DNA of 51,200 bases from Deltaproteobacteria bacterium (GTDB taxonomy: Bacteria; Desulfobacterota; Desulfomonilia; Desulfomonilales; Desulfomonilaceae): contig VGSG01000020.1 in assembly GCA_016875095.1 (NCBI GenBank), positions 1 to 51,200 on the forward strand, written 5' to 3'. Each line of letters starts with the position of its first letter. The stretch's first letter is position 1. Below the pieces are notes generated by a model. The model saw nothing but the letters and a program-made list of their open reading frames with translations, had not been told where the DNA came from and ran no database searches. Both the position numbers and the translations under genes were made by a program. This document shows, one piece after another, positions 1 to 51,200 of the stretch.

Positions 1-13
1 ATCGGAGAGAAGC

Positions 14-256
14 ATGGAATCGCATGGAATCGTCACTCGTTTAGTCGGTGCGGCTTTTCTTGTTGCGGGCGCCATGACTCTGGTGGTGAGGAAAGCGCTT
101 CCCAAGCCTTCCGATGTCATGACCGGGGCGGCGCATTTCAAGAGAGGTCTGCAAGAATTTCAGAGCGGATTTCGCAGCGTCTTCTTCGGACCCCCCATGC
201 CTGATGAGAAAGAGGCCCGACAAAAGAAGGAAGCTGCCCGAATACCCATCGAATAG
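14..256 (+). CDS. small single-pass membrane protein, unknown
   Basis: An 80-residue protein I do not recognise. Residues about 8-24 form one hydrophobic segment (VGAAFLVAGAMTLVV) followed by a positively charged, soluble tail rich in Lys, Glu and Arg, so it probably sits in the inner membrane with the tail in the cytoplasm. A GGAGAG ribosome-binding site lies just upstream of the ATG. It ends 9 bp before the PAS-GGDEF gene on the same strand, so the two are probably co-transcribed. The window starts only 13 bases upstream, so any operon partner before it is not visible. Confidence 0.6.
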   Translation: MESHGIVTRLVGAAFLVAGAMTLVVRKALPKPSDVMTGAAHFKRGLQEFQSGFRSVFFGPPMPDEKEARQKKEAARIPIE

Positions 257-265
257 AGTTCCGCC

Positions 266-1174
266 ATGGCATGGGATCCTGAAATGTACGAGTCCGTGCT
301 TCGCCGCGTCAGTGACGGAGTCGCTGTCGGTGACAAGGATCGGATCATCCGGCGCTGGAACCCTGCGGCCGAGCAGATTACAGGGCACAAGAGGGAAGAA
401 GTGGAGAACGTCCTCACCTGCGAAGAGATCTTTAAAGGTCGCGGGCCGGATGGCCGAGAACTATGCAAAACCGCTCTCTGTCCCCTTGACGAGGCTCAAG
501 AAGCAACCGGGTCATGCGAAAAAGGAGTCTATATTCAGCACGCCTCCGGGTACCTTGTGGCCGTGAACTTGCGGACGGTCACCTTTGCGGATGAACAGGG
601 TGATGTTACCGACTGGGCAATGGTGTTCAGCGAATCCCTTGCCGCTGGGATAGAAAGCCACGACGCCGGCAATTACGCTGCAATGGCGCTGTTTGACCCG
701 GTTTCCGGCGTTGGGAGCAGACGCCAGGCGGAGGTGGCCTTACGAGCAAGACTCGATGAAATGAGAAGGTACCAGGGCGATTTCGGGATTTTGCTCGTTC
801 ATCTGGACGGCTTGTCCCATCTTGCTTCCAAACACGGCGTTGCGGCGCAGGATCGGGCGCTCAGGTTGGCCGGCGCGGAACTCTCCAAGATCCTGCGAGG
901 GTCGGATGTAATAGCCCGCTGGACAGGACACAAATTCATTGCCATTCTTCCCTACGCGCTGGAACCACAACTCTGGATCGTCGGAGACCGCGTGCGAGCC
1001 CGGATGGCGCAATTTTCAGTGACCACGGAGGAGGGGAATATCGGTCTTTCGGTCTCCATCGGGGGCACGCCCGCTCGTCCCTCCGACAACATGGAAACCC
1101 TTCCCGCCCGCGCACGTAAGTTTGTGGAAGAAATCCTCTCCAAGGGCGGGAATGGGGTCAAGATCGCCGAATAA
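266..1174 (+). CDS. PAS-GGDEF protein with degenerate GGDEF site
   Basis: Cytoplasmic signalling protein of 302 residues. An N-terminal PAS domain (about 5-125, with typical RRWNPAAEQITG) carries three cysteines at about 52, 67 and 72, and one at 84. A GGDEF-type domain follows (about 143-300), beginning with FDPVSGVGSRRQAE, the usual DxLTGLxNRR region. The signature loop expected as GGDEF reads TGHKF at residues 220-224, so the metal- and GTP-binding acidic residue is gone and diguanylate cyclase activity is unlikely. It may act as a sensor or effector, or be a relic. It is probably co-transcribed with the small membrane protein just upstream. The family call is firm; the inactivity is inference from the motif. 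Confidence 0.8.
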   Translation: MAWDPEMYESVLRRVSDGVAVGDKDRIIRRWNPAAEQITGHKREEVENVLTCEEIFKGRGPDGRELCKTALCPLDEAQEATGSCEKGVYIQHASGYLVAVNLRTVTFADEQGDVTDWAMVFSESLAAGIESHDAGNYAAMALFDPVSGVGSRRQAEVALRARLDEMRRYQGDFGILLVHLDGLSHLASKHGVAAQDRALRLAGAELSKILRGSDVIARWTGHKFIAILPYALEPQLWIVGDRVRARMAQFSVTTEEGNIGLSVSIGGTPARPSDNMETLPARARKFVEEILSKGGNGVKIAE

Positions 1175-1490
1175 CGTTGCCGTGAAGATACGATTCGCCT
1201 CTCTCCACCTCTATGCCCCTCGTCGAACGTCTTGTCCGATTCGAGGTAGCCTGATACAGTCATTCGGGCGGAAGGCGGCATCCCGTCCTGCGTTTCGCGG
1301 GATTGACCCCGCCGCACTCAGGGGTGACGCGTGATGAATAGGCCATCATCCCTGGGAAACACCATAAAAGCATTTCCGCTCTCATGTAGTTGAAAAAGAA
1401 TTGCAGACCGCAGACCAGGTCCCGAGTCTATGGCGCCCATCCCAATTCACGCCCCTTCGGATACGCAGTCGGCAGGCGCTTTCCCAGGCC
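1175..1490. other. intergenic region, no gene seen
   Basis: About 316 bases between two converging genes. I see no convincing reading frame, tRNA or strong hairpin with a T-run. Confidence 0.5.
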
Positions 1491-4286
1491 CTATCTTCTT
1501 GACCGTTCCGCCTGCTTCGCGGCGTCCTCCTGTTGTCTGCGCGCCTGTTCAGCTTGTCGTCTCTTCTCTTCTTCCGCACGCTGTCGCGCCTGGGCGGCCT
1601 GCTGCTGTTGTTGCTGCTGCCTCAATTGTTGGGCTTGCTGGGCTTGTCGAGCCGCTTGTTCCTGTTGCCGCCGCGCTTGATCGGCCTGGCGCGCAGCCTG
1701 CTGTTGTTGCTGCTGACGTCGTATCTGTTCAGCTTGCCGCGCAGCTTGGTCTTGCTGCTGTCGGCGCGCTTGTTCCGCCTGCCGTGCAGCCTGTTCTTGT
1801 TGCTGACGACGCAACTGCTCCCTTTGCGCCTGCTCCTGCTGCTGGCGACGGACCTGCTCCGCTTGCCGAGCCGCTTGCTCCTGTTGACGCCGCGCCTGTT
1901 CAGCCTGGCGCGCAGCTTGTTCCTGTTGTTGGCGCTGAATCTGAGCCCTTTCAGCCTCTCTTCTCCGCTGTTCCTCCAGTTTCTGCCGCTCCTGCGCAGC
2001 CTTGCGAGCCGAGTCTTCCTGCTGCCGCCGAGCCTGCTCGGCCTGGCGAGCTGCTTCGTCCTGCTGTCGTCGTTGGATCTGGGCTCTTTCCGCTTCTTGT
2101 CGCTTCAGCTCTTCCAGTCGCCGGCGCTCCTCTGCTGCCTTACGGGCCGTATCCTCCTGTTGAAGACGCATCTGGTCAGCTTGGCGTCTCTGTTCCTGTA
2201 AACGCTGCCGGTCTTGCTCCGTGCGTAGGATTTGATCCGCGGGCTGAGGCGGTTGTTGCGCGGAAGGAAGTGACGTCTTATCCGGTGGCTTTCGCGTCGG
2301 CTCCGTAGGTTGAATTGCAAGCGCAGGAGGCTTCTTCAGCCCCTCTTGGAGACGTCGTTGGAGCTCTTCCCGCTTCCGGCGGTCGTCCTCCACAGCAAGC
2401 TGATTCTGGAGACGCTGCTGTTCCAGCACTCGCGGCAGCAGTCCTGCGCCCGCGGCAGCCACTGGCGGGGCAAGTTGCTTGATTTGCTGCAATAGTTTTC
2501 CCCGGGCCTCCGGATCTTTAGACTCCGCGGCCTGTGAGAGCGTCAAATCGACTTTGTCCTTAGTTGCATCGGCGGTTCTGCGGGTTTCAACCGCTTGTTT
2601 CAATTCCGTGAGCTGCTTTTCCAGTTGCGGCACGGCCCGAGGGTTAGGGTACCGCGTCAATTCCCGTTGGAGCTTGTTTAGGTTTTCCTGCGCGAAAAGA
2701 TCCGTCTGGGACGGCTGAGGCCCTCCGAGCTGTTTGAGCGCCTGTCTCTGCAAGTCTTCCCTTTTCCTCGGGTCCTGCTCGCGCGAGATCTCGTTTACCA
2801 AGGTTGTCATGTTCCGGTCTTTAGCCGGGATCGGCATCTTGCCTTCGGCCATGACTCTGCGCGCATCGGTGAGTTCGTTTCTCATCGCGGCGCGCCTCAG
2901 GGGGTCACGCTCTTCGGAGAGCCGAGATCGAAGCGCAAACACCTCCTGCCCCGCAAGGCTCGCCAAGCGGCCTTGCGCCTCAATGCGGTTTCTCAGCCCT
3001 TGCCGGAATTTCTGGCTCACATGGAGATTTTTTTGCCCGTCGAAATTGCTGGCAATCGCGTTGACCAGATTCATCCGAGCTCGCGCGGGCAGGCGGCCTT
3101 CCTCTCTCGCGAGATCTCTGACTCGATGTTCGAGGCGATGGATTCGCCGAGCCATCCAGTCCTGTCGAATGCGCAAGTCATCGAGTTCCCGCAGGACCCG
3201 ACGCAATGTGCCCCGGTCGCGGGCAAGCTGGCCGAAATAAGCCATTCGATACAGTTCCGCTTGTCGCACCCGGTAGTAATTCCAGTAGTAATGATCGTAG
3301 TAAAGGGCCTGGTCCAGGAGCATCCGCCGAACACAGACCCCGATCAGGTCCGGACCCACTCCCCAGGTTCGGTAGACATCATAGGGTATGATCCACTCTC
3401 CGATCGTAGGGATGAAGACCACAATGCCTGCGCCGGCGGTAGGTGGCGGATAGACACGTATGTCGTCGAACGGATACGGGTCGTACAGGTAGTCTTCTTG
3501 CACATAGTGCGGCGGCGCGGGCTGAGCCGTCATGGGCGGCTCAACCGGCGGCGTTGCGGCCGCCGCACGGGAGGGACACGCGTCGAGACGAGCCGCGAGC
3601 GATCCGGGGATCGTGGCCGCGGTCATGAGCCGCTCCGCGTCTTCCGCGTACACTTCCAGGGGCTGAGTATCGGCCTTCCCTTCCTTAATTTGCACGGACC
3701 GGCATGATTGAACAACTCTCCCGGCCGCGCCTTCCACAGAAAGGTTTTTCACTTCCACCTGACCCCGTAGCACCGTGACCACGGTCGAGGACGGGTCGTA
3801 TGTCTCGACGATGAAATCCACCGGTTCCGCTGAAGAAACCGGCTGGATGAGCGCAATAGGCGTAGTCACGCTATAGGGGCCGGTTGGGCTGCTTTTTCGA
3901 TCATCGGTGGAAACGCGCAGCACTCCTTCCACAAGCTGGAAGTCTTGGACCTCTCCTCCGTTGGCGGCCCGGGACGACAAGAAAAGCGTTGAAAGGGCCC
4001 CCTGAGAACTCACAATTCCTAGGTCCCATCGAAGCAACAACTTTCCATCTTGCCCGGTCGTCACCGTTTGCCATGTGCTTACCAGGTGGCCTACTCGCAA
4101 CGGTTCTTGGGCTCCTTCGCCTTCTCCAGGGATTTCCGCCTGGCCCTCTACTGCTTCGACCGACGCAGTCCGCTCGGAGGTCGCTGAAGACGGCTGAGGC
4201 ACCACCCCTAACGAAACAAAAATGAAAAAGGCGGAAATAAGAACGCGCCACCCCCTTGCTGGGGCCCAGACTTGCTCCGATTCCAT
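1491..4286 (-). CDS. secreted FecR-domain protein with long Gln/Arg-rich coiled coil
   Basis: A 931-residue exported protein. Residues 1-35 look like a signal peptide (charged start, ISAFFIFVSLGVV core, ending PSSA). A FecR-like beta domain follows (about 40-210: RVGHLVSTWQTVTTGQDGKL... and VLRGQVEVKNL), a fold usually involved in periplasmic ligand or peptidoglycan binding. A Pro/Tyr-rich linker with YDHYYWNYY-type clusters lies near 265-345. From about residue 350 the protein is helical, and from about 650 to the end it consists of tandem near-repeats such as QEQAARQAEQARRQQ, a TolA-like coiled coil. A good AAGGA site precedes the ATG. The gene stands alone. The function is unknown; an envelope-spanning or scaffolding role is inference. 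Confidence 0.75.
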   Translation of the reverse strand: MESEQVWAPARGWRVLISAFFIFVSLGVVPQPSSATSERTASVEAVEGQAEIPGEGEGAQEPLRVGHLVSTWQTVTTGQDGKLLLRWDLGIVSSQGALSTLFLSSRAANGGEVQDFQLVEGVLRVSTDDRKSSPTGPYSVTTPIALIQPVSSAEPVDFIVETYDPSSTVVTVLRGQVEVKNLSVEGAAGRVVQSCRSVQIKEGKADTQPLEVYAEDAERLMTAATIPGSLAARLDACPSRAAAATPPVEPPMTAQPAPPHYVQEDYLYDPYPFDDIRVYPPPTAGAGIVVFIPTIGEWIIPYDVYRTWGVGPDLIGVCVRRMLLDQALYYDHYYWNYYRVRQAELYRMAYFGQLARDRGTLRRVLRELDDLRIRQDWMARRIHRLEHRVRDLAREEGRLPARARMNLVNAIASNFDGQKNLHVSQKFRQGLRNRIEAQGRLASLAGQEVFALRSRLSEERDPLRRAAMRNELTDARRVMAEGKMPIPAKDRNMTTLVNEISREQDPRKREDLQRQALKQLGGPQPSQTDLFAQENLNKLQRELTRYPNPRAVPQLEKQLTELKQAVETRRTADATKDKVDLTLSQAAESKDPEARGKLLQQIKQLAPPVAAAGAGLLPRVLEQQRLQNQLAVEDDRRKREELQRRLQEGLKKPPALAIQPTEPTRKPPDKTSLPSAQQPPQPADQILRTEQDRQRLQEQRRQADQMRLQQEDTARKAAEERRRLEELKRQEAERAQIQRRQQDEAARQAEQARRQQEDSARKAAQERQKLEEQRRREAERAQIQRQQQEQAARQAEQARRQQEQAARQAEQVRRQQQEQAQREQLRRQQQEQAARQAEQARRQQQDQAARQAEQIRRQQQQQQAARQADQARRQQEQAARQAQQAQQLRQQQQQQQAAQARQRAEEEKRRQAEQARRQQEDAAKQAERSRR
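1495..2210 (-). repeat. tandem codon repeats encoding coiled coil
   Basis: The 3-prime quarter of the FecR-domain gene is built from imperfect repeats of about 36-45 bases, rich in CAG, CAA, CGG and GCC codons, encoding units of the type RRQQEQAARQAEQA. The repetition also creates long open frames on the plus strand, which are artefacts. Confidence 0.7.
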
Positions 4287-4439
4287 GTTAAACCAATCCT
4301 TTCAATTGATTGGGCCTTGGCCATACCGAATGTGATTTGGTTCCCCATTACCAATGCGCGAGGACATCCCCTCACATCTGAACGTTATGACGCCCAAGCG
4401 GAAAAAAAGTTATACCAGGCGCCCAAAAAATCAGCCACG

Positions 4440-5837
4440 TTACCATGAGGAGTCCACGGTTCTCAGGAGCGCTTGCATTCCCACAGCCGCGTCTTCCGGG
4501 AGCACGTAGGTTGGGACGCCGGCTTGATGGAGCTTGGAACGGTCCGGATCGATCTTCCGGTACGAGCCGATGAAGCACGCTACGATGGGTTGAGGATATT
4601 GATGAGCCAGGTCCACGAGAGCGCCGGAAGGGTAAGGCCAGTTCTTGTGCTCGCAAAAAATCGCGAGAAGAGCATCCACAGATGTATCCTGGAGCAAAGC
4701 TTCGGCAATGTCGTGGAACGGTTGGCTAAGGAAAGCCCCGGCCGCGCCGTCCACCGGGTTCTTGTACACCACGGGAACCGTGGGTCCGAGGATTTGTGCG
4801 ATCCTCTGAATGGTCTTTTCCTGAAGCTCCGGCAGCACACACCCAGGCTCTCGCCTGAGTATGTCCCAAGCAACAATACTGGGGCCCGCAGTATGAGTGA
4901 AAATCCCTAACCTTTTCCCTTTCGGCCGTTTACCCACCGAGAGCGCTTTGCATACTGAGATCATCTCGGAGGATGACGAGACCATTTGCGCGCCGGCTTG
5001 TTTCAGAGCCCCTCGCCAGATTCGATCCGAACCCGCGTGGGCTCCGGTGTGCGTAACGGTGACCCGATCCGCGTCTGCGCCGGCGCCGCCTTTATACACA
5101 ATCACCGGCTTGCTGCGAGTCGCCGCCGCGACGGCGGCCAAGAGCGCGCGAGGATCTGCGCTTCCTTCTAGAAATACTCCGATAACGGACGTTTCCGGGT
5201 CTTCCGCGAGGTACTCGATCAGCGTGTGAAACTCCAGGTTCACCCGGTTCCCCACTCCAATCCATTTCGCCAAGCCCAGACCTTCGTCGTCCGCCCGTCC
5301 CTTGAGCGAAAGCCCCACGCCGCCGCTCTGACTCAGAAATGACACTCCTCCGGGACGGAGGACCCGCGGATAAAAAGTCACGTTGAGCGCTGCTCGCGCA
5401 TTGAGAAATCCGAGAGTGTTGGGGCCTACGACAGGCATGTCTCCTGCCGCGTCTCTGAGTTGCTTCTGAAGCTCCGCGCCCTCTGCTCCCATCTCTGCAT
5501 ATCCGCCTGCGATGACGCTTGCCCCTGCCACTGCCATTTGGCTCAGGCGGGCCGTTACTTGCACGGTGGAATGCTGGTTTAGGGCCACCACAGCAAGATC
5601 GGGGACTTCCGGCAGCGCAGCCAGGTCAGGGATCACCGGAATACCCAAGATCCGCTGGTGCCTCGGATGAATCGGATATATGCGGCCGGGAAATCCGCCG
5701 GTCACCAGGCTGTCCATGATTGCATGGCCAACTCTTTCCGGCTCCGAGCCCGCGCCGATCACGGCCACGGACCGCGGTGAAAACATTCGGTCCAGTCTCT
5801 CGCGCAGCGCTCTATCCATCAGAATGGGGCCTTTCAC
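4440..5837 (-). CDS. acyl/acetyl-CoA synthetase (ADP-forming) alpha-like protein
   Basis: A 465-residue protein with the domain order of the alpha subunit of ADP-forming acetyl-CoA synthetase. It has an N-terminal CoA-binding Rossmann domain (SVAVIGAGSEPERVGHAI near 23-40) and two succinyl-CoA-ligase-like domains. The loop around residues 260-271 (THTGAHAGSD) carries His263, the expected phospho-histidine. These enzymes conserve ATP while converting acyl-CoA to acid. The partner ATP-grasp beta subunit is neither fused nor adjacent, so it must be elsewhere or the protein has another role. A GTG at 5837 starts 3 bp after the kinase stop; an ATG at 5819 (MDRALRERL) is an equally good start. The tight spacing to the histidine kinase gene implies translational coupling. 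Confidence 0.8.
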   Translation of the reverse strand: MKGPILMDRALRERLDRMFSPRSVAVIGAGSEPERVGHAIMDSLVTGGFPGRIYPIHPRHQRILGIPVIPDLAALPEVPDLAVVALNQHSTVQVTARLSQMAVAGASVIAGGYAEMGAEGAELQKQLRDAAGDMPVVGPNTLGFLNARAALNVTFYPRVLRPGGVSFLSQSGGVGLSLKGRADDEGLGLAKWIGVGNRVNLEFHTLIEYLAEDPETSVIGVFLEGSADPRALLAAVAAATRSKPVIVYKGGAGADADRVTVTHTGAHAGSDRIWRGALKQAGAQMVSSSSEMISVCKALSVGKRPKGKRLGIFTHTAGPSIVAWDILRREPGCVLPELQEKTIQRIAQILGPTVPVVYKNPVDGAAGAFLSQPFHDIAEALLQDTSVDALLAIFCEHKNWPYPSGALVDLAHQYPQPIVACFIGSYRKIDPDRSKLHQAGVPTYVLPEDAAVGMQALLRTVDSSW

Positions 5838-5840
5838 GAT

Positions 5841-7085
5841 TCATCTCGATTCATCTCCTCCGGATGTTCTGTGTTCGGGGAAGGTTACGGTGAACGTGGC
5901 GCCGCCTGATTCCCTACACTCCCGGACATCGTTCACTTGTTCGCACGACGAGATGCGCCCAGGGCAATGTTCCGAACTGTCCGGTATGTATCGGCATCTT
6001 GCGCTCTCAAAGGAGATGGCGAAATAACCGGCCTCCGAAAGCACTTTGAGCCGAAGCAGCTCCAGACCCTTCCCGCCCGCGTTGAAATCAAACGGTTTCC
6101 GTGTGGCGTATTCTTCCGTCTCCTGGGTGTAATGGAACCCGTCGAATATGAATTCCTGGTCGCTCACCTTGATTCCCACGCCATAATCCCGCACCTGCAA
6201 AACGATTCCATCAGGCCCCCGTTGCAGGGAAATCTCCACTTCTCCCTCGTCCGGCGTGCGTTCAACCGCATTCTTGACAAGGGTGTTAAGCACAATGTTC
6301 AAAAGTTCCGGGTCCATTGCTTCGCTCTGAAGGGCCTGCAAACGCGTCGTTATCCGTACGGCCCTGTGCTGGCAACGAGTCCGGATCTCCTCGATTATTT
6401 CCTGCGCCGTACGGTCCACCCGGAGAGGCTTCGGGGTGAACGCGGGCGGAGACATAATCTGCTCCACTATCTCTTGCATATCGGACAAGCGCTTGACATT
6501 GCGGTTCATGCGCTCCACCGCCTTATTTCGACCTTCCTCCGACGCGTCATTTCGCGCCAAACTCTGGACAGTGGCCGCAATGATTGCCAACGGAGTTTTC
6601 AACTCATGAGAAAGGTGGTTCACCGCGCGGCGACGCGCCCGTTCCATTGCTCTAAACGCGGTGACATCGCGGAACACCAAGACCACGTTTTGTAGAGCGG
6701 GGCTGCATACGTCCACGTCCACGTACGCGGTCGCGACCGCCAGATCGACCGTCTGGCCGTCCTCCCGTTTGAACCGGGTTTCCGTGTTGGAGGCATGTAA
6801 GCCCCGCTCGATCGCGTTCAGGATGACATCCGTGAAATGCCTATTTTCAGGTTCGCGCGAGAACACCTCTTGAAGTTTCTTGCCCTTGAGTTCTTGCTCC
6901 GCGTATCCCAAGATCCGAACTGCGGAGGGATTGACCGTATGGATCGCGCCGTTACACTCCAGGGTGATGACCCCTTCATTCATGCTGCGAAGGATCATCG
7001 CCTCAATCGGTTCCGTCTGGTCAAACGCGGCTGTGAGAATTGGCTGGTCGGTCGTTTCCGGTGGCATGGATGCTGTTCCTGACAT
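5841..7085 (-). CDS. PAS-domain histidine kinase with C-terminal cysteine cluster
   Basis: A soluble sensor kinase of 414 residues with no membrane segment. A PAS domain (about 27-142) is followed by a HisKA H-box NHLSHELKTPL with the phosphoacceptor His160, then a HATPase domain (N-box NTLVKNAVERTP; DYGVGI; GGKGLELL). Near the C-terminus, between the ATP lid and the last beta strand (GGATFTVTFP), lies an insertion with four cysteines (about residues 363-396: C-x10-C-x6-C-x8-C approximately), which could bind a metal or sense redox state. It is coupled to the downstream CoA-ligase-like gene. No response regulator is adjacent, so its partner is unknown. Confidence 0.85.
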   Translation of the reverse strand: MSGTASMPPETTDQPILTAAFDQTEPIEAMILRSMNEGVITLECNGAIHTVNPSAVRILGYAEQELKGKKLQEVFSREPENRHFTDVILNAIERGLHASNTETRFKREDGQTVDLAVATAYVDVDVCSPALQNVVLVFRDVTAFRAMERARRRAVNHLSHELKTPLAIIAATVQSLARNDASEEGRNKAVERMNRNVKRLSDMQEIVEQIMSPPAFTPKPLRVDRTAQEIIEEIRTRCQHRAVRITTRLQALQSEAMDPELLNIVLNTLVKNAVERTPDEGEVEISLQRGPDGIVLQVRDYGVGIKVSDQEFIFDGFHYTQETEEYATRKPFDFNAGGKGLELLRLKVLSEAGYFAISFESARCRYIPDSSEHCPGRISSCEQVNDVRECRESGGATFTVTFPEHRTSGGDESR

Positions 7086-7304
7086 GATCCTGCCCCCGGA
7101 CTCCGAACCGTGATGTGGCAGGATAATTAAGAGATCTCACGATTGGCGCTTCATTGGATCAACTCCAACAACATAGCAGAACGCCTCATTTTGTCCAGGA
7201 TTTGCGCAGGCGCTCACGTCCGCGGGCTAAAGGGTTTACCTGTGGCTTGGCGGGCATTAGAATAGCAAAAGAACCCTCGCCGCGGAGAAGTAGAAGGAGC
7301 AAAG

Positions 7305-8264
7305 ATGATGATTCAACAGCGTAAGTGCCCTCATTGCGGCGCAGAGATGCATCCTATAGAGACACCGCTGCTCTCCAGTTGGGGCGGAGAGATCCACCAT
7401 GTATGCTTTAACGACAACTGCTGCTATTACCTGGCAAGCTGGGACGTTTTGGAGCAGCAAGGAATTGAAAAGACCGGTTATCGTTGCCGCATGGATCCCC
7501 GAGGCCAATGCGGACCTCTGGCTGTATGGTCCGCCGACGCTCTCAAGGACCTGATCGTCAGCCAGCAAACCGGCCGCAAGAAATTCCCGGAGCAGGCAAA
7601 AGGGACTCTGGCGTACTACCGCGAGGAAGATTTTGCCCGCGAAGACGAAACGCCTGATCTGATATTCTACAAAACGCCTCGTGCGGTCGATCACCTGGAT
7701 TCCTTGGCGCTGTCTACGGTGGAAGACCTCTACGCACGGCTTATTCCCAAGGGATCCAAGATTCTGGACTTGATGGCAAGCGTGGATTCGCATCTGACGC
7801 GGGACTTGAAACCGGACTCACTCACAGTTCTCGGCCTGAATCAGGAGGAGCTGGACGGAAACCCGCTTGCCACTGAACGGGTCCTTCACGATTTGAACGC
7901 TGACCCAAGGTTCCCCTTCCATGAGGATCGATTCGATGTGGTCATCAATACGGTCTCGGTGGAATACCTCACACATCCATTGGAGGTCTTCTACGAGGCG
8001 GTCCGGGTGCTCAAATCGCACGGGATCTTCATTGTGGTCTTTTCTAACCGGATGTTTCCGCCCAAGGCGGTGAACATCTGGAAGCAATCCACCGAGGCCC
8101 AGAGGGTGGACCTGGTCAAAGGCTTCTTCGATAAGACCCCCGGGCTGGACCGAGGCGGCTATTTCGAAAGCATCGGCAAGCCGCGTCCCAAGGACGACAA
8201 GTACTATATGCTTGGCATTCCCAGCGATCCCGTATATGCAGTGTGGGGTAAGGCGCTAAAATAA
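7305..8264 (+). CDS. zinc-ribbon SAM-dependent methyltransferase
   Basis: A 319-residue protein. The first 60 residues contain a zinc-ribbon-like cysteine set (CPHCGAEM near residue 8, then CFNDNCCYY near 43). From about residue 145 a class I methyltransferase domain follows, with a motif I-like IPKGSKILDLMAS, an acidic strand and RFDVVINTVSVEYLTHP, as in Methyltransf_11-type enzymes. The glycine-rich SAM loop is unusual (DLMASVDSHL, not GxGxG), so the substrate and even SAM binding need caution. Two adjacent ATG codons are possible starts, both behind an AGAAGGAG site. It may share a transcript with the following secreted protein gene. Confidence 0.7.
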   Translation: MMIQQRKCPHCGAEMHPIETPLLSSWGGEIHHVCFNDNCCYYLASWDVLEQQGIEKTGYRCRMDPRGQCGPLAVWSADALKDLIVSQQTGRKKFPEQAKGTLAYYREEDFAREDETPDLIFYKTPRAVDHLDSLALSTVEDLYARLIPKGSKILDLMASVDSHLTRDLKPDSLTVLGLNQEELDGNPLATERVLHDLNADPRFPFHEDRFDVVINTVSVEYLTHPLEVFYEAVRVLKSHGIFIVVFSNRMFPPKAVNIWKQSTEAQRVDLVKGFFDKTPGLDRGGYFESIGKPRPKDDKYYMLGIPSDPVYAVWGKALK

Positions 8265-8291
8265 CTGCCCCTGCCTCAGGGAACGGAAGAG

Positions 8292-8825
8292 ATGTCAAAA
8301 ATAGAGCGTTACTTTCTTGCCACTTGGTTGGCGTTGGTGATGCCTGCCTGTTTCTTTCAGGCGGCCTTCTCGGCCGATCGGATTAGCGTGAAGTCTCAGG
8401 TTTTCCAGGTCCCTACCGACGGGAAGATCATGGACGTGATCTATAGTTCTGAGTTCGATGAGTGGTGGGTGAAATGCCGCGAAGGGGAAAATATAGCGGT
8501 CTACTCGTTGGACCAACGATCGGGGAAATGGGCGAGGGTCTTGTTCACGCCAAAGAAACCTTTGGAAGAAAGCAAAGAAACGGAAGCCAAGAAGCCCGAC
8601 GCGCGCCCCGACCCGGACCCCGAACGCAAGGCGCCGGTCCCTCCCTCCAAAGAGCAGAAGCCGGCCAAACCTGCAGAACCTATTGCGGAAAAGCCCAAGA
8701 CGGACGCGGTCATTCCGGCGAAGGCCCCTGAGAGGCCTGACGCTACGCGATGGTGGGACCCGCTTAACCTCGTGGGCAGAGGGCAGAAGATCTTTGCTCC
8801 TCCTAAAGATGAAAAACCCAACTAA
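8292..8825 (+). CDS. small secreted proline/lysine-rich protein
   Basis: A 177-residue protein I cannot assign. Residues 1-28 look like a signal peptide (LATWLALVMPACFFQAAFSA). A compact beta-rich region (about 30-90, with SSEFDEWWVKCREG) is followed by a Pro/Lys/Glu-rich low-complexity stretch and a short tail, RWWDPLNLVGRG. It probably acts in the periplasm or is anchored at the envelope. It begins 27 bp after the methyltransferase stop and precedes the isochorismatase-like gene by about 57 bp, so the three may be one transcript. Confidence 0.6.
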   Translation: MSKIERYFLATWLALVMPACFFQAAFSADRISVKSQVFQVPTDGKIMDVIYSSEFDEWWVKCREGENIAVYSLDQRSGKWARVLFTPKKPLEESKETEAKKPDARPDPDPERKAPVPPSKEQKPAKPAEPIAEKPKTDAVIPAKAPERPDATRWWDPLNLVGRGQKIFAPPKDEKPN

Positions 8826-8882
8826 TCGCCAATAAGAGACCTTTTGTACGTCTTTCGGCAAAGACACGGAAAGGATCAATCT

Positions 8883-9458
8883 GTGAGCCGCTACGCACTA
8901 CTCATTGTCGATATGATTAAAGACAATGTTCAAATCGGAGGCAAAGGACCGCTGGACGTGGAAGCCGCAAAGATCATCCCCTCAATTAATCGGCTTTCTG
9001 ACGCATTTCGCCGCACAGGTCAAAAGGTGGTCTTCGCATGCGACAGTTTCATGGAAGGCGATTTCATCTTTGGCGGACGCATGAAACCGCACGCAATCCG
9101 TGGGACCGGCGGAGACCATCCGCTCCCCGAGTTGGGTATGCAGCCCTCAGACCTCTTCCTACCCAAGCGGCGGATGAGCTCGTTCCACAAAACCGACCTT
9201 GATCAGACACTTCGAACCTGGGGCGCCGAGACTGTAGTGGTCTGCGGAATCGTAACCAACGTGTGCGTTCTTCTTACTGCTATGGATGCTATCCAAAACG
9301 ATTTCAAGGCAGTGATCATTCGTGACGCGTGCGCTTGCCACAAGCCTGAAATCCATGAAATGACCTTGGGGCTTTACGACCCCCTGATCCTCTATCCTCT
9401 CATCCGGATCATGACCGCGGATGAAATGGTCACCGAGCTGGACGCGCTCTCGTTATAG
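8883..9458 (+). CDS. isochorismatase-family cysteine hydrolase
   Basis: A 191-residue cytoplasmic hydrolase of the isochorismatase/nicotinamidase fold. The triad is visible: Asp10 (ALLIVDMI), Lys95 (FLPKRRMSSF) and Cys128 (GIVTNVCVLLTAMDA), with the usual cis-peptide region just before the cysteine. I chose the GTG at 8883 because GGAAAGGAT lies six bases upstream; a TTG at 8844 would add 13 residues unlike the family. The substrate cannot be read from sequence; nicotinamidase or another amidase or ureidohydrolase activity are options. It is the last gene before a strong bidirectional terminator. Confidence 0.85.
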   Translation: MSRYALLIVDMIKDNVQIGGKGPLDVEAAKIIPSINRLSDAFRRTGQKVVFACDSFMEGDFIFGGRMKPHAIRGTGGDHPLPELGMQPSDLFLPKRRMSSFHKTDLDQTLRTWGAETVVVCGIVTNVCVLLTAMDAIQNDFKAVIIRDACACHKPEIHEMTLGLYDPLILYPLIRIMTADEMVTELDALSL

Positions 9459-9465
9459 CGAACAG

Positions 9466-9508
9466 AAGCGCCTCTCACACGAAGCCGTAACGGCATGACG
9501 AGGCGCTT
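9466..9508. terminator. bidirectional terminator hairpin
   Basis: AAGCGCCTC pairs with GAGGCGCTT (9-bp stem), with an inner GCCG/CGGC hairpin in the loop. It lies between the convergent isochorismatase-like and msrAB genes. The T-run is short on either side. Confidence 0.6.
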
Positions 9509-9513
9509 TACTC

Positions 9514-10584
9514 CTAGTTTTCAAACAGCTTCGTGTATTGGCCGTAACCTTCCTTCTCCAGGTCCTCCACCGGGATAAAGCGGAGGGCCGCGGAATTCAT
9601 GCAATAGCGGAGACCGGTGGGCTTGGGCCCATCCGGAAAGACGTGCCCAAGATGAGAATCCCCCTGCCGACTTCTCACTTCGGTGCGCCTCGTGAAGAGC
9701 TTTCTGTCTTCCCTTTCCACGATATTTCCCGGTTCCAGCGGTTTGGTGAAGCTGGGCCATCCCGTGCGGGAATCGTACTTATCCAATGAGCTGAAAAGGG
9801 GCTCCCCGGAAACGATATCCACATAGATCCCCGGTTTCTTGTTATCCCAGTGCTCATTTCGGAAAGCCGGTTCAGTCCCGTCTTGCTGCGTCACCTCATA
9901 CTGCAACGGAGTCAGCTTTTTCTTCAGCTCTTCTTTACTCAGCTTCTTATAGTTTGGGTTGTTCGTGGTCTGACTCTTTTCATCCTTGTCTCGGCCCCAT
10001 ACCTTTTCCAAATACTGATCGCGACCGGAATTATACCGGTAGAATTTGTATCGGATCGCGTTCTTCTTGTAATAATCCTGATGATACTCTTCGGCCTTGT
10101 AAAACGGACCGGCTGCCAGGATTTCCGTCATGATCGGTTTGTTGTATCTTCCTGATTTGCCGAGTTCCGCCTTTGACTTCTCCGCCAGTCGTTTTTGGTC
10201 GTCATCATGGTAGAAAATCGCGGATCGGTATTGCGCTCCCCTGTCCACGAACTGTCCCCCGGAGTCCGTCGGATCTATTTGCCTCCAAAAGACCTCCAGT
10301 AGTCGTTCATAGGATATCTTGGACGGATCGTAGGTGACTTCTATCACTTCCACGTGGCCTTTCTTCGCGTAATCCTCATACGTGGGGTTTTGACCGCCGC
10401 CTCCCGCGTAACCCGACACTACGTCAATGACGCCGTCGAGTTTTTCAAAGGCCGATTCCATACACCAGAAACATCCACCGGCAAAAGTAGCTTTTTGAGA
10501 TCGCGACTGAGCGGTCGCGATCACTGCCAGAACCGCCAGGACACTCAAGCTTACAAGCAATATTTTCATCAATAATGTCATCAT
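9514..10584 (-). CDS. msrAB: membrane-anchored/exported MsrA-MsrB fusion
   Basis: Methionine sulfoxide reductase fusion of 356 residues that repairs both S- and R-sulfoxides of methionine. An N-terminal hydrophobic segment (about 4-24) should export or anchor it, placing the enzyme in the periplasm. The MsrA domain starts with the catalytic GCFWC (Cys38, Cys41) and ends near residue 200. The MsrB domain runs from about 215 ([12 protein letters not shown]) to the end, with RTGWPSF, SHLGHVF and the catalytic cysteine in [11 protein letters not shown]. The structural zinc CxxC pairs of some MsrBs are absent. I start at the ATG at 10584, behind a GAGG site, rather than the upstream 10629 codon. 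The gene ends at the bidirectional terminator. Confidence 0.93.
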
Positions 10585-10635
10585 GGCTGTAACCTCAGTC
10601 TCAGTTTCATTCCGGTCGGATTTCTCCACAATTGT

Positions 10636-11709
10636 TCAAATCCAATGCGCATAGGCCGCTGGGCCCGGCGCCTTCTCCTTTTCATTCAGAGCAATTGCCG
10701 CCCTATAGGGCCAATACGGATCTCGCAGCATTTGACGGGCGAGGAGCGCTAGGTCCGCTTGCTCTTTGCGGATAATTTCGTCAGCCTGCTTCGGTTCGGT
10801 TATGAGACCCACCGCGGCCGTGGCGATCCCGGCCTGCTTACGGATGGCTTCCGAAAACGGAACCTGCCACCCTGGAGCAAAGGGGTAATTCTTATGATCC
10901 GGGGCGCCGAACCCTGAGCTGCAATCGATCATGTCAGCTCCTCGTTCTTTCAACTTCTTTGACAACTCTATGGCTTCCTGGATCGTCCAGCCTCCTTCCA
11001 CCCAATCCGAGCATGACAAGCGCACCGAGAATGGTAGCCTTTCGGGCCACGTTTCCCGCATTGCAGAGAAGGTCTCCAACACGAATCGGATCCGATTCTC
11101 AAAACTGCCGCCGTACTCATCGGTTCGGTGGTTCGACAACGGAGAATAAAAGCTGTGGCACAGATACCCGTGCGCCGCGTGCAGTTCCAGCCATTGGTAA
11201 CCGGCTTCCAGCGCGCGTTTGGTTGCGTCCCGGAACGCTTGCTGGACCCTGGCTATGTCGTTGTGGTCCATTTCCTTGGGCACACGCCACAGCTTATGAC
11301 CGAAAGCCAACGGGCTCGGCGCGATGATCTCCCAGCCGCTCTCTTCATCCGCCAGCGATTGATCGCCTTCCCACGGCCTCGCGGCGCTTCCTTTTCGACC
11401 CGCATGAGCAAGCTGAATGCCCGGAACCGCTCCGTGCTCTTTGACAAATTTCGTGATCCGCTTCAAAGGCTCGATTTGTTCGTCAGACCACAGGCCCGCG
11501 TCTTGCGGAGATATCCGGCCGCGGGGCTCCACAGCAGTGGCCTCAGCGATGACCAGGCCTGCGCCACCGATTGCACGCGACCCCAAGTGCACCAAATGCC
11601 AATCGTTTGCCATGCCGTCATGAGAACTGTATTGGCACATGGGCGAAACCCCGATCCGGTTTCGTAGTGTTACATCCTTGATTTTCAACGTATCGAAAAG
11701 ACTTGGCAT
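10636..11709 (-). CDS. NADH:flavin oxidoreductase, class III old yellow enzyme
   Basis: A 357-residue FMN-dependent ene-reductase of the YqjM/XenA type, a TIM barrel. The class III signature SPMCQYS with Cys25 is present, as is the substrate-binding pair in ELHAAHGYL and the FMN-phosphate region AVGLITEPKQADEII. The substrates are activated C=C bonds such as enones and maleimides; the physiological one is unknown. The ATG at 11709 is preceded by AAGGAAAAG; an upstream extension to 11904 has no family support. It follows tRNA-Ser on the same strand and precedes msrAB; both reductases may help with electrophile and oxidant stress, which is inference. Confidence 0.92.
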   Translation of the reverse strand: MPSLFDTLKIKDVTLRNRIGVSPMCQYSSHDGMANDWHLVHLGSRAIGGAGLVIAEATAVEPRGRISPQDAGLWSDEQIEPLKRITKFVKEHGAVPGIQLAHAGRKGSAARPWEGDQSLADEESGWEIIAPSPLAFGHKLWRVPKEMDHNDIARVQQAFRDATKRALEAGYQWLELHAAHGYLCHSFYSPLSNHRTDEYGGSFENRIRFVLETFSAMRETWPERLPFSVRLSCSDWVEGGWTIQEAIELSKKLKERGADMIDCSSGFGAPDHKNYPFAPGWQVPFSEAIRKQAGIATAAVGLITEPKQADEIIRKEQADLALLARQMLRDPYWPYRAAIALNEKEKAPGPAAYAHWI

Positions 11710-11954
11710 ATTCTTTTCCTTCGTGACATTGATTCGCCCCGGAGCGGGCCTTGGCCGTATCGCCGAGTTTCCTCCGGGACACCACCATTTATGAGAATAA
11801 TGATGCTCGCGCCGCGGCAAAGTTGCATGGCCGGTTGTGCTTTCGTATTCGATGGGGACTGTGTCACGGGCACGTGGAGACGACGAGGCGAGCTTTACTC
11901 TCAAGGCGGTTTAGATAACGGGGAGAAATGGCTGAAAACGATGTTGCGGAGGTT

Positions 11955-12044
11955 TGGCGGAGAGAGAGGGATTCGAACCCCCGGTACCAACGTGGGTACA
12001 GTTGATTTCGAGTCAACCCCCTTCGACCTCTCGGGCATCTCTCC
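11955..12044 (-). tRNA. tRNA-Ser (anticodon CGA)
   Basis: On the minus strand a 90-nt class II tRNA folds: acceptor GGAGAGA/TCTCTCC, D-arm, anticodon stem GTTGA/TCAAC around loop CTCGAAA with anticodon CGA (reads UCG), a long variable arm (GTACCCACGTTGGTAC) and a T-arm with GGTTCGAATC. Discriminator G and a genome-encoded CCA are present (11955-11958). Confidence 0.96.
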
Positions 12045-12055
12045 GCGTTGGTGGG

Positions 12056-12523
12056 TCAGCGCTTGTTTGCTCGGACATTCCGATAAAATTCTTGTAATAA
12101 CGCGGCGCTCTCTTCTTCCAAGACACCGGAAACCACTTCCAGTTCGTGGTTAATCCTGGGGTCATGGGAGAAATCGAACAGGCTCCCAACCGCGCCCCAT
12201 CGAAGGTCTCGAGCGCCGAAGACGAGTCGCCTTATCCGAGCCAGCACCAGCGCTGCCATGCACATGATGCACGGTTCCAATGTAACATAGATGGTTGCCT
12301 CCGGCAATCGCCAATCACCCGCTTGGCGGGCGGCTTCTCGCAAGGCAATGAGCTCGCCGTGAGCAGTAGGGTCTTGGTCGGCTTCGACTCGGTTGTAGCC
12401 CCGTCCGATGACCACGCCATTGCGAACGATCACGGCGCCGACCGGGGTTTCGCCCTCCGCGGCTGCCCTGCGGGCCAGTTCCAGAGCTAATAACATGAAT
12501 TGGTAGTCGGATTTGTCGGTCAC
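12056..12523 (-). CDS. tadA: tRNA-specific adenosine deaminase TadA
   Basis: A 155-residue zinc deaminase that converts A34 to inosine in tRNA-Arg(ACG). It shows the CDA-fold motifs His55-Gly-Glu57 (AHGEL; the usual motif is HAE, and the catalytic Glu is kept) and PCIMC with Cys84 and Cys87. The C-terminal helix ALLQEFYR is typical. I choose the GTG at 12523 (VTDKSDYQFM): an upstream ATG at 12589 would read into the palindromic repeat and add non-family residues, although no strong ribosome-binding site precedes the GTG. It lies directly upstream of tRNA-Ser on the same strand with only 11 bp between them. Confidence 0.92.
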   Translation of the reverse strand: MTDKSDYQFMLLALELARRAAAEGETPVGAVIVRNGVVIGRGYNRVEADQDPTAHGELIALREAARQAGDWRLPEATIYVTLEPCIMCMAALVLARIRRLVFGARDLRWGAVGSLFDFSHDPRINHELEVVSGVLEEESAALLQEFYRNVRANKR

Positions 12524-12563
12524 GCGGGAATATCCGTATTCGGGGCCATCTGTTTGGGAGGAT

Positions 12564-12622
12564 GGTGGGACAGGCATTCTGCCTGTCATTTCTTAATAGA
12601 CAGGCGTGACGCCTGTCCCACC
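12564..12622. repeat. nested palindromic REP-like element
   Basis: GGTGGGACAGGC at the left end is exactly inverted at the right end (GCCTGTCCCACC). Each half is itself a hairpin (ACAGGC-ATTCT-GCCTGT and ACAGGCG-TGA-CGCCTGT) separated by a short AT-rich spacer. This is the form of an interspersed extragenic palindromic repeat. Confidence 0.75.
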
Positions 12623-12730
12623 GGAGCCATCAACACGCCACCGTATTTGGACACCGGAACACTTGGTCGTAAGCTGCGAGAAGGTTTCCCCGGCCACTTC
12701 TTCACAAGCTCCCATGTCTTGCGGCCGCTT

Positions 12731-13948
12731 CTAGTCTTTTTGCAGGATCTTTGCCACCGGCGGCGCATTGAGGCGTTCGTAGATCGGTTCAGCTCCGAGC
12801 AGGGGCCGAGCGTAATTCTTGAACGCGACGGTCACGTCATTCGCGCCCTCGATGAAATCGTCGGGCATGGATTTCGTCTCTTTGGCCACAGCCTCCAGCG
12901 GGCTTACATTGTATCTCACGCTGTAGTCGCCTGTCCGTTCTATGGTTATTGACCCGTCCACCCGATGCCATGCTGCTATCTGCACCGCTCGTTCGCCCAC
13001 TTCCCGCGCTTCGTTCGCATCCACTTCGCTAACGCATCCGAGGAAGGATCTTTGCAAATACCCGAACGTGTCCGACCGAACTCGCTTTATCTTCAGCCTC
13101 TGTTTCACGAGATCCATCAACGCGTCACCGAGAGACGTAGTCCCTGAAAGCTGGATATTGCCGTGAGAATCTCGCTCGACTCGCTCAACGAGACCCGCGA
13201 TCACCGGTTTGTCTTCCGCATCCCGGATGCCTTCGGAGACCGCGACCACGCAGCGTCCATACTTAGCGTAAGCCTGATCGACACTGCCGACGAACTCTTC
13301 ATGATCGAAAGGCCGCTCCGGCAAGTAAATGAGATGCGGCCCATCGTCAGGGAACTTGCGGGCAAATACCGACGCGGCGGTGAGGAATCCCGCGTGGCGA
13401 CCCATAACCACACCGATGTACACGCCCGGGAGCGACCGATTATCCAGATTCACGCCCATGAAAGCCTGAGCAACAAATTTGGCCGCAGAGCCGTATCCGG
13501 GGCAATGGTCCGTAATCTTCAGGTCATTGTCGATTGTCTTGGGAATGTGCATGACCCGCATTTCGTACCCGGCTTCCGCAGCAAACTTGTTGACAATTCT
13601 GCATGTTTCGGCCGAATCGTTCCCGCCGACATAGAAGAAGTAGTTCACGCCGTGAGCCTTGCACACGTCGAATATCCGTTTGCAGTACTCTTCGTCAGGT
13701 TTGTCCCGGGTGCTCCGAATGGCCGCTCCGGGAGTTCTGGCCACCAGTTCCAGGTTATGGGTCGTTGCTTCGGATAGATTGATGAGCGCTTCTTCCACCA
13801 ACCCTTGCACGCCTCGGAAAGCGCCGTAGAACTGCGTAATATGCGGATATTGACGAGCCTGAACCACCGCGCCGACCAGCGACTGATTGATGACCGCAGT
13901 GGGACCTCCACCCATCGCAATGATTGCCTTGCCCGTTAATTTATCCAT
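12731..13948 (-). CDS. pfp: 6-phosphofructokinase, probably pyrophosphate-dependent
   Basis: A 405-residue phosphofructokinase. The N-terminal GGGPTAVIN phosphate loop, VGGNDSAET (the GGDGS/GGDDS position), MHIPKTIDNDL with the catalytic Asp pair, and VVMGRHAGFL are all present. PKTIDND with Lys, rather than the PGTIDND of ATP enzymes, together with the non-GGDGS loop points to use of pyrophosphate, making the step reversible for glycolysis and gluconeogenesis. The phosphoryl donor should be tested. A clear GAGGAGCGGACT ribosome-binding region precedes the ATG. The gene is transcribed away from the DUF6178-like gene across a 170-bp divergent region. Confidence 0.88.
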   Translation of the reverse strand: MDKLTGKAIIAMGGGPTAVINQSLVGAVVQARQYPHITQFYGAFRGVQGLVEEALINLSEATTHNLELVARTPGAAIRSTRDKPDEEYCKRIFDVCKAHGVNYFFYVGGNDSAETCRIVNKFAAEAGYEMRVMHIPKTIDNDLKITDHCPGYGSAAKFVAQAFMGVNLDNRSLPGVYIGVVMGRHAGFLTAASVFARKFPDDGPHLIYLPERPFDHEEFVGSVDQAYAKYGRCVVAVSEGIRDAEDKPVIAGLVERVERDSHGNIQLSGTTSLGDALMDLVKQRLKIKRVRSDTFGYLQRSFLGCVSEVDANEAREVGERAVQIAAWHRVDGSITIERTGDYSVRYNVSPLEAVAKETKSMPDDFIEGANDVTVAFKNYARPLLGAEPIYERLNAPPVAKILQKD

Positions 13949-14118
13949 AGTCCGCTCCTCGGATTAGCGTCACATGGTCTTTGGGAGCCTGTACGGAATC
14001 GCCTTTCTCGCCAACACGCCGTCGCGCGCGGCGCCAAACCCCCGGGGCCCTTATAGTTCGTGGCTTAGCCCCCCGGCACGTGTTGATTTCTCGGCTGTAA
14101 AATGAATAAACTATCATC

Positions 14119-15441
14119 ATGGATCGACCACGGTCAACCGAAGAAGCGCTGCGTGTTGTGGAGGCTTTTGACGCTCTCCCGCTGAAGAGGCGGACCGAGA
14201 TATTCCGGACCCTCTCCCCCGCGGCAAAAGAGACCCTGCTTGGGGCCGTTTCACGTCCCGGTGATCTGACCCGGGGCCTTTCTGAAGAGGAGATGTACTA
14301 TACGATCAAGGTCTTGGGTGAAGAGAGCGCCCCGCACCTTGTGGCCGCAACAACCGGCAGGCAGTTGCGGCGCCTCCTCGATCTGGAACTGTGGAAGAAA
14401 GACATGTTCGACCCGTGGGCCTCGGCCAAGTGGCTGGAACTTATCGCGAAAACTAGTGAGGAGAAAATCCTCCAGTTCGTACAGACCTGCGACCCGGAAC
14501 TCCTCGTCACTTCGTTACATCCCTTTGTCACCGTCTTTACCAGGAACCCGGATATCGACCTGACTGAGGAACGGGACACCTTGCCGTGGTTTACGCTGGA
14601 TGATCTGTTCTTTGTCAAATTTCGGATTCCCAGCTCCGAAGATGTTATCAAGGGTTTCCTTGAGACTGTTTTCGGTTGGAATCCGCATTATTACATGGGG
14701 CTCATGGAGCAATTGGCTCGTGGCGTGCCCACCGAGCATCAGGAAATGGCCGCGAAATGGCGCAGGGCTCGCCTGTCCGAGCACGGGTTTCCTGATTTCG
14801 ATGATGCCATGCAGGTGTATCAGTACCTTCACAAAAGCGCAGTCGCTCTGACTCCTCCTGAGATGCCTCCACCGCCCGCCGAAGATCGCGAGCCCACTGG
14901 GGTCCTCGATTACCCGCTGAAGCTTATCAATGAGGATGACTTGCTCAAGAAGAGCCTCGATCTGATTGACGATGCGGATGAACGCGATCGTCTGGCGGCT
15001 GAGCTGGCGCATCTGGGGAACAAGGTCATGGTTGCCGACGCGCGTGATCCGGGCTCTATGGAGGACTTGCGCCGGAGCCTACAAAAGGTCGGCGGCTATA
15101 TTAACCTGGCTTTGGAGGATATGTGCGGCGATCAGGTGGAGCAAGCGGTTGACGTGCTACGGGCAAACCATATGGAGATGCTCTTCCGTCGCGGCTTCAG
15201 CTTGATCTTGGACCTTCGCAAGGATGCGCAGAAACTGGTCCGAGAATCCGAGGGCGGCGTTGATAATCTCGGCCATCCTTTGGCCGGTCTGCTCCACGGG
15301 CTCTTTCAAAAGAGGCCGATCTTTGCTCTCAATGTGGTGGACGGTCGGGAACCGCGGGACTTCCAGGGCATCGACGATCTGAACTCGATTCGACAATACA
15401 TGGATCGCCAAGCCATCGAAGAACGCTGGGAACCGATATAG
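14119..15441 (+). CDS. DUF6178-like protein
   Basis: A 440-residue soluble, largely helical protein that resembles the deltaproteobacterial DUF6178 family (EEMYYTIKVLGEE, FGWNPHYYMGLMEQL, WRRARLSEHGFPDFDDAMQVY). No catalytic motif, signal peptide or membrane segment is visible and no function is known to me. The ATG has no clear Shine-Dalgarno sequence. It is read convergently with the deaminase/metallopeptidase operon. The family assignment is from memory of the pattern and should be confirmed by a profile search. Confidence 0.65.
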   Translation: MDRPRSTEEALRVVEAFDALPLKRRTEIFRTLSPAAKETLLGAVSRPGDLTRGLSEEEMYYTIKVLGEESAPHLVAATTGRQLRRLLDLELWKKDMFDPWASAKWLELIAKTSEEKILQFVQTCDPELLVTSLHPFVTVFTRNPDIDLTEERDTLPWFTLDDLFFVKFRIPSSEDVIKGFLETVFGWNPHYYMGLMEQLARGVPTEHQEMAAKWRRARLSEHGFPDFDDAMQVYQYLHKSAVALTPPEMPPPPAEDREPTGVLDYPLKLINEDDLLKKSLDLIDDADERDRLAAELAHLGNKVMVADARDPGSMEDLRRSLQKVGGYINLALEDMCGDQVEQAVDVLRANHMEMLFRRGFSLILDLRKDAQKLVRESEGGVDNLGHPLAGLLHGLFQKRPIFALNVVDGREPRDFQGIDDLNSIRQYMDRQAIEERWEPI

Positions 15442-15520
15442 GACGGCACACGAAACATGTGTACCCTGTGAAGGTCGGGCCGGAAGTGCGTTCGTGTAGG
15501 GGCGCACGGCTGAGGGTGTG

Positions 15521-16141
15521 TCAAGTTCCAGGCTCTTCAGTCTTGCGGGCAAGACGCCTGGCTATCTCGTCCGGTTCTATTGTGCCACGTTCGGGCTTTC
15601 TTTTGCCGATAAAGGAACTCCTATCCACATCTTTGGAAGCTCCAGTTGCCATTTCATGGATAAAGATCTGACAAATCGTGAGCCCTGGTTGGACCCTGAT
15701 GGGGATCTCACCAACGTTAGAAAGCTCAAGAGTAAGACATCCCGTAAAGCCTGGATGAACCCCGGTTGCGGTCGCAATGATCAGTCCATGGCGGCCCCAT
15801 GAGGATCTTCCGATGACGTAGGCTGCACGATCTGCTGGCAGACGAATCCATTCCAAGGTAACCCCAAGCACAAATGCCTTCGGGTGGAGAACAAACGACT
15901 CGTCGAACGGCACGTAATGGAACTTGCTGAGTTTGGCCTCGGTTGGTTTCTCTTCGCTTTTCGCATATACGTCAATAAGAGGAATGCGACTTTGGCGGGA
16001 GGTCGAGAACCAACGGCCCAACCTTAGGTCTATGGACGCGGCACCGTATTCGAGTTTAGGCTTGGGTGTAATAACTAACGGATCTTCCCGGTCCGGCGGG
16101 TTCTCCAACTCGTGCTCTACTTGGTCAGCCTTCAAGATCAT
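15521..16141 (-). CDS. dCTP deaminase/dUTPase-fold protein
   Basis: A 206-residue protein of the dCTP deaminase/dUTPase superfamily, last gene of a five-gene minus-strand operon. Family landmarks: ASIDLRLG near 35-42, FVLHPKAFVLGVTLEWIRLPAD (83-104), the nucleotide-binding GRSSWGR (111-117) and HPGFTGCLTLELSN with Glu139 at the catalytic glutamate position. The residues expected for deamination of dCTP are therefore present; whether the product is dUTP or dUMP cannot be read. The tail (about 165-206) is charged and longer than in housekeeping Dcd. The start overlaps the upstream 107-residue gene by 17 bases, so translation is coupled. Its operon setting, rather than a housekeeping one, suggests a specialised nucleotide-pool role. 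Confidence 0.85.
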   Translation of the reverse strand: MILKADQVEHELENPPDREDPLVITPKPKLEYGAASIDLRLGRWFSTSRQSRIPLIDVYAKSEEKPTEAKLSKFHYVPFDESFVLHPKAFVLGVTLEWIRLPADRAAYVIGRSSWGRHGLIIATATGVHPGFTGCLTLELSNVGEIPIRVQPGLTICQIFIHEMATGASKDVDRSSFIGKRKPERGTIEPDEIARRLARKTEEPGT

Positions 16142-16448
16142 GGCTATTTTTCAACCGTTCATGGAATTCAGAGACTTCCATGCTTTTCAGCACCAGATCC
16201 GCGAGAATATTATACCTGCTCTCTGGTTTGATCTGTTGAGAGTCCTTCCAAAGGTCCTTATCTTGATAGCACTTCCATCCTGCATTGAGAATATCCACCA
16301 GCGGGTAAGGTTCCGGCGTTGGAATGACCCATGATTTGAAATAAGAGCAAATGCGGGAAACCTGAAATTCGTTCCGCATGGGAACCAATCTAGTATCCGC
16401 GCATTCCCAGGCCAATCTGATTAACTCGGGGATCAGGGAAGCTGACAC
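16125..16448 (-). CDS. hypothetical 107-residue protein of deaminase operon
   Basis: A small soluble, mixed-helical protein with no recognised domain (aromatic-rich core WECADTRLVP, YFKSWVIPTPEPYPLVDIL, WKCYQDKDLW). It starts with GTG 12 bases after the metallopeptidase stop and its end overlaps the deaminase start by 17 bases. That tight packing is the main evidence that it is a real gene. The ribosome-binding signal is weak (GGATACG). Function unknown; it may be a partner of one of its neighbours. Confidence 0.6.
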   Translation of the reverse strand: MSASLIPELIRLAWECADTRLVPMRNEFQVSRICSYFKSWVIPTPEPYPLVDILNAGWKCYQDKDLWKDSQQIKPESRYNILADLVLKSMEVSEFHERLKNSHDLEG

Positions 16449-16460
16449 CGTATCCGCAAC

Positions 16461-17384
16461 TTAAAGGAGTAGTTTCGACGCTTTTTCGTCCGGTTCATCC
16501 TGTTGAATGAAAGCCGATTGGAATCCGACCGGGACCGATATTCCACGCGCCTCGGCTGCTTTGCCGAGATAGCACACTCGCTGTTTGATGTTAGGGTAAT
16601 TGGTGCTACGCGATCCTGCTCTGCCAGGAGAAATAAGATACGTGAAAGCGTACAGATATGATTCCGCAAAAAGTCTCAATCCGAAGAAATCACAGAAAAT
16701 CTCCTCGGTTTGTAACAGCGCCCAAGTATACGCGAGCATCAAAGTTGTCCGTGCAGACTTCCCGTCCCGTGGGTCTTCGACTTGGATGTGCGGAAATACC
16801 TCTTCGTAATCTTTCCTCCTCGAAGTGCTCAATTCATGCAAAACGCCTTCTTCGATTCGTTCCTTAAATTCCTGGGACAATCCTCGATTTACCCAGACTG
16901 AATGCCCCAGCTCGTGTCCGGCCAAAGGAACCAGCAGCGGATTCGACGACTCTGGAGCCGGCAAACCGATAAGAACAAAGCCAGGTAATGAGCCTATGGG
17001 GCGATAGACGAAGGGTGAATACTCCCATTCCGACGATACGATCAATTTCGAGTTGGGTTCCAGTGTACTTTGAGCAAGCCGCAGAAGAGGGGAGTACGCC
17101 TCGAAAGCATTGCGGACATTTGTCGAGCGGAGTATGAAACCCAGAAGGGGGACGTAGGCGTGAAGCTCGTCAAGGGACCTGCTGCACGCCTCGTTAATGG
17201 CATCCACTGGTGCGTCGGGTTGTAACTTGTTGAGGACCGAATGACGACGGCGGAGCTCGCTTGCCAATAGCTCCAGTGCATCTCGCGGCTGGGTGTAGGG
17301 GAACTCAGATTGTTTCAGTCGCTCTATCTCATCAACAACCGCAGAAATTCGCTTCTTGGCATGGTCTGTCGTGAACACCTTCAC
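16461..17384 (-). CDS. HELGH metallopeptidase-like protein
   Basis: A 307-residue protein with a zinc-metallopeptidase signature: LAGHELGHSVW at 155-164 gives HExxH at 157-161, and a downstream helix with EEIFCDFFG at 227-235 supplies a glutamate that could be the third ligand, as in gluzincins. The N-terminal 110 residues are helical and charged. No signal peptide or membrane helix is present, so it should be cytoplasmic. The HELGH motif recalls ImmA/IrrE peptidases, but the rest does not match them. Its start overlaps the stop of the upstream helical gene by 4 bases (translational coupling). The codons look visibly more AT-rich than those of the flanking housekeeping genes. The substrate is unknown; protease function is inferred from motif only. 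Confidence 0.65.
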   Translation of the reverse strand: MKVFTTDHAKKRISAVVDEIERLKQSEFPYTQPRDALELLASELRRRHSVLNKLQPDAPVDAINEACSRSLDELHAYVPLLGFILRSTNVRNAFEAYSPLLRLAQSTLEPNSKLIVSSEWEYSPFVYRPIGSLPGFVLIGLPAPESSNPLLVPLAGHELGHSVWVNRGLSQEFKERIEEGVLHELSTSRRKDYEEVFPHIQVEDPRDGKSARTTLMLAYTWALLQTEEIFCDFFGLRLFAESYLYAFTYLISPGRAGSRSTNYPNIKQRVCYLGKAAEARGISVPVGFQSAFIQQDEPDEKASKLLL

Positions 17385-17833
17385 CGCCGGAACGGATGTG
17401 ATGGCCTCAGGTCACTGAGTGAGTTGCGGTAGGCCGCGGCCTCTCTTGAAAGGGCCAAACAGAAAGCGCGTGCTTCTTTGAGTTCCGTAAGGTTCTTCGT
17501 GGGATCCTCGCTTGACAACACTTGAGAAATCTTCTCGGCCCTAAGAAGCAGATCGTCCACCTTTTCCAGCGTTTCGGTAGTGCCTGCCTGCGCCAGAGCC
17601 TCACCAAGGACTGTAAGAGTGGCCGGGTCCATCAGAGAGCGCGGAGTACCATTAGGTTTATCTACCGATTTGGTTAGCCGATCAGCTAATTTTCGCATTG
17701 CTTTCAAGTCCTTGCCGCTGTTCGATAAAAGATTGTCAATATCTATTGCGGCTTCCACTGCAAGAAAGGGAAGGTCGGCGTCAAGGACACGAAGCTCTTG
17801 AGTTTCTTCCTCTCGTGCTAATGCCTGCGACAT
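17381..17833 (-). CDS. hypothetical helical protein of deaminase operon
   Basis: A 150-residue, acidic, all-helical protein with no motif I recognise; heptad-like leucines suggest helix bundles or coiled coils (AVEAAIDIDNLLSN, TLEKVDDLLLRAEKIS). The ATG is preceded by a strong AGGGGGA site nine bases upstream, and the stop overlaps the metallopeptidase start by 4 bases. It therefore probably forms a complex with, or regulates, the metallopeptidase-like protein; that is inference from gene structure. Confidence 0.65.
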   Translation of the reverse strand: MSQALAREEETQELRVLDADLPFLAVEAAIDIDNLLSNSGKDLKAMRKLADRLTKSVDKPNGTPRSLMDPATLTVLGEALAQAGTTETLEKVDDLLLRAEKISQVLSSEDPTKNLTELKEARAFCLALSREAAAYRNSLSDLRPSHPFRR

Positions 17834-17845
17834 AGCTTATTCCCC

Positions 17846-17986
17846 CTAGGTTGTTAACGCAAGAGGCAGCCAGTCCTGCGCTCTGACTCTCGCTGAACCA
17901 GCACGACCCCACTCGCTTACGAGCGTGCTGTATCCCTCCACATAGCTGCCTGGGGCGAAATAATTCTCCACGTGGATGAGCCTCAT
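17846..17986 (-). CDS. small first ORF of deaminase operon
   Basis: A 46-residue ORF (MRLIHVENYFAPGSYVEGY... ending DWLPLALTT) that stops 12 bases before the next gene. An AAGAGG site nine bases before this ATG supports the start; the frame stays open upstream to a GTG at 18049, which would give 67 residues, but the likely promoter overlaps that part. No known family. It could be a small protein component or a leader peptide. Confidence 0.45.
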   Translation of the reverse strand: MRLIHVENYFAPGSYVEGYSTLVSEWGRAGSARVRAQDWLPLALTT

Positions 17987-18034
17987 TCTGCGATGCCTCT
18001 TGGGGCCGATTGGCATAGGAAGTGCTGTCATTGT

Positions 18035-18063
18035 TTCGTAGCACCGCACCTTGGTGATGTCAA
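18035..18063 (-). promoter_or_regulatory. sigma70-like promoter of deaminase operon
   Basis: On the minus strand TTGACA (18063-18058) is followed after 17 bases by TACGAA (18040-18035), preceded by an extended -10 TG. The -35 is perfect and the -10 is weak. It is correctly placed to transcribe all five genes down to 15521. Confidence 0.45.
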
Positions 18064-18142
18064 GATAAAAGTTCTATAATCGGTGGGTTGCGGCAGAAGC
18101 TTTAACCATAATCCGCGCGCGCGGCCTTATCTTCTAGAGACC

Positions 18143-18494
18143 CTATAGGTTAATCGTGTAGGCCCTCGCGAATCCTTGATTTTTGCCAACAACGCTTGCA
18201 AGGCTTCCCAACGGTCCTCTCGATCCCTTCGGCAAGAAAAGGTCCGTTCCAAATATGAGCTCGACCTCGTTAGGGTCGTTGCCTCGAGTGAAAAACACAC
18301 CGACGCTCCATGGGAATGCCTCTCGGCGCGATTCTCTCGGACCGAGACCTCTGATTCTCCTAAATTACTCACTCTTGGCGGAAATGGATCGTTCGGCTGG
18401 CCTCTAGTGGCCAGAAAGACGTCGGAACCCTTCCCGGTCATCGCCGAGCCAAATTCATAGAGCGTTATGTCCGTTACCTATACTTCTTCCCCAT
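18143..18494 (-). pseudogene. decayed hypothetical gene upstream of deaminase operon
   Basis: Protein-like sequence is spread over shifting frames. A start with a ribosome-binding site (AAGGTGAC then ATG at 18494, MGKKYR) would continue after a -1 shift into VTDITLYEFGSAMTGKG... to about 18300, and after a second shift into MFFTRGNDPNEVELIFG... ending ARAYTINL at the TAG at 18143-18145. The two halves even look alike (GSDVFLATRG versus GTDLFLPKGSRG). I read this as one frameshifted gene; a small intact 51-residue ORF (GTG at 18298) in the last part is the alternative. Confidence 0.4.
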
Positions 18495-18789
18495 TTTGTC
18501 ACCTTAGCCCATGAGGTGGCTCTTTGGCAACATCAGTCTTCAGGGATCAGTATCGAAGTCTGAGAGGCGGGAATCTCATAACCCCGCTTGCTGTTTCGCA
18601 GCAGAGGCAAAACCGAGGCCTGCTGATGCACGAACCGGAACTGGATGCGCTGATAAGCCTGAGAATGCTCCTGTCAATCAAACTGCGGCCGCGGGAGCGT
18701 TCGTCCCCTTGCAATTTCCATGGTTCTGTTTTAGAGTAAGATTCCTCCCGTCGCATTTCCATTGAGATACATTTGAGGAGCTTAGCCAG
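18495..18789. other. intergenic region before mvhD
   Basis: No convincing gene or RNA. It must contain the promoter of the mvhD-metVF operon; a GAGGAG ribosome-binding site lies at 18775-18780. Confidence 0.4.
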
Positions 18790-19236
18790 ATGGCAGGTTC
18801 AGACTTCGAGCCGACGATTGTAGCATTTTGCTGTCACTACTGCGCTTATGGAGCCGCTGACCTTGCGGGCAGCATGAGGCTTCAATATCCGGCCAATATC
18901 CGAATTATTCGCCTCCCTTGTTCGGGGAAGGTAACGCCCATATTCCTTCTTCGGGCCTTTGAGAAGGGCGCGGACGGCGTGTACGTGGCAGGCTGCATGG
19001 AAGGAGACTGCCACTTCATACTCGGAAACCTGGTTGCCAAACCAAGGGTAATTTATGCGAAGAGATTGATCGCAGAAGTGGGCCTGGAGCCCGAACGCCT
19101 GGAGATGTTCAATATGAGCGCGGCCATGGGCCCCAAATTTGCCGACGTGGCCCGCGAGTTCACCGAGCGGATCAGGCAACTCGGCCCGAGCCCTCTCAAT
19201 AAGAAGTTCCAAAACAAGAAAGACCAAGCGGCTTGA
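18790..19236 (+). CDS. mvhD: MvhD-type hydrogenase/heterodisulfide reductase iron-sulfur subunit
   Basis: A 148-residue [2Fe-2S] electron-transfer subunit of the MvhD family. Diagnostic cysteines are CCHYCAYGAADLAG near residues 14-27, LPCSGKV near 45, and VAGCMEGDCHF near 67-78. In methanogens it links hydrogenase to HdrA; in acetogens such as Moorella it belongs to the MetVF-HdrABC-MvhD complex. Here it is first in an operon with metV and metF, so it probably passes electrons to or from methylenetetrahydrofolate reductase. No hdrA, hdrB or hdrC is adjacent. The start ATG has a GAGGAG site. Confidence 0.9.
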   Translation: MAGSDFEPTIVAFCCHYCAYGAADLAGSMRLQYPANIRIIRLPCSGKVTPIFLLRAFEKGADGVYVAGCMEGDCHFILGNLVAKPRVIYAKRLIAEVGLEPERLEMFNMSAAMGPKFADVAREFTERIRQLGPSPLNKKFQNKKDQAA

Positions 19237-19282
19237 TACGCTGAGCATGGGCCGCTTTTCGTGTGTGTTTGGAGGCGTCAAC

Positions 19283-19951
19283 ATGGTCATAGGTGAACGG
19301 AAGCCCTTCGAAGAGATCCTGAAGACCTTGGAGGGCCACAAGAAGATCTTAGTGCTCGGATGCGGCGGATGCGTCACCGTGTGTCTCACCGGGGGCGATG
19401 ACGCAGTCCGCGTCCTCTCCAGCCAGTTGAAAATGTCCAGGGATAAGGATGGCAATCCCCTGGAGATCATCGAGAAGACCGTGGAGAGGCAGTGCGATCC
19501 GGAATACGTGGAAGAAATCCATGACATTGTGCCGGACGTGGAGGCCGTGCTCTCGCTCGCGTGCGGCGCAGGCGTCCAGTACGTCGCGGAACGTTACGCA
19601 AAGACCCCCGCATACCCCGCGCTCGATACCACATTCGTCGGCGGATCGGTGAAAGAAGGCTACTACGTGGAACGCTGCCAGACCTGCGGCCAGTGCAAAT
19701 TGGCATATACCGGCGGGATTTGTCCTATTGCCCGGTGTTCCAAGAGCCTCCTCAATGGTCCGTGCGGCGGTTCCACCGGCGGCAAGTGCGAGATATCACC
19801 CGAAGTGGACTGCGCCTGGCAACTCATCATCGATCGCTTAAGGTACCTCGACCAGATGGACCGTTATGAGGAGCTGGCCGACATAGCTGACTGGTCTAAG
19901 AACCGGGATGGCGGACCAAGAAAGATGATCAGGGAGGACTTCCAGAGATGA
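19283..19951 (+). CDS. metV: MetV, methylenetetrahydrofolate reductase partner subunit
   Basis: A 222-residue zinc/iron-sulfur partner of MetF in the methyl branch of the Wood-Ljungdahl pathway. An N-terminal Cys cluster (LGCGGCVTVC) and a C-terminal cysteine-rich block (CQTCGQCKLAYTGGICP, then CSK and NGPCGGS) are typical of MetV. The ATG at 19283 follows a GGAGG site; the frame is open upstream but overlaps mvhD in another frame. The end overlaps metF by 4 bases (ATGA), so the two subunits are translationally coupled. Confidence 0.92.
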   Translation: MVIGERKPFEEILKTLEGHKKILVLGCGGCVTVCLTGGDDAVRVLSSQLKMSRDKDGNPLEIIEKTVERQCDPEYVEEIHDIVPDVEAVLSLACGAGVQYVAERYAKTPAYPALDTTFVGGSVKEGYYVERCQTCGQCKLAYTGGICPIARCSKSLLNGPCGGSTGGKCEISPEVDCAWQLIIDRLRYLDQMDRYEELADIADWSKNRDGGPRKMIREDFQR

Positions 19952-20883
19952 GTGGGGATGTGAAGACTGACAGCGGACTCGAGAAAATCCTCCGATCAGG
20001 TCAATTCGCGGTTACCGGCGAGTGTGGTCCTCCCCGGGGCGCGGACCCGGACGTGATCCGTGAGAAATGCAAGCTCCTCAAAGGAAAGGCGGACGCGTTC
20101 AACATCACCGACAACCAGACATCAGTGGTCAGGATGTCTTCCATAGCCTCCGCGGTGATCATGATGCAGGAAGGCATGGAACCGGTCATGCAGATGGTTT
20201 GCCGGGACCGGAACCGCATCGCGATCCAGAGCGACATCTTGGGCGGCGCGGCCCTTGGCGTCAAGAACATGCTCTGCCTCTCCGGCGACCACCAGAAGTT
20301 CGGGGATCATCCTCAGGCGAAGAATGTATTTGACCTGGATTCGATGCAGCTTATCCAGACGGTCCGCCTCATGAGGGATGAGGGCAAATTCCTCAGTGGC
20401 GAGGAAATAAAGAAGGCCCCGAAGCTTTTCGTCGGCGCCGCGGAAAATCCTTTTGCCGACCCGTTCGAGATCCGGGCCCCTCGTCTGGCAAAGAAGGTCA
20501 AGGCGGGCGCGGAGTTCATTCAGACCCAGTGCATCTTCAATATGAAGAGATTTCGGCAGTGGATGAAGGACGTGGTAGACCGCGGGCTCCACGAGAAGGT
20601 CTTTATCCTCGGCGGCGTAACGCCCTTCAAGTCCTTCGGCATGGCCCGGTATATGGCCAAGAATGTGCCGGGAATGGATGTGCCTGACGAATTGCTCGCC
20701 CGCATGAAAGATACCCCCAAAGAGAAACAGGCTGAAGAAGGCATCAAGATTGCGGTGGAAACTATCCAAGAACTCAAAGAGATCAAGGGCATAGCGGGCG
20801 TTCATATCATGGCCATCGAATGGGAAGAAAAGGTCGGCGAAATCGCAGAGAAAGCCGGCCTCCTGCCCAGACCCTCGGTGTGA
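19948..20883 (+). CDS. metF: methylenetetrahydrofolate reductase MetF
   Basis: A 311-residue flavin TIM-barrel enzyme interconverting 5,10-methylene-THF and 5-methyl-THF in the cytoplasm. Recognisable parts are FAVTGECGPPRGAD near the start (the catalytic Glu of the family lies in such a motif), AFNITDNQ, and LCLSGDHQKFGDHPQAK and PKLFVGAAENPFADP in the flavin/folate-binding region. It forms the MetVF module with the overlapping upstream gene and probably draws electrons through MvhD. The direction, oxidative in a sulfate reducer or reductive in an acetogen, cannot be read. A strong hairpin terminator follows. Confidence 0.95.
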   Translation: MSGDVKTDSGLEKILRSGQFAVTGECGPPRGADPDVIREKCKLLKGKADAFNITDNQTSVVRMSSIASAVIMMQEGMEPVMQMVCRDRNRIAIQSDILGGAALGVKNMLCLSGDHQKFGDHPQAKNVFDLDSMQLIQTVRLMRDEGKFLSGEEIKKAPKLFVGAAENPFADPFEIRAPRLAKKVKAGAEFIQTQCIFNMKRFRQWMKDVVDRGLHEKVFILGGVTPFKSFGMARYMAKNVPGMDVPDELLARMKDTPKEKQAEEGIKIAVETIQELKEIKGIAGVHIMAIEWEEKVGEIAEKAGLLPRPSV

Positions 20884-20903
20884 TTCTGCCTGAAAGCTCA
20901 TCC

Positions 20904-20940
20904 CGGGGACGCCTCTCTTCTCCAACCAGAGGCGTCCCCG
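20904..20940 (+). terminator. terminator-like hairpin after metF
   Basis: CGGGGACGCCTCT pairs exactly with AGAGGCGTCCCCG (13-bp stem, 11-nt loop) 20 bases after the metF stop. There is no T-run, so it may instead stabilise the 3-prime end or act with Rho. Confidence 0.6.
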
Positions 20941-21210
20941 GATTCCCTCCCTCGCTGGCTGGTCACCCTTTTACGAACCCTTGAACTTATGGCAAGCGTC
21001 GAAAACAATCTCTGATTGCCGTTTGGGCATTGGTAGGCGCCGGAACGGGAGGCTGGCCGCTACCGCTTTTCCTACGGCGCGGGCTTTGCAAGAGGCCAAG
21101 AGCGGGATTCCGGAAGACCGGAGCAGCCATTTCCGCTGTATAAACAAAATGTTGCCCCCACGCCAGGAAAGTTCTTGACATTGCCGACCCTGTATATTAT
21201 CCAGGACCGT

Positions 21211-21230
21211 ATAATACGCTAACGTATTAT
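21211..21230. promoter_or_regulatory. palindromic MarR-type operator over -10 box
   Basis: ATAATACG and CGTATTAT form a perfect inverted repeat with a 4-base centre, 33 bases upstream of the marR start. The sequence TATAAT at 21210-21215 overlaps its left arm, so a bound regulator would block the promoter: autorepression is likely. No strong -35 at 17 bases is evident. The rest of the 20941-21262 gap shows nothing else. Confidence 0.6.
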
Positions 21231-21262
21231 ATCTGGACTAATTAATTCTTGGACCGATCTCA

Positions 21263-21694
21263 ATGAGCAGCGACGACAAACTCATCTTCTTGCTCACCAT
21301 TGTGCAGCAGGGGGTAAAGAACTACGCGAACAAGGCCTTATTAGCAGCGGGCGTGCGAATCACCCTCGCGCAGTCCGGAGTTCTCTTTCTGCTGGAGCAG
21401 CAAGACCGCCGCATGATGTCCGAGATCGGAAGGATCCTCGGTATTGAGAATTCCGCGATGACCGGGCTGATCGACCGTCTGGAGAAAGCCGGCTTTGTCA
21501 CCCGAATCGCGGACCCCGAAGACCGCCGAGCCTTGCTCATATGCGTAACGCCGGCGGGACTGGAAGAGGCTGAAAAAGCCAAACTCATCATCCGGGGGGT
21601 GAATAACGAAATAAAATCAGGCTTTTCCGAACATCAGGTTGATGTCTTCTCACGTGTGCTTGATGGATTATCAAAAAAATTCAAGGGGATTTGA
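21263..21694 (+). CDS. MarR-family transcriptional regulator
   Basis: A 143-residue winged-helix regulator. The helix-turn-helix (MMSEIGRILGIENSAMTGLIDRLEKAGFV, about 51-79) and the wing DPEDRRALLICVTPAG are typical of MarR. It probably represses its own promoter through the palindrome upstream, and the iron-sulfur protein gene 53 bases downstream on the same strand is the likely target. The ligand is unknown. Confidence 0.9.
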   Translation: MSSDDKLIFLLTIVQQGVKNYANKALLAAGVRITLAQSGVLFLLEQQDRRMMSEIGRILGIENSAMTGLIDRLEKAGFVTRIADPEDRRALLICVTPAGLEEAEKAKLIIRGVNNEIKSGFSEHQVDVFSRVLDGLSKKFKGI

Positions 21695-21747
21695 TTTGTC
21701 GCCTCGGGATTGCCCGAGACCTGGTTCATGAGAAGGGAGGGCGTTTC

Positions 21748-22500
21748 ATGAATGAGCTTACTGAAAAGATCAAGGCCTTCTTGTTGAGCAAAGACATTCC
21801 TGTGTTCGGCATCGCATCGGTGTCGTCACTGGCAAATGAGCCCTTAGGTTATAGGCCCTCCGACATACTTACCGGCGCTCAGAGCATTCTTTGCGCGGGC
21901 ATACCTTTTCCCAAAGGGATTTTTCAAACTGCCGAAAAAGCGGAACAGACGTACTGGAGAGCCGCTGCTATCAATTATCGTCAGTTAGACGCTTTATTGA
22001 TTCAAGCGAGCCTTGTCATTGAAGAGGACGGCGCAGTAGCTGTGCCTGTCTATGGTTGATTTCCTTACCATGTCGCCGGGTGGGGCGACTTCCGGGGTTA
22101 TCTGAGCCTTGTCAGGGCGGGTGAAGCGGCAGGCATTGGCAAAATCGGGAAGAACGGTTTGCTCTTCAACGCTAGGTACGGGCCGAGACTCCTTCTGGGA
22201 GGGATCGTTACAACAGCCGCCTTGGCCCCAACGAGTTTTCCGGATCGCGATGACAAAGGATGCCCAACAGACTGTTCTGTTTGTCAGGAAGAATGTCCGG
22301 TTCAAGCCATTGAAAGAACTGGAAAAGTGGGCCGTATCGCGTGCCTGAAGCATTCGATGAAGAGCCCTATCTTCTCCCATTTGGTACGATCGCTTAAGCC
22401 GGATCCCCAAGACTTGGAAATGATAAACCATGTGAGCGGTGTGGACGATCATTCATGGTACACGTGCATCAAATGCGTCTCAGCGTGTCCGCATCTCTAA
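21748..22500 (+). CDS. QueG-like 4Fe-4S protein with in-frame TGA (candidate selenoprotein)
   Basis: If the TGA at 22057-22059 is read through, this is a 250-residue protein. Its N-terminal half resembles epoxyqueuosine-reductase-like/cobalamin-type domains (LGYRPSDILTGAQSILCAGIPFP) and its C-terminal half has AAGIGKIGKNGLLFNARYGPRLLLGG, followed by two cysteine clusters, CPTDCSVCQEECP and CIKCVSACP, for 4Fe-4S centres. The ATG at 21748 has a GGGAGGG site. Both halves are in the same frame with no other lesion, and the TGA (VYG-TGA-FPY) is followed by a bSECIS-like hairpin. Readings: selenocysteine insertion, a recent nonsense mutation, or a sequence error. It is probably co-regulated with marR. 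Confidence 0.6.
22072..22089 (+). promoter_or_regulatory. bSECIS-like hairpin after in-frame TGA
   Basis: GTCGCC pairs with GGCGAC around the loop GGGTGG. The stem starts 12 bases and the loop 18 bases after the TGA, and the first loop base is G, which fits the accepted geometry of bacterial selenocysteine insertion elements. A 6-bp stem can arise by chance. Confidence 0.4.
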
Positions 22501-22518
22501 CCATACGTCCCCTGAACG

Positions 22519-23373
22519 TCATTTGCGGTAGTCATAGACCCCTCGGCCTGTCTTTCTACCCAAGCGGCCGGCTTTAACCAGCTTCACGAGTAAGGGCGCG
22601 GGTCGGTACTTGTCTCCCAATTCTCTGTGAAAGGTCTTCATACAATCCAGCAGTATGTCCAACCCGAAAGCATCCGCTGCAGCCAAAGGCCCCAGAGGAA
22701 AGGCAAGTCCTCTAACGCAGCTCCTGTCGATCTCCTCGGCCGCAGCCAGGTTTTCTCCCAGTGCGAAAAACGCTTCATTCACCAGTGGTAGGTACAGCCT
22801 GTTGATAACAAAGCCCGGAGAGTCCGCCACCGTCACGGTCTCTTTGCCGCAGTTACCCAGGAATTCCGTGACCGCCGCGTGAGTTTCATCTGACGTTTCT
22901 GTTCCCCGAACCACTTCTACGAGCGGCGTGAGCGCGGCTGGAATAAGAAAATGCGTGCCGATACATTTGCTGGGCCGGTTGGTCGCGGCCGCTATTTCCG
23001 TGACCCAGAGCGTTGAAGTGTTCGTCGCCAGGATAGTTCGCCCTGGAGAGGCCTTATCCAGCCTTTCAAAGACCCGTTTCTTTACCTGGATATCTTCGAA
23101 GACCGCCTCGATAACAAGATCCGCGTCAGATACCACCTCTTCCAGGTTCCCGCCGGCTGAAATCCTGGAGAAAATTTTATCTTTCTCACCCGGTTGGATC
23201 TTGCCCTTCTTTTCTTGTTGCTTCAAAAAGGTATCGATGCTTGCCAACCCTCGCTGAACCGCGTCTTGGGACAAATCAACCATTGAGGCGCTAAAGCCGG
23301 CCCTGGCGCACACGATGCCGATCTGGCTGCCCATGGCGCCCATGCCGATTACCGCGACCTTCTCGATCTTCAC
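22519..23373 (-). CDS. 3-hydroxyacyl-CoA (3-hydroxybutyryl-CoA) dehydrogenase
   Basis: A 284-residue NAD(P)-dependent dehydrogenase of the Hbd/PaaH type. The Rossmann motif [14 protein letters not shown] opens the protein, [13 protein letters not shown] and the catalytic-His segment [17 protein letters not shown] follow, and the C-terminal helical domain has [18 protein letters not shown]. The segment after the catalytic His reads LIPAALTP rather than the usual FNPVPVMK, so the acyl substrate may differ from butyryl. It would act in beta-oxidation or in a butyrate- or aromatic-type degradation route. It stands alone, convergent to the iron-sulfur gene. Confidence 0.88.
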
Positions 23374-23476
23374 TTTTCTCTCCTCAGGAACCGGAAAGCC
23401 ACTCCTTGTTCACCGCAGGAGGCAGGATTGAATGCGCCTACATTCCGTGAGTCGGGCCTGTTGCCTCTGGGCTCAA

Positions 23477-27039
<3,563 letters not shown>

Positions 27040-27042
27040 CAA

Positions 27043-27243
27043 CCTCTCCTAAGTGTTCTTTTATTTAAGAATAAAGAACGCGCGAAGTAGAAGGGCCTGT
27101 GGATTCGTGGACAACCGGTTCAAAGTCGGGCCTGCCGCGGGTTTTCCCTGTTCAATTTCCGTGGAGAACCGCTGCGAAATCGCGTGGATAACGCATGACG
27201 CACGAGTTATCACGAACGGGTCAACAACTTTTCCACATGATAC
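27043..27243. other. putative oriC / dnaA-dnaN intergenic region
   Basis: About 200 bases between dnaA and dnaN with DnaA-box-like nonamers: TTTTCCACA at 27229-27237 (plus), TTATCCACG at 27183-27191 (minus) and a weaker TTGTCCACG at 27106-27114 (minus). Near dnaN an AT-rich imperfect hairpin lies at 27055-27079. It could be the origin or only an autoregulatory and leader region. Confidence 0.5.
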
Positions 27244-28596
27244 TCACCGGCGGAGATCCATCTTCAATCCATCCACGAGGTTCTTGAGGGAATTGTCCTT
27301 CTCCAGCAACTTCTCGATCTTCCTGGTCGCGTAGATCACCGTAGAATGGTCCTTCCCTCCAAAAGCGCCTCCTATCTCAGGATATGAAAGTTCAGTCAGT
27401 TCCCTTCCCAAGTACATCGCGACCTGTCTCGGTAAGGCGTAGAGTTTATGCTTCTTTTTCGATTTCACGTCCGAAACCTTCACATTAAACGTCTTTGCCA
27501 CCTGACCTATGATCTCATCCATACCGATCTTGCGGTCGCGACGAGGATAAATGTCCGCAATTGCGGTCTGGGCCAATTCCCTGGTGATAGGGAGGCCCTG
27601 AAGAGTGCTCATGGCGATCACGCGTATCAGGCATCCCACAAGCTCCCGAATATTTGAACGAGCATGCTCCGCAAGGAAATACGCCACGTCGTCAGGGAGG
27701 TACATGGAATCGTCAAAAGCCTTCCTCTTCAGGATCGCTACCCGCGTTTCCAGATCAGGGATCTCCATGTTGGCGATCAGACCCCATCCGAAACGCGATC
27801 GGAGTCGATGCTCGATGTCTGGGATCTCGTTTGGCGGCCGATCCGATGTGATGACGATCTGCTTGCCGTTTTCACAAATGCTGTTAAAGGTGTGAAAGAA
27901 CTCTTCCTGCGTCCGCTCCTTGCCGCCGATAAACTGGATGTCATCAATGAGGAGCAGGTCCACATTGCGGTACTTCTCCCTGAAGTCACCCATCCGGTCG
28001 AAACGGATCGCATTGATCATCTCGTTCATGAATTCTTCCGAGGTGGCAAACGAGATCTTCTTGCTTTTGTCAGTCTCGAGCACGGTGTATCCAATGGCGC
28101 TCATGAGGTGGGTCTTGCCCAAACCGGTGCCGGCGTACAGGAACAAGGGATTATAGTTGCCGCCCAGGCGTTCGCTCACCGCCCTGGCTGCCGCATGGGC
28201 AAACTGATTGCATGAGCCGACCACGAAACTGTTGAAGGTGTAACGAGGGTTAAGATTCTTTTTAAGGGCGAACTCTTCAGTGAGGCTCAGACGCGAAGAG
28301 CTGGACGGGGAAGCGTCCACCGAATTTTGAGGTTGGCCTTCCTGATGGTGGCCGAAGTCGTTGCGTGACTCGAATTCTATTTTTAAGTGTGTTCCCGCGA
28401 GCTCAGCAATAGATTGATCCAGGAGACCAAGGTAATTGTCCTTAATCCATGAAATAAAAAAGTTGTTCGGAACAGAAAGAAGGATGCGGCCGTCAGAGAC
28501 GTCCTCGCAGCATATGGGCTTCAACCAGGTGACCAGTGTGTGCTCGTTCACCCGGCCGCTGAGCAGATTCATGCATTGGGACCACAAGTCGTTCAT
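27244..28596 (-). CDS. dnaA: chromosomal replication initiator DnaA
   Basis: A 450-residue initiator. Domain I (about 1-80) is followed by a short, Ser-rich linker and the AAA+ domain, with Walker A GTGLGKTHLM near 155-164, Walker B LLIDDIQFIGG and sensor ITSDRPP. Domain IV carries the DNA-binding helix-turn-helix and signature GGKDHSTVIYA. It melts the origin and may repress its own gene. The 66-bp gap upstream (28597-28662) is AT-rich (AATAAGATATATTC) and must hold its promoter. Confidence 0.97.
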   Translation of the reverse strand: MNDLWSQCMNLLSGRVNEHTLVTWLKPICCEDVSDGRILLSVPNNFFISWIKDNYLGLLDQSIAELAGTHLKIEFESRNDFGHHQEGQPQNSVDASPSSSSRLSLTEEFALKKNLNPRYTFNSFVVGSCNQFAHAAARAVSERLGGNYNPLFLYAGTGLGKTHLMSAIGYTVLETDKSKKISFATSEEFMNEMINAIRFDRMGDFREKYRNVDLLLIDDIQFIGGKERTQEEFFHTFNSICENGKQIVITSDRPPNEIPDIEHRLRSRFGWGLIANMEIPDLETRVAILKRKAFDDSMYLPDDVAYFLAEHARSNIRELVGCLIRVIAMSTLQGLPITRELAQTAIADIYPRRDRKIGMDEIIGQVAKTFNVKVSDVKSKKKHKLYALPRQVAMYLGRELTELSYPEIGGAFGGKDHSTVIYATRKIEKLLEKDNSLKNLVDGLKMDLRR

Positions 28597-28662
28597 TGCG
28601 GAAAACTACAATCATTTTAATAAGATATATTCTCGACAGCCTAGCACGGAGGGGTTTCTTTT

Positions 28663-29562
28663 TCAAGAGAAATCTTCGGTGTACCCCAGGAGCGCGAGGA
28701 GGCGGTCAAGTTCTTCTCCGGAATGAAAGTATATCTCCAACCTTCCGGAAGCATTGGCGTTTTGTCTCACCGCCACTTTTGTGGAGAGGAGCCGGGAAAG
28801 CCCCTTTTCCAGCCCTGAGACACGAGAGTGGTCCGTTACATCCTTTGTCTGATGATTTCGCTTTGGTTGCTTAAAATTCTGAATAATCCTTTCAAGTTCA
28901 CGCACGGAAAGCCGCCTCCGCACCGTCTGCCGAGAGAGATGAAGCTGTTTGCTTACGCTCTCCACGGAGAGAAGTGTGCGAGCATGGCCCATAGAGAGCA
29001 GATTATTCCTTACGTCCTCTTTGATGGGGTCTGGTAGTTTGAGCAACCTCACGTAATTGGTAATATTCGATCGATCTTTACCGATGCGTTTGGCCAGGGC
29101 TTCATGAGTATACGAGAATCTGTTGATCAGTGTCTCATATGCTTCCGCGGTATCAAGAGGATTGAGATCTTCCCGCTGAAGGTTTTCGATCAAGGCGGTT
29201 TCTAGGGCTTCGGAATCCGACACGTCTCTAATAATCACCGGGACGGTAGTGTAGCCGGCCATACGCGCGGCACGCCAGCGGCGTTCTCCCGCCACGATCT
29301 GATATGAACCGGTCTGGGTGGGACGCACGATTAGAGGCTGAATGACTCCCATTTCCCTGATCGATTCGCTCAATTGCGCTAGCGCCTGTTCATCGAACGA
29401 AGAGCGAGGCTGGAAAGGGTTGGGCGTCAGATGATCCACCGGCAGAAATACGTGCCTTGCGGCGCTGGGAGATGCCTCGCCCGGCTCGTTCAGCGGTATG
29501 AGCGCATCCAGACCCAGACCCAACGCCGTGCGTCTAGTTCCCGTTTCCGTTCCCTTCGGCAT
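28663..29562 (-). CDS. parB: chromosome-partitioning protein ParB
   Basis: A 299-residue CTP-dependent DNA clamp that binds parS and spreads. The N-terminal ParA-interacting segment (RRTALGLGLDALIP) is followed by the ParB/Srx-fold box with GERRWRAARMAG, ALIENLQREDLNPLDTAEAY, the helix-turn-helix (EALAKRIGKDRSNITNYVRLLKLP) and a C-terminal dimerisation part. An AAGGAG site precedes the ATG, and the start overlaps parA by 29 bases. No parS (TGTTTCACGTGAAACA) was found in the window. Confidence 0.96.
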   Translation of the reverse strand: MPKGTETGTRRTALGLGLDALIPLNEPGEASPSAARHVFLPVDHLTPNPFQPRSSFDEQALAQLSESIREMGVIQPLIVRPTQTGSYQIVAGERRWRAARMAGYTTVPVIIRDVSDSEALETALIENLQREDLNPLDTAEAYETLINRFSYTHEALAKRIGKDRSNITNYVRLLKLPDPIKEDVRNNLLSMGHARTLLSVESVSKQLHLSRQTVRRRLSVRELERIIQNFKQPKRNHQTKDVTDHSRVSGLEKGLSRLLSTKVAVRQNANASGRLEIYFHSGEELDRLLALLGYTEDFS

Positions 29563-30313
29563 CGAGTATCTCCTTCGAGAGCGCGAGATAGCTCTCCGAA
29601 CCTTTGGAGGTGATATCGTAAAGGATCACGGGCTTTCCGAAACTCGGCGATTCCGAGAGCCTCACGTTGCGGGGAATAACGCTTCTGAACACCAAAGCTG
29701 AAAAATGTTTTCGCACATCATCAACAACCTGGTGACATAAGTTGTTTCGGGGATCGAACATGGTGAGCAAGAACCCCTTGATCTTGAGTTCCGGATTGAA
29801 TGCGGACTGCACTCGTCGAATGGTCTGCAAAAGATACCCAACACCTTCCAGCGCATAGTACTCGCATTGAATAGGGATCAGCACCGAGTCCGAAGCAACC
29901 AACGCATTGAGTGTGAGAAAACCGAGCGAAGGCGGGCAATCGATGAAGATGTAATCGTACAAGCCCCGCACATTATCCACGATGGAAGCCAACATTCGTT
30001 CACGAGCCTCAAGGTTGATAAACTCAACCTCCGCGCCGATCAGGTCCTGGGTTGAGGGAAGAATCTGAAGAAATTCCAATGCCGTCGGCCGGGTCACTCG
30101 GTGAAAGACCTCACGGGAAAGGAGCACATCGTAAATGGAGGGTTCCCCGCGATTGAGACGAATTCCCAGCCCGCTGGAAGCATTGGCTTGGGGATCCATG
30201 TCGATTAGGAGGGATCGCCTTTCCGCCAACGCCATGCAAGAAGCCAAGTTCACCGAGGTGGTGGTCTTGCCCACCCCACCCTTTTGGTTACAAATGCAGA
30301 TAACGTGTCCCAT
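29534..30313 (-). CDS. parA: chromosome-partitioning ATPase ParA (Soj)
   Basis: A 259-residue deviant Walker-A ATPase (CNQKGGVGKTTTSVNLA at the start, MDPQANASSGLG, IDCPPSLGFLTLNA). It forms ATP-dependent dimers on DNA, moves ParB-parS complexes and can modulate DnaA. It is coupled to parB by the overlapping end. The 30314-30574 gap upstream holds no gene I can support. Confidence 0.96.
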   Translation of the reverse strand: MGHVICICNQKGGVGKTTTSVNLASCMALAERRSLLIDMDPQANASSGLGIRLNRGEPSIYDVLLSREVFHRVTRPTALEFLQILPSTQDLIGAEVEFINLEARERMLASIVDNVRGLYDYIFIDCPPSLGFLTLNALVASDSVLIPIQCEYYALEGVGYLLQTIRRVQSAFNPELKIKGFLLTMFDPRNNLCHQVVDDVRKHFSALVFRSVIPRNVRLSESPSFGKPVILYDITSKGSESYLALSKEILDAEGNGNGN

Positions 30314-30574
30314 TCTTGAGAACCCACAACATATAGTATCAGAATTTTCCCGGGCACCCTCATATCACAAAAGCAAGCAGACACCAACGCAATTTGTCGA
30401 ACAAGCGCAAGCTTTCAGCAAGACGAAACAACCGCCGCGGTTCAGAAACCCTGCGCATGTCTCGGGATAGAAAAGCCCGGATTCCGTCCTAAGTCGGGAG
30501 GACAGCACAAGCTTCCTCTTCCGCCAGTAGCCGGAATAGAGCCTTAGAGGATACGACTTAGGAATCAGATGGAA

Positions 30575-31237
30575 TTAGGAACTTCTCTCATAGAGAACCA
30601 CTCGACGGAAACGATCCGAGAAGGGCAGCGTTCCCTCCCACGCGCGTACTTCCTCGAAGCCTTCAAGCATTAAAGGGAGCCCTCTGGATAAAGGCCCCGC
30701 CATGCGCACGAGGCGCCCTCCAGGGGAAAGGACGAGAGAAAGGCGTTGAAGAATGGCCGGATCGGAAGAAAACGCGCGCGAGACCACAGCTTGAAACAAA
30801 AACGGCTTAGGCCGACTGAAAAGCTTGTCGAGACTCAAGTTGAGGAAACGCGCATTAGAGATACCCAACTCGCGCGTAACATACTTGAGAAAGACGATCT
30901 TAGCCGGATCTCGGTCCATCAGCGTAACCTGCTTGCGCACATCCGCGGTGGCGAGGACCAACCCCGGAAAACCTCCTCCGCATCCCACATCCAGAAGATT
31001 GAGGGGAACATCAATGGGCAGGACTTTAAAGACCGAGAGTGAATCGAGAAAGTGCAGAACGGCAATTTCCGTTGGGTCATGCGCTGACGTGAGATCCAGC
31101 CGAGTGTTCCATTCGATAAGACGTTCCAGGTGGCGTGTCATCAACTTTAGAGCCGATTCGCGAACCGGGACTCTTAAGATCGCCGCCCCGCGCGTTAGTA
31201 CGCGCAGAGGATCGCGTTCACGGTTTCGTACAGTCAT
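30575..31237 (-). CDS. rsmG: 16S rRNA m7G527 methyltransferase RsmG
   Basis: A 220-residue SAM-dependent methyltransferase (GidB family). NTRLDLTSAHDPTEIAVLHFLDSL and the SAM loop LLDVGCGGGFPGLVLA, followed by MDRDPAKIVFLKYV and VVSRAFSS, are diagnostic. It modifies G527 of 16S rRNA. The ATG at 31237 lies within the end of cutA (overlap about 20 bases); a TTG at 31249 is an alternative. rsmG next to parA-parB-dnaA is a common origin arrangement. Confidence 0.95.
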   Translation of the reverse strand: MTVRNRERDPLRVLTRGAAILRVPVRESALKLMTRHLERLIEWNTRLDLTSAHDPTEIAVLHFLDSLSVFKVLPIDVPLNLLDVGCGGGFPGLVLATADVRKQVTLMDRDPAKIVFLKYVTRELGISNARFLNLSLDKLFSRPKPFLFQAVVSRAFSSDPAILQRLSLVLSPGGRLVRMAGPLSRGLPLMLEGFEEVRAWEGTLPFSDRFRRVVLYERSS

Positions 31238-31538
31238 CGATCCATGCAAGATAGGCCGGCAAACCCTGCGCGATGGGAAGCGCGATAATCTCGGGAAGTT
31301 GGTAAGGGTGAAGTTTCTTGACCGCGTCCTGGAGCCTTGGGAAGAGTTCCAATCTCGTCTTCATGATCATCAGCCGCTCTGTTTCGTCGCACACACGGCC
31401 GTCCCAGAAATAGATGGATCGAATTTCCGGAACGATGTGCACGCACGCGACCAGCTTCTCTTCGACGAGGAAACGCGCGATTTCCGCGGCCTTAGCCGGA
31501 TCGTCAATGGTAACAAGACAAACGATGTATGAACCCAT
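31218..31538 (-). CDS. cutA: CutA-family divalent-ion tolerance protein
   Basis: A 106-residue trimeric CutA1-type protein (YIVCLVTIDDPAKAAEIARFLVEEKLVACVHIVP; SIYFWDGRV; HPYQLPEIIALPI). CutA has been linked to copper and other divalent-ion tolerance, but its molecular role is unclear. The ATG at 31538 has a GGAG site; a longer 119-residue version is unlikely. Its end overlaps rsmG, so the two are co-translated. Confidence 0.92.
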   Translation of the reverse strand: MGSYIVCLVTIDDPAKAAEIARFLVEEKLVACVHIVPEIRSIYFWDGRVCDETERLMIMKTRLELFPRLQDAVKKLHPYQLPEIIALPIAQGLPAYLAWIDDCTKP

Positions 31539-31563
31539 AATCACTCCATATTGTGCTTTTCGC

Positions 31564-31592
31564 TTGACAAACCACAATACCTAGTATATGGT
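31564..31592 (+). promoter_or_regulatory. sigma70-like promoter before carD
   Basis: TTGACA at 31564-31569 and TATGGT at 31587-31592 with a 17-base spacer, about 210 bases upstream of carD and divergent from cutA. The long 5-prime leader (to 31803) shows no other gene. Confidence 0.5.
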
Positions 31593-31803
31593 TCACCCAT
31601 CTGGAGGATCTTGCTTGGCGCGGGGAGGCCGCTCGATGCCCCCAATTTTATCCTCATCTCCCAACGGACGCAACCCCGCGGTAACGAGCTTGAATCCCTT
31701 GGTCAAATCGAAGCCGAGCCCTGTTTTTCCTATCCGGGGGGAATGAGTGGGCTCGCGCCGCGTGCGCAATTAATGGAGCCCGTAGAGAGAAGGGAGCCGT
31801 TGC

Positions 31804-32331
31804 ATGTTCAAGGTCGGAGATGTTGTCGTATATCCGATCCAAGGAGTCGCGCGGATTACCGCGATACGAATTGAAAAGATCGGGGGAGCCGACCAGCTCT
31901 GTTATATCCTTGAAACGGAAATCAAGACGCCCCGAAGACCGGTGATCAAGCTGCCCGTGGACAAGGTGGAAGCAAATGGCGTCCGCCACATCATTGATGC
32001 GTCGGAATATCCGAAGGTCATAGAGATATTGCGGAACAGGGGGGGGCGGACCACAAGTCAGACATGGAACAGACGGCATCGCGAATATCAGGAGAAGATG
32101 CGCAGCGGCAGCATTTTTCAAGCCGCGGAAGTTTTCAGAGACCTAAGTATCCTCAAACAGAGCAAAGACCTCTCCCATGGGGAACGCCGCCTCTTCGATC
32201 AAGCCAAGAATCTGCTCATCAAGGAGCTCTCTATCGCAAAGAAAACGGATGAGGGTGAGATAGAGCGCACCATCAACAAGATATTCAATCCAGGTAACCA
32301 ACAACCCCCCCCGGACAACCTAGAGAAATAA
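31804..32331 (+). CDS. CarD/CdnL-family RNA polymerase-binding regulator
   Basis: A 175-residue protein with an N-terminal CarD RNAP-interaction domain (FKVGDVVVYPIQGVARI, about 1-65) and a helical DNA-binding C-terminal domain (SIFQAAEVFRDLSIL, LSHGERRLFDQAKNLL). CdnL-type proteins bind RNA polymerase beta and stabilise open complexes at rRNA and housekeeping promoters. The gene lies 45 bases upstream of the PIN/TRAM gene, as is common in bacteria, so the two are probably one transcript. Confidence 0.92.
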   Translation: MFKVGDVVVYPIQGVARITAIRIEKIGGADQLCYILETEIKTPRRPVIKLPVDKVEANGVRHIIDASEYPKVIEILRNRGGRTTSQTWNRRHREYQEKMRSGSIFQAAEVFRDLSILKQSKDLSHGERRLFDQAKNLLIKELSIAKKTDEGEIERTINKIFNPGNQQPPPDNLEK

Positions 32332-32376
32332 TCCTCGGTCCCGCGCTCCTTTTCTTCCGCGAAAGGACCCGGTTGG

Positions 32377-33360
32377 ATGCAGAGTAACATCATTTCCGTT
32401 CTTATACTCGTCTCATGTACGGTCTTTGGTGGCTTGCTGGGGCATTTCGGATGGGGTGAAGGCGCGGGCCTCTATGGGCTCTTGGGAATCGGCGCGGGGC
32501 TGGGGATATCCGTGCTCATTCTGATGCGCACATGGGTGCGCATGGACGGAGCGGGCCTGCTCGGGGGCGCCATAGGGGTTGTGTGGGGCATGATCCTAGG
32601 TTTGCTGCTCTTCAGCGGCGTTTCCTCGTATGTATCCAGCCCGGAGATCTCCGCGACCGCGTACGCTTTCTTCATCACGCTCTTTGCGCTCATCGGCATG
32701 CAATTGGGAGCAGTAGCGGGTAGACAACTCCGCCGACCCGGTGAGGAACGCACGCCGGCGGCAGGGGCCGTGATAGGCATATTGGATACATCGGTGATCA
32801 TTGACGGGCGTATCGCAGACATATGCGAAACAGGATTTCTGAGCGGAGATCTGATCATTCCACAGTTTGTGCTGCAGGAACTCCAGACCATTGCAGATTC
32901 CTCCGAATCCACCAAACGCACCCGAGGTCGACGGGGCCTGGACATACTCAACAAGATGCAAAAACAGTCCTCAGTCGGAATCATCATCGAGAGCAAAGAC
33001 TACCCATCAATGAAGGAAGTGGATCAGAAACTGATCGCCCTGGCCAAAGAGACCAATCAGGCCATACTCACGAACGACTTTAATCTGAATAAGGTCGCGG
33101 AAGTGCACGCAATCAAGGTGCTCAACATCAATCAATTGGCAAATGCCCTCAAACCGATTGTGCTCCCCGGGGAAACCATGAAGGTACAAGTCCTCAAAGA
33201 GGGGAAAGAACCGGGGCAGGGAGTGGCATACCTGGACGATGGGACCATGGTGGTCATCGACAACGGGCGGAGGTTCATGGGGCGGACAATTGATGTCACG
33301 GTGACCAGCGTGCTTCAAACAACGGCGGGGAGAATGATCTTTGCTGCGGTTAAGATGTAA
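32377..33360 (+). CDS. membrane PIN-TRAM domain protein (YacL-like)
   Basis: A 327-residue inner-membrane protein. Four hydrophobic helices occupy about 5-120 (VLILVSCTVFGGLLG; LGISVLILM; GGAIGVVWGMILGLLLF; FFITLFALIGM). A PIN nuclease-like domain follows (ILDTSVIIDGRIADI near 138, LTNDFNLNKVAEV near 228, with acidic metal-binding residues), then a C-terminal TRAM domain (LPGETMKVQVLKEG ... GRTIDVTVTSVLQT). It may be an RNase at the membrane. It is co-directional with carD and ends at a hairpin. Confidence 0.9.
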   Translation: MQSNIISVLILVSCTVFGGLLGHFGWGEGAGLYGLLGIGAGLGISVLILMRTWVRMDGAGLLGGAIGVVWGMILGLLLFSGVSSYVSSPEISATAYAFFITLFALIGMQLGAVAGRQLRRPGEERTPAAGAVIGILDTSVIIDGRIADICETGFLSGDLIIPQFVLQELQTIADSSESTKRTRGRRGLDILNKMQKQSSVGIIIESKDYPSMKEVDQKLIALAKETNQAILTNDFNLNKVAEVHAIKVLNINQLANALKPIVLPGETMKVQVLKEGKEPGQGVAYLDDGTMVVIDNGRRFMGRTIDVTVTSVLQTTAGRMIFAAVKM

Positions 33361-33384
33361 CGGCTTGCGTCAGGAGAACCAAAA

Positions 33385-33422
33385 CCCCCCCAAACCCGTC
33401 AGTCATGAACGGACAAGGGGGG
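33385..33422. terminator. probable bidirectional terminator
   Basis: A run of C (33385-33391) pairs with GGGGGG (33417-33422), with an inner CCGT/ACGG hairpin, between the convergent PIN/TRAM and proline-rich protein genes. Confidence 0.5.
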
Positions 33423-33457
33423 CGCGAATAGTCTGAAGGGAAGCAAGCTCGTAAAGG

Positions 33458-34183
33458 CTATTTCAGTTTGCCGGTGGCCACCAGGAAGTCCTGCCAGAGC
33501 TTGAACCCTGAATCGGCCGGCGAACCTTGATCCACCCACCAATCAACGAATTCCTTGTACACCTCGATAAACTGAGGCCAGGTCCCACGCGGAGCCACAC
33601 GTTTGCGCCAGTCCGGGAATAAATCCTCGCGCGCGAGCTGGAACTCGGCCTCACCGTAATCGGGGAAGATCTTCACAAAGAGCTGATACTGCTCTTCCTT
33701 ACCTCCAGCCGGCTCCGGTTTCGTCGTTTCTTTGGGACGAGGCGGGGGCAGGGTCTGTTCCTTGACGGACGCAGACGGATCTCTCCTTTCCGGCGGCGCG
33801 GGGGTGACCTCAGCTTTCCTCTGAGGAGGCGCCACTTCGGGCTTGGCCCCCGCAGGAACGCGCATGGGGACGGCCTGAGACTCGAACGGAGGAGCTTCAG
33901 GCATCACCGATGCCTGCGGTGAAATTCGGGCCCCGAGCTGGGCGGAAACCCACCCGGCGGAAGGATTAAACTCTTCTATTGATCCGAAAATCTTGCTGAC
34001 CCGATAGGCCGTGCCCGCGGCCGGAGGCATAAGATACGAATAACGATTCTGGACGAGAATCAGCAAGAAGCCGACCGCCACGACACCGAGGAAAACCCAA
34101 GAGTGCATTTTGGTCCAGCCTGGCGTCATCTGGCCGCCGGATCTGATCGGCTGCCTTTGAGAATCGTTGGGGTGCAAGGCCAT
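33458..34183 (-). CDS. single-pass membrane protein with proline-rich periplasmic domain
   Basis: A 241-residue protein without a recognised family. After a short polar N-terminus there is one membrane helix (about 29-46, WVFLGVVAVGFLLILVQ), then a Pro/Ala/Lys/Glu-rich low-complexity linker (about 95-165) and a C-terminal aromatic-rich domain (QYQLFVKIFPDYGEAEF; FIEVYKEFVDWWVDQG). It probably spans into the periplasm. GAGGAGG before the ATG at 34183 supports this start over 34207. It lies about 100 bases downstream of the C39-like gene on the same strand and may work with it. Confidence 0.6.
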   Translation of the reverse strand: MALHPNDSQRQPIRSGGQMTPGWTKMHSWVFLGVVAVGFLLILVQNRYSYLMPPAAGTAYRVSKIFGSIEEFNPSAGWVSAQLGARISPQASVMPEAPPFESQAVPMRVPAGAKPEVAPPQRKAEVTPAPPERRDPSASVKEQTLPPPRPKETTKPEPAGGKEEQYQLFVKIFPDYGEAEFQLAREDLFPDWRKRVAPRGTWPQFIEVYKEFVDWWVDQGSPADSGFKLWQDFLVATGKLK

Positions 34184-34283
34184 TTTCAGCCTCCTCATCT
34201 GTGTCAATCGGGCGGACGGAGAATCCGGTCAATGCGCAGTGAATATATCACATGCGGAAATATTTGTAAACACCCTTATCTGA

Positions 34284-35537
34284 TTACTTTTCCGACATCA
34301 ACGCCGCGCCGGCAAGAGGACGCGACCGAAGATATTTCTCGAAATGGACGACTATTTCGTCAACAGTGCGCCTCATCTCTCTCAAGGCAGGTTCGCCCTT
34401 CTTCAGCCACGTGTCCTTGTGTTCGTTTTCTCGAACGACCTGAAAGAGCTTCAGGTGAGACAGGTAGAGTTTGCGGTAAAGGAGGCTCAGCGTGCCGAGC
34501 CATTCCAATTCATCAATCATCCTCTCCTGTTCCAAATATTCGGACGCGAGAGAAGTCATGAAAGCCTGTTGATACAACACGAGCTTGAGCAGCGCCAACA
34601 CTTCAAGAGGGCTGATGTTCTGTCGTCTTACCCTCTCGTTTAGAATGCTGAAGAAGGTCCGGGGCTCAAGGTCGTCACGGAACGCTCGAAGCGCGGGAAG
34701 CCCAAAGAGATGGCGTTCGGGTCGATCTCGGTGGTAAGCCCCGGGATCGCCCGCTACCTTTTTGCGAGCTCTTTCGCTGACCAGCCTTCCAATAGAGGCA
34801 TCATCTACTGAAGACGATGAAGTCTTCAAGTACGCAATCGTCACGTATTTGAATTCCGGCCGGAGACCCTCGGTCACCCTTCTCAGGAAAGTCAGCGGAC
34901 GGGTCATGTTCTTCTCCTGTCCGGACCATCCTGCCATCGGTAGGTTCATGCGGACACTGCCGCCGGCCCTATCCAGACCCACCACCACAAAGGAATGCAT
35001 GTCCGGCCGAAATTTTTTCGTCAGCCCTTCCCACCAAAAGGCCCTGAGTCCCCTGGGAGTAACGATCTCGCCACGAGATTCATCTTCCGCCCGTGGGCTC
35101 CAGCCCAGATAGGTCTGGACCGGCGCGCCTTTTTTCAGATAAGACTCTATCCGAAGCACGTATTCTTCCCACCCCGCGGGCTCCGCGGCCTCAGCAGGCG
35201 GCCCCCTTTTCTCGTACGTCAGCCCGTACAGACTCGCGAGCCACTTGTCGTCATCTTCCACCCAGAAGCGCTGCGGCATAGCCAATGCGCGCCGGATGTA
35301 GAAAAACCCGTAGGGAGTGGTCGAGTAGTACACCGATTTCGGATAGGTAAGGTCTTGTACGAATGAGCCAAGCACCATGGCTCGGGAGGCCAGCCCTCAG
35401 TCCAATTGAGCCCGCTGAACAACATACGGCGTCCATTTCGCGGTGATTTCTTCGCTGAGGATCGGGTCGGGGAACACCAAAGCCAAACCCGCTGCACAGA
35501 GAAACGCCATCAATTCGTGAAGGTTCCCGCTCTGCAT
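34284..35537 (-). CDS. C39-like peptidase-fold protein with in-frame TGA at the nucleophile position
   Basis: Read through the TGA at 35399-35397, this gives about 417 residues. An ATG at 35537 has a strong GGGGGGTG site, followed by a hydrophobic, signal-like segment (LMAFLCAAGLALVF) and AKWTPYVVQRAQLD, then TGA, then GLASRAMVLGSF. C39-type cysteine peptidases and BtrH-like relatives have their nucleophile in a motif of the type QxDCGxAsxaM, so the TGA falls where that Cys belongs. Downstream, WEEYVLRIESYLKKGAPVQ and MHSFVVVGLDRAG fit the rest of the fold, with the catalytic His. The last 170 residues are helical and unrecognised. The ATG at 35378 has no ribosome-binding site. The options are selenocysteine, nonsense mutation or error. 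Confidence 0.5.
35365..35383 (-). promoter_or_regulatory. bSECIS-like hairpin after second in-frame TGA
   Basis: On the minus strand GAGCCA pairs with TGGCTC around the loop TGGTGCT. The stem starts 13 bases and the loop 19 bases after the TGA, with G as the second loop base. The geometry is nearly the same as at 22072-22089. Confidence 0.35.
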
Positions 35538-36067
35538 GGTTTCACCCCCCAGGCAAAGAGGCCGTCTGTACATATAGTCTAGCCAATGGAAAGTAATCAG
35601 GTCAATCGCCGAACAAGTAAGGGAACCGATATGGAGAACCAGCGAAATCCCGAGAGATAAGATTCGACGTGGACCCAAGTAGGTTGATCCAGCGCAAACA
35701 AGTAGATACATACAAAACATTACACAGAGCATCCAATTACCGGAACAACCCCTTAATACGCCTAACCAATTGAAAAACCACCTGATTTTTTGCAAACTCA
35801 ACGAAATAATACTTGCACGAGACAAAAAATATGATAAACGAGAGGCGCTTCTCAACATACCCTTTCGTTTTCCTTGAAAAGCCCTGAAAGGGGCGGCTAT
35901 CCCAGCCGTTGCCGGGCTTTTCGTTTTTGGAAAAAAAGGAATGGCGCCGGAGGAGGGTCGCTTCTCAAGCCCTTTCAACCTGTGGACATTCAGTGAAGAG
36001 GGACTTGATAAGCCGACGTATGGTGTTGGACATTCAGTCCGGCGCCATTCACATATCTTTTCCCGGA
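35538..36067. other. intergenic region, no gene seen
   Basis: About 530 bases between two minus-strand genes. The half nearer 35538 is AT-rich and must hold the promoter of the C39-like gene; the other half carries the hairpin at 35876-35922. Open frames here have no protein-like character. Confidence 0.45.
35876..35922 (-). terminator. terminator or repeat hairpin downstream of barrel protein
   Basis: GAAAAGCCC pairs with GGGCTTTTC, with inner GC-rich pairing (CGGC...GCCG). It lies about 145 bases beyond the stop of the outer-membrane gene. The compound structure resembles common intergenic repeats, so its role is uncertain. Confidence 0.4.
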
Positions 36068-37150
36068 TCAGAAGATCAGACCCGCTTCCACAAAGCCGCC
36101 CTCAAGGGAGAAATCAAGCTTCAGATCGTCCCGATTCTCATTGAACTGAAGCAAGCGATACCCACCTTTTGCATATCCCCAACGGCCGCAATTCATAGGA
36201 ACGGTGAACCGAAGCCCGACCTGCAAGTCGAGCATAAACGAGCCGTCACCCCAGCCAAGGCTTATCTGATCGTCACAGGAGAGCGTCGCCTGATTGCACA
36301 AGGTCTTAATACATTTCTGGAGCCCCACCCCTGTGACTACCATATTGCGCGTACGATTCGCCTGACTGTTCCTTCCCCCGCATACGGAACTATCCACCCG
36401 CACCCGAGAATCGTTATACAACCAGCCCGCGGTGATAGAGAGGGACGATGAGCAGGTCTGAATGGGGGAGTACGACATCCCGACCCGCTGATAGATGAAC
36501 TCCCATTTGTTCGCAGAAAAGCAACCTGCCGGAATCGACGCGCCGCCAAAGTAAATCGTGCGATTGATCGTCTTATTGCTCCTCTGCTCAAAGGGCATGA
36601 TCGAATAAAAGAAGGCCCAATTGGGACGAAACTGATACCAGGCTGAATACTCAAGCACGGTGGCGTGCTCGGGAAACCCCAGATCATTGTTCAGATCAAT
36701 TTCCGTCGCAGGGAAACCGAGCACGACAGCAGGATACCTCAGCGTCCCCTTGGTCCGCGCAAAGAACACCTGGGTGGCCAGCTCAAACTGACCGCACATC
36801 CGACGAGGCAGTTTGCACGGAGGCGGCGGCGCACATATAGGGACCGGACAAACAGGTCCCTTGCACTTGACGATGGGCTGAGGATTTGTGTAACGCGCTC
36901 GAGACCGGAAATCGCGCGAGACACGAGCCGACGCAGGCTCATATGTGGGATGGGCATCCACCAGGCTCGGCAGGAGTGACGAACTCTCGCTCTTGGTGTC
37001 GCCGAAGAACTTCTGCGTCTGTAGGAATGATACGGGCTGTGGATCGACGTTAACTCGAATGAATGTATGGTCTTTGGCGTGGGCCGTTGCAAGGGCGGCA
37101 ACGATAACCGCGAGGCAAACCAACACCTTACAAAGGTTGCGTCTCATCAA
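36068..37150 (-). CDS. outer-membrane beta-barrel protein, cysteine-rich
   Basis: A 360-residue exported protein. Residues 1-25 form a signal peptide (CKVLVCLAVIVAALATAHA). A Pro/Cys-rich segment (about 94-118, CKGPVCPVPICAPPPPC) precedes alternating amphipathic strands (SAWYQFRPNWAFFYSIMPF; LSITAGWLYNDSRVRV; LDLQVGLRFTVP), ending in the aromatic GGFVEAGLIF typical of barrel proteins folded by BAM. More than ten cysteines in the mature part are unusual and suggest disulfides or metal sites. The substrate is unknown. A promoter candidate lies just upstream. Confidence 0.75.
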   Translation of the reverse strand: MMRRNLCKVLVCLAVIVAALATAHAKDHTFIRVNVDPQPVSFLQTQKFFGDTKSESSSLLPSLVDAHPTYEPASARVSRDFRSRARYTNPQPIVKCKGPVCPVPICAPPPPCKLPRRMCGQFELATQVFFARTKGTLRYPAVVLGFPATEIDLNNDLGFPEHATVLEYSAWYQFRPNWAFFYSIMPFEQRSNKTINRTIYFGGASIPAGCFSANKWEFIYQRVGMSYSPIQTCSSSLSITAGWLYNDSRVRVDSSVCGGRNSQANRTRNMVVTGVGLQKCIKTLCNQATLSCDDQISLGWGDGSFMLDLQVGLRFTVPMNCGRWGYAKGGYRLLQFNENRDDLKLDFSLEGGFVEAGLIF

Positions 37151-37950
37151 CCTTCCCTCCCAGCTCGAACTAACTGGTATCGCTTAAATATAAATGCGGT
37201 TTATGTGTCAAGCAAAAAAGTGCCAAAATTTCACTAATTTTGAACTTGTTTCGAGAAAACACTTACTATTCTCTAAATTAGACAGCAAATTAAATTTGTT
37301 GATGTGAATTACTTAAGCAATACATTTAGTTTATAATATAATATTTTGGTTTTATCTGATTTTCTCCTAACAAAAAGACAAGGGTGTCCCTCCCCTCCTC
37401 CTTTCGCTCGTCGTGCAGCGCGCGTTGGAGCGCGTACCCGACCCTGGCCGGGGGGGTCAGCCCCCGCGATCGGAAAGGAAGGCACACCGTAGCGCCGAGA
37501 GGTTTTCATGGCCCATCGCGCTGTAAGAAGCGCTCAGGAGGGCCGTTGGATCCGTCCAGCTCGTCGGACCCTCTCGGTTACGATCAGATCAAAACCATGT
37601 TATAATGGGAAGTTAAGGAAGATGCTTCTCAACATACTCTTCCCTCCCAGTTAAATCCCTTGAATGACTCAATTGCTCATCTCTGAAATGATGTCAAGAA
37701 AAAACGTGATTAAATTCCTTTTGTTGGAACAAAAATCTATTTCTGTGTTGAGGGATAAAGGGGGAATCAGGCGCAAGGCCACGATATAACTGATGATAGT
37801 TGGCCCCGCGGCTTGTCTCCTCGCCACCCGTCACGCCCGGAGAAGGGGCCGAAACCTGTTCCCACAGGGCCTCTGATCTCGCAAAGACCCAGGTCTGAAC
37901 GGACAAAGCCCCTTGGCTTCGAGCCTCAGCGATGGTATTTTCACTTGATC
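37151..37950. other. long AT-rich intergenic region with promoters
   Basis: About 800 bases without a supportable gene. On the minus strand TTGACA (37211-37206) with an AT-rich -10 (around 37190) probably drives the barrel-protein gene. The stretch 37190-37380 is strongly AT-rich, with a TATAATATAATATT core at about 37333-37346. On the plus strand TATAAT near 37602 could start a short transcript that includes the hairpin GGAAGA/TCTTCC (about 37617-37642). The next stretch to 37950 holds nothing I recognise. Confidence 0.4.
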
Positions 37951-39027
37951 ATGAAGAGATATCTGGCATATAGAGCAGGTCCTCAAGTTCTCAACATAAT
38001 TCGGGAAGAAGGGCTCGCTCCACGGCGCATCAAGGTCTTCGCAGCCGCAGCGGGGGGGCCCAAGTGGTTTGTGTGCGTGGGATTCGACACGGCGGTGATC
38101 CGGACCGGCTTTCTCCAAAAAGGGGATGGCCGGGTCCTCCTTGTGGGGTCCTCTGCGGGGGCCTGGAGGTGCTTGACCATAGCGTGCCGAGACCCCTTGG
38201 AAGCGTACGAGAGACTTAGGTTGGGCTATTCGAGGAGCGCCTTTACCGCCGCAGACACGCCGGAGACGGTTTCGGCCGCGTTTCGAGGCAACGTGGACCG
38301 GTTCCTCTTCGACGATCAGATCAATTATATTCTCGATCACCCGACTTATGATCTGGGAATTCAAACGGTGCGGAGCAGAGGACCGGCCGCCCTCAAGAGC
38401 GGCAACTGGCAGTTTGCGGCTTTGCTTGTCTCCGCCGCGATGAACGCGGTTTCGCCCCGAGGCATGGAACTCTTTTACGAGCGGGTAGTCTTCTATTCCG
38501 GCCGGTCAAGACCGCAGTACTTGGACAACTCTTTCAGGGGCCGCTCGGTGAAGCTGACGAACGAGAATATTCGGCAGGCCGCGCTCGCCACAGGATCGCT
38601 CCCCTATATCATGGCCGGAGTTCCGGACATTCCGGGCGCTCCTCGCGGGGTGTACCGAGACGGAGGTCTGATCGATTATCAGTTGAATCAGGACTATTGC
38701 CCCGGCCCTGAGTCGGTCACCCTCTTTTTTCACTACCAGGAGCGAATAGTCCCTAGTTGGCTCGACAAGAAGCTTACGTGGCGCAGGCCCACTCGCGGAT
38801 CGCTGGATAACGTGCTCCAGGTCTATCCCACGGAGGAGTTCCTGCGTCTGCTGCCGGACGGCAGGCTGCCGGATCGTCAGGATTTCGTGGACTTCGTTGA
38901 CGATCCCGGAGAACGTATCCGCAGGTGGGATGAGGCCTCTGAGAAAAGCGCGGCGTTGGGAGAGCAATTCATGGAGGATTGGGAATCGGGTAGAATCGGA
39001 GACCTGGTCCGACCATTTCCGGATTGA
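37951..39027 (+). CDS. patatin-like phospholipase
   Basis: A 358-residue serine lipase/acyl hydrolase of the patatin class. It has a glycine-rich oxyanion loop (AAAAGGPKWF, 31-40), the nucleophile elbow GSSAG (66-70, Ser68) and the catalytic Asp in DGG (237-239, RDGGLIDY). There is no signal peptide, so it is cytoplasmic or membrane-associated, and the lipid substrate is unknown. I start at the ATG at 37951, where homology-like sequence begins, although there is no good ribosome-binding site; the frame is open upstream to 37813. It is followed after 31 bases by the dCMP deaminase gene. Confidence 0.88.
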   Translation: MKRYLAYRAGPQVLNIIREEGLAPRRIKVFAAAAGGPKWFVCVGFDTAVIRTGFLQKGDGRVLLVGSSAGAWRCLTIACRDPLEAYERLRLGYSRSAFTAADTPETVSAAFRGNVDRFLFDDQINYILDHPTYDLGIQTVRSRGPAALKSGNWQFAALLVSAAMNAVSPRGMELFYERVVFYSGRSRPQYLDNSFRGRSVKLTNENIRQAALATGSLPYIMAGVPDIPGAPRGVYRDGGLIDYQLNQDYCPGPESVTLFFHYQERIVPSWLDKKLTWRRPTRGSLDNVLQVYPTEEFLRLLPDGRLPDRQDFVDFVDDPGERIRRWDEASEKSAALGEQFMEDWESGRIGDLVRPFPD

Positions 39028-39058
39028 GGGATGGGAGGGATCGGGAGGGCGACCAACC

Positions 39059-39676
39059 ATGAACAGACCGACCTGGCACGAATATTTTATGCTGCTGGCA
39101 AAGCTGGTGAGCGTGCGATCCACGTGCAACGTGAGAAAGATCGGCGCGGTAATCGTCCGGAACAATCGAATTCTCGCTACAGGGTACAATGGAGCGGTTC
39201 ATGGCGCTCCGCACTGCATCGATCGAGGGCCGGACTTCTGCTTGAGGCGTTGCATCGGCGCGCACGATGCGGAGAAGTACAACTACTGCATTTCAAGTCA
39301 CGCTGAAGTGAACGCAGTGGATCAGGCTGCCCGTTTCGGCATTCCTCTGGATGGATCAGCGCTCTATTGCACGCTTGAGCCATGCAACTGGTGTTACAAG
39401 CAACTCATTCAGGCAGGAATCCGTGAAATCTATTTTGAAGAGGCGTACGATTCGAGGAACAAGGAATTCGATGAGTACTGGCGCGGCATCATGCAAACCG
39501 ACGGCAATATGGAGGTCTTCCAACAGGTCCGGGTTTCGCCCGAGGCCCTGGAGATGGTCATAGGGGTATTGAAAGGCTCGTCCGCGCGGGCCATTCCGGC
39601 CACATCGCCGCACGAACCGGACAAGCTGGATCTGGAGGAGCTCAAGAGATTCATCCCGGATTCGCCTCCCGGGTAG
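39059..39676 (+). CDS. dCMP deaminase family protein
   Basis: A 205-residue zinc deaminase of the T4-Cd/DCTD type, converting dCMP to dUMP for dTMP synthesis. HAE at 81-83 (ISSHAEVNAVDQAA) and PCNWC at 109-112 are the zinc and catalytic residues. Extra cysteines before the motif (CIDRGPDFCLRRC, 53-65) fit the structural zinc of the dCMP deaminase group. GGGAGGG precedes the ATG at 39059. The C-terminal extension of about 45 residues is unassigned. It is a second deoxycytidine-nucleotide deaminase in the window, unrelated in fold to the one at 15521. Confidence 0.9.
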   Translation: MNRPTWHEYFMLLAKLVSVRSTCNVRKIGAVIVRNNRILATGYNGAVHGAPHCIDRGPDFCLRRCIGAHDAEKYNYCISSHAEVNAVDQAARFGIPLDGSALYCTLEPCNWCYKQLIQAGIREIYFEEAYDSRNKEFDEYWRGIMQTDGNMEVFQQVRVSPEALEMVIGVLKGSSARAIPATSPHEPDKLDLEELKRFIPDSPPG

Positions 39677-39727
39677 ACCCCATAGGCGTTCAAACAAGGA
39701 ATAGGCCTCTGTGATAACAAAACCTTA

Positions 39728-39812
39728 TCACCCTCCCCCTTCCCCCTCCCATCGAGGGAGGGGGTTCTGGAAACCCTCTCCCCTAGCGGGCGAGGGCAGG
39801 GTGAGGGGAATG
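39728..39812. repeat. intergenic palindromic C/G-rich repeat
   Basis: TCACCCT and AGGGTGA flank internal pairs of CCCTCCC/GGGAGGG and CCCTCTCCCC/GGGTGAGGGG-type sequences. This pattern of nested hairpins is typical of dispersed extragenic repeats between genes. Confidence 0.6.
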
Positions 39813-39960
39813 TCCAGCGCCGGAGGCCAATCCTATTTTAGCGCCTATGTGGGTAGGCCCGACCCCCGGCGAACTCGCAGGAGCCGAGATTGTTCGTGAG
39901 TCATTGCGGCTTCTCAGTCTTGGAACCTAGCCTCATGTAAATGCTTACCTTGGAGAAGGT

Positions 39961-40581
39961 ATGAAGATCAGCCATGTGCAGACGTTTTCCGAGGAGTTCC
40001 TCATTGAGAAGTTGCGCGGGATAACCATGCTAAAGGCCCCGGACGTGACGGTGTATGAAAAGGCGTTTATATCTTTGGAGAAAATTGCCGTGGAGTGTCT
40101 CTCGCCTCCGCAAAACTACATACTCCGCTCGGAATTAAAGAAGGTGCGGGAGTTGAAGTGGGCTCTGGAAGAACATGGTGTGGACCTGTTCGAGCTCAAC
40201 GGCTTCCTGCGTCTCACCCTTGACGGGCTCGATGATCCCGTGGACTTGCTTCCGCCCGTGGTGGAGGAATCCATAGAAAGGGACGGGAGTGTTCACCTCA
40301 TTGTCAATGACGGGATGCACAGAGTGTATATGGCCTATCGCGAGTGGGTGATTCCCCAGGTGATTTCCATCAGAGGCATACCCAAGCACCTCCCCTATTA
40401 TGCGTATCCGGTCCCCGGGGGTTGGGCCCGAGTGGAGGAAAGGGATGATCTGCCGCCGGGGTACCTCAAGAAATGGCATCGGATCGAGAATTACCACGCG
40501 CTCTATCGCAACTTCAATTCGCAGTTCATCAATGTGGGCGGCCCCAGGCAGTTCTCCGAGAACAAGGGTCCGGGAACCTGA
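39961..40581 (+). CDS. hypothetical protein with ParB/Srx-like DGxHR motif
   Basis: A 206-residue soluble protein with no confident family. The segment HLIVNDGMHRVYMAY (about 111-125) resembles the DGxHR loop of the ParB N-terminal/sulfiredoxin fold, where it binds nucleotide. The C-terminal part is rich in aromatic residues (YYAYPVPGGWARVEERDDLP; ENYHALYRNFNSQF). An AGAAGGT sequence lies just before the ATG. It could be an enzyme acting on a nucleotide-linked substrate. It stands alone between a repeat and a convergent gene. Confidence 0.55.
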   Translation: MKISHVQTFSEEFLIEKLRGITMLKAPDVTVYEKAFISLEKIAVECLSPPQNYILRSELKKVRELKWALEEHGVDLFELNGFLRLTLDGLDDPVDLLPPVVEESIERDGSVHLIVNDGMHRVYMAYREWVIPQVISIRGIPKHLPYYAYPVPGGWARVEERDDLPPGYLKKWHRIENYHALYRNFNSQFINVGGPRQFSENKGPGT

Positions 40582-40780
40582 CCCATTATTCGGGGCCGTG
40601 GCGGGATAGGGACCACCTTCAATTCTGACGACGCAAGGCCGTCGAACCCTTGCTTAGGAGGTTCCAATCCCCCCGCGACGAGCGGTCCTACCGAGTGAAA
40701 TCGAATTCGCATAATGGAATTCTCGTTGTGCTCAGGGGCGCGAGCGTTTGCTTCCAAAACTCTTGATCGCGTCAACGCGC

Positions 40781-41260
40781 TTAGAAGCGTTTGTCTACGG
40801 TCACGCCGCCCACAAATTCGGGAGGTGAGCCCAATTCATGAGGGGTTGGGAACACTTCGGGCAGTTTAGATCTGGAAGGAATGAGTATTGAAGCCTCAAA
40901 GAGGGCTTTCAGGTCTGGAGCAAGCGAGTAGATTCTTGATAGGCCCGACCAAAGGCCTTGAACCGGAAAAGCTTCTCGCAAACCCTTGCTCTGCTCTACT
41001 CCGACGTTCGTTCCGTCGGAATTGACAAAAACACCGCCCTTCTTGTTGGCCATCCAACCGGTGTGAAAATGAAGAGGCTCGCTGTTTGGGGCGCGGAAGG
41101 GGGGTGGGTTCTGTTTTTCAAGATATCCGACGAAGGTCGAGAGTGAGGAGAGCCCCGGCAAACCGGATATCGGCGGCACGGCGCTCGCGCTCCCGAGAAA
41201 ACCGGCTGAAATGAACAATATCAGAGGGAGAGCGATTCGTACTCGTAGCATTGCTTTCAT
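40781..41260 (-). CDS. small secreted hypothetical protein
   Basis: A 159-residue protein with a clear signal peptide (MKAMLRVRIALPLILFISAGFLGSASA). The mature part contains FHTGWMANKKGGVFVNSDGTNVG, and the C-terminus ends GGVTVDKRF. No family is recognised; it is probably periplasmic or outer-membrane-associated. AGGAGG before the ATG at 41260 fixes the start; the longer reading to 41335 has no signal. Confidence 0.6.
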   Translation of the reverse strand: MKAMLRVRIALPLILFISAGFLGSASAVPPISGLPGLSSLSTFVGYLEKQNPPPFRAPNSEPLHFHTGWMANKKGGVFVNSDGTNVGVEQSKGLREAFPVQGLWSGLSRIYSLAPDLKALFEASILIPSRSKLPEVFPTPHELGSPPEFVGGVTVDKRF

Positions 41261-41486
41261 TCGGCCGCCTCCTGGGAAATCGACTCCCTGGCCTGAATGA
41301 AGAGACCCTACGATCGGGCCCGGACCAAATTTCATTTATGATAAATATAAGTTACCTCAAGCGCCACTATTTGTCAATGTAATCGGAAGGGCAGGGGCGA
41401 AATCGGCTCCTGGTCGGCGCCGACGACGCCTGACCGGCGCTGTGCGCAGAGCGGTTCGCGAAGTGGCTGAACGGGCATTTCTTGAG

Positions 41487-41516
41487 TTTCCAAGTCAAGG
41501 ATATTTGTTCTATAAT
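41487..41516 (+). promoter_or_regulatory. sigma70-like promoter of redox operon
   Basis: A perfect TATAAT at 41511-41516 with TTTCCA (four of six) 18 bases upstream, and the start codon 33 bases downstream of the -10. It probably drives 41549 to at least 46293. Confidence 0.5.
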
Positions 41517-41548
41517 AGCGCTTAAGCCGAACGTAGGAAGGAGGATGC

Positions 41549-43546
41549 ATGAACCCGCTCGTCTTCGCGCGCTGGGGAGCGACGTGCGCGGACTTCCGCG
41601 CAAACACGGGCCTGTCTCAAGACGGAGCCCTGGAGATGTTTCCGTTCCTGCGAGATTTACCGGCGAATGTGGTAGCGGTGCTCTCCGGTAAGGGTTTCCT
41701 CGTATTTGAGGAGGGTTTCAATTTCGTTCAGCTCGTCCGAGAATACGTGGATCAGATTCAGGCCCGGTACTGCTGCGGCAAATGCTTGACCGGCATCAAG
41801 GGCACCAAGATGCTCCAGATTGCGCTGGGCAAGATCGCGCGAGGAGAAGGTGAAGAATCGGACCTCGCGCTCTTGGAGCGGGTCGGCGCAATACTGGATG
41901 AGGCGGCGAAGTGCTCGGTATGCCAGAGTTCGGGTGAACTGGTCAAAGATGGTCTGCGCTACTTCCGGCGGCAGTTCATTGATGCGATCTCCTCCGGTTT
42001 GCCTGAGCAGAACCTTTCATACATGGCCAAAATCTCGGCCCCCTGTATGACCACCTGCCCCTGTCATATCGAGATACCCACGTACATTGAGCTGCTCCAA
42101 GAGACCCGATACGCGCAGGCCCTCAGCACGATCCGCGAGGAGATGCCGCTTGCCGGAGTTACCGGCCGAGTCTGCCCCGCGCCTTGCGAACGCGCGTGTA
42201 CCCTGGCGAACATGGGAAAACCTCCGATCCCGATCAAGGTGCTCAAACGAGTGCCGGCGGATTACGAGATGCTCCACAACCTGCCTGCGCCACTGGAAAA
42301 ATTGCCGCTGACCGCGCCTCCTGTGGCCGTGGTGGGAGCCGGTCCCGCGGGACTGGCCGCAGCGTACTACCTGAACCGGCTCGGGCATCCGGTTACCATG
42401 TTCGAAGCCCTTCCGGCGCCAGGGGGCATGGTGGGGGTGGGTATACCTCCGTATCGTCAGCCTCGGGAAGTGCTCACAAGAGAGATAAGCGTAATACGTG
42501 ACCTGGGCGTGGACCTCCGGAACGGGGTCGCGTTGGGAAGAGACGTAACCATCCAGGCCTTGTTCGAGCAAGGGTTCAAGGCGGTATTCCTCGGCATCGG
42601 CTCTCACAAGTCCGTTCCCCTGGGAATCAAAGGTGAGAACGAGGGAATCCAGGGGGTCTTCTCCGGCGGGATAGATTTCCTCAGGGCGCTGAACCTTGGG
42701 CTGAACGTAACGGTGGGGGATAAGGTGATCATAGTGGGTGGCGGCAATACAGCGATTGATTGTGCACGGACCTGCCTGAGGCTTGGTTCGACCGAGGTGC
42801 ATGTGGTCTATCGCCGCACCGAGAAACAGATGCCTTCAGACCCCAGGGAAGTGGAAGATGCAATGGAAGAAGGCGCGATATTCCATTTTCTTACCCAACC
42901 CGTGGAGATCCTCTGGACAGATGGGCGAATGAAGGGCTTGCGGTGCATCAAAATGGAACTGGGCGAGCCCGACGCCTCGGGCCGAAGGAGGCCGGTTCCC
43001 GTGGAAGACTCTGAATTCGACATGGAAGCCGACACGCTTATACCTGCAATCGGTCAAAAAGCGGACTTAAGCTTTCTTTCGCCGGAGGACGAGATCGAGA
43101 TAACCCGTCAGGGCACGATCAAGGTGGACAAGCACACCATGATGACGAGTCGGTCGGGAGTCTTTGCGGGTGGAGACGCGGTAAGCGGCCCTCTTACGGT
43201 GGTGCACGGCGTTGCGGGCGGCAAGCTCGCTGCCAGAATGATGCATTCTTACCTTACCACCGGGAGGTGCGCGCCTCTCCCCGATCAAGAGATGGACGAG
43301 ATACTGCAAGCGGTCGAAAAACAAACGCATATCCTCGTGACGCCCAGACCTGAGACCCGGTTGGGAGGGAGAGATCTCCAAAAGAAATTGGATATGCGCG
43401 AACGATTGAGCACGTTCGAAGAAGTTGAATCAGGATTGAGCCAGCACAGCTCTTATATTGAATCGAGCCGCTGTCTCCGGTGCTTCCATCTGGTCTTGGC
43501 TGCGGTAAAGCGGGAAGATTATGGGGCAGCCGGCTCCCGGCAGTGA
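41549..43546 (+). CDS. NuoF-like/GltD-like FAD-NAD(P) iron-sulfur oxidoreductase
   Basis: A 665-residue fusion. Residues about 70-150 resemble the C-terminal 4Fe-4S domain of NuoF (CCGKCLTGIKGTKMLQIALGKIARGEG ... KCSVCQSSGEL), though the third ligand of the usual CxxCxxC is displaced. From about 165 it is a glutamate-synthase-small-subunit-like module: two 4Fe-4S clusters (CMTTCPCHIEIP; CPAPCERAC), the FAD motif VVGAGPAGLAAAYY (about 260), the NAD(P) motif IIVGGGNTAIDCA (about 393) and GVFAGGDAVSGP. It is probably the NAD(P)H-oxidising subunit partner of the NuoG-like protein downstream. An AGGAGG site and a promoter precede it. Confidence 0.85.
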   Translation: MNPLVFARWGATCADFRANTGLSQDGALEMFPFLRDLPANVVAVLSGKGFLVFEEGFNFVQLVREYVDQIQARYCCGKCLTGIKGTKMLQIALGKIARGEGEESDLALLERVGAILDEAAKCSVCQSSGELVKDGLRYFRRQFIDAISSGLPEQNLSYMAKISAPCMTTCPCHIEIPTYIELLQETRYAQALSTIREEMPLAGVTGRVCPAPCERACTLANMGKPPIPIKVLKRVPADYEMLHNLPAPLEKLPLTAPPVAVVGAGPAGLAAAYYLNRLGHPVTMFEALPAPGGMVGVGIPPYRQPREVLTREISVIRDLGVDLRNGVALGRDVTIQALFEQGFKAVFLGIGSHKSVPLGIKGENEGIQGVFSGGIDFLRALNLGLNVTVGDKVIIVGGGNTAIDCARTCLRLGSTEVHVVYRRTEKQMPSDPREVEDAMEEGAIFHFLTQPVEILWTDGRMKGLRCIKMELGEPDASGRRRPVPVEDSEFDMEADTLIPAIGQKADLSFLSPEDEIEITRQGTIKVDKHTMMTSRSGVFAGGDAVSGPLTVVHGVAGGKLAARMMHSYLTTGRCAPLPDQEMDEILQAVEKQTHILVTPRPETRLGGRDLQKKLDMRERLSTFEEVESGLSQHSSYIESSRCLRCFHLVLAAVKREDYGAAGSRQ

Positions 43547-43662
43547 CCTTGTGTCAGCGCAGCGTCCGGTCCGGCGAAGCGGCAAAGCCGGCATACGTGT
43601 CGGGTTGCGTTGCCGTCTTAGCTCATTGTGCTGGGATAGATTATTTTCCGGAAGGCGAAAGC

Positions 43663-46293
43663 ATGCCTAGTGTAACCATTGATGGCGTGGATGTGAACGC
43701 CACAGAAGGCGCCACTATCCTGGAAGCAGCGTCCAAGGCCGGAATCTGGATACCTACCCTCTGCTATTATCCGAAAGTGTCGCCGTCGGACTCCTGCCGC
43801 ATGTGCGTGGTGGAGGTGGAGGGCATGGACAGGCCGGTCACCGCATGTAACACGGTGGCCCTGGATGGGATGCGTGTGCTCACCGACACGGCTCGGGTTC
43901 GGAGCATGAGGGAAGAGGTTATGAAGCTGATCCTCATGGACCACCCCCTCGATTGTCCCACATGCCCGGCGGCAGGCGAGTGCGACATTCAGAATATTAC
44001 GTACCGCCTGGGAATTTACGGCACCGATTTTCCGCTGAGGCCGCGAGAGGAGCCTCCGGTCAGGAATTGGCCGCTGATCGAATACAACCCGAACCTGTGC
44101 ATCACGTGCCTCCGTTGCGTGAAGGTCTGCCATGAGGAGATAGGCGCAAGCGCCCTGAGACTCAGAGGCGCGGGGTACGACGCGCGCATCGACACCAGCG
44201 ACGGCGCCGCGCTTTCTTGCGACTTCTGCGGGGAATGTGTGGAGGCCTGTCCTACGGGGGCCATGTCGAATAAGGTGTTTCGTCGATGGGCCCGATCGTG
44301 GGAATTTACCAAAGTAGCTACGGTTTGTCCCCTCTGCTCCGCCGGCTGCCGCATGGAAGCAAACGTCAAAGACCAACGCATTTTCAGGATAACCACGGAC
44401 CTGGACACTCATAATCGAGGCACGCTTTGCGTCGGAGGTCGCTTTGGGTTTGACTTTGTGCATAGCCAAGAGCGGCTGCTCACCCCCCTGCTCCGCCGAG
44501 ACGGTAAGCTCCAACCGGCTTCGTGGGAAGAAGCGGTGAACTTCGTGGCAGGAAAGCTCCGCCTAATTATCGGGGAATCCGGCCCCGAGAGCGTTGCCGG
44601 TCTTGCATCCCCACGGTTAACCAATGAGGATTGCTACGCGTTTCAGAAATTCTTCCGAGGAGTCGTCGGCACGCACAATGTGGATAGCGAAGCCCGTTTC
44701 AGCTTCCTCCGGGTTCAACGCGCCCTGGAACTCACGCTCGGCGTCCGAGGCGCAACCAATACCCTTGAGGAGCTGCTCACTACCGGCGCCATCTTTGTAG
44801 TCGGCATCGATCCCCTGGAAGAGACCCCCGCGCTCGGGTGGAAGATCAAGAGCGCCGCCCGCCGGTACGATAGCAAAGTGATCGTGGCAAATTCACGGAG
44901 CACCAGCCTCGATCCCTTCGCGATGGTGAGGCTCCGGATGCGTCCATACTCCGAGAGCGATTTGATTCTGGGGATCATGAAAGTGATTTTGGAATTGGAT
45001 ATTTGGGACAAAAAGTTCATCCATGCCAAGACAAGTAACTTCATTCCTATGAAGAACCTGCTTGACAAGATATCTCTTGCAGGCATTTTGAAGAGGACCG
45101 GCGTTTCGCGAGAAAGCCTGGAACACGCGGCTAGGCTGTTCGCGGAAGCGTCCGAGGCCGCGATCATATTCGGCGGGGATGTGATCCTTCAGGAAAATGG
45201 CCTCCAATGTGTCATGAACCTTGCCAATCTGGCTCTGCTCACCGGCAACGTGGGGCGGCCCAAGGCAGGGCTCTACCCCATTTTCGAGAAGGGAAACATT
45301 GTGGGGCTCTGTGATGCGGGGATTATGCCCGAGCACATGCCGGGATATCAGTCTGTCGCCGAATCGAGAGATCTGTTTGAGGGAGTCTGGCGGCGGGATC
45401 TGCCCTACTCTAAGGGCCTGACGGTCACCGAGATGATTCGGGGACTGGAATCGGGCAGCGTTCGGGCGCTGTATATAGCCGGCGCGGACCCGCTGACCGA
45501 CTATCCGTATTCAAGTCGGTTCGCAGCGGCTTTCGATAAGGCCGAGCTGCTGGTGGCGCAAGATCTCTTTCTGAGTCCCACGGCGGAGAAAGCTCACTGT
45601 GTCTTTCCCGCGTCCTCGTTTGTGGAGAAGGAAGGGACATTCACCAATATCGAGCACCGGATCCAGAAGCTGAACCGAGTGTTGCCCCCACCGGGTGAGG
45701 CCAGGCCTGACTGGGGCGCGCTGGAGGCGGTGGCTACCGCAATGGGTCGGCCGATGGGATACTTCAGCTCGCGAGACATATTCAGGGAAATGGCTCTGAC
45801 CATACCGTTCTTGCGAGGCCTGCGATGGCGCGATCTAGACGGAGACGGCGTAATCCTGCAGCCGCCTGCTGCGACATCCGAACGGGCGAGAGGGGGCAAA
45901 GCGTACGCGTTCGCTCCCGTGCGCACATGGGAAAAGCCGACGCCGCTGGATGCCGCGGAGTATCCTTTTGAGATGATGGTAGGGCGGTCCATGTATCAAT
46001 TCGGGGCTACCTCGACGAGATCCAGGCACTTGCGGGAACTATGCGCAGAAGGGTATGTGGAGATAAATCCGGAGGACGCCCGGCAGCTCGGCCTGGCTAA
46101 GGGTGATCGGGTGGAAGTCTCATCGCCCGGCGGCTCGTTTGTGTCCCCCGTGCGGGTCTCTGATGCGGTGCAGCGCGGGATGGTCTTTGCCATATCTAAT
46201 TTCCCGGGGTTAGGTGTCTATAACTTGTACCAGGAGAACACCACGGTGTGCAGGGTGAAGCTTTCTTCCGTCACCGTGAGCTCCGGGAGCTGA
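43663..46293 (+). CDS. NuoG/formate dehydrogenase alpha-like iron-sulfur molybdopterin-fold subunit
   Basis: An 876-residue multi-cluster protein. In order: a 2Fe-2S ferredoxin domain (about 1-80, CYYPKVSPSDSCRMC), a His-Cys cluster (DHPLDCPTCPAAGECD), two 4Fe-4S clusters (CITCLRCVKVC; CDFCGECVEACP), then the molybdopterin-oxidoreductase fold with its own 4Fe-4S site (CPLCSAGCRM ... GTLCVGG) and a C-terminal dinucleotide-binding domain. At the position of the active-site Sec/Cys-His of formate dehydrogenases it reads VDSEARFSFLRV, so it lacks the Mo/W ligand and should be a NuoG-like electron conduit rather than a formate dehydrogenase. GGAAGGCG precedes the ATG. It is paired with the NuoF/GltD fusion 116 bases upstream. 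Confidence 0.85.
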   Translation: MPSVTIDGVDVNATEGATILEAASKAGIWIPTLCYYPKVSPSDSCRMCVVEVEGMDRPVTACNTVALDGMRVLTDTARVRSMREEVMKLILMDHPLDCPTCPAAGECDIQNITYRLGIYGTDFPLRPREEPPVRNWPLIEYNPNLCITCLRCVKVCHEEIGASALRLRGAGYDARIDTSDGAALSCDFCGECVEACPTGAMSNKVFRRWARSWEFTKVATVCPLCSAGCRMEANVKDQRIFRITTDLDTHNRGTLCVGGRFGFDFVHSQERLLTPLLRRDGKLQPASWEEAVNFVAGKLRLIIGESGPESVAGLASPRLTNEDCYAFQKFFRGVVGTHNVDSEARFSFLRVQRALELTLGVRGATNTLEELLTTGAIFVVGIDPLEETPALGWKIKSAARRYDSKVIVANSRSTSLDPFAMVRLRMRPYSESDLILGIMKVILELDIWDKKFIHAKTSNFIPMKNLLDKISLAGILKRTGVSRESLEHAARLFAEASEAAIIFGGDVILQENGLQCVMNLANLALLTGNVGRPKAGLYPIFEKGNIVGLCDAGIMPEHMPGYQSVAESRDLFEGVWRRDLPYSKGLTVTEMIRGLESGSVRALYIAGADPLTDYPYSSRFAAAFDKAELLVAQDLFLSPTAEKAHCVFPASSFVEKEGTFTNIEHRIQKLNRVLPPPGEARPDWGALEAVATAMGRPMGYFSSRDIFREMALTIPFLRGLRWRDLDGDGVILQPPAATSERARGGKAYAFAPVRTWEKPTPLDAAEYPFEMMVGRSMYQFGATSTRSRHLRELCAEGYVEINPEDARQLGLAKGDRVEVSSPGGSFVSPVRVSDAVQRGMVFAISNFPGLGVYNLYQENTTVCRVKLSSVTVSSGS

Positions 46294-46389
46294 TGGGTCG
46301 AGAGACAACCGGGAATCGGTTCTCGTGATCCTTCGGGCCCCGGATCCCAGGCATGCAATTCCTATTGAATCAGAGAGAAGGAGGTTGGA

Positions 46390-47343
46390 ATGGCCGCGCC
46401 GGAAAAACCCAAGGCCGCGATACTCTTAATTGACGATGAGCAGATCGTTCACGACAGCGTCCGGAGAATCCTCGAAGGTGAAGGCTACGAAGTCGACGGG
46501 GCTTTCCGCGTTTCAGAAGCGCTGGATAAGCTGAAAAAACGGTCTTACGACCTGGTGCTCACCGACCTCATGATGCCTGACCAGAGCGGTATGAAGGCCG
46601 TGGAGGCGGTAGCGTGCGATCACCCTCACTGCGGAGTGGTCATGTTCACCGGCTTCGCCACCGTGGAGTCCGCGGTGGAATCCATGAAGCTCGGAGCGCT
46701 CGATTATCTGCCCAAACCGTTTACGCCCGAAGAACTCATTGAGGTGACGGAGAAGGCTCTGGCCAAAACATACAAGGCGCGGCGCGATCGAGAGATCGAG
46801 GAGACCTATGCTCAGGCGGAAAAGGCCATTGCGTCCAGCCTCGATCTGAAAGAAGTGCTGGGACTCATATCCCTGAGCGTTGTGCGCCTGCTCAAGGTAA
46901 AGGGGTGCTGCCTGTATACGTACAGTAAGAAGCAGGGGCGTCTGGAACTGGCGGCGTCGAAAGGGCTCAGCGATACGTATCTGGCAAAAGGGACCCTCGA
47001 CCCAATGACGAGCCCGCCGGAAGCCCTGAAAGCAGACGGCCCTATTCTGATCGATGAGTCCGAATTTGACGCCAAGCTCCAATACCCACAGGAAGCACGG
47101 CAGGAGGGCATCGCAGCGATGATGTCCGTTCCTCTGAGGGTCCAAGACGCTGTTGTGGGCCTGTTGCGTATATACATAGCGGAAAAGCGCTCATTCGACA
47201 AAGACGAAATGGACATCCTACTCAAATTTGCGGACCATGGCGCTCAGGCGATTGAGAACGCCATAGCCTATGACAAACTGCGCGGGGACATCGAACAACT
47301 AAAGAAGGATGTCCCCAAGGCTTTCAAACGGGAGAACGGATAA
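46390..47343 (+). CDS. response regulator REC-GAF
   Basis: A 317-residue protein with a receiver domain (about 8-125; acidic pair DD near 15-16, phosphoacceptor Asp59 in VLTDLMMP, Lys in LPKPFTPEEL), a short helical linker and a GAF domain (about 150-300, LDLKEVLGLISLSVVRLL ... AMMSVPLRVQDAVVGLLRIYI). There is no DNA-binding output, so it probably signals by protein contact or ligand binding in the GAF domain. GAAGGAGG precedes the ATG. It is a paralogue of the next gene. Confidence 0.92.
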   Translation: MAAPEKPKAAILLIDDEQIVHDSVRRILEGEGYEVDGAFRVSEALDKLKKRSYDLVLTDLMMPDQSGMKAVEAVACDHPHCGVVMFTGFATVESAVESMKLGALDYLPKPFTPEELIEVTEKALAKTYKARRDREIEETYAQAEKAIASSLDLKEVLGLISLSVVRLLKVKGCCLYTYSKKQGRLELAASKGLSDTYLAKGTLDPMTSPPEALKADGPILIDESEFDAKLQYPQEARQEGIAAMMSVPLRVQDAVVGLLRIYIAEKRSFDKDEMDILLKFADHGAQAIENAIAYDKLRGDIEQLKKDVPKAFKRENG

Positions 47344-47445
47344 GAAAACCGGGGCGATGGTCACCCCAAGGTCGAGTCTGCGAGATTGACCTGGAGAAGC
47401 TTCAAGTGTCACGGGTTCGAATTCGCCGTTCAGGAGTGTGACAAG

Positions 47446-48393
47446 ATGGCAGATCGAAAGGGAAAGATTCTCGTGCTGGACGATGAGCAGATCGTGCTGG
47501 ACAGTGTTTCCCGTGTGTTGGAAGGTGAGAACTACGAAGTGCGGACCGCGCGCAGCGGGGAACAGGCGATGGAGATCCTCAAAGGAGGCGGGACGGACGC
47601 GCTCATCACCGATCTAAAGATGCCGGGCATGAGCGGACTGGAGGCTATGGAAGCCCTCTCGGAGATTGACCCCGATCTCTCCATGATCATGCTCACGGCG
47701 TACCCCACCATCGATACTGCGGTGAAAGCAATGAAGATGGGGGCGGTTGATTATCTGAGGAAGCCATTCACTCCCGATCAACTCACCGCGCTCGTCGATA
47801 AGGTGATGGACGATCGCAAGAAGCGCTTCGAGAGACGATATCGCGAAGACACTTTCGAGGAGATCAAGACCGCCATTTCTTCTACGCTCAATTTAAAGCA
47901 GGTGCTCAATCTTATTGTGGAAGGCGTCGTGAAGGTGATGAAGGTCAAGGGGAGTTCGTTGAGCCTCCTGGACAAGAATCGTGAGAAGCTCCGTGTCTTC
48001 GCCTACCATGGACTGAGCGAGAACTATGTGGCGAAAGGGCCCTTGGACAGCTCCAAGAGTCTGGGAGAAGCCATATTGAGCGGCAAGTCCGTATGGGTCC
48101 AGGATGCGGCCAACGACACCCGTGTCCAGTATCCGCGGGAAGCCGCGCGAGAAGGGATTGCTTCGATACTGAGCGTGCCGCTGATTGTTCGCAATAGGGT
48201 GATAGGCGCGTTGCGGGTTTACACCGCGGAACCGCGTGAGTTTTCCGAGGACGAAAAGAAGTTCCTCCAAGGTTTTGCCGAGCAGGTGGCTATGGCCATT
48301 GAGAACGCCCGCTCCTACGAAGACGTAAAGGATGAATATGAAGCTCTGCGAGACGACCTCTGGGACTATTTCGATAAGGATGGCTATCTTTGA
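47446..48393 (+). CDS. response regulator REC-GAF (tandem paralogue)
   Basis: A 315-residue protein with the same REC-GAF build as its upstream neighbour: LDDEQIVLDSVSRVLEGENYEV, phosphoacceptor Asp56 (LITDLKMPGMSG), LRKPFTPDQL, then a GAF domain (LNLKQVLNLIVEGVVKVM ... SILSVPLIVRNRVIGALRVY). The start at 47446 has a GGAG site; the frame is open to 47386. The two proteins clearly arose by duplication and sit in one operon with two histidine kinases. Confidence 0.92.
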   Translation: MADRKGKILVLDDEQIVLDSVSRVLEGENYEVRTARSGEQAMEILKGGGTDALITDLKMPGMSGLEAMEALSEIDPDLSMIMLTAYPTIDTAVKAMKMGAVDYLRKPFTPDQLTALVDKVMDDRKKRFERRYREDTFEEIKTAISSTLNLKQVLNLIVEGVVKVMKVKGSSLSLLDKNREKLRVFAYHGLSENYVAKGPLDSSKSLGEAILSGKSVWVQDAANDTRVQYPREAAREGIASILSVPLIVRNRVIGALRVYTAEPREFSEDEKKFLQGFAEQVAMAIENARSYEDVKDEYEALRDDLWDYFDKDGYL

Positions 48394-48526
48394 TACTAGA
48401 GCGCGATCTCCACATGCGCCGGAAGTCCTTAATCCATAAAGCGACTTGAAGGCGGACGCGGACGACGAGACACGGATGGGCGCTGGGAGGTCAGGCTATA
48501 AGATTGAGCTCCAAGGGGGTGCAAAG

Positions 48527-50281
48527 ATGTTCCAGGATACATCCCCGATCAGGTCCGAAAAACCGGACGTTCTGCACAAAACGCTCAACAGGATCGAGGA
48601 GCTGCTCCCCGAACGCCTTCGACCGAAGCGCGGCTTCCTCCTCTCGTTTAAGAACAGGATACTTATCAGCACCCTGATCGTGCTGACCGGAGGCGTGATC
48701 ATCATCGCGGGCACGCTGCAATTCCTGATCTTCCCGCAGCTCGGCGACAGCGAAATCGTTTTCAGTCTCAAGGTGATCCACCTCCTCGCGAGCCTCGTGG
48801 TGATTGCGTTGAGTTGGCTCTTCGTGGAGATCATCTCCAAGAAGATCACGTCACCGCTGCTGGAGCTTACCAAGAGGGCTGAAGAGATAAGCCGGGAGTC
48901 GGGGAAAGACATCTCGGAAGACTGTTACCGCGGGTACGACTATGTGGATCTCTGGGGAGAAGATGATCTGGACGGCCGAGGTGACGAGATCCGCCAGCTC
49001 ACCGGCTCCTTCAACCGGATGCTCGTTCACTTAAAAGCTTCAGAAGCCTGCTTGCGCGAATCGGAATCCAAGTATCGCTTTCTCTTCCATCATATGCCCT
49101 CACCCCTGTTCGTGATCGACGCGGAAGAGATGACCATTTTGGACATGAACGCCCGGGCCGAACAGGAATATCGCTATTCCCGCATGGAGCTGATCGGAAA
49201 AAACTTCTCGGAACTCGCGGCCCCGTTGGACCGCCACGATTTCGAAGTGATCCTGAACCTTATTACGCACACGGATACGGACGAGCCAGCCGCCTTCGAG
49301 ACCAAAGGCAAGCACGCGCTGCCACGCAAGTTGACCTTCCGAGCTATTCCCCACGGCGCCGGCAACCGCCCGCCGGTCTTTCAGCACCAGCGCAAAGACG
49401 GGTCTTCATTTCTCGTGAATATTCAGGCTCGGCTGAGCACATTCCGGGACCGGCCCGCGATCATCGCCGCGGTCTGGGACGTGACGGAGAAGCTTCAGCA
49501 GGAAGCCAAGCTCCTTCAGGCGGGCAAGATGGCGACCTTGGGCGAAATGTCCACCGGTGTCGCCCATGAATTGAATCAACCGCTCAACGTGATTAAGATA
49601 GCAGCGGACTTCCTCATGAAGAACATCAGAAGGGGTCTGCAATTGACACCGGAAGAGCTCAAACAGACCGCTGAGGAATTGGGAACCAATGTGGACCGAG
49701 CGGTGCGCATTATCAGTCATCTGCGGGAGTTCGGACGAAAAGTCGATGAGCAGACGCGCCCTATGTCCCTCGCAAAGCCTATCCGCGGAGTATTCACCCT
49801 CCTCGGCAGTCAGTTAAGCAAGCGGGGCATTCGGTGCGACGTGCTCCTGGATCCAAAGCTGCCTTTAATCATGGGTAATGAAAACCGGTTGGAACAAGTC
49901 TTCATCAATCTGATCGTCAACGCTCGCGATGCGATGATGGAACATGAAAGGGCGGCCCGCGCAGAAGGGAAGACTGTGGAGAAGACACTGACAGTCAAGG
50001 GCTTTGAAAAGGACGGGCGGGTGGTTGTCGAAGTAACCGATACGGGACCCGGTGTGCCGCGCGAACTGAGGGAAAAGGTTTTCGAACCTTTTTATACGAG
50101 CAAGGCGATCGGTGACGGCACAGGAATCGGCTTGTCGATCAGCTACGGCATTATCAAGGAGCATAGGGGCGCTATAGAGGTGCTGGGAGAGGAGAACCGG
50201 GGGGCCACGTTCAGGCTGACCTTCCCGGCTCTGAAGCCCTCACAGGAGATTGAGAATGACCAAGATACTGGTAATCGATGA
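48527..50281 (+). CDS. membrane HAMP-PAS histidine kinase
   Basis: A 584-residue inner-membrane sensor kinase. Two membrane helices (about 44-66 and 82-104) flank only a short periplasmic loop, so it probably does not sense through a periplasmic domain. HAMP (about 103-172) and PAS (about 178-322) domains follow, then HisKA with GVAHELNQPLNVI (His347) and the HATPase domain (NLIVNARDAM; DTGPGVP; GTGIGLSISYGI). An AAGGGGGTG site precedes the ATG at 48527. Its last 26 bases overlap the next gene, coupling kinase and regulator. Confidence 0.93.
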   Translation: MFQDTSPIRSEKPDVLHKTLNRIEELLPERLRPKRGFLLSFKNRILISTLIVLTGGVIIIAGTLQFLIFPQLGDSEIVFSLKVIHLLASLVVIALSWLFVEIISKKITSPLLELTKRAEEISRESGKDISEDCYRGYDYVDLWGEDDLDGRGDEIRQLTGSFNRMLVHLKASEACLRESESKYRFLFHHMPSPLFVIDAEEMTILDMNARAEQEYRYSRMELIGKNFSELAAPLDRHDFEVILNLITHTDTDEPAAFETKGKHALPRKLTFRAIPHGAGNRPPVFQHQRKDGSSFLVNIQARLSTFRDRPAIIAAVWDVTEKLQQEAKLLQAGKMATLGEMSTGVAHELNQPLNVIKIAADFLMKNIRRGLQLTPEELKQTAEELGTNVDRAVRIISHLREFGRKVDEQTRPMSLAKPIRGVFTLLGSQLSKRGIRCDVLLDPKLPLIMGNENRLEQVFINLIVNARDAMMEHERAARAEGKTVEKTLTVKGFEKDGRVVVEVTDTGPGVPRELREKVFEPFYTSKAIGDGTGIGLSISYGIIKEHRGAIEVLGEENRGATFRLTFPALKPSQEIENDQDTGNR

Positions 50282-51200
50282 CGAAGAAAGCATCCGCACC
50301 ATGATGCGAATGTCGCTTGAGCTGGACAGGTATGAGGTCCTGGTTGCAGAGGATGGACCCTCGGGTCTAAAGGCCTTCGAATCACAGTCCCCCGATATCA
50401 CTCTGGTAGATGTGCGAATGCCGGAGATGGACGGCCTGGAAGTGCTGGAACGCATGCGTGCGCGGGACCCGGATGCGGAAGTCATCATGATTACCGGCCA
50501 CGGGGACATGGAAATGGCCATTGAGTGTCTCCGAAAGAATGCGTCGGATTTCCTGACCAAGCCTGTGAGCGACGAATTACTCTCCTTTGCGTTGAAGCGC
50601 TCTGCGGAAAAGTTGGCGCTCAAGCGGAAGATCAAGCAATATACCCGCAACCTGGAGACCCTCGTCCGAGAAGCCAATGTGGAGCTGGAGCGCTCGTACC
50701 GGTTTCGCGAGAACCTCATCGAGCATTCCCCGGACGCCATCGTCTCCGTGCGAAAAGGCGGCGACATCATAATCTTCAATTCAGCCGCAGAGAAGCTTCT
50801 TGGATACAAGAAAGCGGAAGTAATAGGGAAACTAAACATCAAACAGGTCTACCCTCCCGGAGAAGCGAAGAAAGTCATGAAGGACATGCGCTCCAACGAA
50901 TACGGAGGCCCGGGCATCCTGAAGAAGAGAGAGCTGATGGTGTTGGACAAACAGGGGAATGAGATTCCGGTCTATATTTCTGCGGCCATTCTGTACGAAG
51001 ACGGCAAGGAATGCGGCTCGGTGGGGATTTTCACGGATCTGCGCGATCGACTGTCTTTGGAGAAACAGCTTCTAAGGAGCGAGAAGCTCTCGTCTTTGGG
51101 CAAACTGGCCGCAGGCATCGCGCATGAAATTAATCAACCGCTTACCGGGGTATTGACCTTCGCGTCGCTGCTCCTAAGAAAATTCCCCGGCGCCGACCAA
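50256..51200 (+). CDS. REC-PAS-histidine kinase, partial at window end
   Basis: At least 315 residues, open to the last base of the window. A receiver domain (LVIDDEES; Asp52 in LVDVRMPEMDG; FLTKPVSDE), a coiled linker, a PAS domain (about 150-265) and a HisKA H-box GIAHEINQPLTGVL (His290) are seen; the ATPase domain lies beyond the window. The ATG follows CAGGAG and lies inside the end of the upstream kinase gene. Hybrid kinases with an N-terminal receiver usually take phosphoryl groups from a partner, here presumably the coupled HAMP-PAS kinase. Confidence 0.9.
   Translation, partial: MTKILVIDDEESIRTMMRMSLELDRYEVLVAEDGPSGLKAFESQSPDITLVDVRMPEMDGLEVLERMRARDPDAEVIMITGHGDMEMAIECLRKNASDFLTKPVSDELLSFALKRSAEKLALKRKIKQYTRNLETLVREANVELERSYRFRENLIEHSPDAIVSVRKGGDIIIFNSAAEKLLGYKKAEVIGKLNIKQVYPPGEAKKVMKDMRSNEYGGPGILKKRELMVLDKQGNEIPVYISAAILYEDGKECGSVGIFTDLRDRLSLEKQLLRSEKLSSLGKLAAGIAHEINQPLTGVLTFASLLLRKFPGADQ

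Follow-up and report, generated by a model that had tools for sequence, protein, structure and literature searches.

A predicted bacterial selenoprotein with selenocysteine at a C39-like nucleophile site

The DNA analyzed here, a stretch of 51,200 nt that we call the window (assembly GCA_016875095.1, contig VGSG01000020.1), comes from a Deltaproteobacteria bacterium (Desulfobacterota; Desulfomonilaceae) and contains a gene that is best read as encoding a selenoprotein in which Sec occupies the nucleophile site of a C39-like domain. On the sequence comparisons described below, we give this reading a probability of about 0.83. The comparisons reveal a conserved in-frame TGA, a conserved hairpin downstream of it, conserved Gln, predicted Sec and His positions, and the presence of Sec machinery in the genomes concerned. 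We are less sure of the acyl step that we propose for the protein than of Sec at the C39-like site, and the figure of 0.83 overlaps the one that we attach to a redox-active selenoprotein. The features discussed are collected in Table 1.

The frame that runs from 35537 to 34284 on the minus strand contains a lone TGA at 35399-35397 and is otherwise open, with 46 sense codons upstream of the TGA from the ATG at 35537 and 370 downstream to the TAA, which confirms the original prediction that the frame runs on across a single TGA. That prediction also assigned a ribosome-binding site to the 46-codon segment and none to the internal ATG at 35378, and the sequence agrees on both points: GGGGGGTGA lies upstream of the ATG at 35537, and a well-placed Shine-Dalgarno sequence is absent from the 20 nt upstream of ATG 35378 (GAGGGCTGGCCTCCCGAGCC). 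The ordinary ORF call for the gene, 35378-34284, begins at this internal ATG and the active site is thereby lost from it, so the gene illustrates how selenoprotein genes of this kind escape. Elsewhere TGA serves as a normal stop, terminating 6 of the 14 frames listed. The hydrophobic segment at the N-terminus and the classic-looking signal of one homologue (L020, MRTKKF...ANGVRA/EE), both judged by eye, suggest that the window gene product is probably exported.

Table 1. Features of the predicted selenoprotein gene, with positions given in the window
Feature	Position	Strand	Remarks
Predicted selenoprotein gene	34284..35537	-	ATG to TAA, 417 residues, Sec at 47; homologues L010, L020
In-frame TGA, predicted Sec47	35397..35399	-	C39 nucleophile position; same codon in 3/3 distinct homologues
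N-terminal hydrophobic segment, probable export signal	35457..35537	-	judged by eye
bSECIS-like hairpin	35365..35383	-	6-bp stem, 7-nt loop UGGUGCU, begins 13 nt past TGA
Gln41 codon, equivalent of LahT Gln21	35415..35417	-	invariant 3/3; aligned at E 1.1
His181 codon in RPDMHSFVVVG, candidate general base	34995..34997	-	invariant 3/3

A scan of 84,980 genomes with short exact peptide patterns, the reach of which is limited to close relatives, returned one relative, L010, in a deltaproteobacterial metagenome-assembled genome. A profile search of 395 sampled genomes of the window's phylum located the gene in three of them, namely the window's own genome, G064, and G122. The G064 locus is the same as L010 across 3073 identical bases, so the distinct sequences number three: the window gene, L010, and the homologue in G122, L020. 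L020 is 46% and L010 38% identical to the window protein. A TGA occupies the same codon in all three, and among the 391 shared columns this is the only one to hold a TGA. Invariant columns are found on either side of it (8 of the 36 shared columns upstream and 105 of the 354 downstream), and the residues conserved around Sec47 include P37, Y38, Q41, and D46 before it and L49, S51, R52, and A53 after it. A nonsense mutation that turned a Cys codon into TGA and left a dead gene would look just like this if a single TGA were seen in one genome, but here the same TGA stands in three divergent sequences whose frame is otherwise open and conserved. On this sequence comparison the dead-gene account is already refuted unless all three sequences share the mutation or an error, and we regard it as extremely improbable.

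The original prediction proposed an alignment of homologues, in which Cys at the TGA position would favor recoding or the mutation of a true Cys. The frame is conserved on both sides of the TGA, but the close homologues carry TGA at this codon, not Cys. No full-length homologue with Cys at Sec47 was found (the gene occurs in 3 of the 395 sampled phylum genomes, with TGA in all), and Cys at this position was seen at the superfamily level only, in PF13529 and LahT. Among the genomes sampled, members are scarce and scattered, being present in 3 of 395 phylum genomes and in 1 of 42 genomes of the window's class. When only the window protein was used as the query against 60 relatives, the one match was the window's own genome (1/60), and class-level searches yielded self-matches only, whether in the class to which the L020 genome belongs (1 of 5 genomes), in that of the L010 genome (1 of 1), or in the window's (1 of 42). 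A second phylum search recovered the same two other homologues (2/394) and nothing new, and the gene was found in none of three genomes of another class. No new member emerged from plasmids searched with each of the three proteins, from phages searched with the L010 protein only, or from viral contigs searched by the L010 protein, the alignment, and a DNA pattern. The L010 locus has a peculiarity at its start (L010:3891-3935), where an ATG at 3894 lies behind a good ribosome-binding site and is out of frame with the homologue; a run of eight A separates this ATG from the frame, and the arrangement may reflect an indel in the assembly, or else the gene may start in an unusual way.

The hairpin downstream of the TGA was described in the original prediction as a GAGCCA/TGGCTC stem with its loop 19 nt downstream and a geometry fitting a bSECIS element. 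According to PMC13188914, the bSECIS model has a stem of 4-16 bp, a loop of 3-9 nt with a G within its first two positions, a loop located 16-37 nt past the UGA, and an energy of -7.5 kcal/mol or lower. The window hairpin, GAGCCA-UGGUGCU-UGGCUC, has a loop that begins 19 nt past the TGA and an energy of -8.5 kcal/mol, and the hairpins of all three genes lie within the published limits (6 bp, 7 nt, UGG, 19 nt, -8.5), so that the description stands. With loop, spacing, and energy limited in this way, perfect hairpins of at least 6 pairs follow 56 of the 1757 TGAs in the window (20 of 884 on one strand, 36 of 873 on the other), and the hairpin region shows no folding advantage over shuffled sequence (z 0.40 and -0.26 for the window, -0.95 and -0.92 for L010). 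Because comparable hairpins are not rare and the folding is no better than that of shuffles, a single genome would be weak evidence, and it is conservation in the homologues that lifts the combination of hairpin and TGA above chance.

This conservation is seen at the level of the bases as well as the residues. Across the three genes, 18 of the 19 hairpin bases (GAGCCATGGTNCTTGGCTC) agree, with the single free base in the loop, and the hairpin is the best-conserved 19-nt segment of the whole three-gene alignment. Invariant residues whose codons have 4 or 6 synonyms number 55, and the third base is kept in all three genes at 8 of these; four of the 8 are the four hairpin stem positions, all of which are conserved. 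The hypergeometric chance of finding all four stem positions among the eight is 2e-4, for a test that was picked post hoc. The GC3 of the three genes spans 34% to 65%, yet the third bases of the stem are kept. As the stem is invariant in all three genes, covariation adds no support. The strict hairpin scan detected the SECIS region in neither of the two SelD control genes read on the correct strand, and we therefore do not treat it as a proven SECIS predictor.

A conserved hairpin at this location could instead control initiation, in which case the locus would consist of two units, a 46-codon leader that ends at the TGA and a protein that starts from ATG 35378. Met54, the residue encoded by this ATG, is conserved in all three proteins and its codon falls within the hairpin, but Met54 has no well-placed Shine-Dalgarno sequence ahead of it, and Leu49, Ser51, Arg52, and Ala53, which lie between the TGA and Met54, are invariant. 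Furthermore, the C39 Gln-x5-nucleophile motif straddles the TGA, and the part that follows Met54 matches the His half of PF13529 only, with an E of 0.02 for L020 and L010 and no match for the window protein. Taken with these observations, we consider the two-unit arrangement highly unlikely.

The genes for Sec decoding, which had been named at the outset as a check, are present. A tRNA-Sec with anticodon UCA lies in the window's genome (G000:C1:97089), and SelA, SelB, and SelD score above their cut-offs in all three genomes that hold the gene, the SelB match of G064 spanning positions 1-369 of 581. In the window's genome SelB is encoded at G000:C36:31651-33528. The best SelD of each genome is itself interrupted by a single TGA, which falls on the Sec site of a G-U-x-x-K motif; besides the gene studied here, each genome thus contains another, from a verified family of selenoproteins, that requires the same decoding. 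A match below the cut-off in the SelB search, on G000:C73, was identified as EF-Tu by its sequence and its ribosomal-protein context. In G122, the region C31:19091-27942 appears to hold a second clustered Sec set, made up of a selD without an internal TGA, a selA, and a selB in two open frames; this genome, for which the estimated contamination is 8%, also has a separate selA, selB, and Sec-containing selD.

Alternatively, a near-cognate tRNA might insert Trp or Cys at the UGA in place of Sec. This reading is at odds with the Sec machinery of these genomes, in which SelD acts as an internal Sec control, with the bSECIS-spaced hairpin found in 3/3 genes, and with the use of UGA as a normal stop elsewhere, and we judge such read-through to be very improbable.

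The selenoprotein reading is joined to a C39-like domain by profile comparisons. With Cys placed at the TGA, the L010 and L020 proteins score 26.3 and 25.2 bits against PF13529 (Peptidase_C39_2), above its cut-off of 24, and the window protein scores 12.0 bits, below this cut-off. When the TGA is read as Ser, the scores fall to 18.5 bits for L010 (a loss of 7.8 bits, E 0.003) and 16.6 bits for L020 (a loss of 8.6 bits, E 0.012), both below the cut-off, and the window protein has no match. The bits lost in this way indicate that a conserved Cys of the PF13529 profile coincides with the TGA codon; the rest of the domain is still weakly matched in two of the three proteins. The window and L010 proteins have no NCBIfam match at E <= 5. 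A profile made from the three proteins aligned weakly with LahT (PDB 6MPZ, E 1.1), with Sec47 on Cys27 and Gln41 on Gln21. In LahT, Cys27 is the nucleophile and His101 and Asp117 are the rest of the triad; Gln21 had earlier been proposed to have an oxyanion role, but it is 4.3 Å away in the structure (excerpts of PMC6363468).

The residues around these positions are those of a C39-type nucleophile context, with Q41-x5-U47, a D or E before the nucleophile, and UGA in place of the Cys codon. In L010 and L020 the candidate general base, His181, falls inside the stretch matched by PF13529. Of the three proteins, only L010 retains the Asp of the C39 triad, where the window protein has Leu and L020 has Met; the column of this Asp was judged from the H-D-P of L010, which corresponds to N-L-P in the window protein and N-M-P in L020. 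No Cys is conserved in all three proteins: L020 has none at all, and the only Cys of the window protein, Cys14, is in the N-terminal hydrophobic segment. A redox motif of the UxxC/CxxU type is likewise absent around Sec47. By prediction, we assign the family to the bacterial selenoproteins and regard it as related to C39-like proteins, whose mode of action it probably shares, but we do not file it as a C39 peptidase. The proposal that the TGA replaces the catalytic Cys of a C39-like peptidase is upheld as to position, which fits LahT Cys27 and the Cys of PF13529. The word peptidase is too strong, since the Asp is Leu or Met in two of the three proteins and the structural neighbors include enzymes that presumably transfer acyl groups and form amides.

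These neighbors come from AlphaFold models that were poor, with a mean pLDDT of 40.9 and, for the domain model, 48.0. The first 21 of the 50 Foldseek matches listed for the domain model (543 at E <= 10) are papain-like-fold cysteine enzymes, the matches listed include Josephin, phytochelatin synthase, calpain, HlyB, and a C39-like domain, and none reaches an E of 0.001 or better. With VIA-align, most of the 50 rows shown for this model are again papain-like-fold cysteine enzymes, including CcbD, CtaG, and C39 domains. The best Z is 9.2, slightly above the 7 to 8 that is typical of the tool without a clear match, and the Sec-bearing helix is outside the aligned range in all 50 rows shown. C39-like enzymes such as CcbD and CtaG, which we take to be acyl-transferring and amide-forming, are among the top rows (Z 9.2 to 8.1), with chains of ~305-350 residues and the N-terminal part matched; they are Cys enzymes, and with a low-confidence model and a middling Z the likeness is a lead only. 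Given the low confidence of the domain model (pLDDT 48), we read the structural matches as no more than consistent with a papain-like fold.

In the selenoprotein reading, translation would begin at ATG 35537, the hairpin 13 nt downstream would direct SelB with Sec-tRNA(UCA) to the UGA at codon 47, and the ribosome would then continue as far as the TAA at 34284. The resulting protein would have a C39/papain-like catalytic domain, of about residues 35-240, plus a helical C-terminal region, and in the catalytic domain Sec47 would follow Gln41 and pair with His181. The lack of a redox motif and of a conserved Cys leads us to favor a lone nucleophile over internal thiol-disulfide chemistry. We therefore favor a mechanism in which a His181-activated selenolate would, most likely, attack the carbonyl group of an amide or ester to form a selenoester, which would then be hydrolyzed or transferred to an acceptor. 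In view of the missing Asp and the acyl-transferring structural neighbors, acyl transfer is kept as likely as proteolysis.

The main rival to this chemistry also takes the protein to be a selenoprotein, and so overlaps the preferred reading, but has Sec47 perform redox, peroxidase-like reactions on a papain-like scaffold. According to PMC13188914, the majority of known selenoproteins are regarded as redox proteins, and most uncharacterized ones probably have such functions as well. Subtilisin with its catalytic Ser replaced by Sec, a man-made Sec protease, is reported both as an artificial glutathione peroxidase and as an acyl-transferase (excerpts of PMC11273360), and it is this double activity that makes a peroxidase-like function the main rival. 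The incomplete triad would be compatible with a changed function. On the other hand, neither a UxxC/CxxU-type motif nor a Cys common to all three proteins is available to a redox Sec47, L020 being Cys-free, and Gln41 and His181 of the acyl-transfer site are retained. We think a redox role unlikely.

Tentatively, and at slightly less than even odds, we propose that these proteins may represent a natural papain-fold family with Sec as its sole nucleophile, employed outside redox reactions in acyl chemistry that hydrolyzes amides or transfers acyl groups, in which Gln and His are kept, a partner thiol is lacking, and the Asp is dispensable in some members. The Asp of the triad is perhaps dispensable because a selenolate needs less activation. 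A conserved Sec at the nucleophile position of a papain-like domain that has no conserved Cys would allow the advantage of selenium over sulfur beyond redox chemistry to be tested by comparing a single enzyme with its Cys variant.

The window family shares with C39 and C39-like proteins (PF03412, PF13529; LahT/PCAT, 6MPZ) the Gln, the D/E before the nucleophile, and then a His, and C39 domains are among the structural neighbors of the window model. It differs from them in having TGA/Sec for Cys and in missing the catalytic Asp in two of three members, and the window protein has no ABC transporter in frame, has a long helical C-terminal region, and scores below the Pfam cut-off. The nearest existing idea is a predicted selenoprotein of another kind, the one related to the C-terminal region of CTP synthase, which we assume to be a class I glutamine amidotransferase; GxCxG is presumably the nucleophile motif of such amidotransferases. 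This selenoprotein (NF004836) is a predicted glutamine amidotransferase with a GxUxG motif (excerpts of PMC13188914, Table 1, and of PMC12013277) and, like the window protein, has a predicted Sec at work in an enzyme family, here that of the amidotransferases, but its family and fold differ from those of the window protein. In Sec-subtilisin, too, Sec replaces the nucleophile of a protease (excerpts of PMC11273360), but this enzyme is chemically made, derived from a serine protease, and not natural.

No C39 or papain-like family appears in Table 1 of PMC13188914, which covers 119 prokaryotic selenoprotein families and subfamilies, or in the 2022 list of PMC9312934, which includes a "trypsin-like serine protease". 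The words C39 and papain have 0 occurrences in PMC13188914, PMC12013277, and PMC9312934, and the excerpts of PMC10779653 contain nothing on natural Sec proteases. The supposition that a Sec nucleophile in such a peptidase is undescribed is thus in keeping with both published catalogues (PMC13188914, PMC9312934).

The gene neighborhoods of the three homologues share no gene that we could see (Pfam on 8 window frames), and the context therefore gives no function. A group II intron match (RF00029, 52.6 bits) at L020:182-249, on G122:C353, ends ~80 bases upstream of the L020 start codon. In the window, dnaA-, parB-, parA-, and rsmG-like genes, recognized by eye, are adjacent at 27244-31249, at a distance of ~3 kb from the predicted selenoprotein gene; replication origins usually have such genes nearby. 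A very strong Parb-CE match (PF24392, E 8.6e-74) lies at 39961-40581, apart from the parAB-like genes.
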